Source: Paramyrothecium sp. XJ0827
Taxonomy: Eukaryota > Ascomycota > Sordariomycetes > Hypocreales > Stachybotryaceae
NCBI GenBank assembly: GCA_020881915.1
Contig: JAJFPB010000006.1
Coordinates: forward strand, 3,286,001-3,350,000
Reading direction: 5' to 3'
DNA: 64,000 nt
Shown: positions 1 to 64,000 of the stretch, piece by piece
How positions within the stretch are numbered: the first letter of the stretch is position 1
Layout: each line of letters begins with the position of its first letter
The notes under the pieces: generated by a model
Seen by the model: only the letters and a program-made list of their open reading frames with translations
What the model was told of the DNA's origin: nothing
Database searches by the model: none
Translations under genes and position numbers: made by a program

Positions 1-1575
1 GGGTGACACGTAGGGTTCTTCCATTCTTCCATCGTCCCCCCCCAGCCACCACCCAGGAAGAATTCCCACAATGAAATTGATCCACTTTACAGTCATATAC
101 ATTTCTTGCAATAAGAGCTTTCCGTTGGGGCGCAGCAACTTTCGTACATTTCTTAAAGCTTCTCCAAGGTGAGGAGTGACATGAAGGACATTGGCGGCGA
201 TAATAAGATCAAATGAGCCCGATTCTAAACCTTGTTTTGTCGGATCCAATGAAATATCGAGGGTTTGGAAGCGCATGCGGTGAGCGAATTTGTGGAAGCG
301 TTCCTTCGCAGCCGGGAAGAACCCGGCTGAAGTATCGGTGTAGACGTACGAATAGAAGCTGCCAAGGCCCTCTAGCACGAGACTGCTTGTGGCACCAGTG
401 CCAGCCCCTATCTCAAGTACTTTGAGGTGAGGCGTGCGATGACTTAGTAAACGAAGCCAAGGGGTATAGTCCCATTGATTACCAAGCCCATAGATTTCGC
501 CTAGCACATTGTCCTCGCGAAGTACTTCCAGGCCGTCCTTTTCACCTTTTAGAATACTTCCGAGCGTCATATAAACCCGGTAGGCAGCACGACCGATGGT
601 AGCGTATTCTGTGGCAAGAACGAACTGAAGACATTCCTTGATGCGACTTGAGCGCTTTTCTGGAGAAATCCAGAGAAACTCCTGTACCTCGACGTCGTCA
701 ACAAGGGGGTAGCCATGGTCTCTAGCTTGCTGGACCTGTTGAGCAATCCACTCCTGAAACCTTGTAAGATGTGGCTGCGAAGCCGAAGCTTTAGTACCGT
801 CAAACTCGTCGTAAGAAGCAATACAGATGAGAAGGATTAACTTCTGGAGCTTATAGTATTCTTGTCGCACTTTCTTGCGAGAGTGGATGAGCTGATCGCA
901 ATCTTGGAAATCAATATCTGGCTTCCAATGCACCCTACCGCCAGCGTGGGAGTCTTTAGTCGAGGATATCAAGTCGTCTACAGGCTTGAACTTAATGTCT
1001 TTAAGCTGAAATATGACAGCTTTGGAATCGTCGATCGCAACACAGTCGCCTGATATTGAGTGATCAACCATGTATTGAGCTTGAGCTTCGGCAATGACTG
1101 TGCCGCGCGGAGCCTTTAGGTAAACCTCGCCTATGTATGTTGGTACCACAGTGGAACGAAGTAGACGAGGTTGAACTCTTGCAGCAGCTGCTGCTACGAG
1201 TAGAACGCAAGCATCCATTGGCGCAGGATGCAAGTAATAGGCTCCTTGGTGTTCAATATCTGCATTCGGTATAGTATCGAGCCGGATGTCCGCCACAGCT
1301 ACGTTTCGCACGAGATCCGTTGAAATGCGACCCATTCCTTGGAATTGTGGACCGTAGTTCAAGTTGAACTCCCGTAGTTTTTTATACCAATATGATGGAG
1401 TGACTTCGAGTGGCAAATGCTTGATTAGCGCATCTTGTTTCGAGGCGTGATCGCTTCCAGCTCTGATGATACCAAAACAATGCTTTGTCCATGAGTCAGA
1501 ATTTTCATCGTATGAAGAGATAGTGAATTCTTGCCATGCTGAATCCAAAGTATTGGTGAGCTTCCGAGGACGCAT
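1..1575 (-). pseudogene. 5'-truncated highly reducing polyketide synthase (DH tail and C-methyltransferase), runs off window
   Basis: The minus-strand frame is open from an ATG at 1575 to the window edge, at least 525 codons. The translation starts inside a PKS dehydratase domain. It has the inter-hotdog sequence SAWQEFTISSYDEN, then YGPQFQGM, then HPAPMDACVL, which holds the DH catalytic Asp. A C-methyltransferase domain follows with the SAM-binding motif VLEIGAGTGATSSLVL near residue 386 and LPGWWLG further on. The KS, AT and first DH hotdog, normally about 1,100 residues, are missing. PKS-like residues continue in frame just upstream of the ATG (QYITLSMRP) to a TAG at 1594-1596. Only 52 bases then separate the ATG from the stop of the P450 gene. 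The remnant cannot make a polyketide by itself. An ER-KR-ACP part may lie outside the window. Domain identity is firm; pseudogene status is inferred from the missing essential domains. Confidence 0.82.
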
Positions 1576-1627
1576 GGAGAGCGTGATGTATTGCTATCCC
1601 AACCGTGTCAAATAAGATCTTTGAAAA

Positions 1628-3079
1628 CTACATCTTCACCTTGTCATCAACAGGAACGAACAAGTCCCGGTGCAGCGATAGGATGTTGATTTCTGGCCGC
1701 AGACGGGCGTGGACAAATAGTCCTTGAGGTTTGCGGTTGAGGCTCGACTGATACTGCAGCTTGTAGTTGGGGTCTGACAACGTGAAGTTGAACTTCTGGA
1801 ATAAAATGGCTGTTGCAACCATAGCTTCCTGTAAAGCAAAGTCGCTTCCAATACAGCTTCGGGGGTTGTTACCAAACGGCTTAAATGCATTTTTTGGAAG
1901 TTTCTTCATCTTTGCCTCCATCATCCTTTCCGGATGAAACTCATCTGCGTTGTCTCCAAATACTGCTGGATCTCTGTGAAGTGCAGGGATAAAAATCATG
2001 ACGGTTTGGCCACGGTGTATCTGGTACTTCTTTCCGAGAACAACTGGGAGGTTATCCTCGATCGTAGGTGTAACCGCAATCATTTGGGCAGGAGGTTCAA
2101 GACGTAGCGTTTCAAGTAGGCTGGCTTTGACATACGGAAGTTCGTTGAGATGATCAGATGTCATGGCACCACCCTTCAGCACGCGGTCAACTTCCTCTTG
2201 CACCTTGAAGTAGGCTTCCGGGCTGCGAATCAGATGAAAAAGCAGGAAGGAGAGGAGACCAGCCGTCGTGTCATGACCAGCGAACAAGAAAGTGATCATG
2301 TTATCAATAATCATGTCATCCGTAAGCTTCTTGCCCGTGACAGGATCACGACGGTGTAGCATAGCCGTGAAGACATCCTGTCTGTCGACTTGGTCCTTGC
2401 TCTCGAGACATCGACGACGAGCAAGTATGTCTGCACAGAATTTCCGGATGTAGTCGCTATTCTCGTCGAATTGACGATTAGCTGTCCACTGCATCCATGT
2501 AATCCAGGCAGGTCGATTGGAACGCCTTTGTATCTCCGTGAAGATTTCTCCAAAGTGGCGTACGAATGGGTGATACTCGTCATGGTAGAAAGAATTGAAG
2601 CGAGTGTCCATGGCGGTGAGCGCAATGGTGTCCAGTGTCAGGCGCATAAAATCCGCGGAGACATCGACGGGACTCTCAGGTCCATGTCGTGCCCACTTCA
2701 ACGCCAGCTGCGACGTGATATCAAGCATCTCAGGGAACATGTCCTTGACCGACGCAGGCGTGAAAGCCGGGTTCAAGGTGCGACGAGCCTGGCCCCAACT
2801 GGGCTGAGCGGTCCCAGCCGTGAAAAGACCATGAGGGAGCACCTTCGCTAATGCTCCAATTGATCCCATGATGTGCTTTTGAAAATCTTTGCGAGAACAC
2901 ACTTCATTGACCAGTTCTTGGGACGCTAGCAATATTCTGTTATTGCCTCCAAGACGGAACTTGATGATACGACCCCACTGCTCTGTATGTGTTGCAAAGC
3001 TCTGCATTGTGTTGTTGAGGTCGATGTCAAGTAGGTTACCGATCAACGGCCAGCCTGGTGGCCCTGGAATTGGCTCCAT
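1628..3079 (-). CDS. CYP505-like cytochrome P450 haem domain without its reductase
   Basis: Single-exon ORF of 483 residues. The N-terminus IPGPPGWPLIGNLLDID is typical of the CYP505 (P450foxy/BM3-like) family, whose members hydroxylate fatty acyl or polyketide chains and are fused to an FMN/FAD reductase (total about 1,060 residues). Visible motifs are the I-helix AGHDTT, the K-helix ETLR and the haem loop FGNNPRSCIG with its Cys ligand. The usual Gly of FxxGxRxCxG is Asn here, which is unusual. The protein ends at LHRDLF plus 12 residues, roughly where the linker to the flavodoxin domain begins, so the reductase is absent. It would need an external P450 reductase if functional. It lies on the same strand as the PKS remnant, 52 bases from that remnant's ATG. 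A shared deletion is the simplest explanation for both truncations, but a naturally standalone P450 cannot be excluded. Confidence 0.85.
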   Translation of the reverse strand: MEPIPGPPGWPLIGNLLDIDLNNTMQSFATHTEQWGRIIKFRLGGNNRILLASQELVNEVCSRKDFQKHIMGSIGALAKVLPHGLFTAGTAQPSWGQARRTLNPAFTPASVKDMFPEMLDITSQLALKWARHGPESPVDVSADFMRLTLDTIALTAMDTRFNSFYHDEYHPFVRHFGEIFTEIQRRSNRPAWITWMQWTANRQFDENSDYIRKFCADILARRRCLESKDQVDRQDVFTAMLHRRDPVTGKKLTDDMIIDNMITFLFAGHDTTAGLLSFLLFHLIRSPEAYFKVQEEVDRVLKGGAMTSDHLNELPYVKASLLETLRLEPPAQMIAVTPTIEDNLPVVLGKKYQIHRGQTVMIFIPALHRDPAVFGDNADEFHPERMMEAKMKKLPKNAFKPFGNNPRSCIGSDFALQEAMVATAILFQKFNFTLSDPNYKLQYQSSLNRKPQGLFVHARLRPEINILSLHRDLFVPVDDKVKM

Positions 3080-3559
3080 GTTCGAACAAAAAATGCGAGT
3101 GATGCAGACGGACAGGAGAGGGCGAAGGCCAAGAGGGAACGTGAAAATGGTTCGAGGGGGAAATCTGAAGGATTCTGCCCCCGTGAAACAAATGCTGGGC
3201 TCGGAATGGGGCTGTGGGCGAGACGGCCAGGAGGGAGCATCCTTCTTTTCTTGTTATTGCAGCCAACAACCACCACCTAAAGTGCCCTGCATGTAACGCT
3301 CTACTTTGCAGCCACTTGATGTATGGGCGGGTTAATGCTACGTCGTTGCGACGCAGCACATCAGTGCAATATGCAGTTGGTTTGCGCTCTTCTCTGAAGA
3401 TTCAGGGGGGGCAAAAGTCATGGGTATCCGCGCCCTCCCCCCTCCAAAAACTTCGGCTTGGGTCCCCGGTTCTCTTCTTCATACCCATTCCCTAGTTCAG
3501 GCCTTTCAGCACAAACTTTCCCTCTCTCCCTCCATAGAGTGGGAAAATCTTCGTCGACA

Positions 3560-3802
3560 ATGTCGTCCAAGTACACCTTCAACAGAAGCGGTCAAAGGAT
3601 TCCCACAGACCAAAGTCATCAATCCCAGCATGCTGAGGCTGATGGGGTTTCTTCACAGCCTCGGCATGTTTGGCTAACAACCACTATTCAACAGCGTATT
3701 GGGCGACCTACATCTGAGTCGGAGATGAATCTAACAACGACGCCTGACATTGAACTATGTGACCGAAAACAAGGCCATTCGGAGGGACAAGCTTGGGCAT
3801 AG
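3560..3802 (+). CDS. Short hypothetical ORF with promoter-like leader
   Basis: An 80-codon ORF preceded by a CT-rich leader (3460-3540) of the kind seen before fungal start codons. The middle of the ORF, about 3651-3698, could be read as a 48-base in-frame intron. It starts GTTTCTTC, carries a GGCTAAC branch-like site and ends in CAACAG. The encoded peptide is hydrophilic and I recognise no family. It may be a short gene, the first exon of a decayed gene, or chance. It is divergent from the P450 gene. Confidence 0.25.
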   Translation: MSSKYTFNRSGQRIPTDQSHQSQHAEADGVSSQPRHVWLTTTIQQRIGRPTSESEMNLTTTPDIELCDRKQGHSEGQAWA

Positions 3803-6800
3803 AACATTAGGATAGATGATTGGAAGGTTTAAAGTTTGGCCGAGAGCCATTGTACGAACATGTGACATAATTCTTTTAGTTCCTTTAATTTTTTACTATT
3901 TTAAAGACAAAATGATATCATTGATACGGATCTTTCCGGCTTACTCACAAGACCTGCATTGCTTGATAGTTTTGAAGTGATGAGTGTTGTACTTAATCCT
4001 CTTCCTTAAGTGTGGATGGCTTCCCAACACTACGGACTTCAGCCTCGGTAGGTTTCATTCCGGACTTCAAAGTTCTTCAGTCCAATAACATGATTATAAT
4101 TTGAGAGATTACTCATGGCCCCCTTCCAACGACCCTCCTTGATTCCCTCGTAGTATCTGACAACATCTGGCAGTCAAGACAAATCATGACGATCACAAGA
4201 CAGCCATATGTACTGGTCTCCATAGTCGCTCTGAGAAGTACGAGCGTTCTCTGGAAACCATCACTGTCGACTCAGATGCCTTTAATTTTCACAACGTTAG
4301 TTCTCGCACCATCGTCAAAATAATAGCAGATGCTCTCTCAAACTTGTTCAAGGTGGCCCGCCTCGTCAAAAAGATTGGGCTTGGTCTTGAGGTGCTGAAA
4401 TACGTCTCGAGCACATCACCATCCACTTCACACTTCACACTTACAGATCGACCTTCAACAGTTGTCTCTGACCAGTCTTGCCGCTATCGCTCTAGACGCG
4501 CACCATGAGCTCCTAGAATTTCGACTGCCAAAGGAGGACGAGGGGCCGTAATTGACTTGCTCGCCTGGTTAGTCAATCCGACAGGAGAGCAATCTATTGC
4601 TACCTTGTGCTCAAGCATTCGCGTCACCACTGGCTGGGATGAACAGCAAGTTAACTGCGATAGAGCTCAATTGTCCTAACATGTCGGCCGCACATGTTCT
4701 CGATCGATTCCGAGACATTGATAGTTTGCTTAGGTGTGGTTGGCCTGTCCAAGCGCATTGCTCTGACTTCGAATTAACTTAGGAAGGCTTAGACATGCCA
4801 CAAATTCTGCACATTATCTTCCAGCTCGCAGTTCCTTCTATCCTGGGGGCAGAGAAGTGGCGGCAAGACCAAATCTGCAGCCAATCTTCAGGCGTGCCCA
4901 GCCGAAGGGTCAGGTCTGACGCAATGCTCTGATGAGATCCACGGGCCCATCGCACGGCGCTCGTTGTTTTCCTCCTCCAGCAAAGTATGTTCATAAGCTA
5001 GGCATTGCTTACTCTCATAGTCTCCTTGGTCACTTTCTTCCGGACGTCCAGATGGGAGCGCAACTTACAATCCCACGCACCAAGGCTGACGTTTCCACGA
5101 ATTGATTTTTGTCCAACGTTACCTTCTAGGCGTCGAACATGGAGCCTGTTGCGGCGCGAATAGATCGTAACAAATGGGGCTGGATGAGCCGACACAACTT
5201 ATGGCAGGTAATGCGGAAATCCTTCTTGTAGCCCGAGAATTGGATTGAGCCGAGCCACCGTGATAAAAACGCTGCAGTTTGAGTTTTCACAACAAGGATA
5301 ACAGAGTCCGACGTTGAGATCAATATTGCATAACACAAGCCCACAACTGCCAACTCTCATTCTTCCAATCTGTAGGTAATTATTTCGTGGACCAAGAGCG
5401 GATTGTGTCGGTGCAGGCCCCAGAACAAACCAAATTGGGCCCCGGGATGCCCGCAGCATTCCACAAATGTTAATGGGTGGCGTCGCAAGATCCCGGAACA
5501 GCCCAAGATAATCGCCCTTCCTCCTGCGACTTCTTACTCATACGAAGCCCACAATCATGCCAGTCCCTTGTTAACCTTCCAAAGCGTGACTACTCTTGCA
5601 CGTTGACCTGGACCATGTCTTTGTCATCAGAGTCATTTTAGCATCCCCAACGAGCTGACTGTGCAGGAGAAGGAGGTGGCAAATGCGGCAGAGACAGAGA
5701 CGTGGCTACGCTCAAAGTACACCAATGAACATCTGTACAGCTGACTCGAGGGCGAAATCCGCACATAATAATTTGAAATGTATTCGTTTGAAGCCGACAT
5801 ATGCCGCCGCGCAGAAATGGCGTTGCGTTTCGAGCGCGGAGTCCGCATCCTCACGTTCTTCTTGCGGCCGGGTGGATTATGGGACTCGAGCCGGGATGAT
5901 ATGTTGGCTGTGCAAACTCGGCCGATGAGGATGCGGCAGCCGGCCGAGGCATTCTGAACAACGCGCCCACTGCAGATGCTAATGTGTTGGGATCCCTAAT
6001 GACTCTGCTGTTTGGCCCGTCACATCAAAACAGTAGCCCAATGCGAGGGGCAACCGTTCGCGCGCATGCGGCACGGAATATTTGTTCTTCCGTACCATTG
6101 CTGCCGAATGTCTCGGCCGGCGCCATTTTGCAGTTCGTAGCCATAAGTAAAATGACAATATGCGGAGCTACTTATTAAGACGATCCGACAGCCTCTGATC
6201 CCGCTAATCTACGCAAAAGAATGTCCACCTCTTATCGAGCCCCATCTTTTGTCTACGTGGGTAATTACTGCCGCGAATCATAGACGGATGGATCCGAATG
6301 GCCTCAGCCCGTAAGTTTGCTGCATAGGTAATCAACGGAAACTCGGAGCCGCGACTACGTGGAACTGCTTCTAAGATGGCATGAGTAGCAGCCTCGGGCT
6401 CTGTAGAACACGGAGACCCGGCGAACCCGGGGATATTATTCAGCGCTCCACGTGTGGATCTCATCAAACTCCGCAGCCTTCGGCACTTAGCGCCCTGCCA
6501 CGGCCTCGTTTCCGGCAATAGCTAAACCTGAACGCTTTCTTTGTCAAGCTTTAAAGGAGTTAAAAGTCATTCAAATTGTGCTTGTGTAAGGAAGAATGTT
6601 CTAGTGGCTTATGGCCGTATGGTGGTGGAAACCGCAAGCAAAATACTCGCACACCGGATGATCCCCGAGATAGCAAGATTCGTCATCGGTTCCGGGCGCA
6701 GACTTGCCCTCAAACAGGTCAATGCAATCCGTTTTGGGTGCTCCGCACTGATCCGAGGTAGTCCACAGCCGAGGAATGATGTCACATGAGTCATGAATTG

Positions 6801-7024
6801 GGCCTATTTATGTGTTCGCATTTCCTTTCAAGAAGTTTTTGCGCCTGAAGTGAAGCTTCGTTGCAACTAGGTCACTCAATACTCCACGTGTACAGTACCA
6901 CACACATCTCAAAGCAAAGGGCTTAGCCGTCGCATTGTATGCACAAAGCCAGTCACATAGCGGTTTACCCATCTAACAAGACCTAGCTCCCACCCCACAC
7001 GACAACAGCACGAAGCTCTTCACA
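3803..7024. other. Long gene-poor spacer
   Basis: I found no convincing complete gene in these 3.2 kb. Apart from the weak remnant at 4161-4551, the ORFs are short, on both strands, and without recognisable motifs or splice-supported extension. Composition is mixed with no obvious repeat or terminal inverted repeats. It may hold eroded transposon or gene relics that only a homology search would reveal. Confidence 0.4.
4161..4551 (+). pseudogene. Possible relic of an unknown helical protein
   Basis: A 116-codon stretch (4161-4508) is open but has no ATG near its start. It contains the amphipathic segments IVKIIADALSNLFKVARLV and KKIGLGLEVLKYV. A second frame overlapping its end, up to the TAA at about 4551, reads LQQLSLTSLAAIALDAHHEL. 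Two adjacent frames that both look protein-like suggest one gene broken by a frameshift. I recognise no family. The evidence is only compositional. Confidence 0.22.
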
Positions 7025-7354
7025 ATGGCCTTCCAGATGACAGTTCTTTACCCTAAGCTCGAGGCAGACGATTGGTTCAAGCTGGACTACTACCTCAACG
7101 ACCACTTCAACCTCGTCAAGGCCGCATGGTCCGCTCATGGTCTCAAGAGCTGGCAGGTGCTCAAGTACAGCCCTTCGCCAGATGGAACTCCCGCCCCGTA
7201 TCACGTCGGCGCAGCAGTCACATTTGAGACAGCCGAGGCAGCCCAGGCGGCACTTACCTCTCCAGAGTCACAGGGTGTGAAGGCTGATACACCAAACTTT
7301 ACAAACACGACGCCAATTGTGCTATTCGCCACTGTGGAGGCCGCGTCGTCGTAA
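7025..7354 (+). CDS. EthD-domain small protein
   Basis: Single exon, 109 residues, with a good start context (cacaATGG). It begins MAFQMTVLYP and has a dimeric alpha/beta-barrel pattern. A first strand (MTVLYPKLEADDWFKLDYYL) is followed by a helix with HFNLVKAAWSAHG, then YHVGAAVTFETAEAAQAAL and a final strand. This fits the EthD family (about 100 residues), which includes small dimeric proteins of ether degradation and of fungal polyketide clusters. The substrate is unknown. No signal peptide or membrane segment is seen. It lies between the PKS/P450 remnants and the gasdermin-like gene and could be a leftover of the metabolite cluster. The family call is fairly sure, the role is not. Confidence 0.75.
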   Translation: MAFQMTVLYPKLEADDWFKLDYYLNDHFNLVKAAWSAHGLKSWQVLKYSPSPDGTPAPYHVGAAVTFETAEAAQAALTSPESQGVKADTPNFTNTTPIVLFATVEAASS

Positions 7355-7574
7355 ATCCGGGTCGAAAGAATTATGATTGATTTCATCGGAAGGATCGAGA
7401 GACTATTGACTGAAATGGAATAGAATTATTAGACCAAGCAACCTTTCAATATCGAAGTTCTTATTAGTCTGGCCTGCCAAGCTTTTGTTTGAGGCCCCGA
7501 GTAACAGAGCAGATCGTAACCAAAGAAGATTATTTGTCACCCACTATACTAACGAAAGCTCTTCGCAATCACGT

Positions 7575-8622
7575 TCAATTTTGGCAGTCTTCCATATTCG
7601 GCAGCATATTGACGTCCCGGGTGATCTTATCTGCTTCACGATAGACCTCCCAGTACTCGTCGTCAAAATCGTCAACGAGTGCATCCCTGTTATCGGCATC
7701 CTCAACCTCGAGCTCCAGTGCGTCGTCGCCGTCCTCCTCACCCAGAACTCCTCCACCGGCATAAGTGTAGTCGGGGTAAAGTTCGAAGAAGTTGATTGGT
7801 TGTGTTTCGTCGTCGTCCATTCTCAATGCTGGTCGAGCATCGATGAGCTGATACTGCGCCGCCCACACACCCTGTTGTAGATTCTTGCTGTCACAGGTGG
7901 CGACGAAATCCTTGCCAACCTCAATCGATCCACCAACAGGGGCTGCTGATAGGGCTGCCACTAATGCGGAGCTGATACCAAACGTAGCAGAGGGACTCTT
8001 CTTGACAATTGTGGCAGCGGTCACGTCACTCAATTCAATAAGCCCCGTGAGACACCAGATCTCTGGAATGGGCTTGAGTCTGGCCCGGTGTAAGACGTAT
8101 TTTGTGCGGGACACCGTCAACCATCGCTTGAGATGCTCCTTTACTCCCTTGGCGGGGAGGACCTTTTCTTGGAAGAAGTCACGGACCATGTCACTAATCG
8201 ACGTGAGAAAATCGGTCCGATCGTAACACAAAGGGGTCATGTACCTACCCAGGGATTTCCACTCGTTTACCGCCCGTCGCCATGATGACCTTGCGTTTCT
8301 CGGAGCTCATACCTGCTCCAAGTCTACCAGTTTCCAGGACTTCCACCTCGGCATTGATGCTCCAACCGTGCGTGTTGGCGAAAGTGCCGCTGAGCGGGGC
8401 TGTGGTGGTCCAGTATGATAACTCATCGTCGCTGTGAATGTCAATCTTTGAACCAGTAGCTCACAGAGGTCTAGTGCTGGAGCGGAGGACTCACGATAAA
8501 GCTGGTATCTGACAATGTGGCACGTGAGTCGGAGTTTTGTAGTTGCCAAGTACAAGGTGGCCAAGCCTGATGTCATGGGCACGGCCATACAGATAAAAGG
8601 TGGCAGTCTCTCGGTATGGCAT
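7575..8622 (-). CDS. Candidate fungal gasdermin-like pore-forming protein (HET-Q1/RCD-1 type)
   Basis: I assemble three exons, 8622-8495, 8431-8249 and 8193-7575. Introns are 63 and 55 bases with GTGAGT..CAG and GTAGGT..TAG ends, and the frame closes exactly (309 residues). The start has context GCCGCGATGCC. The N-terminus reads FYLYGRAHDIRLGHLVLGNY. The core has PEIWCLTGLIELSDVTA, a Gly/Ala/Ser-rich stretch (ISSALVAALSAAPVGGS), then GVWAAQYQLID. This order resembles the late part of a gasdermin pore domain, where a strand with 'VVTE'-type sequence precedes a 'GSILAFxVAQL' strand. The last 60 or so residues are strongly acidic, which could act as the short cleavable tail known in fungal gasdermins. 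No signal peptide is seen. The divergent neighbour encodes a TPR-CHAT protease, a partner type reported for fungal gasdermins. Gene structure is firm; the family call is an inference from pattern and neighbourhood. Confidence 0.6.
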
Positions 8623-9484
8623 CGCGGCGTTTTTAACGGAAGTTAACTCAGCTCGTACCTCTCTGTTCGTACATCTAGAAATCTGGGCTGCCCTTCATAA
8701 GTGAATTTGATTGACAAGACGTCTATTAATGTGGAAAGATTGACGTTGCGACCAGTCAAAGCCCGACAGCAGACACAGTGATTATGTCAACAAGAGTACC
8801 TTGTCATGACTGGATTGAATCCTGAGCTCTCCTTCAGCCAGGCTTTAAATCTTCCCAAGTGCCTTTCAGCTCCATTAGCTCTAGTAAGTCGACATGCATA
8901 TCAAGGACAGGGCGTTGGTCCAATGATAATCGTGAAGGAGTCAGTGACATAAAGCTCATAGTAATTCTGCTCGTGCCCAAAGTACTGAAAAGCTGCATGA
9001 CAAGCCTTACAGCCTCACCTCTTAGCCTGCTTTGCTGCACCTCAGCTGATGGACTAGGGGCTGGATGCAAGCAATGTAGACTACTAGTTAGGACTTTGCG
9101 GGGGTGGTTGATGCATCGCAAAACGATAACTTTTACCACCACCACAGAGATGGCTATCAAGGCGCTAATGCATCCCTAAGAGCTCTCAGACATTCAGCCG
9201 CTGCGCTATATGTGTCTAAGTCTTCGAGACCTTGTGGCGGTTCAGGTGGCGGCCTGCTTCAATATCCTTGTGATGCGTCAAGCCGATAGCCATGCATGTG
9301 ATATCAGCGAGCCCTCTGCACTTTCCAAAAGCTAAAGGGATAACTTGTCTTGCCTTCATAAACCACATTCTTAGTGTCTTGATGCGCTGTATACCAATCC
9401 TGCTGATGTCATGCCACTATACAGTGAGGATTGACTAGTAAATCTGACTGATTACTACAGACTGATCTCCACGCACTTGTCGCC
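8623..9484. promoter_or_regulatory. Divergent intergenic region between gasdermin-like and CHAT genes
   Basis: These 862 bases separate two head-to-head starts, so they should hold both promoters. No clear TATA box stands out. Minus-strand fragments around 8905-9000 look weakly protein-like but are closed by stops and have no convincing splice signals, so I do not call a gene. Confidence 0.5.
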
Positions 9485-12400
9485 ATGGACTTTGGCGAGG
9501 TCCTCCATCTTTTCGGAGGGTCAATATTTCCCGAGGAGTGTCGTGGCGATTTCCACCAAATCGAGAGGAACATTCGGAGAATCGAGAGCGCAGGCTCTCC
9601 CACCCTGGAAGATAGGGTGCGAACATGTCTGCTCCGAGGCGTCTTCGAAATGTTGCGCGGAAACTATCGAAAGAGTCAAGCATTCCTGAACAATGCTCAC
9701 CAATACGAAGGCGAGGTCGACATCAGATGGAAGGCTCGGCTTGACCTTTACGATCGACTCAACCTATGTTCCAAACTGACACCTCCCCAAATCCGTTTCC
9801 GTTCCAATCTGGGGGGATCTGCGTCAACGATCCATGAGTGTGAGCTCGATGCCCGAAAGACCCTCGGTACATCTGTCCCACTAGATACAGTAACCTCCAT
9901 TGACGGCATGTGTGAGAGCCAGATCATCCAAGCCCTGCGGCCGACGTACATTGCAAGCTGGGTATCGGCCTGTCTCCACCCGCAGTCTGCCTCAGCAGGA
10001 TTGAAAGCGACCGCCGAAAAGCAAAAGGGGGTTCTTGGGAGCACGCCACCGCCGGTTATGTTCAAAATGATAGAAATGGCTCAATTCTCAGCCGTTCTGG
10101 GCTACTTCACGCGACTGAAGTGTGAAATTGACCCTAAGAACACTCTGCTGCCACCCACGGCCGCTTTTGCAGCGGCACAGGCCAACATACATGAACAAGA
10201 TTTGATCAGTCAAGCTGTACTTCAGATCGTCCTTGGCGACAGGAGTATCTCACCCCCTTTCACGAGCCCTTTGGCCCTCAACTTGGTCATACAGGGTTCG
10301 CTACTAGGCTGGGAGAATGAAGAGTGGGATAAAGCCGAACCGTCGTTTGCGCTCGAACAAAATCACGAGGCAACCGCACATACGCTGCTGCTTTAGAGTA
10401 CATCCGAAATGTGGCGGCTCCACGGATACGGGGCGCTGTGTCTTTCCGCCGAGCCTGCATCCTGCACATGAGTGCCGTTCAAGCATTGGGGAGAGGAGAC
10501 CAGAAGCGCGCCGATGCGCTGTTTTCTGAGGCTGCTGCAAACTTTTACTCGGCTGAAGATGACTTTGTCTTGGACGAAGCTCACTTGCAAATGATAGCCT
10601 GTCATAAGCTGTTACTCGACATCAGTCGCGGTGAACACTACCTTCTTGAGGACAGAGCCGCGGAGATTGGGTTATGGGGCTTGTCATCTGAGAATACGGC
10701 GCTCGCCCAGTTTCTTGGCACTATGATGATGAGGTATGCAAGGAGGGTTTTCCTCGATCAGTCACGCGTTGATCTCGCCCAGGTGGGTATCAATTGTGCG
10801 CGCGCTTGCTTTCGGTCTTTGAAGGACTCCGTTTTTGTTTTGCAGTCCGGGCTTGCAGACGCTCAGTTAAAACACCAATCCGGCAACTTTGTGGCTGCAC
10901 AGGTTGCGATTGACACTATCCGTGCAGAGACCACGGCCCTGGATTATCTTCGGACTCTCGCATCGAAGAGCACGGAGAACGAACACGTCTTGGGCCTCCC
11001 TATTGTCAACCTGTTCACCGGGCTCAACCGTATAGTCTCAAATGTGTACAGCTCGGCCAACGACGCCAACGCAATCCTTGGCTGGCGTAGAGAATATCGA
11101 CGCCTCAAAGCGGAGCTGAAAGTAGGTCGAATTCTTGCGCGCCAGCAAATCTCACAGTCAAGCATGGCAGAGTCAGGGGAACACCTCCGTGACACCTCCG
11201 GTCACCTGGTAGACGCAGAAGAGCTGTTCAATGAAACCGAGGCAGCGTCTGATCTTGCTGATATACACAACGATTATATGGCGCAAGGTTATGCAGCACT
11301 GGATGAGGCTGATATCGACCGATATCACAAATGCCTGGAGGACTCTCTGATTGAGAGTGAAAAGATTGACCGAGCAAGAGACATCCGGTTGACACACAAT
11401 ATTGTGGCCTACGTCGCGCTTGGTAACTTCGACAACGCCCGTGAACTTGTCAATGGTGCGATTGATGCCACTTTTGGTGGCTGTGCAAAGAGCCTGGTCA
11501 CTTCAGAGCTACGGAATGTCCACATTGAGGGGATTGCAATTAGCAATGGAGTCAAAATCGACATTAATGCATCTGAACGGGCCATATCACTGTGCTATCT
11601 GTCACATGACTGGGAAAGAGGCCTCAAGGTGCTTTCGGGGGTTGAAAAAGCCTTCCCAGACTTGCTCTCTGTAGCGCATCCGGGCCTCGAGCGGACGGAG
11701 TGGAAGTTGGGGACCTACATCGCCAGTATATGGGAACATAATGGCGAGGCCTACAAAGCATTCTCGTGGTACATGTGGTCCTTGCGGTCCCTGCAAACAC
11801 AAAGAACGCGCGTTGAGGATCCTGATGCAAGACGGGGTATGGGCTGGTCTATCCACAACTCCAATCTCTTCGCCGGACTTATGCGACTGTCGCTAGCCTT
11901 TTGGGGACGCCGAGATTCAAACCCGGCACCCGAACCTCCGCAACACTGGGGCTTGGTGGCTGCTAACTGGCTTTATCAGGCGTTTGTGTTCATGGAAGAC
12001 TCCTCTGCCCGGACACTTCTAGAGCTTATCATTACCCACGACTCAGCCACAGTTGACAATCTGGAGAACTGGTCGGCCAGGTCATACCGACGTCGACAAG
12101 TTGACGACCTCAAGTCAGTGCAAAGGATTCAGAAAGAACGTGTGCTCGACGCCGAGAAAGCAGTCGCAATCGTCAAGAAAACCCCAAAAGCCGCCGCTGA
12201 CTCAACGCATCTGAAAGAAAGGAATCGAAGGTTGAAAGCTCTCCAAAGAGAGACCGACGAACTGACACGCCTTAGCAAAGACCTTGAGAAATGCCAGCTA
12301 GAACTTGAGCAAGATAGTAACGAACCTTACCGACAGCTCTCTGAGGCATCCAGTGCACTTCTGGCAGCAACACAATACCAGATTGACACGACCGCGCTGT

Positions 12401-13593
12401 TTGCCGCGATAACCCCCGATGCAGCCGTGGTTGAGATCAATACTTCTCGAGGTGGCCTTATTGTGCTCGGAATCACCAGGAAAGGCATCGAGGTTGCCCA
12501 TCAAGACCCTATCAACGAGATCGAACTACGAAAACTTGTTTTCCCTTACATTCACGCTTTACGGAACAATGAATTAAAGCGGGAGAACGCAGAGCTTGCT
12601 GCTAATCTCTCCTCGATCTCAGACACCATCCTCAACCCGTTGCATGATCTTTTGGATCGTGTCGAGCACGTAATCTTCGTCCCATCTTCTATATTCGCAT
12701 CCTTCCCGTTCAGCTGCCTCCTTTACAAAGACTCACCCCTCATCCTTCACAAGGCTGTATCCCAGGTCCCTAGCCTCGGCGTGCTAGAGCGACTCGTCAA
12801 AGCAAATGAGAGAAGACGGACACCCGAGGCGACATCACCAGTCAAACCCAAGGTGTTCGCGCTCGTCCACCCCCACAGGGCCTCCGAGCAACGGCCCTCG
12901 GTTGTCTATGGTGCCCTCAACTTGTACCGCCTGTTAGGAACCCCTCCATATGTTCCATCGGCCGTGGATGAAGACAAATTCGCGGCCGAATACCGCGAGG
13001 CGGCAATCGTACACATTGGCACGCATGGACACCAGTCGGCACTGTCACCATGGCAGTCATACCTGTCGTTGGCAAAGCGCTTCAGAGTGATGGAGCTAGC
13101 CAAGCTAAACACACACGCGGCTCTAGTGGTCTTCTGCGCGTGCCTCTCCGGACTGGGCAAGGTGACCAACGGCAACGACGTGCTTGGTTTCTCTCATGCA
13201 GTGCTGCAATCGGGCGCCCAGGTATACATGGGAGCGCTATGGAAGGTGAGCGAGCTCGAGACACTGCTTTTGATGAATCTGTTCTACAAGAAGCTGGCGG
13301 ATGCGAATGAGAAGGGAGTGCCCACAGACTCCATCGCCAAGGCGTGGCAGCACGCCCAGGTTACGATATTACGCATGAATAGACAAACGGCTATACAGCT
13401 ACTGCAGGAAGCGCTGGAGGACTGGGAGTACGCCGAAAACAATGGCGTGAACCCTGTCGGCTTCGTGCCGAATGGAAAAGCGTGGTTGGAGCACCAGATT
13501 AAGACTCTAAACTGGGACGACGAGCATTTCAAGAACCCATACTATTGGGCATCGTTCTCACTGATTGGGAACAGCTCGCTCAATTTGCGTTAG
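9485..13593 (+). CDS. TPR-CHAT caspase-like protease, apparent frameshift near 10.3-10.4 kb
   Basis: The ATG at 9485 (CGCCATGG) opens a 303-codon frame ending at TAG 10394-10396. The coding signal continues in another frame from about 10333 to the stop at 13593. Together this gives a protein of about 1,370 residues. The N-terminal two thirds is helical and repeat-like, with Ala/Leu-rich segments of TPR type. A charged coiled region lies around 12130-12320. The C-terminal third is a CHAT domain (12340-13593), the caspase-like fold also found in separase. The catalytic His is in VHIGTHGHQ (about 13009-13035) and the Cys in FCACLSGLG (about 13135-13160). Both are present. Such proteins act as regulated proteases, and the head-to-head gasdermin-like gene is a plausible substrate. 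The frame change needs a one-base loss, or a poor intron 10296-10396 with a GTTCGC donor. Domain calls are firm; substrate is inferred. Confidence 0.85.
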
Positions 13594-14132
13594 GGCTGGA
13601 CCGGAAGACGTTGTTATGGTGCCACAGAGGAGAGGTGATGTCCAAGCAAGCGTCGTCGGCATGGCTAAGAAGCCCAGGAATGAATTTGGGCGGGCCAGAG
13701 GTGCTCTTGTCAAACTTACTTCAAGTAAACACCACCTCTTACCACCATGGATATGCAAATTCGCTGAATGGTTCTGTGGTGGTTAGTTACAGTCTATATG
13801 AAAGAAAATTCTAAAATGGCAAGCCTACTGACTGATTCACAGATCGATGTGGCCGTCACCGAGAACCATGTCGAACCAGGCTTTGAGGGGGCTGTCGTCA
13901 ACAAAATAAGTTCCCCCCAAAACTGGTCGACGGATCGGTTTGATCGGACTTGGAAGGTATAATGGGTGACTACTACACAAACTCAAGTTTCAGCTGCTTG
14001 TGGACTTAGGGTACAAACATCGGATAAAATGCATTCTTACAGATACTCTTATTAACGCAGCCCTGAGCATATTATCTCATTTGACTTCCAAAAAATAATA
14101 ATAAATATTTATAGGGTTTTTTTAATCACACC

Positions 14133-14200
14133 TTTTTTTTTTAAAAAAAAAAAAAAATTTAAAAAAAATTTAAAAAAAAAATTTCTTTTTTAATAAAAAG
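14133..14200. repeat. T/A homopolymer tract
   Basis: A run of 10 T is followed by 15 A and then alternating A and T runs, almost free of G and C for about 68 bases. The T and A runs are complementary and could fold back. It may be a matrix-type or terminator-like AT tract, or a relic of an inserted retroposon tail. Length in the assembly may be imprecise. Confidence 0.8.
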
Positions 14201-14643
14201 TTATCAGCAGCCCCAGTACCATTATCTATATCGTTCAGTGTAGGCTGAGGACTCCCACCTCATATGTTTCCTTGAGATGGGCCGACTGCCCAGCCGTAGA
14301 CATTGAGCCTGATGTTCTCCAGGATCCCTGATCGCCTGACCGGGATGCTAAATCGTCAGCCCTACACACTCAGACGTAGAAATCGGATTAATTAGCTAAC
14401 AACAGACAGTGGGCTCCACTATCGGGGGTCCATCAAAGCCTGAATCCATCTCACCACATCACGGCAGGTCTTAGTGTGGAGACACAGAGCCCTGCATTCG
14501 GTTCAGCTATGGACAGCTCTTAGACTGCAGTCAGGTGAGGGTTTGTGTCGGAATGAAGAGCTTACCGCAGCTGGCTGCTGACTGCAGCCTTACGAGAATA
14601 CGTTATGGAGACGCCATGAGGTGACCTAGTTGAAGGCACCAAG

Positions 14644-14650
14644 TATAAAA
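14644..14650 (+). promoter_or_regulatory. TATA box of small secreted protein gene
   Basis: TATAAAA lies 100 bases before the ATG at 14750. A C-rich leader follows (CATCCTCTCATCATCAC). Position and sequence fit a fungal TATA element. Confidence 0.55.
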
Positions 14651-14749
14651 TGATAGCTTTCTCACAATCAATTCGGGTATGACAACACATCCTCTCATCA
14701 TCACTTTTACCGAAAAGCCTTTCTAAGAATCTTCGTTCATTCTGTCAAG

Positions 14750-15121
14750 ATGCTCAAGTCTGCCATTATCTCCATTATTGCACTGGCCATGCCAGTTGTG
14801 TGCCAGGTTACCGAACCATCCGCTGTGCAATTCTCAACCACATCGCATATTTGGTGTGCAACGGGAAAAAAGGATTATTACATTTCAGACGGCGCTTGCT
14901 CTAGTCTTCCTGGAAAGTGGCTCGCCGTCAATGGAATCACGCGAACATGCCGTGGTAAGTAAATTAACTTTTCCCGTGAGTATGTGGAGTTTTCTCACAT
15001 CTCCTCAGTATTCATCTACAAGAACAACGACTGCACTGGGGAGGAAATGCAGGTATATGCGCACACTGGCAGATGCTATGACATTGACGACTATTATTCC
15101 ATCAAAGCATTTTGCCACTAG
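14750..15121 (+). CDS. Small cysteine-rich secreted protein
   Basis: Two exons, 14750-14954 and 15009-15121, with a GTAAGT..CTCAG intron of 54 bases, give 105 residues. A hydrophobic signal peptide (MLKSAIISIIALAMPVVCQV) is followed by a mature part of about 85 residues with six Cys (in HIWCATG, GACSS, TRTCR, NNDCTG, GRCYD and the terminal FCH), enough for three disulfides. I recognise no named family. Such proteins are often effectors, antimicrobial or cell-wall factors in fungi, but function here is unknown. It has its own TATA box and stands alone between two gene-poor stretches. Confidence 0.75.
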
Positions 15122-16938
15122 GTCAAGCATTTTGGAAATGATGGAGGTGGGTGATTACCATAGAACCGATTTAAGGAATGCAGAGACGAATAAGACCATT
15201 TGACCGCCTTGCAATTCTTCAATATGATCTTCTTCCCGAATGTGACTAATAGCTTTCTATAAACTCTGGGTCGTAGAGCAAGTAGAGACAAATATCCCTA
15301 CCATCGATGTACCCACGATGCTTACTCACGCGATATTGAAGCGATATTGTGCTGTGTATTGAATAATATAAATATTCAAAATGTAATTACTATGTTTTCC
15401 GCTTTGCTAGACAAAGATTTGGAATAACGAGCTGTTCGCATTTTTTTTTTAGATAGGGATGATTATACAAGGTCCTCACCTGATAATTCTGCACATCCTT
15501 ATTAATGCAGTGTGTCTAGTAATTTCATAATTTACTGCTTCATCTAAAGCTGAAATCTAGTCTACGTCAGCAGTTAGATGATACTGTAAGCTTTCAGCCC
15601 CGACCCATATCTTCAAACGGCTATTCTACAAGAACAAAACCTTCTAATCACCAGGTCGTATTCGTTTTCTCCATTTTTATATACATAGGCTTTATCTTGC
15701 CAGCTCTCCTTAAAATCACTGTCTCTGAACATCGGCACGCGGTTGAAGGGGCTGGTATAAGCGATATTAAAGCGTGGTTTTAAACGAAGCTTTTTTAAAT
15801 GCAGACATAAGATTCGACGCCTTTTCGCTATAGTGGGCCTGGGACAAAAGTCGAGCCGTTCGTCAATCCTTGTCCATAGTACGAGAATTCCTGGCGAGTT
15901 CTCGTTAAATCCCCCTTACCGAGGACCCTCCTCGTTCCGGAGATCCTCCTTCTGATTGGAAACTATTGCTATTCAGGGGTCCGTTGCTTTTTCCCTCATT
16001 TATCCCTACATCCTGAACGTGTCCCTCAGCAGTGGGGCATGTTAACGCTCAACATTGTTCTCCAACAACCCTTTATATACGACTGGCAGGGTATATGTTT
16101 ATCAATTAGATTGGAAGCGTGCTCCGGGTGTGATTTACCCGATTCTGGCTCAGACTCGACAATGGTCATGCATTGGGTCAGAAGCCGGCTAATGAGTTCG
16201 GGTTCGGTTAAAATTTCAGGACGCATTCGCTGCTGCGTTTGGTAGCATGGAATCGCCTCTTTGTTAAAGATCTCCATCGCTTCCATATAAGGCTGTAACT
16301 AGTGGATGATCTCGATCGTCTGCTTGGGAGTACCTAGTCTTAGATCTTGGCTAAGTGCTGGCTAGAAATAACACCACGGAATTTTAAACCTATTCAATTC
16401 TAAAATCGCCAATATGGCTGGTATACCTAGCCGAATGTAACGTGTCATACAGAATCCACCTTCCCAGGCTCATCCTGGATAGTCAGCGTGATCGGACTCC
16501 ACAGTAATCGCCACCGCATGAGCTGAACCATGTTATGTTGGGGCACACGAAATACTAATGATTTGCTGATATCCAGGGCCTAGAACCTGGTAACTGAAGA
16601 TATCATTACGTATATCTAACATGTGGAAATTAGAAATGGATGTGACTAAGAGTCTCGATTTTAGAATCTCCACTAGCAGAAGTAGCACATGTGAGGTAGG
16701 TATAACTTAGCATACCACTTGGTCAGTGAGTACGGAATGATTCTTCAAAAAACGGCTCATAATTAGCTCACGTATCCTTGTGACTCTGCATCGTATAGTG
16801 TCACTCTAAATATCACGTTGCGAAATGGGCTGACTGATTCGCTGTAGAGATTAAGCCTGACGTTGTTGAAAAGTTTTAGAGTAGTAGAAATTACTATACA
16901 TCTTTCCCGATTGCTTTAATCTAGTTACATTCCTAAGG
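15122..16938. other. Gene-poor spacer
   Basis: No complete gene recognised. A minus-strand ORF at 16026-16286 (86 codons) is charged and Met/Gln/Glu-rich without motifs. Composition is AT-leaning with frequent stops in all frames. It could be an eroded transposable element, but I see no paired terminal repeats. Confidence 0.4.
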
Positions 16939-18708
16939 CTAGAGCTTATAGCCTCCCAAGCAAAGCCTTTGGAAGGTTTGGTTCTTATCATACTTCTTTG
17001 AAACCTGCCTGAGCTTCTGGTAATCCGCCTTTCCGTAGCTCTTCATCACATCCACGTGCTCGGCAGCGTTGTTTGCCCACTGGTTTGGCATCAAAGCGTC
17101 CAATTTGCGCGCCATCTTTGCAAGTTTTGCCATGAAAGCATCGTCCATTTTAACGGCTGCAGCATCATCGGCGGGATTGTCCCAGTTCGTCCTCAGGTCA
17201 ATCGCTATCCTGCGGTCAGCATGCATCGCTGAAAGCTCAAGGTGCGGCATGTCGGCTGCACTGAGGAGCATCACTTACAGTTTTGGTTTACTTCTTTCCA
17301 ACCGCCAGCAACACCTCCCTTTCGGTTGGTTTCACGGACAACATGTGGCGTTATTGGGTTCCAAGACACTCCGAGAGTATGGCCCGCGATTGTGCTAGAG
17401 TTGTAGTGCTCAAAGAGCAGTCCAGCCATCTCAGTGTAGAGCTCCTTGCTAGCCTTGACTATGAGGTTCGCACGATTAATGCTGGGGTGCGAAAATTAGC
17501 TAATTGTTGGTGGGCGATGAACAAGCAACTTACCGTTTAGTATAGACCTCCATGAAGATGGGTGTCAGGTCCTGAGTTGACGATTCGGCAAGAGTCTTCC
17601 GCGACGCGTCTACTGAAATTGGCCCAATATCATAGAGGGGCTTGAGTGCAGATGGATGGCATCCAGAGAAGTTCATTTTGTCTGTAAATGGCGCGAGGTG
17701 AACCGAGGAATAATTGAAGCCTGGAATGATCATCTCCTCGTATGGAACGTCAATATGAGGCTCTTCAAGCAGCACGCCGGCTTGCATGTCGTAGAGGGTC
17801 TCAGCAACGTCCTTGACTTGGCTTGGGTCATAGGAAAACCTGCCAGACCAGATTCCATTTGAAAGAGGAAAAGTATTCATATCAAACCGCGTCACAATAC
17901 CAAAGTTGTTAATACCGCCTTTGAGCGCCCACCAGAGGTCTGCATTCGATGTCGCGTTGGCATTAACGATTTTGCCACCAGCCAAAACGATTTCGAAGTT
18001 GATCACATCAGCGGAAGAAAATCCGCGGCTGCTGAGAAAGTTGGACATGCCATCTGCAGAATTTCAAGTCAGCGCCTCGCGAGTTACTCGTTTGTGTAGG
18101 AACCATGCCAAGGGAGCACACACTTCCTGTCAGTAAGCCTGGCACGCCAACCACGGCAAGCGTTCCTCCAGTAACAGCAACACCATCACGCTCCAGTGTT
18201 TCAAAGACGTTTCCCCAAGCGGTACCACCACCAAGGCTGGCAACTTCCTTCGAAGCAGTGAGGGTGATTTCATCCATTCTCTCCATGGAAAAGAGGACGC
18301 TATCTTCAATACCAGACATTCCAGGATGTGGAGTATGTCCTCGCCCACGAACAGCAAATGGTCTGTTGAAGTATTCCATGATTTTTCACCCCGGTAGCCA
18401 CTTGTTTGGCGGATTCTGGGACAAAGATGACGGACGCATTGAGACGGGCTCGAGAACCGCTAGACAACAGGTTAGCCTTGAACGGTAAAAGGTCAAACGT
18501 AGTGGTAAAAGGTTTACAAGTTGATGTCAAGCGAGGTTGAGTATTCGGAAGTTTCTGGGAGAAAAACGTTGGACGGGTAAAGTGCACTCAGCAGTTCTTC
18601 CGTAAAGTTGAAACTTCCTAGTCCGCGTTCGTAGGCTTGCTGCGCTTGCTGTTGCGCCAAACCTAGTTTGAGCATGAAGCTCATCATCCGATCTTTTTCG
18701 AACCTCAT
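16939..18708 (-). CDS. FAD-linked oxidoreductase (PCMH plus BBE type), one-base frameshift
   Basis: Five exons: 18708-18518, 18459-18124, 18053-17534, 17481-17303 and 17255-16939. They close to about 513 residues only if one base is removed from the A-run at 18382-18386 (minus strand GTGAAAAATCATGG). The first four join phases are consistent and introns 1 and 2 have clear branch sites. The FAD-binding PCMH domain shows RLNASVIFVPESA, then AVRGRGHTPHPGMSG, a GGGTAWG segment and NADLWWALKGGINNFGIVT. The C-terminus has the NPADDAA region and ends in a BBE-like segment. These flavoenzymes oxidise alcohols or cyclise metabolites, usually secreted or vesicular. I see no clear signal peptide. The last intron (17302-17256, GTTGGA donor) is the least certain. 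If the frameshift is real, the gene is dead. Confidence 0.8.
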
Positions 18709-18831
18709 TGTTGAAGAAGTGGCCACTTGTATCTCTGTCAAACAGCGTTGGGCTCTCTGCCTAATGGGAACGAAGATGGGAGAAGGATGCTCTGGAACAG
18801 AACCTGCACAACATTCTTGGAGAACTTGCCT

Positions 18832-18840
18832 TTATATCCC
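18832..18840 (-). promoter_or_regulatory. TATA-like box of FAD oxidoreductase gene
   Basis: On the minus strand GGGATATAAA lies about 125 bases before the ATG at 18708, the usual distance for fungal TATA elements. Confidence 0.4.
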
Positions 18841-18896
18841 ATCTCAATCTCACAGTACGGCTTGGGATTCTGCAAAATGCGTCTTGCTATACGGAG

Positions 18897-18917
18897 CCGG
18901 AGTCTCGGGGCCCGGAG
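18897..18917 (-). promoter_or_regulatory. Paired CCGGAG sites, possible Zn2Cys6 binding
   Basis: CCGGAG occurs at 18897-18902 and 18912-18917, about 190-210 bases upstream of the FAD oxidoreductase start. The same hexamer recurs in the monooxygenase promoter (30461-30502) and, in complement form, between the ABC transporter and the regulator. CGG-containing sites are the usual targets of Zn2Cys6 proteins. Binding is inferred only. Confidence 0.35.
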
Positions 18918-19847
18918 TACCCAAGTCCGCTGTCCCGAGCTCCAGACAAATAGCAGTCAAGGTTTCGGGGAGGAGCCGCCCCAAGGCGCGAACTCCCCAA
19001 TGATCACACTGACACGTCCCACCCCCTTGACACATCAGTCTAATCAGTCCGCGATCTTTCATTTAGGATTTCTGACTATAGCCCGACAAGCACAACACTA
19101 GCCACTCCTTGATAGCAAAGCTCGGAAATTGGACGATGCGATCGACCAGAGATTCATGCATCTCCACCCTCAATCCCGGCGACACGCCCACATGGCTATC
19201 GCGGAACCCGATAGAACCCAGGGAGCGGCACATGAATCTCTTGTGCCAAGAGTACCAGGGTGTATACGCGGCAGATGTGCCTACCACTCGCTTTTGCTTT
19301 CAACATATCTCGTCCTGTATGTGTACTCGAATTGCATCCGCCTGACGGTGCGTCGATTCGAAATACGGTCAACTTTCGTAACTTCTCACATGAATTCAGT
19401 AGTCATGGACCGGTGAACCTGGAACTGAACGCTGTGCCAAATTCACCTGATGCTCCGAGGTGTCGTGACATAGTTGCAAGAGCTCAAGGTTCACAGCTGT
19501 CATGCAAGGGAGCGCGGAGATTAAATTAACCTCCTGAGATTAAACGGTCTGGAATTTTGAAGCGGAGAACCCAATCGTTTGTTATTACTCCCGAATCTTG
19601 TGAGTGTACCGCGAGTGAAGAGCTATAGCCTCGTACCACGGGTGCCCCCTTCACTGTCTGTATGTACATCAAATGGCTCCATAATTACTATGTAAAATGA
19701 AACTATATGTAAACATAATCAAAAATACAAAACGAAAAGAGAAGATGTCTATCAGTCTTATTATAAAGATGAACCCATATGGTGGAAAATGAATCATACC
19801 AATTAGAAGTGAATAAGTCTCCAACCTCAGAGAGAGCTCTGGAGATT
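18918..19847. other. Spacer between FAD oxidoreductase and ABC transporter
   Basis: No gene recognised. It contains the promoter side of the oxidoreductase and the 3' flank of the ABC transporter gene. Confidence 0.45.
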
Positions 19848-22800
19848 TTACGCTTCACACATTTTAGTATACATGCCGCCCTGAGCAAGGAGCTCCGCAT
19901 GCGTCCCCGCCTCAACGATTCTTCCGCTGTAAAAAACAAAAATACGATCTGCATTGGTGACAGTCGACAGGCGATGAGCAACAGCAATGGTGATCCTGTT
20001 GCCTGTAGAGGCTGCGTCCATCAGCGCAGACTGGACAACCCGTTCAGACTCGGTGTCTAGAGCACTTGTAGCCTCGTCGAGGAGGATAACTCGTGGGTTG
20101 CGGACCAGCGCTCGGGCAATCGCAATGCGCTGGCGCTGTCCACCAGAGAGCTGTGCACCGCCTGACCCGCAGGGCGTGTTGAGACCATCGGGTAGCGAGC
20201 AAACGAAATCCCAGGCGTTGGCCGCGCGGCACGCGGCTTCAATGGTAGCGTCGTCGACAGTGTTTTCCTCGCTGCCGTCTTGGTCGATACCCATGGAGAC
20301 GTTATCGCGGATGCTACCAGGGAACAGCGTAGGCTCTTGCTGCACGAGGGAAACGGCGCGACGATACAGGCGGGGGTTCACCTCGGCAAGATTGTTGGTG
20401 CCATCGACGATGATCTGGCCACTTGTTGGGTCATAGAACCGCTCCAGGAGGGAGATCATCGTGCTCTTTCCGCACCCGGAGGCACCCACAAATGCTACAA
20501 ATTGCCCGGGATTGATAGTCAGCGAGACGCCTTTAAGCACACGATTATCGGGCGCAAGAGGATATGCGAATTGTACGTGGTCAAGATCGTATGACGTGCA
20601 ACCGTTGGCTGGGACGATTGCGGCGTTCTGGTCGGTCTCTTTGACCGTGCCCTCTAAATCGCACAACCAAAAGAAATAGTTAGCAGCGGCATTTGCCTTT
20701 GTAAAGCCTGTTTCGTGTTAGCTACGGCCAAGCGTCTTAGAGTGGCAAGGTCCGACTTACTGCTCGCAAATGTGAACATGGTTGCACAACCCTGGCCGGA
20801 GAAATAGACACTCATAAAGGAAACAATGAATTGGTAAAAGTCGATATCACCAGCAGCGATAAGCTTCGAGCCCCACCTGAAATAGAAGTTAGAACATGCG
20901 GTCCTTTTGTTCTTGCTAGGGCATGCACTTACCAGAATCCTAGGGCTAGAACGAAGAACTCGATCGACTGGGTGAAGGCAAAGAAAACCATCATGGACAT
21001 GAGCGACAGCCTAGAATCAGATACAGCAGTACTCAGTTCGTGAGTGTAACGCGATAGGACGTCGTTTTCGATTGCGAGTGACGAGACGGTCCGAATGGCT
21101 GTCACACTCTCTGAGGCAATGGAAGCGCTCTTGGAGAATCTTGCGTCAATGTCGACATCCATCTTGGTCTCGACTCTAATCCGAATGTATCCTCCGAGGA
21201 CCATCGGAGGAATACCCGCGAAGACACCGACAAGTCCGAGCTTCCACGAGATGGCGATTGAGAGAACTGAGCAAACGAGAATGGTGACAATAGAGAGCAT
21301 GATCAAAGCGATGTTGAAACCCATGAGCTCAAACAGCGACTGCGCGTTCGAGTCGAGTCGACTCGTCAAAGACCCAATTGTATTTTCGGGGCGATCGAAA
21401 AAGCGCAAATCTTGCCGTAGGTACGCAGCAAACATTCGTTTACGAACATCATGACCGTATGCCTGCGTTCTAGTTAGACTTTCATGGTCGTGGTTTCGGA
21501 GTCTAGACTGCACTTACCTGAGCAATGTGGTTGCTAACCCAGCCCATTACCATGTAAACAAATAAGAGGCAAATCGCCATGATGAAGAACATCAGAGCAA
21601 AGAAGTTACCGCGGCTTTGGTCCAGCTCGGGATCAAACACGTCCATGACGTTGCCCAGGAGCAGAGCTTGGCCTGGATATACACCAGCTACTGCTGTTAG
21701 CCTAGAAACGCGTTTTCAGATGCTGGAAGTTGACTTACCTCCCAACATGCTGCTGAGCAAGGAGAGGATGTACCACCACTTAAGATCAGGCGTAGCTTTC
21801 ACAAGCTTGATGGCAGTGGACAAGACACCTCTACCCGAGGCGAGACCGTAGTCCTCCCGGCTACCGAGTAAGGTCAACTTTTCCCTTGCACCAGTGTCAT
21901 GCCGACCCAGAGATTGGCTCTGCTTGAGAGCCGTTTCTGTCTGCTCCTCTTGGTCAGAAGACTCGGAATCCGCGGCTTTATCGCTCGGAGCCAGGTCCTG
22001 AGCCTTGACCAGGGTTGCATAAGCACCGCGACGAGCAATGAGCTCATCGTGCTGACCCTGTTCGATAATCTTTCCATGTTTCATAACGACAATGTTATCA
22101 GCTTTCTGGATAGTCTTGAGCTTGTGCGCGATGACAATAGTTGTGCGGTCTTTCGAAGCCTCGTCGAGCGCCTTCTGAACAACCGTCTCGGCATGGGGAT
22201 CCAGCGCACTAGTGGCCTCGTCGAGTAGGAGGACCTTGGGTTCAGATATAATACTGCGTGCAATAGCGATTCGTTGCTTTTGGCCACCAGAGAGCAGGCC
22301 TCCTCTCTCGCCAATACGAGTGTCGTAGCCCTGTGGCAGGTTCTCAATGAAGTCGTGCGCAAAGGCCGTCTTGGCCGCAGCCTTGACTCTCACTAGTCGC
22401 TCCTCCTTGGAATCGTTTTCCCAGGCTGTACCAACGAGGCCGTTGCAAATATTGTCAAACACAGTGCCATTGAAGAGAACAGGTTCCTAGTTGGGAGTCA
22501 GCAGCCGGCACGAGGAAGCAGGAGCTATCTAAATCATTAAATGACGTACCTGCTGCACCAACCGCATGTTTGTACGAAGCCACTGCAGGTTCAGTGTGTT
22601 GAGTGGTGTACCATCAAGAGTGATCTCGCCACGGCTTGGGTTGTACCACCTCTCAAGAAGCCCGATGATTGTGCTTTTACCAGAGCCACTGGCTCCCTAT
22701 AGAAATACATGAGATGGTGCCCCGTGGGGTCTTTCTCGGATAGACTTACCACTAGAGCGGTTACTTTGCCTGCAGGAACGTGCAGGCTAAAGTCATCGAG

Positions 22801-24186
22801 GACGGTGATATTTGGCCGAGTCGGATAGCTAAAAGTAAGTCCGCGAATGTCGATCGAACCGTTCACATGGGCAGGCTTGTCCCCGGCGGGATCAAATGGG
22901 TTGATAACTGACACTCGGTCGATAAGAACGAATAACTCGGAGGCAGCGGTGGCTGCCCTGGTGAAAGTTACCATGTTGGGAGCGACGGAATTCAGCATAG
23001 CTGCCGCAATGACGACGGAAAATAGGACACTAGACGAGTGAGCACATGCACAGGATGTGATGTCAACTGGGATGGACTCACGTGAAAACTGTACCGATGC
23101 CATCAACCTCTCCGCGGGCAATCATGGCGATTCCTTGCCAGAAGGCGAGACCCATGCCCGCAAACACGACAAAGTATTCTCCAGCGAACAGCAGGCCATA
23201 GAGGATATTCTTCTTCTGACCCAGGGTTCGGGCCTCCTCCAAGTACGTGGCATAGCGATTGACGATTCTTGACCCCAGGCTGAAAGCCTTGATAGCCCGG
23301 ATATTACCGAGTGATGATTCTGCAAAAGAACCTGCTTGGGCATAGACTTTGAGAATGCTCGTCTCGATACCTGCATCGATACCTCCTGCGGTGCCGACCA
23401 TGATGATGAGGGCAGGCACAATGCATATCAAGATGAGTGTAAGCTTCCACTGGCTCACAAACGCAATGACGAAGGCAGCGACGAATGTTGAAAGCGCCTG
23501 AATCATCTGACCCAGCTTTTCCGATGTGCCGGATTGAATCAGTCGGCCGTTCGAGGTGGCTTGCATGGATATGGATCCTGCACTGCCGAGGTCGAAGAAA
23601 CTGATGTCCTGGCGCAGCGCAGAGCGCATGTAGTCGTGACGCAGATTGACACCCAAGGTGAGAGCAGTGTACGTCATGGCGGTCGAGTAAACGTAGATGA
23701 GGACGAAGCGAGCAATGCCGATATAGACAAAGTAGAGCCTGACCTTGGTCAGCAGAGCGACCCCTAATTACAGCATGGATTCGGCCGTGACGTACGATTG
23801 CTTGGACACTAGAGACATGAAGTTATCGGGAACATCCTGACCCGAGCTGAACCCGCTCAACAAGGTGATGAAGTTTCCCAGTACGAGGTTGACTAGCGCA
23901 AGGGCGACTCCGGAACCACACGCAGCAATGACGGCGACTGCTTGAAGAAGATAGGTCGTCGGTGTACCGTAGGAAAAGATGCGCTTTTGGCGGAGTGTCA
24001 GTGTCAGTGTGATGCAGAGGCGCCCGCCACCACAGGTGACGATGTGAGGGTGCAGGGGCTCACAATGAATGCCTGCATTGCGGACATTTGCTTCGGGACA
24101 GTCTTGCTAATGTCTAGGTCTTGAGAAGCAGGATTTCCACTGCCGTCCGTTGGGACGGCAGCGTCGGGGGGCGGTTTCTCGCTCAT
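19848..24186 (-). CDS. Full-size ABCB (multidrug resistance type) transporter
   Basis: Ten exons: 24186-24064, 23983-23796, 23738-23082, 23029-22750, 22696-22550, 22486-21739, 21693-21518, 21462-20933, 20876-20761 and 20707-19848. All phases close, giving 1,274 residues, the normal length for the family. Layout is TMD1-NBD1-TMD2-NBD2. NBD1 has Walker [10 protein letters not shown], signature LSGGQ and Walker [16 protein letters not shown]2 has Walker [10 protein letters not shown], signature LSGGQ and [12 protein letters not shown]. Both sites look competent. The linker between the halves is Ser/Glu/Gln-rich. The protein should export a hydrophobic metabolite or drug across the plasma membrane. 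It is divergent from a Zn2Cys6 regulator, with a shared promoter region, and flanked by oxidative enzymes. This suggests efflux of a cluster product or self-protection. No disruption is seen. Confidence 0.95.
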
Positions 24187-25310
24187 TGTTACGCTGCGGT
24201 ATGAGCCGATACCGTCGAAAGCACTGATACTGAGTCTTTTTGGCAGGGAGTTGGAGGGAAGAAGAAAATCCACATCCTCGGCGATTGGGGTCGCTTATTT
24301 ATAAAGTCTAGAAGAAACAGAGAAGAAAAAGAAATATAAAAATTAGAAAAGGGAGATATCCATGAGGCTCCAGTGCCTTGGCCCTGTATCTCGGATGCAG
24401 CCCCTGTTACGGCCGATTCCATCTATTTGTCTCCGGGGGCCGTGGTGGCCGAGGGCCGTGACAATCCACTTGCATGGTCGGAAAGTTTGGCCTGCAGCCG
24501 GCGTGACTCTCTGCGTCTACCGGCTGCTTATCGTCGAGTCGAAGCCAGCTTGAGTCATCGGGCTATGGAGTGGATTGCCATACTTTGTGAAATTCAATCG
24601 AAATTGTTTGTCGGGAGTTCATGAATTATCCGTTGGAATTGTGATGTGATGCGCGAAGTGGGGGATTATGCCCCGTGTGTCTCGATACCTGCGGGTCGTA
24701 AGACTTCATCGCAGGCTGGAGTTGCTCAGGGGTCGGCAGTGATATTCACGTCTGTTACCAGAGACTTGCCATGGTGGAATCTAAGTTCTTGGATCAAGCA
24801 AGCATCATTCTATGTCGCCATCTTGTGCGGTACAGAACAGTACAACGCCGTGTAATTGTTCTGTGCAGCAGGACAACAAATGCTGTAACGGCCGGACGCC
24901 GGGACGGGCGGCCCCCGGGCCACGCTTTCAGTCTCCACATTAAAAAGGCGTAACTCAACTGGGTGGAGTCCCTGGTGGCGGCGGCTGGTCTGTGGCTCTG
25001 GAGACAGTCATTCCAGGCGCGGATCCTCATCCTCGCCCAGCGCCGCACGCAGGCAAGGCTGGCTGATGCGTTTGTCCCTCCCAGACACTGACCAGCATGA
25101 CCAGCTTGGACGGCTCATTGCATCGCCGCCCTGCTCGAGCTTAGTCCAACCACGGCGGCGTTTGCATCCGGATGGGGGCCTACTAGCACGGGGAGGCGCT
25201 CAAACCTTGCCTCAGCATCGGAACTCGGAATCAACCCCACACAAGGCTCATTCTATTTTTGCTCCCCATTGCCTGCTGCTCCAATCCACTGAGAAACAGT
25301 CTCCTGAGCC
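24187..25310. promoter_or_regulatory. Divergent promoter region of ABC transporter and Zn2Cys6 regulator
   Basis: These 1,124 bases separate two head-to-head genes. A minus-strand TATAAAT around 24296-24303 lies about 110 bases before the transporter ATG. A TCCGGGGGCCG element at 24432-24442 differs by one base from the arm of an inverted repeat in the monooxygenase promoter. GC-rich CGG/CCG clusters lie around 24890-24930. No ORF in this stretch looks real. Confidence 0.5.
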
Positions 25311-25925
25311 ATGGATGACATGCAGCTGACTGCGAGCGACCGCGACGACACCCCCGAGTCGCCAGTCGCACCGCCATCCCAACTGTCTGGGTCCATTCTC
25401 CCCGGTCGCGGTGCTGTCAGTGGCTCTCCCTCAGTAGATGTAGCATTGGCTCATCATGTCCGTTCCGTGCTGACCAGGAACAGTGCGAAGCTTGCCGGAC
25501 TCGCAAGGTGCAGGCGTTCCCTTCCTTTGTTGTATCCCTTTGGTGTATCACCGAAATCACATATTCACTTCTACGAGCGCTGCCGCTCGCCTCAAAGCTC
25601 GCCCTTTTCAACGCTGATCATGTCCACTAGATCCGTTGCGATAGAGACTCCCCCTGCCTCCAATGTCGACGTGCCGACATTGAGTGCGTCCATCCAGTCA
25701 TCAAGCGCAAGGAGAAACGAACGCGAATTCTGCTTACTCCCCAGTAGTAGGTCTCCCTTGCATCTTGGCGTGACCTCGCTCTCCTCTACACCACCTTTGC
25801 GTCACTTCATGGCCTGACATGAATGCCCCCAACCAGTGAAAGAAAGATTGACCTCATCGATCACCGGCTGGAGGACCTGACCAGGTTGTTGCAAGACCTC
25901 AAGACGCACATCCCCGCCACCGGTA

Positions 25926-25999
<74 letters not shown>

Positions 26000-28112
26000 G
26001 GTAGGGACGCCCAGCGTGAAACTTCGCGGACACTGGCAGCTCTTTCTTCCATCAACTCTTCGCCAAGACAGTCAGTCCCATCAGAGTCGGCAGGGGCGGC
26101 GGTTGTGGAAGGAGAATCGTCCTTGTCGGCGCATTCCGTCTTCGTCAGTGACTTCCTGCAGAACTTCGTCGACCCGGATCACACCCAAGACCCCGACCCT
26201 GAGATCCAGAGGACTCTCGACGCTCTTTCTCACATCGTGACCGCATCGAAACAGCAACCTCGGATACGCGAATCGCTTCTACCCAACGCAAGGCCACAAA
26301 GGCCGACAAGTCAGAGGAAGTATGACCTGCCTCCCATTCAGAAGGCCGTTGCCCTGATCCAAGCAGCAAAAGGTGAGCACTTGATGTCCCACAAAGAGCG
26401 CTTTTGGATGACTCCGACTTACGCCATCATTGTCAGCCCAGCACCTCGCTGGCACTGGGTGGGTGTACGAATATGTGACAATGCAGTCCTTTGGGGATCT
26501 ATGTCTCCAAGTCTATTTCTCAGCGGACCCCTCGCCATACGACTTCGTCAGCGTCAACGCTGGTCTATTCTCGCTCTTTTCGGACTACGCTTACACAGCC
26601 AACATATCCCATGACGAGAAGGAGCAGTACCTTGCGTACGCTCGTCTTTGCCGAGACAATCTTGAAACTGGATTAGCCGACATGCCGTTGCATATGCCAG
26701 CCTCGGCAAATGTGATTGCCGCCCTCCTTTTCGGGGTTAGTTCAGCCAGCACCTCGCAGAAAATCTTATCAGGAGCTGAGATATTCAGGCATTCTACGCT
26801 ATCCAAACTTCGACTTCCTCCCTCTGCTGGTCCTTGTCTTCCAAGGCATCTGAGTTGTGTCAGACCTTGGGATATCACAGATTCAAACCTCAAAGTGAGC
26901 TAAAGTCAGAAAGCTCTAGGTATGAGCAGTTTCTATTCTGGACAACCTACTATGTGGACAAAAGCCTTTCCCTTCGCTTAGGCAGACCATCCACAATCCC
27001 CGACTGGGACATCACTATAAGCCTACCATCAGCACCTGGTAGCGCCGACCAGGAACCAGTTCTTGCTTTTTTCGCAATATGGATCAAGACTGCAAAATGC
27101 CAGGGCAATATATATGAGATGCTCTATTCTCCTGCAGCAATGGGTCAGCCTGATCAGGTGAGGCAGTCGAGAGTCGATTTCCTGGTGTCGAACTTGCGTG
27201 ACATCGGCAATGAGATGGAAAGGACCCAAGTAGGCTGCAAATCTGGTGCCATTATGAGAAAGGGGAAGAAGTATAATTAACGAACCTCGCCTAGGACGAA
27301 TGGCTCAAAGCCGCAAAGGAAAAGTCCGGGGACGACCTGATGGATTTCTACGCTGTTTCTGACGATATACTCCGACTTTCGTTGCTCACTCACGTCTACC
27401 GAGCAGCTCCGAGGGTTGCTCAGTCACCCACCACATTCAGTCCCGAATGCATCGAAGTGGCCAGGGCCACACTGAACAAGCATCACGACTGCATGGCCAT
27501 CATACACAAAACCAACGACATCCACTTCTCAACCTACATACACTGGTAGGATACTTTTACATTCTCCCCTGTCCGGTATTCGATACTCACACGGTCAGGA
27601 CCCTCCTCTTCGCACCTTTTGTCCCATTCATTGTCATTTTCTGCCACGTTATGGAGACCCGAGACGAAACTGATCTGGCCCACCTCGATGCCTTCGTCAA
27701 CTCCATCCATGCGGCGACCACGGTCTCCGAAGCCGCCGCCAAAATGCATCGATTGTTCCAAGTGCTCTACAACATTGCCGCGCGCTATATGGAGCTCCGC
27801 ATGCAGCATGATGGTCGAAAATCATCTGTCCCCGCCATGGATGCGCAATTGGCTGCTCTAGGATTTCCACACGCTGGACTCTGGGACACACATTCAGCGC
27901 AGGTTCAAACCGCTGATATGACGGGAGGAGATGCAACAGGTCTTCCCCCGAACAGTCATCACTTGGGAGTTGGCGCCAACGAGGCTTTTCCTGATCATCA
28001 GCCACTGAACCAGGTATTGTGGATGGGTAATGGGGCACTGTTGGAGGATTGGCTCTACAACAATCAGGCGTCGATGGAGGTACTGCAAGATGCCGATCTC
28101 GGTCCGTCCTAG
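25311..28112 (+). CDS. Zn2Cys6 transcription factor with fungal-specific middle homology domain
   Basis: Eight exons: 25311-25415, 25478-25507, 25631-25743, 25837-26372, 26437-26735, 26789-27229, 27295-27545 and 27599-28112. They close to 762 residues. The zinc cluster is split by an intron: CEACRTRK, then IRCDRDSPCLQCRRADIEC, a perfect Cx2Cx6Cx5Cx2Cx6C. A basic linker (KRKEKRTR) and a short coiled coil (LIDHRLEDLTRLLQDL) for dimerisation follow. Next is an Asn-Gly repeat from an 11-copy hexanucleotide. The middle homology domain follows (KAVALIQAAK, NAGLFSLFSDYA, CQTLGYHR, LRLGRPSTIPDWDI). Its position divergent to the ABC transporter suggests that it controls the transporter and nearby enzymes. 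The first intron (GTCAGT donor) is the least certain join. The gene looks intact. Confidence 0.9.
25928..25993 (+). repeat. Coding microsatellite (GGCAAC)11
   Basis: Eleven perfect copies of GGCAAC lie in the Zn2Cys6 regulator, encoding a Gly-Asn run between the coiled coil and the activation part. The unit is six bases, so copy changes keep the frame and would only lengthen or shorten a flexible linker. Confidence 0.95.
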
Positions 28113-28723
28113 ACGGAATAGGGATTCGCAAACTTCAGGCAGCTCTTGATAACAATACTCCGTAATCTAGGATCTCCTTGGCAGTGCTCGGATGTAAGCA
28201 ATGTACCGAGCTGCGTCACATTTTCTGCCCTGCTCTACGAGCCAAATTGATCTTCCCCTAATACCCCCAAAAATGGAGTCTTTAGAAAGAGATTTGTGAT
28301 GAACAACTTTTTGCAATACCAATACCCCTCTACTAGAATCAGGTGCCATAATACCCTCGATTCGTTGATTGATTCGATGCCAGCTCGAGGTCACTGCTGC
28401 ACTTACGACTATTAAAGCGCCATGAGCCCAAGCATCTTCTGCGAATGATTAGTTTCTCATGGTGAATAGTCCCATTGATGAAAGGAATTCTTGGTCGCGA
28501 GTTATTCAAATCCAATTACATATGATTTAAAACTCAGTGTCTCCATCAAATCGATCTTGAATATCTTAAATACGGTACACGACCTGCGTGCAAAGGTAAA
28601 TCTGCCTACGCTATCTTATACTCTATTATACCATAAAATAACAACGAGAATAACTCAAAATTATTCTAAAAATCTATTCCTCTTACACTTTCGCTAATTG
28701 GAAACAAGACAAGTTTGTGGCCG
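28113..28723. other. Convergent 3' spacer
   Basis: It separates the ends of the regulator (plus) and the monooxygenase (minus). AT-rich with poly-A-signal-like AATAAA-type stretches near 28640. No gene recognised. Confidence 0.45.
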
Positions 28724-30330
28724 TCATTGACTTTGGAGTTTGACGTAATGGGGCCACGCAACGCTCAAATTCGAATAAGCTAAAGCACCGAGAAGGCAGG
28801 CTCCAGTGGACAGCATACCCCAGACGATCCATTTCTTCTTAGAGTTGCGTTTCTCATGGCGCTCGATGGCCCTCGCGTGTCTCTCAGGTACCGGGAGGCC
28901 CGTAACGTAGGGACCGCTCATGGTGTTCTTGACGACGAGGCTGAAGATCAAGCTCTGGCCGAACCGCGGGAAGAAGTAGTCGACGAAGATCTTGGAAGAT
29001 AAGGTTTCCTTGATGGAGGCCGAGTTGGTTTGGCGACCTTGGTTGACCGCATCTACGGCGCGTTGGAATCGCTTCGCCTGAACTTCGGTGAAGACACGCA
29101 TCGATTTCGCTTTCTGTCAGCGATTCTTTCGAGTCTTTGCCTGCGAGTACAGGAGCAAGTGCGTTGATGAGAACAACGGAAGTCTCCATGGCGCCGTTTC
29201 CTCCCTGAGCGCTGATGGGATGCAGCTGTTCAAGAAAAAGGGTCAGTAATTTGGGGTTTTCGCAGCCCAGTGTACCTCCACGTACCTTGTGCGCAGCATC
29301 TCCGACTGTGATGATCCTTCGGTAATGCCAGCGTGGGAAAACGTGATCCTCGATGCTTACGAGCGAAGTTTGCAATCTGTGCGCGTAAAGATCCTCAAAC
29401 GTCGTCGTTTCCGTCAAATGGTCGCCAAAATGCTCCTCCGCAAGCTTACGCTCATCGTCTTTGGTGTACCTAGGAATGTCCTTGCCGTAGACCTTGTCGA
29501 CCTCGGTAAACAAGAACCAATAGTAACGGTCTCCGGGTGCGGAAATGATCATGTAGTTGCAATTCTTGAAGAAGGCGTTGATCTGCTGAGGTGACGCGGG
29601 CAGGCTAGAAGGCCTCTTGGAAATACCAAAGATACACTTTGATTCGCATTGAAGATCTGGCTATACAGTTAACAGCGTTGAGTAATTATGACTAGGGGTT
29701 CACTGACCAGTAAGTGGATCCGGCTGGAAGAGATCAGACTTTGCCTCATGTGCAATCCGCCACATTTCTTTCCTGATGGTGCTGTGGATGCCGTCGGCAC
29801 CGACGACGATGTCTCCGGTGTACTTGGATCCGTCTTTCGTATGAACAGTGACGGTGTCTTCGCCATGCTCCACAAGCTCCACGCGTTTGCTTGTCAAGAC
29901 GCGGTCCTTGTGCTTCAGGGCATCGAACAGATATTGAATGACCGTTTGACGGTCGACGAAGATCTGGGGGTATCCAATTCTGTCAAACTGTATGAGTATC
30001 ATTCGAGCATAGAGATTTTTCAACCACGTACCTCTCCTCCAACTTCTCCGAAAAAGTTTTGGGTTTCGTATCAACCCATGACTTTCCGCTAAACAAACGC
30101 ATGCGAGCGTTATAGTATGTGTCGCCGACGAGATCGCGAATCCTGTCATAGCATCCGAGCTGGTCTAGGATGCGCAGACCACTTGGCAGCAGGCCCAGGC
30201 TTGCACCGAGCTGAGGGGCAATTGTGGCATGTCCTTCGAGCAGAGTGTAGTCGATGTCGAACTTCTCGAGCATATTGGCCAGAGAAAGGCCCGACACGCT
30301 GCCTCCAACAATGATGACTTTGAATCCCAT
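28724..30330 (-). CDS. FAD-dependent monooxygenase (PaxM/salicylate hydroxylase-like), one-base frameshift
   Basis: Four exons: 30330-30032, 29979-29708, 29656-29286 and 29225-28724. The total is one base over a multiple of three. The homology shifts frame at 29096-29104 (SLTESEID joins [10 protein letters not shown] after an extra base), so about 480 residues are expected without it. Motifs are FAD-binding [17 protein letters not shown] at the N-terminus, [12 protein letters not shown] (the DG motif) and ITVGDAAHK (the second FAD motif). A C-terminal membrane segment ([19 protein letters not shown]) points to an ER-membrane epoxidase/hydroxylase like those of meroterpenoid and indole-diterpene pathways. 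The promoter has a TATAAAA about 85 bases upstream and a CCGGAG inverted repeat. The frameshift removes the last quarter including the anchor, so the gene may be dead unless it is a sequencing error. Confidence 0.85.
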
Positions 30331-30410
30331 ATTGCCGGACTATGAATGAGTGTGAATGATTAATAGCGAGTGTGCTTTGAAGTTATGAGATTCTGTTTGC
30401 AAGTCCAAAG

Positions 30411-30420
30411 GGTTTTATAC
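30411..30420 (-). promoter_or_regulatory. TATA box of FAD monooxygenase gene
   Basis: Minus-strand GTATAAAACC lies about 85 bases before the ATG at 30330. Confidence 0.5.
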
Positions 30421-30459
30421 AACTTCTCAGGCCAGTAAAACCCCAAGAGTCGCACATAT

Positions 30460-30503
30460 TCCGGAGGCCGGAGAGCTCGGGGCTGGGCGTCGCGGCCTCC
30501 GGA
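30460..30503. promoter_or_regulatory. 11-bp perfect inverted repeat, possible regulator site
   Basis: TCCGGAGGCCG at 30460-30470 and its exact complement CGGCCTCCGGA at 30493-30503 flank a 22-base spacer, 130-175 bases upstream of the monooxygenase start. Zn2Cys6 dimers bind inverted CGG triplets. A near copy of one arm lies in the ABC transporter/regulator promoter. Confidence 0.45.
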
Positions 30504-31495
30504 CGTGCTGTACAAGGTGGGGCCATTAATTGGCATTCCCGACTGACTCATTGCGACCCGGTCAAGCCCACTCAAGATTTGCGATCTCGACCTCCGTAAG
30601 ATTAATCGACTCGAAGGGTTTTGCATTTTTGCCCGCGCTAGCTTCATATGCTTGTTTAGATCTCGTCTCACGGGCGATCAGGGGCCCGGGAAGAAGCGAC
30701 CCTTGTGTACCTTAGATGTCTGAAATGCCGGACCCACTACAACTCCTTTCCGCAAGTAGTTCACAGGGACCCCTATAGCCACGCTCCACACGCACCCAAA
30801 CCCAATAAGCCGGCAACCGATGCCGACGATTTCCCTACGCGGATAGGGTAAAATTGGAAACTAAGGTGACTGTGAAAGAGCTTAACAATGATGAAGTTTT
30901 TTTCATAGGGGCTTTATTACATAATATACTCTAAAAGACTGGGGAAGAAAGGATAGATAGGGTAGTATGAGGGATGCCTCCGAAGTTGGGGCTGGCTCAA
31001 TTCATATTCAAGTTGCCCTGCACCCAGGTTGGTTTGGCTCATGCGAAGCGTTGATTGCAATATGTACATCCGCATATCCCGTGGCTGAAACTTGTAAAAA
31101 CCAGTTTCTAATTGAATTTCTATCGTCCTGGTTGGGGAAGTGCTGCCGATGTTGATACACTGATCACGCCCCACGCACTGCTGCCTAGACTGAATGACAA
31201 CTGCCTTTATGAGGCGAAAAAGCTGGCTCGATAATAGTTGAGAATCAATTACCGCAATGGAAGATAAGAGGATCATGCAACAGACTGCGCTCATTTGAAC
31301 TTGTTCCGTGGTATCCCCATCTTCGAAATGCAACGATGACGACACGACTATGGCTCAATGGTCAGCAATGGAGACCACAGAAACGCGGATGACCTCACCA
31401 TAAAATCCACCTCTTTTGAAAAAATCATATAAGTTCGAGTATGAATCTCGTTTTCTTGGCATTTGTTCTTCAGTAACTCTAAAATCTTCGTCAAA
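30504..31495. other. Divergent spacer before catalase
   Basis: It holds the promoter side of both the monooxygenase and the catalase. A 142-codon minus-strand ORF at 30917-31345 has no recognised motif, and its start lies only about 150 bases from the catalase ATG; I do not call it. Otherwise nothing is seen. Confidence 0.4.
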
Positions 31496-33294
31496 ATGTC
31501 CGGTGTTCAGTTGTGTAGCTTGGAGGTAACTGCGTGGGCTTTGTTGCATAACTAACGATCAGAATAAGTCAACGGAACCACCTGTTTACACCCTCGCTGA
31601 GGGAAAGCCTGTGCAAGACCCGACTTCGTCGATCGTCTTGCGTGGACCGAAGGTCAAGGGTGGTGGCTTGGCTCTACTAGAAGATACCCAGCTCATCGAA
31701 ACGCTTGCCCACTTTCCACGAGAAAGAATTCCCGAAAGGTCAGAGCTATTGCCAGTGATAATATGATGGAAAACTTCAAGCAAACTGACTGAATCACAGA
31801 GTCGTACATGCTAAAGCCGCTGGTGCTTGGGGTGAATTTGAGTGCACTCATGATATCACGGACTGGTGCTCGGCTGCTCCCTTTAGCAAGGTGGGCAAGA
31901 AGACTGAAGTCTTGGCTCGTTTATCGACAGTCGCTGGAGAGAAGGGCTCTTCTGATACCCTGCGCGACATTAGGGGCTTCGCCTTGAAGTTCAAGACCGA
32001 GGAGGGTAACTGGGACTTTGTCGGCAACGACCTCCCTGTCTTCTTCATCAGGGATCCGGCCAAGTTCCCTTCGTTGAACAGGTCGCACAAGCGTCACCCT
32101 CAGACTGCTGTCGCGGACTCGAGCATGTTCTGGGACTTCCACAACCACAACCAGGAGGGTGCCCATTGTCTTATGCAATTGTTTGGACCTCGTGGCGTGC
32201 CACGGTCGCTGCGCCACGTCAACGGCTTTGGAAATCACACATTCAAGTTTGGAAAGCCCGAGGACGGCTCTTTCAAGTATGTCAAGATCCACTTCAAGCC
32301 TTCCGACGGCATCAAGACCCTGTCTGCCGAAGACGCCGTCCGCCTCGCCGGCGAGGAGCCAGACTACCACATCAAAGACATGTACAACGCCATCGAAAGG
32401 GGCGAATACCCTGAGTGGACGATGATGCTGCAGGTGATGGATCCCAAGGAGGCCGAGGACTACCGTTGGAACATTTTCGATATCACCAAGATTTGGCCGC
32501 ACAAGGATTATCCCTTGATTCCGGTTGGAAAGTTGACACTAAAGAAGAATCCTGAGAACCACTTCCAAGATATCGAACAAGCCGCATTCTCGCCATCTAC
32601 CTTGATTCCGGGCATTGGACCATCCGCGGATATCATGCTGCACGCCCGTATGTTCAGCTACCCCGACGCGGCGCGATATCGCGTTGGTCCAAACTACCAG
32701 CAGCTGCCCTGCAATCGACCGCTTAACGTCTACTCACCATACCAACGTGACGGGCCCATGCGCGTAGACGGCAATTATGGTTCCGATCCTGATTATGGTA
32801 CGTGTCACAACTTGGGCGCAAATTCGCTTTTGAATTTCATACCGGGTGACTGGCCTCATAACTGACATTTTACCAGTTCGTTCATCATTCCGCAAGGTCA
32901 GAAGCGGTCCTGCAGATGTTGCCCACGACGACTGGGTCGGACAAGTCTCCGCTTTTTCGTCAGATGTCGTCGACGAAGACTGGGAGCAACCACGCAACCT
33001 GTGGAAGATTTTCAAGGACAACGGCGACGATGAGAAGTTCATCCAGAACGTTGCCTCGCACCTGGGCAAGGCGCTGCCTGAAGTGCAAGAAGATACGATC
33101 AGTAAGTTCGAGGCCACGCTGAAGTTGAAATGGCGCCGGGAACAGATGCTGACCATGCTTGCACAGAGATGTGGGGACAGGTGAACGAAGAGATCACGAA
33201 GCGGCTTGATGAGGCTTTAAAGAAGGTGGCTTGTCAGGCAGATCACTCCAAGGCACCGCCAAGCCAGACAGCGTTGGCGCGTAACAGGAAGTAG
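31496..33294 (+). CDS. Monofunctional haem catalase, small-subunit type
   Basis: Five exons: 31496-31525, 31563-31738, 31800-32797, 32877-33101 and 33167-33294. Together they give 518 residues, the usual length of small-subunit catalases. The first intron is only 37 bases but has CTAAC and CAG. The active-site segment RVVHAKAAGAWGEFE carries the catalytic His; the common form is VVHAKGAG. FWDFHNHNQEGAHCLMQLF holds the distal Asn region, and RMFSYPDAARYRVGPNYQQL carries the Tyr haem ligand. It converts hydrogen peroxide to water and oxygen. The C-terminus ARNRK is not a peroxisomal targeting signal and no signal peptide is present, so a cytosolic location is likely. It may protect against peroxide made by the two neighbouring flavoenzymes. 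Intact. Confidence 0.93.
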
Positions 33295-33533
33295 GATTGT
33301 CACATATCGTGTCTGTGACGGATTTCTCAGAGCTGCGTTCTGAAGGATCCTGCACTAGGCTCTCACGGACTTTACGTTAGAATGTATAAAAAAAACTTCA
33401 CGACAAGGACAAACATTGTTCCTGAGCAGACGCTCCTTCTATGCCTTCTGAGATGGTCGTTGTTCTGGTGTATGGTGAGGTTCCACCTAAGAGATAGCTA
33501 GCGAAGGCTTGAACTTGGCGTGATTTGATTTTC

Positions 33534-33860
33534 TTACGGCTCTGTAATACTGAGAAGACGGAGTCCAGGATTTCCTTGCAAAATACTCTGTTCACTGAGA
33601 ATACGAAGTGCGATGACTAGGATTACCTGGAAAAGCTCTTGAAGAAATAGTTCCTCGTACTCTCGTTCATTCATGTCTAACCTTTTCTCCATTGCCGCTT
33701 TTTGTTCCTGCTCTACCATTCTATTAGATTCCAATGTGTCTACGTCTTGAATGGGAACCATTGTTCTTTGCAGGAAATCTATTTTGTGCGCCAGTAGTAA
33801 ATTACGTTGGCAACTGGTGAACGAGAAATAGGGACCGCAAAGTTGTGCTGTCTCATATGA
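33534..33860 (-). other. Unassigned open frame, possible exon of a lost gene
   Basis: A 109-codon stretch on the minus strand is open, with an internal ATG at 33761. It reads HKIDFLQRTMVPIQDVDTLE, then EKRLDMNEREYEELFLQELF, with regular charged residues unlike random sequence. No start with promoter context and no clear splice partner were found. I recognise no family. It may be an exon of an eroded gene at the border between the accessory and conserved halves. Confidence 0.3.
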
Positions 33861-34306
33861 CTAGCAATAGCACGAGAAAACAATTTGAAGTATTTAAAGC
33901 TTACTTACAAGATATTATTATCCTTGAAGTTTTATTCTTATGTACAGGAAGTATGATTATTGCATCATTCATTTGTAGTATTCTTTGTCTACGGCGTTGC
34001 TTGGCCGGGATGTTCCCGTGGAGGCGAGGCATGTGGGGGCCACCAAAGACTGCGGCCCCATAACTGCTCGGGTTTTGTCACTCATCGAAACTCCTCGCGG
34101 TATGACGTGGTGCAGGATTTGCATCAACTTCACCTTGCGCGACATACAGTAGACTCGAGCTGGCGTTGATCGGACTCTTCTTATAACACAGTGCTTTGAG
34201 ATCACCGAATTCTGTGGCTTGTGCCCGAAGAGTTGAAAGACAGGACAGCTTGGCCATTGATTAGGGCTCACACAAACGAAGCCTCACCACCCAACGACTC
34301 TCAACC

Positions 34307-35317
34307 ATGGCCAAACAAGGCACCGCGTCCTTTGCGACGCCGCTCCCGCAGGGTCCACGCTCCGAGGTGCTCGAATGGCGCTTCCCCAAGCCCCACCACC
34401 AGTACGTGCTCACCGGGCGGTCGAGGGCGGCGTGGCACACGTCCTTTGTGATCCCGCAGCTCAACCTGCTGCTCGACGCCGGCCTGTGCGTCAACAAGGT
34501 GCGCCCGAAGCACATCTTCCTCACGCACGGCCACAGCGACCACACGCTGCTGGCGCCCGCCTTTGTCACGCGCGACGACCCCCCCGACATCTACTGCCCC
34601 GCCGAGGTCAAGGGCGTGCTCAACGACTTCATCCTGGCCAAGTCGATCCTCAACAAGGGCGGCCTGCTGGGCGTCGACGACGCCGAGAGGCAAGGCTACC
34701 TCAAGGAGGGCGAGCAGGTCGTGTCCGCCAACGACGACGGGAAGCGGAGCAACGCCGAGCTGGCCTGGCTCAAGACTCACGCCACCTATGGCCTGAAGGA
34801 CGGCGACGTGGTGGACTTGCGGAGAGCGAAGAGCATCACGGCGACGGCCTTCAGCTGCGACCACACGGTCCCGTGCCTGGGCTACGTCTTCAGCACGACG
34901 TCGCACCGCCTCCGGCCCGAGTTCACCTCGCTCCCCGGCCCGCAGCTCAAGGCCCTGCGCGAGTCGGGCACCGAGCTCACGGCGCCGCACACGACGCCCA
35001 TCTTCGCGTTCCTCGGCGACACGACGGCGGCGACGCTGGCGGCCGGCCCGGCGTGGCTGGAGGCCGGCATCCCCGTCGTCATCACCGAGTGCAGCTTCCT
35101 GCGGGAGGAGCACCACGCGCAGGCGGCGAAGACGAAGCACACGACGTGGGCGGACCTGGAGCCCGTGGTCCGCAGGCACCCGCGGACGACGTTTGTGCTG
35201 ACGCACTTCAGCCTGCGGTACAGCGACGGCGAGATCGCGGCCTTCTTCAAGGCGCTGCCCGACCCGCCCAGCAACATCGTCGTCTGGGCCGACGCGGAGG
35301 CCACGGATGGGGCGTGA
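34307..35317 (+). CDS. Metallo-beta-lactamase fold hydrolase, RNase Z-like
   Basis: Single exon, 336 residues, starting in context CAACCATGGCC. The metal-binding motif FLTHGHSDHTLL (HxHxDH) is at about residue 72. Further ligands are likely in AFSCDHTVPCLGYVF, AFLGDTTAATL and FVLTHFSLRYS. This layout matches short tRNase Z-type enzymes, which cut the 3' trailer of tRNA precursors. No zinc-exosite flexible arm is obvious, but the segment after CPAEVKGVLNDFI may serve. The gene is very GC-rich compared with the spacer before it and marks the start of the conserved half of the window. It could instead be a related hydrolase of unknown substrate. Confidence 0.85.
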   Translation: MAKQGTASFATPLPQGPRSEVLEWRFPKPHHQYVLTGRSRAAWHTSFVIPQLNLLLDAGLCVNKVRPKHIFLTHGHSDHTLLAPAFVTRDDPPDIYCPAEVKGVLNDFILAKSILNKGGLLGVDDAERQGYLKEGEQVVSANDDGKRSNAELAWLKTHATYGLKDGDVVDLRRAKSITATAFSCDHTVPCLGYVFSTTSHRLRPEFTSLPGPQLKALRESGTELTAPHTTPIFAFLGDTTAATLAAGPAWLEAGIPVVITECSFLREEHHAQAAKTKHTTWADLEPVVRRHPRTTFVLTHFSLRYSDGEIAAFFKALPDPPSNIVVWADAEATDGA

Positions 35318-37652
35318 TCCGGAGCCGGAGGCAAGAAATCAAGATTGGGCGGTACTGCGTCGAGTGCGGCCGACGCTTGGCTTTCGCTCGCCGAGGAAAG
35401 CTTGAGCACGGGCTGATCCGACGGAACAAACCGAAGCCCAAATCTCGGTCAATGACCGGTCAGGCCAGGCCAGATCAGGTCAGCCTGTTTTGCCTCCGCG
35501 CAGATTGCATGAGGGTATGTCGACACACATGCCCCAGACCTACACATGCATGCATGCAGGATGTTTGACAGCATGGTGGTTTCAAGAACAGTAGTCCTGC
35601 AAGACACACTGGCAGCGCGTCGGGGGATCTTTTGCGTTCATGCCTCTCAGCAATGCAGCAGCAGCATCAGCAGCAGCAGCATCAGCAGCCCAAAATGCCG
35701 ACCACGCGGCTCCTACCTACATGAACCGCCGCCCGTCGGGGCCTCGTCAATGCCTTGCTCGCCACATGAAATTAAGCGTACTATAAAGCCATGCTATTGT
35801 TTTCCTCGTTTCCACTTTGGGCTTGAACCGTCCACGTAACGCACCCAGGCCTGTTGCCAACTTCCAAGGCACGAATTGGGTGCATTGCCGAGCCGGCGCC
35901 TCCCTCCCTGCGCCGGGCAGCAAGAAAACCAAGACCCGGCCGAAGCTTTCGGGCAATGATCTTCGCGCTCTGCCGCCGCTTGTGGGCGGTCGGCATAAGA
36001 AAGCAAAAGGCGCCGTCGATGTGGAAGCCCTGTTTCAGGCACTGGCTCCTGAGGGACCCGGGACCCTTGGGCGTCCAACGCTAGTTCGGTTGGGCCTTGG
36101 ACACGAATTAGTGAGGCGATCAACAGCCCAAAGCCTCCCAGCCAGAGCATCGAGCCGCCCCACTGTCACTTTCACTGTCCACTGTCCAGCGTCCACTGCC
36201 AGATCGACCGAACACACGCCCCCCCTCCTGTCCCCTCCCCCCCCCAAGGCTGGTCCCCAGTCCGGGGCACTGGGTCCCCCGACCTCTTCTTGCAGCCTGA
36301 CGTTTCTCTCGTCGAGGGCCAAGTTCTCGGCTAGGACTTGTGCCGGCGCACAACGAGCGAAAGCAAATGGAAAACGCAGAGTCTTTCGGAATAGCGCCCT
36401 CCACCAGGAGAGCAAAACCACAGGGCATGCTGCACAATCCTGGGCAAGCCACAATATACGTGCGGAATTTTCAAGGGGTCTTTTCTTTCCTTCACCTGTC
36501 GCTGCACTGGCCGAAGGTCATTTTTCCCACCAATGAGTCGCCCTCCGTGCCTTGCACCCCGTGCATAAACCAGACAACACGGGACACCGCCCGCGGGCGC
36601 TCAGGCTAAACGGGACATGGGCACAAGACCACGGAAGAGAAAGGTCTGTACAAAGAAAGGAGCACTTGGGCAAGACCGCGTAAAATGGCCACATAAATTT
36701 GGGTATAATTTACCAAATTTACGTGGGTATTTCACAGTACGAGTCGACGTCACAGCCCAGCATTGCTAACTTCTCTACTCTCATCTCTTCACACAGTCTC
36801 CCCGGTCCGCGCGCCTGGTGTGCATTCATGCTCCCCGAGTTACTTCATTTATCCACATCTACGGTCCGCGCGCAACCCAGAACCACTTAATCGGAGGGTA
36901 GGGGGGGGAGAGACCCCTTGTTCAGCCGACCCCCCAGGCATGCTCCTTGCTTTGGGCTGCCAGCTCATCGCGCCAAACAAGCGAAGAAGGAAAAAAAGGC
37001 TTTGGAAATGGTTGGACCCAATGGGTGCTGCCCAGCGACCGCTCTCTCGCCCAATTGGTTCCACCGGCCGCCACGAACCACCCACCAGCCGCCCTTTGCA
37101 TCGCAAGCCTCGCGTGAAAACCAGACGAGAGTAGCGAGAGAACTGGCCATGCACACACGCCCCCCACGTCCACCTAGGCCCCCCCTCCTTCCTCCCTCCC
37201 ACCCCAAAGACATGGCTTCATATGCGAGGCCGCCGCCTTCGAGTAGGAAAGGGCGTGCCGTGTATTCCCATATATTAACCTTCCAAACGCTCAACCTTGG
37301 TTCCAGTGTTTCCAACAAACCGTTTCTTGTTCCCCCGCACCCCTTACCGTGTTCGCTTCTCGCCGAGCCGTTCAGCTTATATCAAGGCCTGCGGCCCGCT
37401 TAAAGCTTGACTGTATAAGTCGCCAATCCTCGAACTCAACCACAACCCCCCAACGCCGGTTCACTTCTCTGATCAAGTCGCCCTCGTGTCTTCTGCATCT
37501 CCAAGCCAGAAGCCATCTATCTACACTGCTCTATACTCAAGAGCCAAGCATCGACCACTGTGTTCAGCTACTCCCCGGCTCAACACCACCATCCTCGATC
37601 TACACAACCATCCGCCACCCATCTCGTACATCACGACCACCAACCCCACAAC
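35318..37652. other. Long spacer before small cysteine-rich ORF
   Basis: No gene with convincing support. ORFs here overlap on both strands in GC-rich sequence without domain motifs or splice closure. It contains an interrupted CAG repeat (35654-35690), C-runs near 36240, and a long CT-rich leader before 37653. Confidence 0.4.
35654..35690 (+). repeat. Interrupted CAG trinucleotide repeat
   Basis: GCAGCAGCAGCATCAGCAGC and its continuation form a CAG array with CAT interruptions. No open gene covers it convincingly. Confidence 0.85.
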
Positions 37653-38120
37653 ATGTGTCTCTCCTTCGTCACGAATAGCACCTGCCCCGAGTGCAACAGC
37701 CTCTTCCGCCGCCGCCGCACCTCCGTCCCCTGCTGGAACGGCTCCCTGAGCGCCTGGCGCTTCCACCGCCACGGCCTGAGCTGCCGCTCTTCCCGCTATG
37801 ACCGCGGGCCCGACGAGGTCCGCACCGACGAGTTGTGCTCCGGCTGCGCCGCGGCCAAGACCCGCCGCCGGCAGTCCATCCGCGTCATGACCACGGCCGC
37901 GGCACCTCCGCCCTACGCCTACCGCCACAGCTACATCAGCACCGACCCGAGCCCCTACCGGGACAGCATCGACGGCATCAGCACCGCCAACCTCATCGAT
38001 GCCGGCGTCTCGAGGCACGCCTGCTCTGCCAACAGGGCGAGGTACAGCATGCCGCCCAACGCCTGGGCCGGGTGCGCGCCCGTGCAGGTCGACGGACCCC
38101 GGACGAGGTGGTGTCATTAA
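37653..38120 (+). CDS. Small cysteine/arginine-rich hypothetical protein
   Basis: Single exon of 155 residues from ATG 37653 (CACAACATGTGT). The long leader is pyrimidine- and CA-rich. The N-terminus MCLSFVTNSTCPECNSLF holds a CPEC pair, followed by RRRR and a CSGC pair, so it may bind zinc. No signal peptide or membrane segment. Proteins beginning with such Cys-rich 'MC.sf.t...C' patterns are common, uncharacterised fungal ORFs. I recognise no named family. The reading frame, GC-rich coding bias and leader support it as a real gene. Confidence 0.55.
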   Translation: MCLSFVTNSTCPECNSLFRRRRTSVPCWNGSLSAWRFHRHGLSCRSSRYDRGPDEVRTDELCSGCAAAKTRRRQSIRVMTTAAAPPPYAYRHSYISTDPSPYRDSIDGISTANLIDAGVSRHACSANRARYSMPPNAWAGCAPVQVDGPRTRWCH

Positions 38121-39070
38121 AGATGTCCCTTGCCGCAGGCTTTAGAACCTGTATTTTCGATTTACATTTCGGAGTTCAAGCTTTTACCCAAAGGGATCTA
38201 TCACAGACTGCAAGTCGGTTTGCGCAGCGTCTGCTTTACTTAATTACGCTCGGAGTTAGCGTTGCATTCTGGTCACGATACATGATGTCAACGAGAGCAC
38301 TTCTCACGTCAAGGCTCCTGTTGCCTTTATTTTTTTACCGTTTCTTCACAATGTTCATAGATTGTAACATTCCACATATAAATTATAGACATGTTGAACA
38401 ATTTGGTTCCTACCGCATGTGATGTTGATCGTTACCGAGGTAGCCCCCCTCCTCTAGGTCGTAGCCCAGCAACTCACATTCTCGAGGCGCGATCATTGGA
38501 ACGAGCATCATCCTACTAGTGTACGTAAATCACACCACGTCAAGGCAAACAGATGATTTGAGTTTGATCTCCATCAATTACCCATATAACGAAAAATGGT
38601 AGTCATGGCATGGCTGTGCTCCCAAACGACTCCGAATACATAGTATGTACAAAAAATAGCGCCTGGCCTACTTCGATCTCCATGAAGCTTCCAAACCGGA
38701 TTCGAGCCTTAGATCTCTCCACAAACACGAATATGGCCCCGATGCCATCGTGGCGAACCTGTTTGTTACCGCCCACGCGAATTCCGCTCGCTGGATATGC
38801 GAATAATTTTTGTTCAAAGCAGAAACCAACAGCTCCTTGTGCGACTCCGTGAAAACACCGAGGTGTGAACCATTAAGACGCGTGCATAGCTCTGGGTTTT
38901 AAAAGGTATGTATGGTTAAAAAAGGAGAAATGGGAAACTGTCGCAGAGTGCTTCGGCACCTTTATATTCGTACAGGCATGGTTCCAAAAAGTCGACATGA
39001 CTTGGGCCACGGTAGCCCTCATGATTTGGCGTCATTCATGACTTGAACGGTGGCAAACGAGTGATTACGC
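38121..39070. other. Convergent 3' spacer
   Basis: Lies between the ends of the small ORF and the glycosyltransferase gene. AT-rich 3' flanks; no gene recognised. Confidence 0.45.
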
Positions 39071-40524
39071 CTAAGGGCGCTTCATGAGCTCCTGCTCGGT
39101 CATGTAGTAGAAGGGCTTCTCGTCCAGGAAACGCTGGTGAAGCTCCTCAAGGTAAGGACCGGGCATCTGGGCGCCGACGGTGGCCTTGATCCAGCTGCTC
39201 TTTCCAGTCCACAGGTGACGGATGAACTTGCCCTCGCAGCCAGAGTGGCTCTCGGGGAATCCGTTAGCCTCGGTGCAGGGCAGGTTCCTGATGTCCTCGG
39301 GGTAATCATAGCGGGTGAAGGTGCCGAAGCCGCCCTGATCGGTGGGGCGACCAGGTCCGTTGGTGCGGAAAATGACACAGTCGGGGTGCTTGCCGTCCTC
39401 CTCGGGGCAGTTTTGCCAGGCATCCAAGATCTCAAAAGTCTTCTTGTTGTTTTGGGCCACGATGAAACCGGTGTTGAGGTAGACCTTGCCAAACTTGTCC
39501 TTGTTGTTGGGCGCATCAGGATCGAAAGCGAGGGCCAGGGAGTTGTTGGTAGGGTGGAGACCCCAGTAGTTCATCAGCCACTCAAAGGGAAGGTCAAGGT
39601 GGTTGAAGATGGCGTCGGAGTCCAGGTAGAGGCAGGCCTCGTGCTCCTTGAGAATCTTGGTCATGATGGGAGGCTTCTTCCACGAGTTACGGCGGTCGGG
39701 GTAAGCATCAATGTTGATGTAGTAGTACTTGTAGCCGTGGATTTTGGCTTCAAGACGTCAGTTTCAAGACGGTCCTCAGCTGGGGAATTCTTTGCTTACC
39801 GTAAACCCAGTGGTTGAGAAGACCAAGCGACAGACCGTGGACCTTTTCAGGGTTGTTCCAGGACATCTTCTCCGGTCCCCAGATCTGACCAGTTTCGTTA
39901 AAAGGCCGGTTATCCAGGTCGATGATGCAGATCTTCTCGCGCTGGAGTTCCTTCCAGCGGATGGGAATCTCCTCCTTGATGTTGAAGTCGACAGCGCCCC
40001 AAGCCTTGTACTTTCGGGAGTCAACCTTGGTCCAAGGCTTGATCATCTTGTCGAAGTAGAACTTGACGATATCAGACATGGGAACATCGGGAGTGGTGGT
40101 GGGGTCGTTGGTGGTCGGGGGAGGGCGCTCTGGCTCTTCCTTCTCCTCGTCCTCTTCCTCAGTCTTGACGGGCTCCTTGGGCTTAGTAGGCTCCTCGGGC
40201 TTCTTGGACTCGGGGACGTGTTCAGGAGCAGGGTCAGCGGGAGGCGGGGGAGGCTGCTTCTCGGGAGGCGTGATGGTGTTGCTGTCGTCAACGATGGCAG
40301 TGGGGGGCTTCTGCACACTGGTGGATGTCAGCACGGGGAATGCGCGACGAGCAGAAGGAAGCCATGCGACGGGGGCGCGCAGCTAGAAACACTTACTTGG
40401 ACGGCACCTCCTGGAACGAGTCCATGTGGTTGTAGACGAGGCCAATGAAGATGGCCATGAAGACGACCGCTCCCACGAAGAGAGCGGTCATCTTGGAAGA
40501 CCGCAGCTGGTTGCCGAAGATCAT
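39071..40524 (-). CDS. GT34 family alpha-mannosyl/galactosyltransferase (GMA12/MNN10 type)
   Basis: Three exons, 40524-40397, 40317-39800 and 39747-39071, give 440 residues. A short cytoplasmic tail precedes a membrane anchor (TALFVGAVVFMAIFIGLVY), making a type II Golgi protein. A Pro/Glu/Lys-rich stem follows (about residues 50-110). The catalytic domain has KYYYINIDAYPDRR and the metal-binding DSDA motif (EACLYLDSDAIFNHLD), then LNTGFIVAQNN and HLWTGKSSWIKA. This is the GT34 pattern of enzymes that add alpha-1,6-mannose (Mnn10/Mnn11) or alpha-galactose (Gma12) to glycoproteins. Which sugar is used cannot be told. All phases close; intact. Confidence 0.9.
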
Positions 40525-43223
40525 CGCGTCTGCATGCTCTGTCGGCCGACGAAATAGCTAAGGCGAACCGGGGGAAATGATTCAAGGCGGCGCGGCGACT
40601 CGAGTGAGGTCAAGCGACAGGCCGAGACACGAAGAAAGGAAGACACGATCCAATCTATAATTAACGAGGGACACGGAAGGAGAAAAGGTAGGAGAAGGAA
40701 AAAAAGCGAGCGGTCGGAAAGAAAACCGGGGATCGAGGACTCTGGGGCGGGCGCCCGATATTAGATGCGTCGACTTAATAACTATGCCACTAGATTGCGG
40801 ACGTAAAAAAAAGAAATGGAGAAAATGCGGCTGGTAGGGGGGAAAGGAGAGGGAGAGGAGACGGCGAGAAATGGATGACCGCTGAAAGGGGCTCCTGTCA
40901 GCGAAGCTGTGGACGAGGAGGGGGCGTAGCTGCTTCCTGCTGGGTCCTGGGCGCCACGCATGGGATGGGACAGGACAGCACTGGATAAGGCGAAATGATA
41001 ACTTACTGGACGGGATTGAAGGATTCGTGATTGGAAGGACCACGGCACGAAAGCGAGTGGGAAAAAAAATAGGGGAAAAGACAAGGGGCTTGGCGACGCC
41101 ACGGATTGGAGGGCCAGGCATCGACCGGGGCGGAGGATTGGGGACAGGCCAGGACCAACCAGGGATGGCGGCGACTCTTGGCAAGGAATTTTTGATGGAT
41201 GGATTAGATTGAAAAGGAGTTGGAGGGGGCCGCGCCCAGCGAACGACCAAGGACCAAGAAGTACGTTGAGATCCATACAACGGAGCCGTGCAGATAAGAA
41301 ACAACGAGAGAAGCAGATGCAGAAGCAAAAGGCGGGATGAGACCATCCTCAGATCGGACCAGTCGAGGCGAGGCGAGGCGAGACGAGACGTGCCTCAGGG
41401 AGACGCCGTTTCCGTCAAACTCACCTCACATCACTTCACCTCATCAAAATGCCACGCAAACATTGGCAGATTCCGGGGCGAAGACCAGGTCGACGTAAGC
41501 CCAGCACCACGAGACACAGCACACGGGGCTCCGAGACATGATTGGCCTCAAGAGTCCCCAGCGTCCTTCGTGTGGCGACGCAGGACTACGGCAAATGGCA
41601 GCAAATCACCTTACCCATGGGCCCCTAAGGCTAGGTAACCAAACCATGCTGTCCGTCTCCTCCTCGAGTGGATGGGACCAAGCCCAGGGCCAAGCGAAAC
41701 CGGGGGAGCGTGTGCGCGCGCCCAGTGCTGCAGCGCAATTTGCAATCCAAAAAAAACTTCACATGGTGCTGTCGCAGAGAGAAGAACTCCACTTGTTGCT
41801 AAGTCATGTTCGGCTGAGACGGGCTGTCGTGGGAGGAGGGAAGAGGGAGCAGCGAGGAGGGCGGCGAGGTGGGCAACTGGCGAAGCGACCGCAACAGTGC
41901 ATTCGCCAGATGAGACAGTATGACAGTCCTTTGTCTCGTCTGGGGCTGAGAGGAAGCGCATGTGTGGCACGGCACTAGAACGAAGCAGCCAGCCTGCCTG
42001 CCAGGGGACTTGACGTGAGCATTGGAGAGAAGACCAGGGGATCTTTTGTCCTTAGTCAGGTTCTCGGTTTCGAGATAAAGAGACGAGACCAGACCAGAGC
42101 CAACCAACGCAGGTCGATGCAGATGCAGGGCATGAATGGGCCTCGCACTACTCTCTGGACAGGGTGCTGTACCCATCATTCCCATAGGCGCACATCACTG
42201 GACTGTATCACTATGTCCTGCGCCGCAGAGACAAAAGCGCTGCGTCTCTCGATCGAAAGCACAGTCCCCCAAGAAGTCCCCACCATGAGCAATGCGGCGA
42301 AATACCAGGACCCCTTTGCTGCGCTCGCGCGCGTGTGCCGCTTGTTCAGCCTTGGCAGGCAAAAAAGCAGACCAGAGCAGAGACAGGACGTCCTGGGCGA
42401 GATTTCGATGATGCTAAGCTCGCGCTGCTTGTGCTGCTAGTGCTTAGAAGAGACAAGTCGCAAAGGATATCAGCGCCGGAGTTGCGGGGCGCCCGAGGGA
42501 TCCGGCGCCAACCAGCCGCAGCCAGCCATTTCGTTTTTATTTATTTACCTTATTTCATTGAGTTTTGCCTTTGAGTTCGTATCTCTTCCGTCGCGTGCCT
42601 GTGAGCATTATCACCCTGCCACGCAGAACTGCCCGGAAGGCTTGTTTCCTGGGCTCGTATTCAACGCCATGCAATGCGGACCGCTCCATGCAGCAGCACA
42701 TCACATTTTTCGCTTTGGCTTGCCCCATCACATGCCGGCTGCAGGAGCTGATTTGGCGGCTGGCGTTAATTTAAATTCGTTCCAAGCAAACCTCCTATTC
42801 CCGGGAGATTGCCCACTTGGCTCCATTAGGCGAGCCGGGCCCTCAACGGGAATAGCGTCTCGTCGCTTTGCTGCCAGCCTTACAGGGCAGCAGCAGCCCG
42901 TGGCCCGAAAGGAGAACCAAATTCGAGGGCCAGACATCCACGAGGAGAACGCGGACACGTTGATGTGATTGTCTACGCAGCAGCCCTTCACGATCTGCAC
43001 TGACAATGGATGATTTGCTGGTTTTATTTCTGTATTCGTGCTCTCATCCCCTCTTGCGCCATCATCCCTTACGTTTCATCGAGAAATCCTAAAAGATTAT
43101 CCTAATTCTTGGCCTGGGCTTCTCAACAATTACATGCTGCTATTACATCCTCTTTCCCCAACTCGCATAACTGCGCCGTCACAATGTCTCACCTCTTCTT
43201 CTTGGACGTGCCGGGATCCGTCC
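40525..43223. other. Long spacer upstream of GT34 gene
   Basis: No supported gene. A 254-codon minus-strand ORF at 40582-41346 lies in the likely long 5' leader of the GT34 gene. It is low-complexity Ser/Pro/Arg-rich without motifs, so I leave it out. A GGCGA-type simple repeat lies at about 41366-41390. ORFs at 41.5-42.9 kb on both strands overlap and lack motifs. Confidence 0.4.
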
Positions 43224-45012
43224 CTACGCCCCGTTCGCCGGATCCAGCACCGCTTCGTTAATGACATCGCACCTCTTCTGCAGCCCGCCCGGCAGCTCAG
43301 CCGGCTCGAAAGCGTCGGTAATGTTGTAGATTTGCTGCTTGGCCCCGTACAGCGGCCAGTCCGCTTCCCGGCCGTGGATAAAGTGCAGCAGGCGCGTCTG
43401 GAACTCTCGCGACAGCGCAGGGTCCGCAACCGGCGTCGTGACTTGGTCGACGTAGAAGTAAGCTGCAACGGGATGTCAACATGAGAACATCGAAAATTGG
43501 TGTGTGTTGTGCGCCATATTAAGGGACCAAGAGACAAAGAACTTACAGCTCAAATCCTGCCCGTGGGTACCCGGCGTCGTGGACATGATGTATCGCTGCG
43601 TCTTCTTGGGCATCGCCTTGGCCACATTGTACGCATTGCACGCGAAGGTGACGTCCGCCGTCCAGTCCCACGCCAGCTGCGCCGGATCCTGCCAGCTGTA
43701 TCCAGCCTGGATCTTGGCAACCACCTCATCGCTCGCCGTCGGCATGATCTGCCTGACCATAACCGGGAAGTATTCGGGCAGTCCCTTGTCCCACGACGCC
43801 CCCATGCCCTCGTTCGCCATGGTGCCGACCAGCACCCGCTCGACGCCCCCGTGCAGCTGGCCCTTCCGAAGCAGTGCCGTTGGTATGTCGGGCACGTACT
43901 TCCCGTCCGGGGCGGGGCCGAAGCCAATGACGGGGCCGAGCAGGGCGCCGCCGCCCTCCGCATCCATCTGGTTGATCAGCACATCGTTGGCTGCTAGGAG
44001 CGTCTCCTCTGGAACCGACCGCAGACATTGAAGCGAATCACATTTCGCTGTCTTCTGAACGATCTGGAAAAGGTCTGCCTGTCGCGCCTTGACATGGCGG
44101 CGGGGATTCACAGCTGGAGAGGACAGAAACGCCTGGATTTTTGGTATCAACAACCGATGCTCTCCCAAAAAAATCATGGTCTGCTTACCTGCTTGAAAGG
44201 CAAGCCCTTCCCCTTGCCACCGCGTAACGTTAACAAGTAGTGGATGACGCCGGCCCCTGCGCTTGACCCGGCAGCTGTGATGCGTCTCTTATCTCCGCCA
44301 AACCTTCCAATGTACTTGGACGTCCACTCAATGGCAGCGAGGCTGTCAAAGAGCCCAACATTGCTGTCCATCTTCTCGCCTTCGGCATAGGTCCAGCCCA
44401 ACGGGCCCAATCTGTCCAGAGTCAGCCCTCCGCGTTGCTCGCACCTCGCCGTACAGTTGAGGAATCCTACCGGTAGTTGCTGGATACAATGATAAACTTG
44501 CCAAGGTCCTCCCGGAACATGTGGTCAAATAAGCCGAGGAAATTTACCATGAACTCCTTGCTGCCAAAGGCGTACGAGCCGCCATGGATGTAGTGTAGCA
44601 CGGGGACCTTGTCTCCGCGCTTGATGCCCTCGGGCACGTACACATCCAGGAAAAGGCAATCCTCCTGGCCGCTAGTCGTGTTGCCGACACCAGGAATAGG
44701 AATGGACGAAGGCGCGGAGCCAATGCAGCTTCGACTGCCCCCGGAAGCATCGCCATTCTGGATCCCCTCCGTGCGCTTGAGATTAGTGTCAGGCCAACGG
44801 AACCTCAAGTCACCTGTTGGCGCGTTCGCGAACCGTATGTTCTTGTATATGGACACTTTTCGGCCCGAGGAAGTTGAGTTGATGGAAGTGGGAATATGTT
44901 TCGCGTAGCCCAGGTCAACGAGGCCGTGCATAGCCGTGCCGTCTCGGGGCGTTGCGGCGCCAACCGCAACCGCAACAACCGCCAATGCCGCAACAAAGCT
45001 CGTGAAAATCAT
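43224..45012 (-). CDS. Secreted type-B carboxylesterase/lipase
   Basis: Four exons, 45012-44471, 44411-44189, 44132-43547 and 43462-43224, give 529 residues with all phases closed. A signal peptide (MIFTSFVAALAVVAVAVGAA) is followed by an alpha/beta-hydrolase of the carboxylesterase type. Visible are EDCLFLDVYVPEG, the oxyanion-hole HGGSYAFGS, the nucleophile elbow AAGSSAGAG near residue 230 and a candidate catalytic His in TTPGTHGQDL. The acid residue is likely in the LLGPVIGFGPAPDGKYV region. Substrate is unknown; these enzymes cleave esters of lipids, phenolics or xenobiotics outside the cell. A TATAAG element lies about 75 bases upstream. Divergent to a Zn2Cys6 regulator, 531 bases apart. 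Confidence 0.9.
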
Positions 45013-45543
45013 GGTGGGAGTGTAATGAAATTGATTCTTGGCCTGGTTCGCCTCATCTTGATCGCTTGTCCGACCCGAACGCGGTCGGCTTCTTATACCC
45101 AGCTTCTCCATCGTGTTATGAGATGGTGCTTTCACGAAGCATCCGCGATGAGCTCACCAGCAACCCCGAAATGGTAAATGAGGGGTTGACGACGTGATTT
45201 TCATAACGTTCATGTAATGCAGGCTTGTTTTTTTTTATCGGTTTGGGTTCCCTGCTGCAGTCTCCCGCCAGTCAAAGGTAGGGGAACCTGTAAGCCGGCG
45301 GGCCGTTGCAGATCTTGGGTTCCAACGTTTTCCCAAAAAGGAAAACGAGGTGGCCGCCGACCGCCAACCTTGTTCTTATGACCAGGCCGAAGCAACGTAG
45401 ATGGCGGCTCCGATGTGACTCTTTACAAATGAACAGATGATATATCACGCTGGGACGGCATCTCGTTTTCTTCTTTCAACACGGACTGCAACTCAAGAAC
45501 GAACGCCCCTCTTCCAAGCGTCGCCGGACATTCCGAACAGCCC
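45013..45543. promoter_or_regulatory. Divergent promoter region of carboxylesterase and Zn2Cys6 regulator
   Basis: Holds a minus-strand TATAAG near 45089-45096 and otherwise no coding signal. Confidence 0.45.
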
Positions 45544-46882
45544 ATGAGAAGCGCGATGGCTGAACCGAGGTCGGCCAAGTTTCAGGTCATGTCCCTTCGG
45601 ACCGTGGGCTTCGGGCAGCGCGCGCTTGAAGCCCGGCCGTATCAAACCCGAAAGAGCCACGCAAAGTCCAGGACTGGCTGTATTGGATGCAAAGTCAAGC
45701 GAGTCAAGGTGACATTCCTACGTCATGGGCTCCTAGAACAACCTCCACTGACGGGCCGTCTAGTGCGATGAGAGAAAACCGACATGCCAGCGATGCCAGC
45801 GCAATGACACTCCATGTGTATATCGTTACAGCCGGGGAGGATCTCCCTTGAGTGACATGGTAGTCAGTCAAGAAATGTTTCACGAGTCCTATCTGCCCCC
45901 ATCCAAGCATCAAAGTCGAGGCGCACTACCATGCGGGACACCGAGGACCGTCCTTCTTCGCCACTTCTGCACAACATTCCCTGAGATATACGGGCTCGGC
46001 AATGGCAGACCAAATGAGCTCGTAAGGCTCGGGCTAGTTCATTCCCACCTTCTCGATGTCATGCTCGCTCTCGCAGCGTGCCATCTCCGACACCACGTCG
46101 TCTCGTCCTCCGCGAACCGCGTTGCGGAGCACTACCACCAAGGCCTGGCCATCCAGGGGTTTCAGTCCGCGCTACGCCAGTCGCTGCATCAGCAAGGCGC
46201 CGACGCGCTGCTCCTGACGGCCATGATGCTCAATTTGTTGTCATTCCCGCTGGCGGGCAATGGAGAAGATGCCGAGCCGGAGGCTTCGTGGGTGTTTCGA
46301 ACGGATGATCAGCGGTGTGCGTGGATGTCGCTCAATATGGGGCTGAAGCCGCTGCTGATGGCGACCAAGGAATTCCGGCAGGACTCATTATTGCGGTGGG
46401 TGTACGAGGCATCCGATGACGAGGCGCACAACTTTTCCAGCTCTGGGCTGCCCTTGGACGATGTTCCTGCCTCGTGGAGGACGTTCTTCAACCTCGAGAA
46501 TGGCCAAGCCTCGCAGGACAGCATATTCTACGAGCCGGTCAGAATCCTTGCATTGCTTAGAGATCTACCGCCGTCGTCAGATGCATGTTTTCTTTATGTA
46601 TCGTTCTTCGGCAAACTGAATGCTGAGTTTCGTAAGCGGATTGAGGAGCAAGATCCGAGGGCCATCTGGCTGTTGGGGTTTTGGTTCGGCTTGCTGAGGC
46701 GTTACGACTTTTGGTGGATGCGCGACCGGGTCAAGAGAGACCATACAGCTGTTGTCTTGTGGTTTGAACGGCGTAGAACAAAGATGGTCGATGAACATGG
46801 CGAGGACATCAAACACCAGCTGCTTCACGATTTGAGGCTAGCACCTTTGGTGAGAGACGCCGCTGGTTCAACTATTCTGTAA
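45544..46882 (+). CDS. Zn2Cys6 transcription factor (UPC2-like class)
   Basis: Two exons, 45544-45708 and 45764-46882, joined by a 55-base intron, give 427 residues. The zinc cluster is split by the intron: SRTGCIGCKVKRVK, then CDERKPTCQRCQRNDTPC. The Cx2Cx6Cx6Cx2Cx6C spacing and the 'RxGCxxCKxxRxKCDExKPxCxxC' form are typical of the UPC2/sterol-uptake class of regulators. The C-terminal part is helical (LLDVMLALAACHLRHH, LRQSLHQQGADALLLTAMMLN) as in that class. Targets are unknown; the divergent carboxylesterase is a candidate. The first Met is followed by others at +12 and +45, so the exact start may differ. Intact. Confidence 0.88.
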
Positions 46883-46976
46883 CATCCGAGACTTGTTCAT
46901 ATTTTAATTTATCCAAATTACTGATATCAGCTTCTAATTCATGTATTTCTATGCTCCCGCTGCCCTCAGATGCGGC

Positions 46977-48401
46977 CTATTGTATGGAAATCTTCTTACA
47001 CCAATCCCGTCCATGGGCGACTTGGTAATTGCACAAACTTGGCTCTAGGATGATACCAATGAACCCAGCAATGCAGATGCCTCCGCTGTCGCTTACACTA
47101 GTCGCCCCGAGACTGAACTCGCGTTCTTCAGGAGGGACATTCTCCATAATCTCAGCAAAGCAGTTCACATACACCGCGCCACCGAGAAGGCCTTCCCAGA
47201 ATATGATGATGAAGATAATGTAGACGGATGGAATGAAGAACAGTATTGCGTGCAGTGTTAGGATCGACAGATTGGCCACCTGAAGCAGGGACGGGAGATA
47301 GAGATGATGGGTGCGGAAGAAGGAGATTGAGGATCGTGAGATGAAGACGCCGAGCTGGTAGAGAAATCCGTAGAATGGATAAAACTCGCGATATTCCTTA
47401 AACGGTGACAAATCAAGCGGGAAGAGTAGTGTCGGGGCAACGCCCTGATTGATGGTGTATTCGGCAACATAGACCAGAAGCAACGGCGCCATGTATGGAA
47501 TCACAAGTGCCTTCGCTCGCTTGAGATTAGCTCGCAAAGAGTTCGCGCCACTGGCATGGTGGGTTGCATAGGCAGTCGTGGCCACAGAGGGCCCTGGAGC
47601 AAGTAGGGCTGATGAAGCAGCACTGCGTGAGACATCGTCCAGGTCGTCCTGCTCGAGGGCCTGCTCTGGTATTGGCTCGTAATCCTTCGGCCGGTGACTC
47701 TGTCGCAGTGGTTCCTTGGGCAGGATAACGAAGAAGCTCAAGAACATGACGGCAGGCAGACAGGCCGAGAACAGCAGGCTGTCCCGTACGCTGAATCCCC
47801 ACCAGTCGGTCAGAGTCACGTACAGCCCGGCACCGACCAAGCCCGCCGCGCCCGTTCCCGAGCCCCAGCCCGCCAAGCTGATGTGTCCATAGTAGTGTGT
47901 GAGGCCGAGAAAGCTAAGCTCGCCGCCACCGCTGCTCAAGCTCGCGAGCACCACGCCGACCATCTTGACGGCGACGGACTGCGAAGGCGGCGTGAGGGCG
48001 ACCATGAGCATGCCGGTCGCAGACAGAGCGATGAAGACGAGGATGCGCACGCTGTAAGGCACGCGGTGGATGAAGTACGGCGCGACCAGCTTCGTCAGGA
48101 AGGACGGGAGGACATCGGCGAGGAGGACGACGCCTTTCGGGACGGACCCGACGAGGTCTTGGGCGGCGGATAGGATGATGACATAGAGGACATTGTTGAT
48201 CAGGCCTGATAGCAATAAGTTTTACATTTTTGCAGCACTGGAGAAGAATCGACGCCTACCAAACAGCCAAAACGCGAGCAGGACCTTCGTGTCGGGGTGT
48301 CGAATGAGACTATTGAGCCGTGCCGAGGAGCGAGCCCACGAGGACGAGGCGGATCCCGGCATGGGCAGTAGCCCAGAGGCCGACGGCGAGTGGGAATTCA
48401 T
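46977..48401 (-). CDS. BTN1: Battenin/CLN3 family vacuolar membrane protein
   Basis: Two exons, 48401-48260 and 48205-46977, give 456 residues from the Met of [10 protein letters not shown]; a second in-frame Met lies 13 codons on. The join falls inside the family hallmark [24 protein letters not shown]. Further hallmarks are [17 protein letters not shown] and about ten to eleven membrane segments. The C-terminal segment [21 protein letters not shown] is also typical. BTN1/CLN3 is a major-facilitator-like protein of the vacuole/lysosome membrane that affects vacuolar pH and basic amino acid transport. A hydrophilic loop with Asp/Ser runs between the halves. Tail-to-tail with the Zn2Cys6 gene, 94 bases apart. 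Intact. Confidence 0.95.
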
Positions 48402-48741
48402 GACCAGATACAGACCCGTCACGTTGGTGTTGCTGTCGGATACATGCTTCTGGTCAGCACAAGGAGCGCAACAAGACCGCGCCGCGAGAAGTCGTGAGAC
48501 GTGGGCGAAGAGAGATGCAACTGTCACGAGAGATCCTGGATGTGACCTGGCGGTCGGGGATGACGCACGGGGGTCGTACGCCCCACTATCTTATCGTTGC
48601 AAGGGTCCCCACGCTTGTAGGCTCAATTGAAGAAGAGTTTCGGCAACACTCATTATTTGGTTTCTAAAAGTCTTTCATTTAAACATGACGCATCATAATA
48701 CGAATCATACAGTTTCATTAAGCCCATAGACAGAACCACGC
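48402..48741. other. 5' spacer of BTN1
   Basis: About 340 bases between the BTN1 start and the end of the next minus-strand gene. No gene seen. Confidence 0.4.
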
Positions 48742-49388
48742 TTACAGCTGCGTCCGTCGGTCCCCGTAGCCCTCCGTCTCCTTGCTCGCCTCCGTCACGC
48801 TCTCGGGCGCGACCTGGCCCTCGGCCGAGATGCTGTCGGGCACGCTCTCCGGGCTGTAGTAGTCCTCGCCCTTGAACCGGGAGCCGCCGGGGCCGGGCGG
48901 GTTGCGGCCCACGTTGGACTGCGCGGCGGCCCGGCCGGCGGTCAGGATGTCGCCCGAGCCGCTGGCCTCGCCGGGCACCTTGCCGACGTTGGCGGGCACG
49001 ACGTCGTTGTCGTTGTTGCCGCCGGCGTCGTAGTTGGCGCGCGCCAGCTTCTCCTGGGGGCCGCCCTGGCCCTCGAAGTGCTCACCGCGGGTTTGGCTGA
49101 GGGTTCATGTTAGTGATCAAATGCCAAGGTAGCTTTGCGACATGGGCTCATCACTCACCGGCCCCGGTCGTCGAGCTCGCCGCCCTCGCTGGGAGGGATG
49201 CGCTTGTTGTAGCCGGCGTTGGTGCTCAGCTCATCGCCGTACTCAACGTTGGCATTCTCAAATTTCTTCTCGGCATAGGAGTTGACACCGGCATCATCAA
49301 GGCCTTGTGGGCGGGCGTTGCCGGTCTTGGCCTGGTAGGTGTTGAGGTCGGCCTCGGCCTGCTTTGCGATCTGCTCGTAGGAAGACAT
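48742..49388 (-). CDS. Hydrophilic LEA-like/stress-type protein
   Basis: Two exons, 49388-49159 and 49096-48742, give 194 residues. The protein is rich in Gly, Asn, Glu and Gln, has no signal peptide or membrane segment, and is probably disordered. It starts MSSYEQIAKQAEADLNTYQA, has SYAEKKFENANVEYGDELS, a Gly/Asn/Asp run and a final Ser/Glu-rich tail. Such proteins in fungi are often induced in conidia or under drying and heat stress, but I cannot name a family. Clear splice signals (GTGAGT..CTAAC..CTCAG) and frame closure support the gene. Confidence 0.7.
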
Positions 49389-50310
49389 GATTGTATGTGG
49401 TAATTGAACGTGTAACTTTGCGGGTATAATTCTCGAGATTGAGAATGAAAGTTCGGATTGATATGAGAGCGAGTATGATTGAAAACAAATTGAACATCTT
49501 TTGGTACAGGTGAGCGGGAGGTTTTGTACTGCTCTCACGATGCGAATCGACGTCATGTAGATGACTTCACCAGCGGCAACGATGATTTCATGAAGAACAC
49601 TCTAAGCAAAATATTGTGGACCGCTTCCCCATCACCCATCACACAATGCTGCACACCACGGAGCGGTCAGGCCATATCTACCACTCCTTTCCGAGTTTTG
49701 TGGCGACTGAGATGTCATATGCGTGGGATTTGCAACGCGCTGCCCCATAAGGCTTGATGGAGCGGTTGAGGCAGCTTGAGAAGCAAAGGCTGGATCGAGC
49801 TGGATCGGCTTACTTCTCGGAACCAAGTGATGTAATCACACTCTATGCCCCATAATAACTTTCAGAAATTTATTTGATCTCTTGGCAAGAGCTTTTGTTG
49901 CAGTTTAGTTCACTTCAATTTTTTGTTTCTGGTGTCAAATGGCCGTCGTGCAATCTCACCTCCTCAAAAGTTGGTGATGCTTCCATTTGTGGATAGGCAG
50001 ATCACAGCCGTTACATGAGGCGCATGATCCCTGCCTGTTTCTGTATGATAAGTCGGGTGCCTTAGCTTGAATGCTTATCACCGATAAGATAAGATTTTTC
50101 CAGAATAGATTTTGTCGGGGAAACTACGGCTAGGATTTTCTTCGCCATGCCTCCATCTCCATGTCGTGCTATTCGTCCACTTTGACTTTAGACTGACACT
50201 GGAAGGTGAATTACGTTCTGTAGACCATTTTTTGGCTCCTTCGCCGCAAAGGTTGCCCTGTATATTAAAACTCATCGACGCCTTTGCTCGCACGTCACCC
50301 TATACCAGCC
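49389..50310. promoter_or_regulatory. Divergent spacer
   Basis: Promoter space for the LEA-like gene (minus) and the haem lyase gene (plus). A TATATTAAA at about 50260-50268 lies 45-50 bases before the haem lyase ATG. No ORF is supported. Confidence 0.4.
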
Positions 50311-51163
50311 ATGGCTGACAAGAGCTCCGAGTCCGCCTGTCCCGTCGACCACAAAGCCCGCGATGCCTGGATGGCGCAAGCTCGCGCGCAAGAAGCCAGC
50401 AAGCCACAGCCCGCGACGTGCCCTGTAGATCACAAGGCACCTCCCCCGACCTCCCAGTCATGGACGCAAACCTTCACATCCTACCTCCCCTGGTCGTCCA
50501 CCGCCCCCTCCGCGAGCTCTCAACCAGCTGTTCCGGCCCCTCCGCTCGATGGCTTGGGCACCGACCGTGTCATCTCGAGCATCCCGCGCTCGAGCGGGCC
50601 CGCCGCTTGTCCCGTGGAGCACGGTGCTTCGGCGAACGCAGAGATAGAGTCGGGCGAGCACACTTCTGGCAACTGGGTGTACCCCTCGGAGAAGATGTTC
50701 TTCGACGCGATGAAGCGCAAGGGCTACAGTGCGCAGGAGACGGACATGAAGACTGTGGTGCCAATCCACAACGCGGTGAACGAGCGCGCGTGGCACGAGA
50801 TCCAGAAGTGGGAGAAGCCCTACTTGGAGAACTCAAAGTCAGTAACGCACACATCGTGCACCTCTACCCGGTTGCTAACCAGCCAGCAGATGCGGTGGTC
50901 CTAAGCTCGAATCCTTTGCCAACAAGATGGAACGAATGACGCCGACTGCCCGCTTCAACACGATCCTTGGCTACCAGGCGCCCTTTGACCGACACGACTG
51001 GGTCATTGACCGCTGCGGCACCCGCGTCGACTACGTTATCGACTTCTACGCGGGCCGCCCGGACGGCAAGACCGGCCCAAGCTTCTACCTCGACGTGCGG
51101 CCCAAGCTGAACACCTGGGAGGGCGTGCGGATGCGGGCGATGAAATGGACCGGTTTGGCTTGA
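50311..51163 (+). CDS. Cytochrome c-type haem lyase (holocytochrome c synthase)
   Basis: Two exons, 50311-50837 and 50890-51163, give 266 residues. Three CPV motifs occur (CPVDHKAR, CPVDHKAP, CPVEHGAS), which bind haem in this family. The conserved core follows: GNWVYPSEKMFFDAMKRKG, VVPIHNAVNERAWHEIQKWE and FDRHDWVIDRCG with the conserved His, then YVIDFYAG and FYLDVRPKLN. The enzyme sits in the mitochondrial intermembrane space and attaches haem to apocytochrome c or c1. Whether this copy is the CYC3 or CYT2 type cannot be settled here. The acceptor CAGCAG and phase fit exactly. Intact. Confidence 0.95.
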
Positions 51164-51496
51164 GCGAAGGGGGGGCAAAATGAAAGTAGCGAGGGATGAT
51201 GTAACAACAACTGTAAATCTATGTGATACCATGGGTAGGCGTTTGGTATCTCTTGGGTATAGACAATGCATTCACGCGAGTCGCAGCTAGGTCATAGCTT
51301 AGAATAATCTCCATGAATTAAACGAAAGAACTCAGTGTGCTGAACTCGGCTGCACCGTGACACACAGTTGCTGTATGCACTTCCTAGCAGACGCAGACCA
51401 TGCACCTACACAGCAGCAGTACTCTTACATCTAGAACAAATCATCAGGTGTCATCATCATATCTCATGGTCGGCCCTCGTGAATCCTCCGCAGACT
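51164..51496. other. Convergent 3' spacer
   Basis: 333 bases between the haem lyase and RUS gene ends; no gene seen. Confidence 0.4.
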
Positions 51497-52991
51497 TCAC
51501 TCGTCTTTGCGGTCCGGGTGACGGATACTCAGTCGCACCGGAGCGCTCGTCTCCAGCAGCTGCGTGTTGGTGTCCCATCCCACGGCTGCAATCTTGGTCC
51601 AAAACTCCTCATTGAAAACGGATTTGCCCTTCGCCCTTGACTCGCCGGCCCAAGCATACAGTTCCGGACTGTCTGCTGCAACCCCATCAGGCGCCGTGGG
51701 GAGGAACAACGCGGAGGTATTGTTATCCAAGCTTCTGGCGAGCAAGATTGCCTCAAACCAGGTTGTCAGGGCGTCTATCGGCCGTGCGTCCTTGCACAGG
51801 AGCAGCTTGATGTGAAGCTTGGTGCCGGAAGAGTCCAGCGACAAGGACGTCAGGTCCGCCTCTCTCTGCACCACAAAGAATTTATGCCCAAATGAGGAGC
51901 GTATGGCGTGGCGATAATTTAAGGCAAACTCGATGCGAGCTGTTCCTCCAATCTGGGGCAATTGTATGGCTGGGTCAAGAAAGAGAATGCGCTCTTTTTG
52001 GGCAACTTCCGTGGGAGACAGGACCTTGCCAGTCTCGAGGTACTCCGCGATAACAATTCCAGAGCGCTGGCGATTGAAGTTTTCCATGACAACACTGCGG
52101 ACCCCCAGATAGTTCATCAGAAGATGTGCAAAGACGAGAAGAACCGTCAAGCAAACGACTTGCTGGTGGTCCTCCACGCACTTCACCACCACCGTCCCGA
52201 CGAGCAGCCCAACCAATCCCACCGCCGTCTCCTGGCTTGCCTCCTTTGCGTTGAGCTCTGCAAGGTTATCGTGCTTGGCAAAATGAACGCTCAGGGCGGC
52301 CTTGCTGGCACCTGCCGCAACACCGCAGAGAGCCCGAAGCGCCTCGCCCAGGCCAAGGGCTGCGACCTTGCCCCACGAACCGAGATACGGGCTCCAGAGC
52401 TCCAGGAAGAAGGCCGTATCGTTGAATAGATCGGCGAGGAAGCGGTAGCGCTTGGCGTCCGGCTCGATGCGCAGGCCGAAGCGGTTGGCAAAGACGATGG
52501 TGGCCACGCGGGACATGGCGTCCTTGAGGATGGTGAGCATCATGGCGTATGTGGCGGACGAGTTGGCGTCGCCGACGCCCAGGCCTTGGAGCAGCGCGCG
52601 GTTAGCGAGCAGCGCGGTGATGGTGGAGAAGAAGGCCTGCAGGGAGTCGTAGGTTTGGTAGGCAATGTAGTCGCTCGAAACAGAGTGCGGGAAACCGACG
52701 GGCAGGAAACTGTCAGAGAGAATGCTGCGCCACTCGCGCAAAGAGCGATAGAAGAAGCCATTAGATTTGCCCTCATCAAGAATCTGGCTTTGGGTTAGCT
52801 GGTGTCGGGTTGAGTCTTGGTGCTGCAGTGCTTACTTGGGTCACTCGATTGTCGGCGGCATGCAGCCAGCGCCGCTGGACATTGCCAGTCTTGTCATGCT
52901 CGACGACTTCAAAGCCGACGCCGGGTGTTTCGAAACCAGGGGCTTCGTCGACTGTAGTGCTCTTCTTCTTCCGCAGCTTGAGGCCCCCCAT
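51497..52991 (-). CDS. RUS (Root UVB Sensitive, DUF647) family membrane protein
   Basis: Two exons, 52991-52836 and 52783-51497, give 480 residues. The conserved DUF647 start is seen: FLPVGFPHSVSSDYIAYQTYDSL is the 'LPxGyPxSVxxdYlxYqxwD' hallmark. A Gly/Ala-rich helical core (GLGVGDANSSATYAMMLTILKD, the FANRFG segment, and NDTAFFLELWSP) follows, with several hydrophobic helices. The family is conserved from fungi to plants and animals (RUS1, human RUSF1), with a still unclear role in membranes of organelles. The C-terminal 150 residues form a soluble domain. Intact. Confidence 0.9.
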
Positions 52992-53586
52992 CGTGCAGGC
53001 GGCCTGAAGAGGTTGGGAGAGACAAGGCGGGTTGCAGAAAAGTGGTGTGGGCACTTGTTTCACAGGCCGGTTGCTGCGAGCTGTACGAGTGTGATGCAGC
53101 CTCTCCAGCGCTGGTGCTACTAAAAAAAAAAAGGACTTGAGGCCCAATCTTGAAGAGCAGGAAAAGGTGCGAAATTTTGCTTTGATTGCGTTTGCGTTTG
53201 TGGAGGAAGAGGGTTTTGACTCACGAGCGAGGTGCAGTGGCAGCTGTGAGATTAAGGTAGGGGAGGATCATCGGCTTCGCCAGCTGTTGGCACTGTTGAA
53301 AGTAGACACCTAGACAAACACAGAGCGAGGCAGCATTGACTGCGGTGTGTTTACATTGTGCTGTTGGCACCGAATACCAAGGTAGCAGTTAAAGTCGGCG
53401 ACTGAATATGGTATTTCGCATCTCTATCAATAATCGTGCTTGTTCTCACGGTTCGCCGGCAATGTGCATGTTCGCGCCCATGGCAAAATATTATCTAACT
53501 GCATTCTATCAAGCAGGCAATCCACCAAGCCATGGCTCAAAGACCAACATCAAGGACATCCCTTCGCTAATTTTTGGACCCCGTAC
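52992..53586. other. Spacer before MVD1 end
   Basis: 595 bases holding the RUS promoter and the 3' flank of MVD1. No gene seen. Confidence 0.4.
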
Positions 53587-54822
53587 TTATCGCTTCGCAG
53601 GCTCGCCGTTCTCATCAATCAGATACTCATCGGTCTTCTGGGGACCCTCGCCGACGCCCGTCATGATGACCCGGCTGACGCCGTCCTTCAGCACGCCCGC
53701 AATGTTGTCCTCCAGCTGCACGTCGGACTTGACGCTCGCGGTGCCCTCCTTCCAGCCAGTGACGCCCTCGAGGGCGGGGTAGAAGGCGCCGAGGATGGTC
53801 GAGGCGTGCTCCTCGAGGTAGTAGACGACGCAGTTCGGGCCGGCGTCGAAGGTGTAGGCGGCGATCGTCTTGCCGGCCTTGGCGTTGATGCTCTCGACGG
53901 CGCGGATGGCCGCCTTGGAGACGTCGTTCATGTAGAAGATGGGGGGGTACGTGTCCGCGCAGCTGGCGTGGAACGAGTTGGAGTCGCGCATTGTCACCTC
54001 GGCGAACTTGGGAAAGTCCTTGTCGCGGATGGCCTCCTCCATGAGGATCATGTTGGCGGGCACAACCCTGGTGATGCGCTCCTGGAAGAGCCCCGACGTC
54101 GCGACCGTCTGCTGCATGCCGGAGGTGGAGGAGACGCCCTTCTTGGCCGCGCTGACGACCAGGACCAGAGCTCGCATCTCGGGCCAGTGCGACGCCTCCG
54201 CAACCAGGTCGGCCCTGGAGTCGGTGCCGTCCCTCTTCTCTCCCATCCGCCAGGCAACGTAGCCTCCGAAGAGACTCCTGCAGGCCGAGCCGGATCCCTG
54301 TCGCGCAATGAGCGACAGCTCCTCGGGCGAGTCGGGCAGCTCGTAGAGGTCCGCGATGGCGCGCACCAGGGCGGCGAAGCCGGCCGCCGACGAGGCCAGG
54401 CCGGCGGCGGTGGGGAAGTTGTTCTCGGACACGAGCTTCAGGGGCTGGCTGGACAGCTTGGGCAGCGACGAGTCCTTGGCCTCGAGGGCGGCGCGGCGGG
54501 CGCGCAGCTCGCGGAAGCAGGCCTGGGTGCGGGCGCCGGAGATGTCGGACAGCTCGCCATTGAGTGTCAGGCTGTCGCCGTCGGTGAAGGACTCGGAGCA
54601 GGAGGCGGTGGTGAGGGTGCGGAGGTCGGCCTGGGAGAGGGTGACGGAGAGGGAGCTGTTAGTCGGGAGGTTGAGCTTCGCGTCGCGTTTTCCCCAGTAC
54701 CTAGAATTGCATTGTCAGTCCTGGCATTTCCTCAGGGTGTTGTTCACAAGGGTGGCTCACTTGACAACGGCGATGTTGACAGGCGCAGTGGTGCTTGCGC
54801 GATAGACCTTCTTGTCCGCCAT
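53587..54822 (-). CDS. MVD1: Mevalonate diphosphate decarboxylase
   Basis: Two exons, 54822-54761 and 54700-53587, give 391 residues, the normal fungal length. The start ADKKVYRASTTAPVNIAVVK joins YWGKRDAKLNLPTNSSLS, the conserved N-terminal block. The GHMP-kinase-like ATP loop NFPTAAGLASSAAGFAAL and SGSACRSLFGGYVAW follow, and YTFDAGPNCVVYYLEEH carries the conserved Asp. The enzyme turns mevalonate diphosphate into isopentenyl diphosphate, the last step of the mevalonate pathway, in the cytosol. Single-copy essential gene in yeast (ERG19). Intact with clear splice sites. Confidence 0.97.
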
Positions 54823-55584
54823 TTCGATTGTCGGTTCTGGAGCCGGGGTTTGCGGTACGTTTGGCTGGGGTTTGGCGGTAGCTTCGAGAAGAGCGAGCGG
54901 GGGACTGTTTTGGGGAGATATGCTTCAGGTGCCTGCTTCGACCGCTCTGCTGATATGAATCAATCACGGCTGAGGGTATCACAAACACTTTTCCGGGCGT
55001 CGAGTGTCTGGGAGATGAAATTCCCCTTGATGCCCCGCCAATAATTAAGGCGGGGTCTAAAAAGCGCCGACCGCCGACCGGGAACTAGACCCCTCGAAAA
55101 GGCCCCGACCGCCTCCGGCTTCAGGCTTCGTCAGGGCCTCTGCTCACGCTGCGCTACCCTGTATTGGGATTGTCTGGCCTGGCTTATTGCACGAGCAGCA
55201 TCGTAATGCGGTAAAAGATGGGCACCAGACAGTAGAACTAAATCCCGCATGTATCAGATAGTATGAGGTGACTTGTTTTAGTCGCGTTCGGTTTCATTGA
55301 CTGCACAGGCTGATGTATTCACAATGGTGTCCATTTCCACCTATTTCCCAGCAGTATCACACACTCGTCCCCTGCCCTTCCGAGACATCTCACCTCCATG
55401 TAGTAAGATTCCTCGTCCCAAATCAGCGCCTCTCCAATGCGTAACCGTAACCGTAATATTCAAATCCGAGAGCTCTCGACAAAGAAAAGATCATTCATAT
55501 GCATTCATGTTCGTGTTGTGTGTTTCCGTCGTACTCGTGTCTTCGAGTTCGTTTTCGTTTGTTGAGGACGAGGCTTCATGTGCC
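54823..55584. other. Spacer upstream of MVD1
   Basis: Holds the MVD1 promoter. A long plus-strand ORF that crosses MVD1 is its antisense shadow. No gene seen. Confidence 0.4.
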
Positions 55585-55803
55585 TCAGGTGGGATGGGCT
55601 CGGCTGCCCTGCGAGATGCGTTCCGGTCGCCTCAGACTGTTGGTAGAGCTCCTAGAAGATGTGCCGGGTTTGGCTGAGACAGGAAGAGTATTGCTGCTCA
55701 TTACATTCTGTAGTGGGTTATAGAACGCAACGCGGTTCATGGTGGGCTGGTAGATAGGAATCTCCTGTGAAGAGAAATTGTCGCTGCCAAAGCTGGAAGC
55801 CAT
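55585..55803 (-). CDS. Small hypothetical protein
   Basis: A 72-codon ORF beginning MASSFGSDNFSSQEIPIYQP, with a Ser/Arg-rich C-terminus (SSRSSTNSLRRPER) and no hydrophobic segment. A CAAACAAACA-type leader lies before its ATG, similar to A-rich fungal leaders. No family is recognised. The leader and sensible composition are the only support, so it may be chance. Confidence 0.35.
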   Translation of the reverse strand: MASSFGSDNFSSQEIPIYQPTMNRVAFYNPLQNVMSSNTLPVSAKPGTSSRSSTNSLRRPERISQGSRAHPT

Positions 55804-55839
55804 CTCGTCTGTTTGTTTGTTTGTTTCTTTCGTTTGTTT

Positions 55840-55874
55840 GTGAGTATGAACGTGAGTATGAACGTGAGTATGAA
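55840..55874 (+). repeat. Tandem 12-bp repeat, nearly three copies
   Basis: The unit GTGAGTATGAAC occurs twice complete and once lacking the last base, directly after a TTTG-rich stretch. Confidence 0.9.
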
Positions 55875-56369
55875 AAAGGATGGGCAAATTGCCTGGTCCT
55901 TGGGCGCATAGGACTGCTTATAAAGGCGAGTTTGAGTCATTGCAGAGACTTTCAAGAACATTGAAAGCTTGGGACAATAAAGAAGTTTCCAGAGTCAAAT
56001 CATGCAGGCCCTGGAGTATAAGTCAGTAAGGTTGTGAAAGTATAAGGCGAGGATATTAATTGCCTAGCCATTAGGAGCCGACTCTTTCCTACCTTATGTC
56101 CTTTGAAAGTTACTTTTACTACGATGCAATGTTCAACCCAATTTGCAGCAGTTCCGTAGAGGTTCAACAACCAAGATAGTCATGAACCCTGTCATTTGCG
56201 CTTTGTAAATCATACATATCCAGACATCTGACCGAATCCGAAACACAATTGCATATATTCCGGGTACATTAATCAAGCCGCGAGCCGACTGCTGGCAAAA
56301 ACTCATAGCGTTCGAAGCTTATCATTGGATTTTTGCTTTCCCTTCTCATTTTCTCATCAAGCCTCATAC

Positions 56370-56420
56370 TCTTACTCTAACTCAATCGTGCCGAGCGGGC
56401 ACGATTGAGTTAGAGTAAGA
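56370..56420. repeat. Perfect 23-bp inverted repeat with 5-base loop
   Basis: Left arm 56370-56392, loop GAGCG at 56393-56397, right arm 56398-56420, with no mismatch. The core reads ACTCAATCGTGCC and its complement. It would form a very stable hairpin on either strand. No neighbouring gene end is close enough to make it an obvious terminator. It may be a relic of a foldback element or an origin-like cruciform. Confidence 0.95.
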
Positions 56421-57480
56421 TCTGCAAATGCCAACTAGCACTCTTTACCGGAGGAGTGGTGGCTTGTAGGTCATCTATAACTCAGGATACTCCGGTGACC
56501 TCGTTCACAATCTTCAAGGCAATAGCCTTAAGTAAAGCGAGAAAGGACAGATCGCCCAGCGCTCACAAAGTCGCTGGAAATGACGGTGCGAAGGCTATGA
56601 ATTGAGTTAGGACCCGACTAATCAGGGCGGACTTGCGGTTCGCCACGACCACCACGATGCAACTATAGACGTGGGCATTACCCACCGATACTGTAAGACC
56701 ACAGCTGATCAGAAAAGTTAGGACATGATCCTTGAACTGTCACATTTCAGAAAGCACCAAACTTGTTTGTATTTGAACCGTTATCGGCTTGAAGATCTAT
56801 TGTGTGCTATTAGCCATCACTTGAAGATTAAAAGCTTACCTTGGGTAAGCCTCTCAAATTGTGATTGGGCTGTGGTCAGGCGAGTTCCTCGAGTCCTGCA
56901 ATCAACCGAAATAGGATTCAGACAAATTAGTACTGTTTCTTTTCTTGGTCCAGATGCAGACATCGAGATCTTTGCAACACAAAGCATATTTGAATGACAA
57001 CCTACGACTTAATAACCTATCGACTATGAGTAATGGTAGGTAATGGATTCAACAGAGCTCTAAAAGGGCCATGCACGCCCCTAAAATGAATGGATCAATC
57101 ATGCAACCCGAATGCTAGCATCTAGCATGCAGGTCTCCGACCTGCGGATCCCTGCTAATAAAGAGCTTGATGGGAATAAGGTCCGCGGAAACGGAAGGGT
57201 GTGGTGGGTCGCGTGTCCCTGGATCATGGACGCGGCATGAACATGGACATGGACCGTTGGGGCTGCGCCGCGCATTGACGTCATGGAGAACTGTCCTTGG
57301 TTGGGCTGCCGTTACGCGAAGGACAAGCTTTCTCTCACCGACGATCTTGCACCCTAATTTTGTTCTGAGGTACAGCAGTGAATAATGTTTTAGTTGATCC
57401 ATTACCGCACCATTAACCTCAGTCTTTTCCTTCCCGTCTTCGAGGAAGAACACATAGAAGCGTGCACCCGACCAGCAGTC

Positions 57481-58946
57481 ATGAACTGTGCTTTGGCCCG
57501 CGCGACCACGCAGCGGTTGTTCTCTGTGCTTCAATCGAGTCGCGTGCAATCTGTGCGAAGCAGCCGGGGCGCTTTGAGCCGGGCGTGTCGCGCACCACAG
57601 CTGTCGTGCTATGCGCGTCATCTATCGACCACCAGCTCCTGGGCCACCGACGAAGCGACGCAAAGAGCCAAGAATCTCAGCCAAAAGGCTGTCGACGACG
57701 AGGAACAACGTCTCAAACCGAGCGACGACCTCTCGAGCTCGACGAGGGTCAATGACAGGCCGTGGCAGTGGGAGGGCACCGACTCAGATCCTGGAGACGC
57801 TGGACACCCCGACAATGCGGGAGCCGATAAAACAAAAGGTAGATGATGAAGAGCCGACGATGCAAACATACCCTGGCTAACCTCTTCCCTCCAGGACGCT
57901 TGATGACAACACCAACCCGCCTCCTCAAGCTCATACTTCCTGTCCCTTTCCATCCTGAACAGGAGCACATCAATGAAACCGATGACCAGCGGGAAAAGAG
58001 GAACGAGGAATCCGTGGAGCCTCTGGCACTGCTCGTGCATCCTCAGCAACCGCTCTCATACCTTGAACGCTTGATCCAAGCAGAAATCCCGCCGTTTCGC
58101 GGCAAAGTCGGCAAGGAGAGACTCCCGGACATCATTTTCCGCGCAGAAGCCGACAATCACGAATCTAAAGACAAAAAACACGCAGACGGGTCCAATGTCG
58201 CCTCCTACAGCGGCCTCGGCCGGGAAGGCCCAACCAAGGACGAGGCCAGATGGGTTCGATGGAGTGGTAGCACCGAGATTGGTGACTTCATTCGTGACGC
58301 GGCGCGTGGCCGCGAATTTGCTGTAGAGATCGAGGGCTACGACAAGCAGTTGTATGTTGCGGTTCCGAGCTTCAACGACAGGACGTTTTACATGCGCGAT
58401 CGTTTGAAGAGGATGTCGACGGAGATTGAGCAGATGTCGAAGCTCAAGAAGGAATGCGACCTGGAGGCACACAAGGGCGCGCACCGGCTGGCTCAGGGAG
58501 GCTTCGCCGCGCTCATTGGCTGGTGGGGCATCGTCTACTACTGCAGCTTTCACACCGAGATGGGCTGGGACCTCGTGGAGCCCGTCACCTACCTTGCCGG
58601 CCTGACCACCATCATGGGCGGTTACCTCTGGTTCCTCTTCATCAGCCGCGACTTGAGCTACAAGGCAGCCATGAATGTGACGGTGTCGAAGCGGCAGAAC
58701 GCCCTCTACCAGGCCCGCGGTTTCGACCTCGGGAAGTGGGAGCAGCTGGTGCAGGACGCGAACGCCCTGAGGAAGGAGATCAAGGGTGTTGCGCACGAGT
58801 ACGGCATCGAGTGGGACATGATGAAGGACGGGGGCAACGCCAAGGTGAAGAAGGTGCTTGAGAAGGAGGAGAAGTCGAAGAAGGGCAGCAGCAGAGACAG
58901 AGACGACGACAAGGAGGAGAAGGCCGAGTCGAAGCAACGGGACTGA
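57481..58946 (+). CDS. MCU: Mitochondrial calcium uniporter pore subunit
   Basis: Two exons, 57481-57838 and 57895-58946, give 469 residues. The N-terminus is Arg/Ser-rich without acids ([20 protein letters not shown]), a mitochondrial presequence. A soluble domain follows, then a coiled coil ([18 protein letters not shown]), TM1 ([15 protein letters not shown]) and the selectivity motif [12 protein letters not shown]. This is the WDxxEP form of the uniporter filter, with Asp and Glu in place, near residue 343. TM2 ([20 protein letters not shown]) follows. The C-terminus is Lys/Glu-rich. The protein forms the calcium channel of the inner mitochondrial membrane. In many fungi MCU works without a MICU partner. 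Intact. Confidence 0.95.
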
Positions 58947-59750
58947 GGAGCGTCGGGCATCTCAGGCCACTGTACATTAAACGAGTGATTTTCACGTTCG
59001 GCGTGGGCTACAGCGAGCGACTTGTAGATACACTGCATGGCAAGGTGCATACAGCATCGTCCGGATGGATACACGATGCGTACATAACTAGAAGAGAGGA
59101 ATAAGAGAAAGGATGAGAAAGGATGACAATTAGCCTTGTCGTGATAGGTCAATGAGCGGGCTCTGGCCAACACGTTGGGATAGCGGCATCCGGAGCCCCA
59201 TGTGGTGGTGGGCTGACCATGTTCAGGTGTCGACTCAAAGGTAGATGGGGAACATGGCTTCCATGATTCAACATTAGGTGCCAGTTGATACACACTGTGC
59301 AGTGTCCGGATTTGGCGATAAAACTCGGGGAACATGGCCATGATGTAACAGTGCGAAATCTAGCCCAAACTGTCGGTCCCTCGCTTACAGGAGGTAACTT
59401 GGACCTACTTGAACTCAGGTACCTACAGCACAAGGCGGACCCCGCCGACCCGCCGAAGCTTTCATCACTCCACACGCAGCGTGTCTCTTCTTGATCGCAT
59501 GTCCCGTTCAAGTTTTCGTCTCGCATTTCGTGACGATGACCTTACCACCAGGAACGCACATGTAATTTGGCCGATTCTTTCTCCTACTCATAAAGAGCCG
59601 CCTTACAACTTTTACTGCATCTCCTCCCCACCGAAGGACCTCTCTGCGAGTTGACAAGCACTGTACCTCGAGCTGTACAGGCCCCGCAATAGCTAAGCTG
59701 CCGTCTTAGCTCACGGCTCGTCGAGCTCTCATCCAAGTGACGGCTCCAGC
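58947..59750. other. Spacer between MCU and transacylase genes
   Basis: About 800 bases with the MCU 3' flank and the promoter of the next gene. No gene seen. Confidence 0.4.
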
Positions 59751-61368
59751 ATGGCACCTCAGATCATTCACTTGCCCGACGGGCAGACCTTCACCGTCAC
59801 GCCCATCTTCGCCGGCGTTGGGTTCAGAAGCCACGAGCACAACACGCACTCTCATGCGTTTCCTACCGGCTGGACCGTGGTCCTGAACACGGAGGAGGAT
59901 GACGTTGAGGACGGCGTCGGCGGTGACGGGGTGAATGGGGCGGACGGAGGCCGCGAGGACAGCAACCGCACCCGGCCGTTCAGGCAGCCGACCCTCCAAA
60001 GCGACGGGCTCTTCATCTCGTCCATCGCCAACCCGCCCTCCAGCGAGTTCAAGCCCGCCGTCAGCCCCACGCGCCAGATCGCCATGATGCTGTGGGTCAC
60101 GCTCTACTGGTACTTCCACCAGCCGGCGCCTTCGCCGCACCTCTCCACGGCCACGTCCAAGGCGACGCCCGAGAAGGCCCGGCCCAAAGGGGAGTGGAAG
60201 ATCAAGATCCGCCGGCAGGGCGTCCTGGCCGGGCGGTACATGATCCCCAAGCTGGAGCGCATGGGGCTGATCGCCTCGGCCGACACGGCTGTCGGGTGCC
60301 GCGAGGATGCGGACGAGGGCTGGGCGAACATGTTTGTGTCACGGCGCATGTTCTGGCAGATTCCCGCTCGCTTGTTCCTGTTCACGCTGCAGCCGACAAA
60401 GACGAATTCGTCTGTGCCGGGCTCGCCGATTGGAAGCCGACCACAGTCGCCGGTTCGCGGCGAAGAACCCCGCCTACATTACCTGCAGAACACCTCGCAG
60501 TCCTTACAGCTTCCAACGCACTCGCACAGCAATAGCGACCACTCAGGGAACACCACACCAAATCCAATCGCCAGCTCCAACTTCCCGCTTGGCCCCTTCT
60601 TCTCGACGTCTCACCTCCCGACGTATTTCCCGCCAGCGCCGTTACAGTACACGTTCACAAATGGGATCCGCCACCCATTGCGACCGAAGCCGCCGCGCAT
60701 GGGCGAGGTGTTCTACTCACGTTTCGTCCCAAGCGTGGGCCAGTATCTGTCATTCAGGGTTGCTTCTTCCTCGCCAAAACCCGTGCCGCACGTGGGACCC
60801 TCGAGCCAAAAGGAGTTTGAACACGACAACGTGTGTAATATGAGCGATACGTCGCTCATGGAGAAATGGTTTTCCAACGCCAGGGTCAAGGCGTTCTGGG
60901 GCGAATATAGCCCCAACTTGCTCAAGGATGCGCTGTCGTCCCACCACTCGTTTCCAGCAATTGGTCTCTGGGACGGCGTGCCTTTCGGCTACTTCGAAAT
61001 CTATTGGGTGAAAGAGGACAACCTTGGTCAGCAGCTGAGCCACGATGCCGGAGATTGGGATCGAGGCCTGCATATCCTTATCGGTGAAGAATGGGCTCGA
61101 GGCCGCGTTCAGGCATGGCTATCCAGCCTCGTGCACTGGTGCCTTTGCGCAGACTTCCGTACCATGAAGGTGTGCTTGGAGCCCAGGGTCGACAACGAGA
61201 GGTAAGCACTCCATATTATCAGTCTTGCAAGTACAAGCTAACTGTCTTAGATTCATACAACATCTCGAATATGCTGGGTTCGCCAAGGAAAGACAGGTAA
61301 CTTTTCCGCATAAGCAGTCTTGGCTGTTAAGAATGAGCCGAGATCAATGGGAGGGACCTTCTTTGTGA
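59751..61368 (+). CDS. SidF/SidL-like N5-hydroxyornithine transacylase (GNAT, siderophore biosynthesis)
   Basis: Two exons, 59751-61201 and 61251-61368, give 522 residues. The C-terminal acyl-CoA N-acyltransferase domain has the siderophore-type motifs: IGLWDGVPFGYFEIYWVKED, DWDRGLHILIGEEWARG, and KVCLEPRVDNERFIQHLEYA followed by FPHKQSW. This matches fungal enzymes that acylate N5-hydroxyornithine in siderophore biosynthesis: SidF with anhydromevalonyl-CoA for fusarinine, SidL with acetyl-CoA for ferricrocin. The N-terminal half holds low-complexity Ser/Pro inserts, making the protein longer than most relatives. The C-terminus is not a peroxisomal SKL-type signal (PSL). Which acyl donor is used cannot be told. 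Intact. Confidence 0.88.
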
Positions 61369-62959
61369 GGACGGTTCCTTCGAATTGTACATGGACTGGG
61401 GTGATGACATATAGGAATATTATTTGCCTCATCAAATTTAACCATTTGAACAATGTTCACTGATTACGACTGGCTAGAAAGCCAGTCTCAATATCCCTGA
61501 GACACTTATCCCTAACTCCCAAAGGGCAACATGTTAGCCATGGCATTTGTCCAGCCAGATGTGACCTGGCAGTTCGTATTCTCACGTAGGTCTCGTGTCT
61601 CAAACCTTGCCTATTGAAGTTGTTCAGAAGTGTTCTCCAGAACTGCCCTGATTTCGTGCATTGAAATACACTTCCAGCATTAATGAGTGCTTTGCTCATT
61701 TCATGAAACCATTCTAGATCAGTTTGCTCCCTGTACTGGCAGCCACTCCGCTTGGTATTTCCAAGATCCATTTCAAGGGTGTTCGTCCCCTAAACTCGGT
61801 TGCATTGGCGCTTGCACCTCTGCCAGTCAACTCAGCAGATAGCTGAGGCTCTACGACGCGCATTGCAGGAAAGACATAATTTCTGTCGGCAGGCAACTCA
61901 ATCATCACACCGTGGTCTAGGCCATGTTTATGGCGAGGCTTGCCGAATCGTGACGATCCATCGCAGGCATCTCAGCGGCGAGTTGAGAATTGCAGCATTT
62001 AAGAGAAAATTTGGTAGCCTGGCTCCAGGTGCACACGAGAAGGAGAACAAGAAATTGAAATTCTAGAGGCACATCATATCCGTTTTCCAACAGCATGTAC
62101 ACTATCCTTTAGCAAACATCTTGAGACACGCTTCTTGATGGTGCAAGACGGTAGAGCTAGGGATTGTGTTATAATGCTAGGTCAACGAAACGAGATAGGG
62201 ATTGTTGGGCTTTGCCGCTATCCAGTCTCTGAGGTAGAGAGCAAATCCATTGATGGCGATGGAGCGATGGAGCCTAGATGAGTTCTGACCATGTTTTTGA
62301 AATTAGGACTGCGGCAGCTTTCGCAGCCGGAAAACCTCCTGAGACCAATCCGGTTGGCCCTTTCGCGAGTAGATGCCTGGTGACGTGCTCTCCTCGTGTA
62401 GCACAAGCGCAGTCAAGGATGAATCACAAGAAAGGCGCGATGTCCTCTTTCGGATCAAAGCTAGGGGTAAGGCTGCACCCCGCCAAGGCCATCTCATTCA
62501 CATGGTCTACATGTGGCCTAGGTAGGCTTTCTGTCCTGTACAACAGGTCCGGAAAGGGAGTAGACGCAGTTCTCTGCATGTCAGCCGCACTGCCGCAGCC
62601 TCAGTCGGGCGATCGATTCTATATTAGCAAACTGAAGACTACAGCCTCATTACAAAAAGCCTTTTTGAAACATGCTAGCACTGGCCGCTGTTCTTGCACA
62701 CGTCTTAAGTACTTTCAAGGCTCTTTGAACCTGAGAATAGCAGCTGGCGGAGCACTAGGCGTAGACTTAGGTGCAGTGGCGTCGTGCGCCTTGTTTATCA
62801 AATGGCCCCCTATTGTGTTCTTCGCAAAGTATAGAAAGTAAGAGAACCCATTAGCTGGTGACTCCCATGCGTTACCTCTTGCTTTCACTACCTCGATGTT
62901 GCGATAAAAGTAAATGGCCGAAGTCTGGGTCCATGAGGAAAGACAAGAGATAATGTGTC
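61369..62959. other. Gene-poor spacer
   Basis: No supported gene. A plus-strand ORF at 62278-62841 (187 codons) has no domain motif and poor codon character, so it is left out. Two short GATGGAGCGATGGAG-type repeats occur near 62254-62270. Confidence 0.4.
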
Positions 62960-63736
62960 ATGGCAACCTCAACATCCATCCAATTCCTCCGGGCGGAGCA
63001 CCAGCCAATGCCAACTTTGATGGTGAATGACGAGTTGGACTCAAACAGAGACGCTTACATCTGTGGATACGTCGATGGGCGACGCGGTAAATTGGCTTCT
63101 CTGAAATGCTTCCTAGCTGCCGCTAACATGGCGGCTAGACTTGCCATGGACGTGTCCCAATAGCGGAACGTGCGAGTACAATACACAGTACGGGGCTGTT
63201 GGCTGCTGCTACAGAGAGCCGTGCACAATCGTGTCGGTTTGCCATGACTACAACGCAGGCCAGAAAGGAGCATGTGACGCAGGCAGCGTCGGACTGGGGA
63301 CAAGTTGCTGGTAAGCAAGCACTCATCAGACGACGGTCCCCATCCCTCAAATCATTCGTGCCGCTGACTCGATGCTTAATACTGTAGCTCAGATCCGAGT
63401 TACCCATACTGCGCGACGTACCAATTCTCAGACCTCGAGGCTACCATGGTATGGTGCAGCGAAGCCTCACCAACTGCGGCTGTGACACTGCTCAATGGCC
63501 GTGTCACGGGCGCGGTGCAGACCAAGGCTACAACTACATCATCAATCCAAGGTGGGAGTACACCTCGGGGAGGAAGCACGGGAGGCTTTTCAAGTTCAGA
63601 TAGAATTGCGCTGGGCGTTGGAATTTCTTTTGGAATTATCGGGTTCGTGGCTGCGGTGGCGACAGTTTCTATGTGCCTTCAGGCGCGCCGGAGGGATCGA
63701 AACGCAAACGGTGCAGGAGGGACACCTTCGCCATGA
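62960..63736 (+). CDS. Cysteine-rich single-pass membrane protein
   Basis: Three exons, 62960-63086, 63139-63310 and 63388-63736, give 215 residues. The cysteine-rich part reads DAYICGYVDG, then LPWTCPNSGTCEYN, YGAVGCCYREPC, CHDY, TSCCSDPSYPYC. This 'CGY..G....TCp.g.tC.....avGCC' layout is common in fungal surface proteins. A Ser/Thr/Gly-rich stalk leads to a membrane segment (ALGVGISFGIIGFVAAVAT) and a short Arg-rich tail. A receptor or cell-wall sensor role is possible but unproven. No signal peptide is present after the ATG at 62960; an upstream exon carrying one may be missed. Splice phases close and the intron at 63087 has a CTAAC branch. Confidence 0.7.
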
Positions 63737-64000
63737 AATTTCCTGTAGCAGGCATTTTGATTTCCATTTGTTTTTCCTTGGAATACTTCACACATAGACG
63801 ATGTCGACTCTACTTCATTTGTCCCTTCAAAATCTCCTTTATCAGGATGAAAACCGAGTTCCCGAAAGATTGGATCTAAGAGCATCTAAAATGAGTGGTT
63901 CTCCCTTGCATAAAACCAACTAGGCATTGTTAAGAGCACGGCTTTCAGGTCCTTGTTTGCCCATGATTCCCTTTGAATTGAGTATCCTGAAGGCCAACTT
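63737..64000. other. 3' flank at window end
   Basis: No gene recognised. Confidence 0.4.

Follow-up and report, generated by a model that had tools for sequence, protein, structure and literature searches.

A conserved head-to-head gene pair in Paramyrothecium that encodes a CHAT protease and a candidate gasdermin-like protein

Gene clusters in which a fungal gasdermin is paired with a CHAT protease (Q2-like clusters) were reportedly described by Clave et al. in 2022 and are said to include a TPR-CHAT pair of Podospora anserina. Approximately 1900 gasdermins have been recognized in 400 fungal genomes, and approximately 80% of them are clustered with protease genes; the clustered protease is of the S8 type for about 63%, and a further 19% have a CHAT gene no more than 10 kb away (PMC10197012, in excerpt). 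Similar figures are given elsewhere, with a value of about 17% for cysteine proteases, CHAT among them, beside fungal gasdermins (PMC12881547, in excerpt) and a CHAT share of about 17% (PMC10989679, in excerpt). In P. anserina, moreover, a TPR-bearing CHAT protease activates a gasdermin with which it is clustered, as tested experimentally (PMC12881547, in excerpt).

Here we describe a locus of Paramyrothecium sp. XJ0827 that is probably a new and very divergent member of these gasdermin/protease pairs. The locus was found in a stretch of 64,000 nucleotides (the window) and consists of two genes, A and B, whose features are collected in Table 1. Narrow searches of the open-access literature found no paper naming this pair. 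The two genes are arranged head to head, as the original prediction had proposed, with start codons at 8622 and 9485 and 862 bases between them.

Table 1. Features of the gene A/gene B locus, given as positions in the window
Feature	Position	Strand	Remark
Gene A	7575-8622	-	three exons and two GT-AG introns, giving 309 aa
Gene A exon 3	7575..8193	-	stop at 7575; contains, in order, basic segment, IWCLTG...VWAAQY block, acidic tail and C-terminal helix-like segment
Gene A intron 2	8194..8248	-	55 bases, GT-AG; junction spanned by homologs
Gene A exon 2	8249..8431	-	splice model
Gene A intron 1	8432..8494	-	63 bases, GT-AG; junction spanned by homologs
Gene A exon 1	8495..8622	-	start codon at 8622; same start as in P0002
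Shared intergenic region between start codons	8623..9484	.	862 bases; candidate bidirectional promoter
Gene B	9485-13593	+	head to head with gene A
Gene B first open frame	9485..10396	+	residues 1-295 match residues 1-295 of P0016 with 71% identity
Gene B second open frame	10333..13593	+	rest of N-terminal region and CHAT; 77% identical to P0016 across 1065 aa
Frame break in gene B	10370..10392	+	orthologs continue without a gap
CHAT protease domain (PF12770)	12607..13572	+	C-terminal in gene B
T-H-G, presumed catalytic His 898 of long open frame	13021..13029	+	invariant in 12 of 12
A-C (A-C..G), presumed catalytic Cys 937 of long open frame	13138..13143	+	invariant in 12 of 12

The inferred product of gene A had been put at 309 residues, and this size was upheld by a reading frame with two GT-AG introns. 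We consider the gene model to be sound because those homologs that reach that far align with the product through both exon junctions. Eleven homologs were found in a protein search, and the total came to 15 after a profile search of 5.8 billion sequences, in which the 7993 candidates sharing the most words were scored. Organism names were attached to three of the 15: P0001 (HJFPF1_08046 of Paramyrothecium foliicola), which is 81% identical to gene A; P0002 (310 aa, from Hyaloscypha finlandica), which is 67% identical; and P0015 (129 aa, from Cladophialophora psammophila). P0001 is labelled LOW QUALITY PROTEIN by its source, and hence the P. foliicola copy of gene A may itself be irregular. When P0002 was used as a query against the strain's own genome (a 51.8-Mb assembly of 15 contigs), the only matches among the best candidates scored were the three exons of gene A. 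Just past the 3' end of gene A, the window also contains the coding sequence for a small EthD-like protein (7025-7351 on the plus strand; PF07110, 26 bits against a cut-off of 22).

The product of gene A has a characteristic distribution of charge. The acidic tail noted in the original prediction carries a net charge of -23 over 88 residues, and it is preceded by a basic segment, located before IWCLTG, with a net charge of +8. The same values for segment and tail (+8/-23) were obtained for P0001, and the corresponding values were +7/-20 for P0002, +6/-13 for P0003, and +2/-6 for P0009. The pattern is strong in four of the five sequences and weak in the divergent homolog P0009. Such a succession of basic segment and strongly acidic tail would fit a gasdermin-like protein that is inhibited by its tail.

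Does gene A encode a gasdermin? In sequence searches, which were run without a positive control for fungal gasdermins, Pfam had no family for gene A and revealed no gasdermin among the 11 homologs (a single match to Lon_C had an E value of 0.2), and neither NCBIfam nor PADLOC had a match for P0001 and P0002, the two homologs scanned. A phmmer search of the PDB with gene A gave no match at E ≤ 10, whereas a search with the profile of the gene A family gave five weak matches, none of them a gasdermin. Likewise, PF04598 matched nothing in the strain's own genome at E ≤ 10, and no candidate went past a first look. AlphaFold models of two gene A homologs had mean pLDDT values of 39.5 and 32.1 and were unusable. 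Foldseek and VIA returned no meaningful match for the first of these models, with no gasdermin among the matches listed, though a model with a pLDDT below 40 could have missed one.

In the gasdermin N-domain, a hairpin is expected to be followed by two helices. Both low-confidence models exhibit a hairpin and then two helices, with long strands following them in the first model only, and the helices in the basic segment are predicted at low confidence only. The case for a gasdermin-like product of gene A is circumstantial, and is built on its size, its linkage to a CHAT gene, the hairpin and two helices, the basic amphipathic segment, and the acidic tail.

The identification of gene B as a CHAT gene was confirmed by its match to PF12770 (E value of 3.2e-37; 129 bits against a curated cut-off of 24). 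The histidine of T-H-G and the cysteine of A-C, which we take to be the catalytic pair of the CHAT domain, had been said to be kept, and they are indeed invariant in an alignment of the window protein with 11 homologs, drawn from 23 proteins found by a search with gene B. Its orthologs are P0016 (HJFPF1_08047 of P. foliicola) and P0017 (of H. finlandica), and it is 35% identical to P0018, a CHAT protein of Aspergillus fumigatus (1357 aa; 203 member sequences). A search of the PDB with the long open frame gave nothing at E ≤ 1.

The original prediction had also assigned a TPR part to this protein, and here our results were less favorable. TPR models had no match at E ≤ 1 in the long open frame, in P0016, or in P0017, and the part of the first open frame that was scanned (9485-10360) matched no Pfam family, TPR included, up to an E value of 5. 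No known family was recognized in the N-terminal part of the window protein. Among 12 members of the gene B family, TPR_12 was detected in three and TPR_2 in two at E ≤ 1, the best E value being 0.00029. Since TPR matches in the CHAT family to which gene B belongs are only sub-threshold, the designation is plausible but weak.

Gene B, which starts at 9485 and ends at 13593, is not a single open frame, a break that the original prediction did not mention. From residue 304 onward, P0016 is matched by the second frame, which differs from the first and is not joined to it, whereas the orthologs in P. foliicola and in H. finlandica continue through the corresponding position without interruption. 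The window DNA still contains the residues of the junction, which speaks against an intron at the break; many introns are formally possible, and all were rejected, as the residues that flank the junction on either side are retained in the orthologs. The break represents either a pseudogene or an error of assembly. With gene B out of frame in this assembly, the present copy may be inactive.

Several other features of the window were observed. A short tract of very high A+T content, with extended runs of T and A (14065-14200), is located downstream of the CHAT gene, and at 14750-14962 a small protein begins whose N-terminus resembles a signal peptide and which contains several cysteines. In two places, 34261-35568 and 53434-55044, the same DNA is covered by long open frames of the two strands; the plus-strand frames (435 and 536 aa) had no Pfam match at E ≤ 0.001 in a scan that covered the plus strand.

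A lack of conserved linkage of the two families in other genomes had been named beforehand as one of two grounds for refuting the prediction, the other being the lack of a gasdermin fold; such linkage was found in both P. foliicola and H. finlandica, as judged from locus tags and equal contig sizes. In P. foliicola, the genes bear the consecutive tags HJFPF1_08046 and HJFPF1_08047, and a contig of 4,220,981 is recorded for both. In H. finlandica, the records of P0002 and P0017 each give a contig of 130,029 bases, which is strong but indirect evidence that the two are on one and the same contig. P. foliicola belongs to the Hypocreales (Sordariomycetes) and H. finlandica to the Helotiales (Leotiomycetes). 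The linkage of gene A to a CHAT gene is conserved in both of the other named fungi in which the two partners were found; for C. psammophila, the source of P0015, no gene B partner was present among 7990 candidates scored. This conserved linkage is the main new fact to emerge from our analysis, and it supports the earlier proposal of a self-contained module of two genes.

Gene B is not the only CHAT gene in the strain. The genome contains 20 CHAT matches, three of which have in-frame stops that may be due to introns or to decay of the genes. Searching the genome with the long frame of gene B recovered the frame itself and one weak CHAT match (E value of 0.0085). The gene A profile, applied without a positive control, found nothing in 1861 ORFs flanking ten of the 19 other CHAT matches (best E value of 2.7). 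Two further CHAT loci were inspected visually, in each case for 4 kb to a single side. A possible second module consists of a 283-aa protein with an acidic stretch (L019:4165-5013, plus strand; C4:680475-681323, on another contig of the genome) and a TPR-rich CHAT gene (TPR_10, 17 stretches), with which it is head to head. By eye, IYMIVGF...ICAFQY of the 283-aa protein is similar to IWCLTGL...VWAAQY of gene A, and we presume that the blocks in both proteins resemble a gasdermin consensus. A one-block pattern matched nine ORFs. A two-block pattern, which is circular because it was written after both proteins had been seen, matched the 283-aa protein alone among the 1861 ORFs, and 13 of the 15 gene A homologs (the exceptions being P0011 and P0015). 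When the 390 ORFs with 100 aa or more were shuffled, the pattern matched none of the 39000 resulting sequences.

We do not claim kinship between the 283-aa protein and gene A. The comparison gave an E value of 0.48 by BLASTP and of 0.071, at a negative score, by hmmsearch against this single protein, and hhalign aligned the acidic stretch only (probability of 0.8%). In global alignments, six of eight comparisons fell below the shuffled mean; the full-length comparisons with P0002 and P0009 were above it, at scores that 42 and 3 of 500 shuffles, respectively, also attained. A control ORF (presumed to encode a P450) attained by chance a z value of 4.35 against gene A, the highest of 67. In local alignments of the block, at least 38 of 1000 shuffles scored as high in 28 of 30 tests, and the two exceptions both involved P0014, under two matrices (3 and 4 of 1000). 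PDB searches with the 283-aa protein, and with its alignment to the gene A homologs, revealed no gasdermin.

We judge it reasonably probable that the two genes constitute a cell-death module that is complete in itself and belongs to the gasdermin/protease kind already published for fungi. The product of gene B would then be a cytosolic sensor-protease, in which an N-terminal part of approximately 1000 residues, weakly TPR-like, would keep the caspase-like CHAT domain inactive until the arrival of a trigger. (The triggers of such fungal sensors have been named a major open question; PMC12881547, in excerpt.) The product of gene A would be the substrate, with an N-terminal domain of approximately 220 residues in which beta hairpins surround the basic amphipathic segment and with a strongly acidic tail of approximately 88 residues that would keep the protein off membranes. 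CHAT would most likely cut this substrate close to where the tail begins, at the border with the domain of approximately 220 residues, and so release the N-terminal part, which could then bind acidic lipids and form pores, leading to death of the cell. With the two genes laid out in this way, sensor and executioner would travel together.

Such a module could be dead in this strain, its CHAT gene having become a pseudogene and gene A surviving without an activator or with another, and we rate the chance of this as slightly less than even. This explanation is compatible with the reading of the pair as a gasdermin/CHAT module, and it draws on the failure of the gene B frames to join at a position through which two database orthologs read, as well as on the death-and-birth regime described for fungal gasdermin genes (PMC10197012, in excerpt). 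Yet both halves of gene B retain their identity to P0016 (71% and 77%), the second frame runs open through 1086 codons, and lone frame changes are frequent among assembly errors as well. It is, on the other hand, very improbable that genes A and B are unrelated neighbors brought head to head by chance. The abundance of CHAT matches in the genome (20), the absence of a gene A relative beside ten other CHAT loci in the search described above, and the lack of a detected partner for P0015 would be in keeping with such an accident, but the two families are consecutive in P. foliicola and are on contigs of equal size in H. finlandica, a member of another class.

More pertinent to the identity of gene A is the idea that its product is a CHAT-controlled executor of a different and undescribed fold, which would preserve the logic of a protease and an acid-tailed substrate. 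No search tied gene A or its relatives to a gasdermin, and only 15 relatives were recovered from among 5.8 billion sequences (with 7993 candidates scored). The force of these observations is lessened by the lack of a positive control for fungal gasdermins; both weak models, moreover, have the hairpin and two helices expected of the gasdermin N-domain, and the published partners of fungal CHAT proteins with a similar size and layout are gasdermins. On balance we regard an undescribed fold as rather unlikely. We are similarly doubtful, while considering it worth stating, that gene A is the founder of a family of its own, made up of death effectors that CHAT releases. Its product would be either a gasdermin too divergent to be seen by Pfam, by the PDB searches, or by AlphaFold with at most 15 homologs, or a protein of a new fold that uses the acid-tail switch in the same way. 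It would be restrained by electrostatic pairing of the acidic tail with a pair of basic helices, and the gene would have been retained alongside a CHAT gene across two classes of Ascomycota.

Returning to the interpretation that we favor, that of a gasdermin/CHAT module, the pair would, if it works as proposed, provide a small and conserved test system for CHAT-triggered death in fungi. The principle is not new, since fungal gasdermin/CHAT pairs have been published and one TPR-CHAT pair has been proven in P. anserina, but the gene A family has been missed by current profiles despite its conserved linkage to CHAT.

Finally, we compare the pair with the known systems. The CHAT incompatibility gene hetB of A. 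fumigatus (1327 residues), for which the involvement of a gasdermin has been left open, is in the same size class as gene B (PMC11138114, in excerpt), and P0018 may or may not be hetB. RCD-1 of Neurospora crassa (257 and 244 aa in the excerpted sources) is similar in size to the product of gene A. Its affinity for membranes requires that a pair of amphipathic helices carry positive charge (PMC12881547, in excerpt), and basic amphipathic helices are a feature that gene A could share. RCD-1 differs in that it needs two allelic variants and, by the excerpted account of PMC11760362, has no inhibitory C-terminal domain and undergoes no observed proteolytic step, whereas gene A has a long acidic tail. 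HET-Q1 of P. anserina (278 aa) is a small protein from which a protease removes a short C-terminal piece (PMC10989679 and PMC12881547, in excerpt), as may also happen to the product of gene A; the tail of gene A comprises approximately 88 residues, as compared with the approximately 40 that are removed from HET-Q1 (PMC10989679, in excerpt). The protease in that case, HET-Q2, is a subtilisin-like serine protease, unlike the CHAT protein of gene B. As for the gasdermin/CHAT (Q2-like) clusters, the present locus departs from them in that its small partner is only a candidate gasdermin, its TPR part is sub-threshold, and its CHAT gene is out of frame. What it has in common with these clusters is the layout as a whole: adjacent genes, a large CHAT protein, and a gasdermin-sized partner whose C-terminal extension is short.
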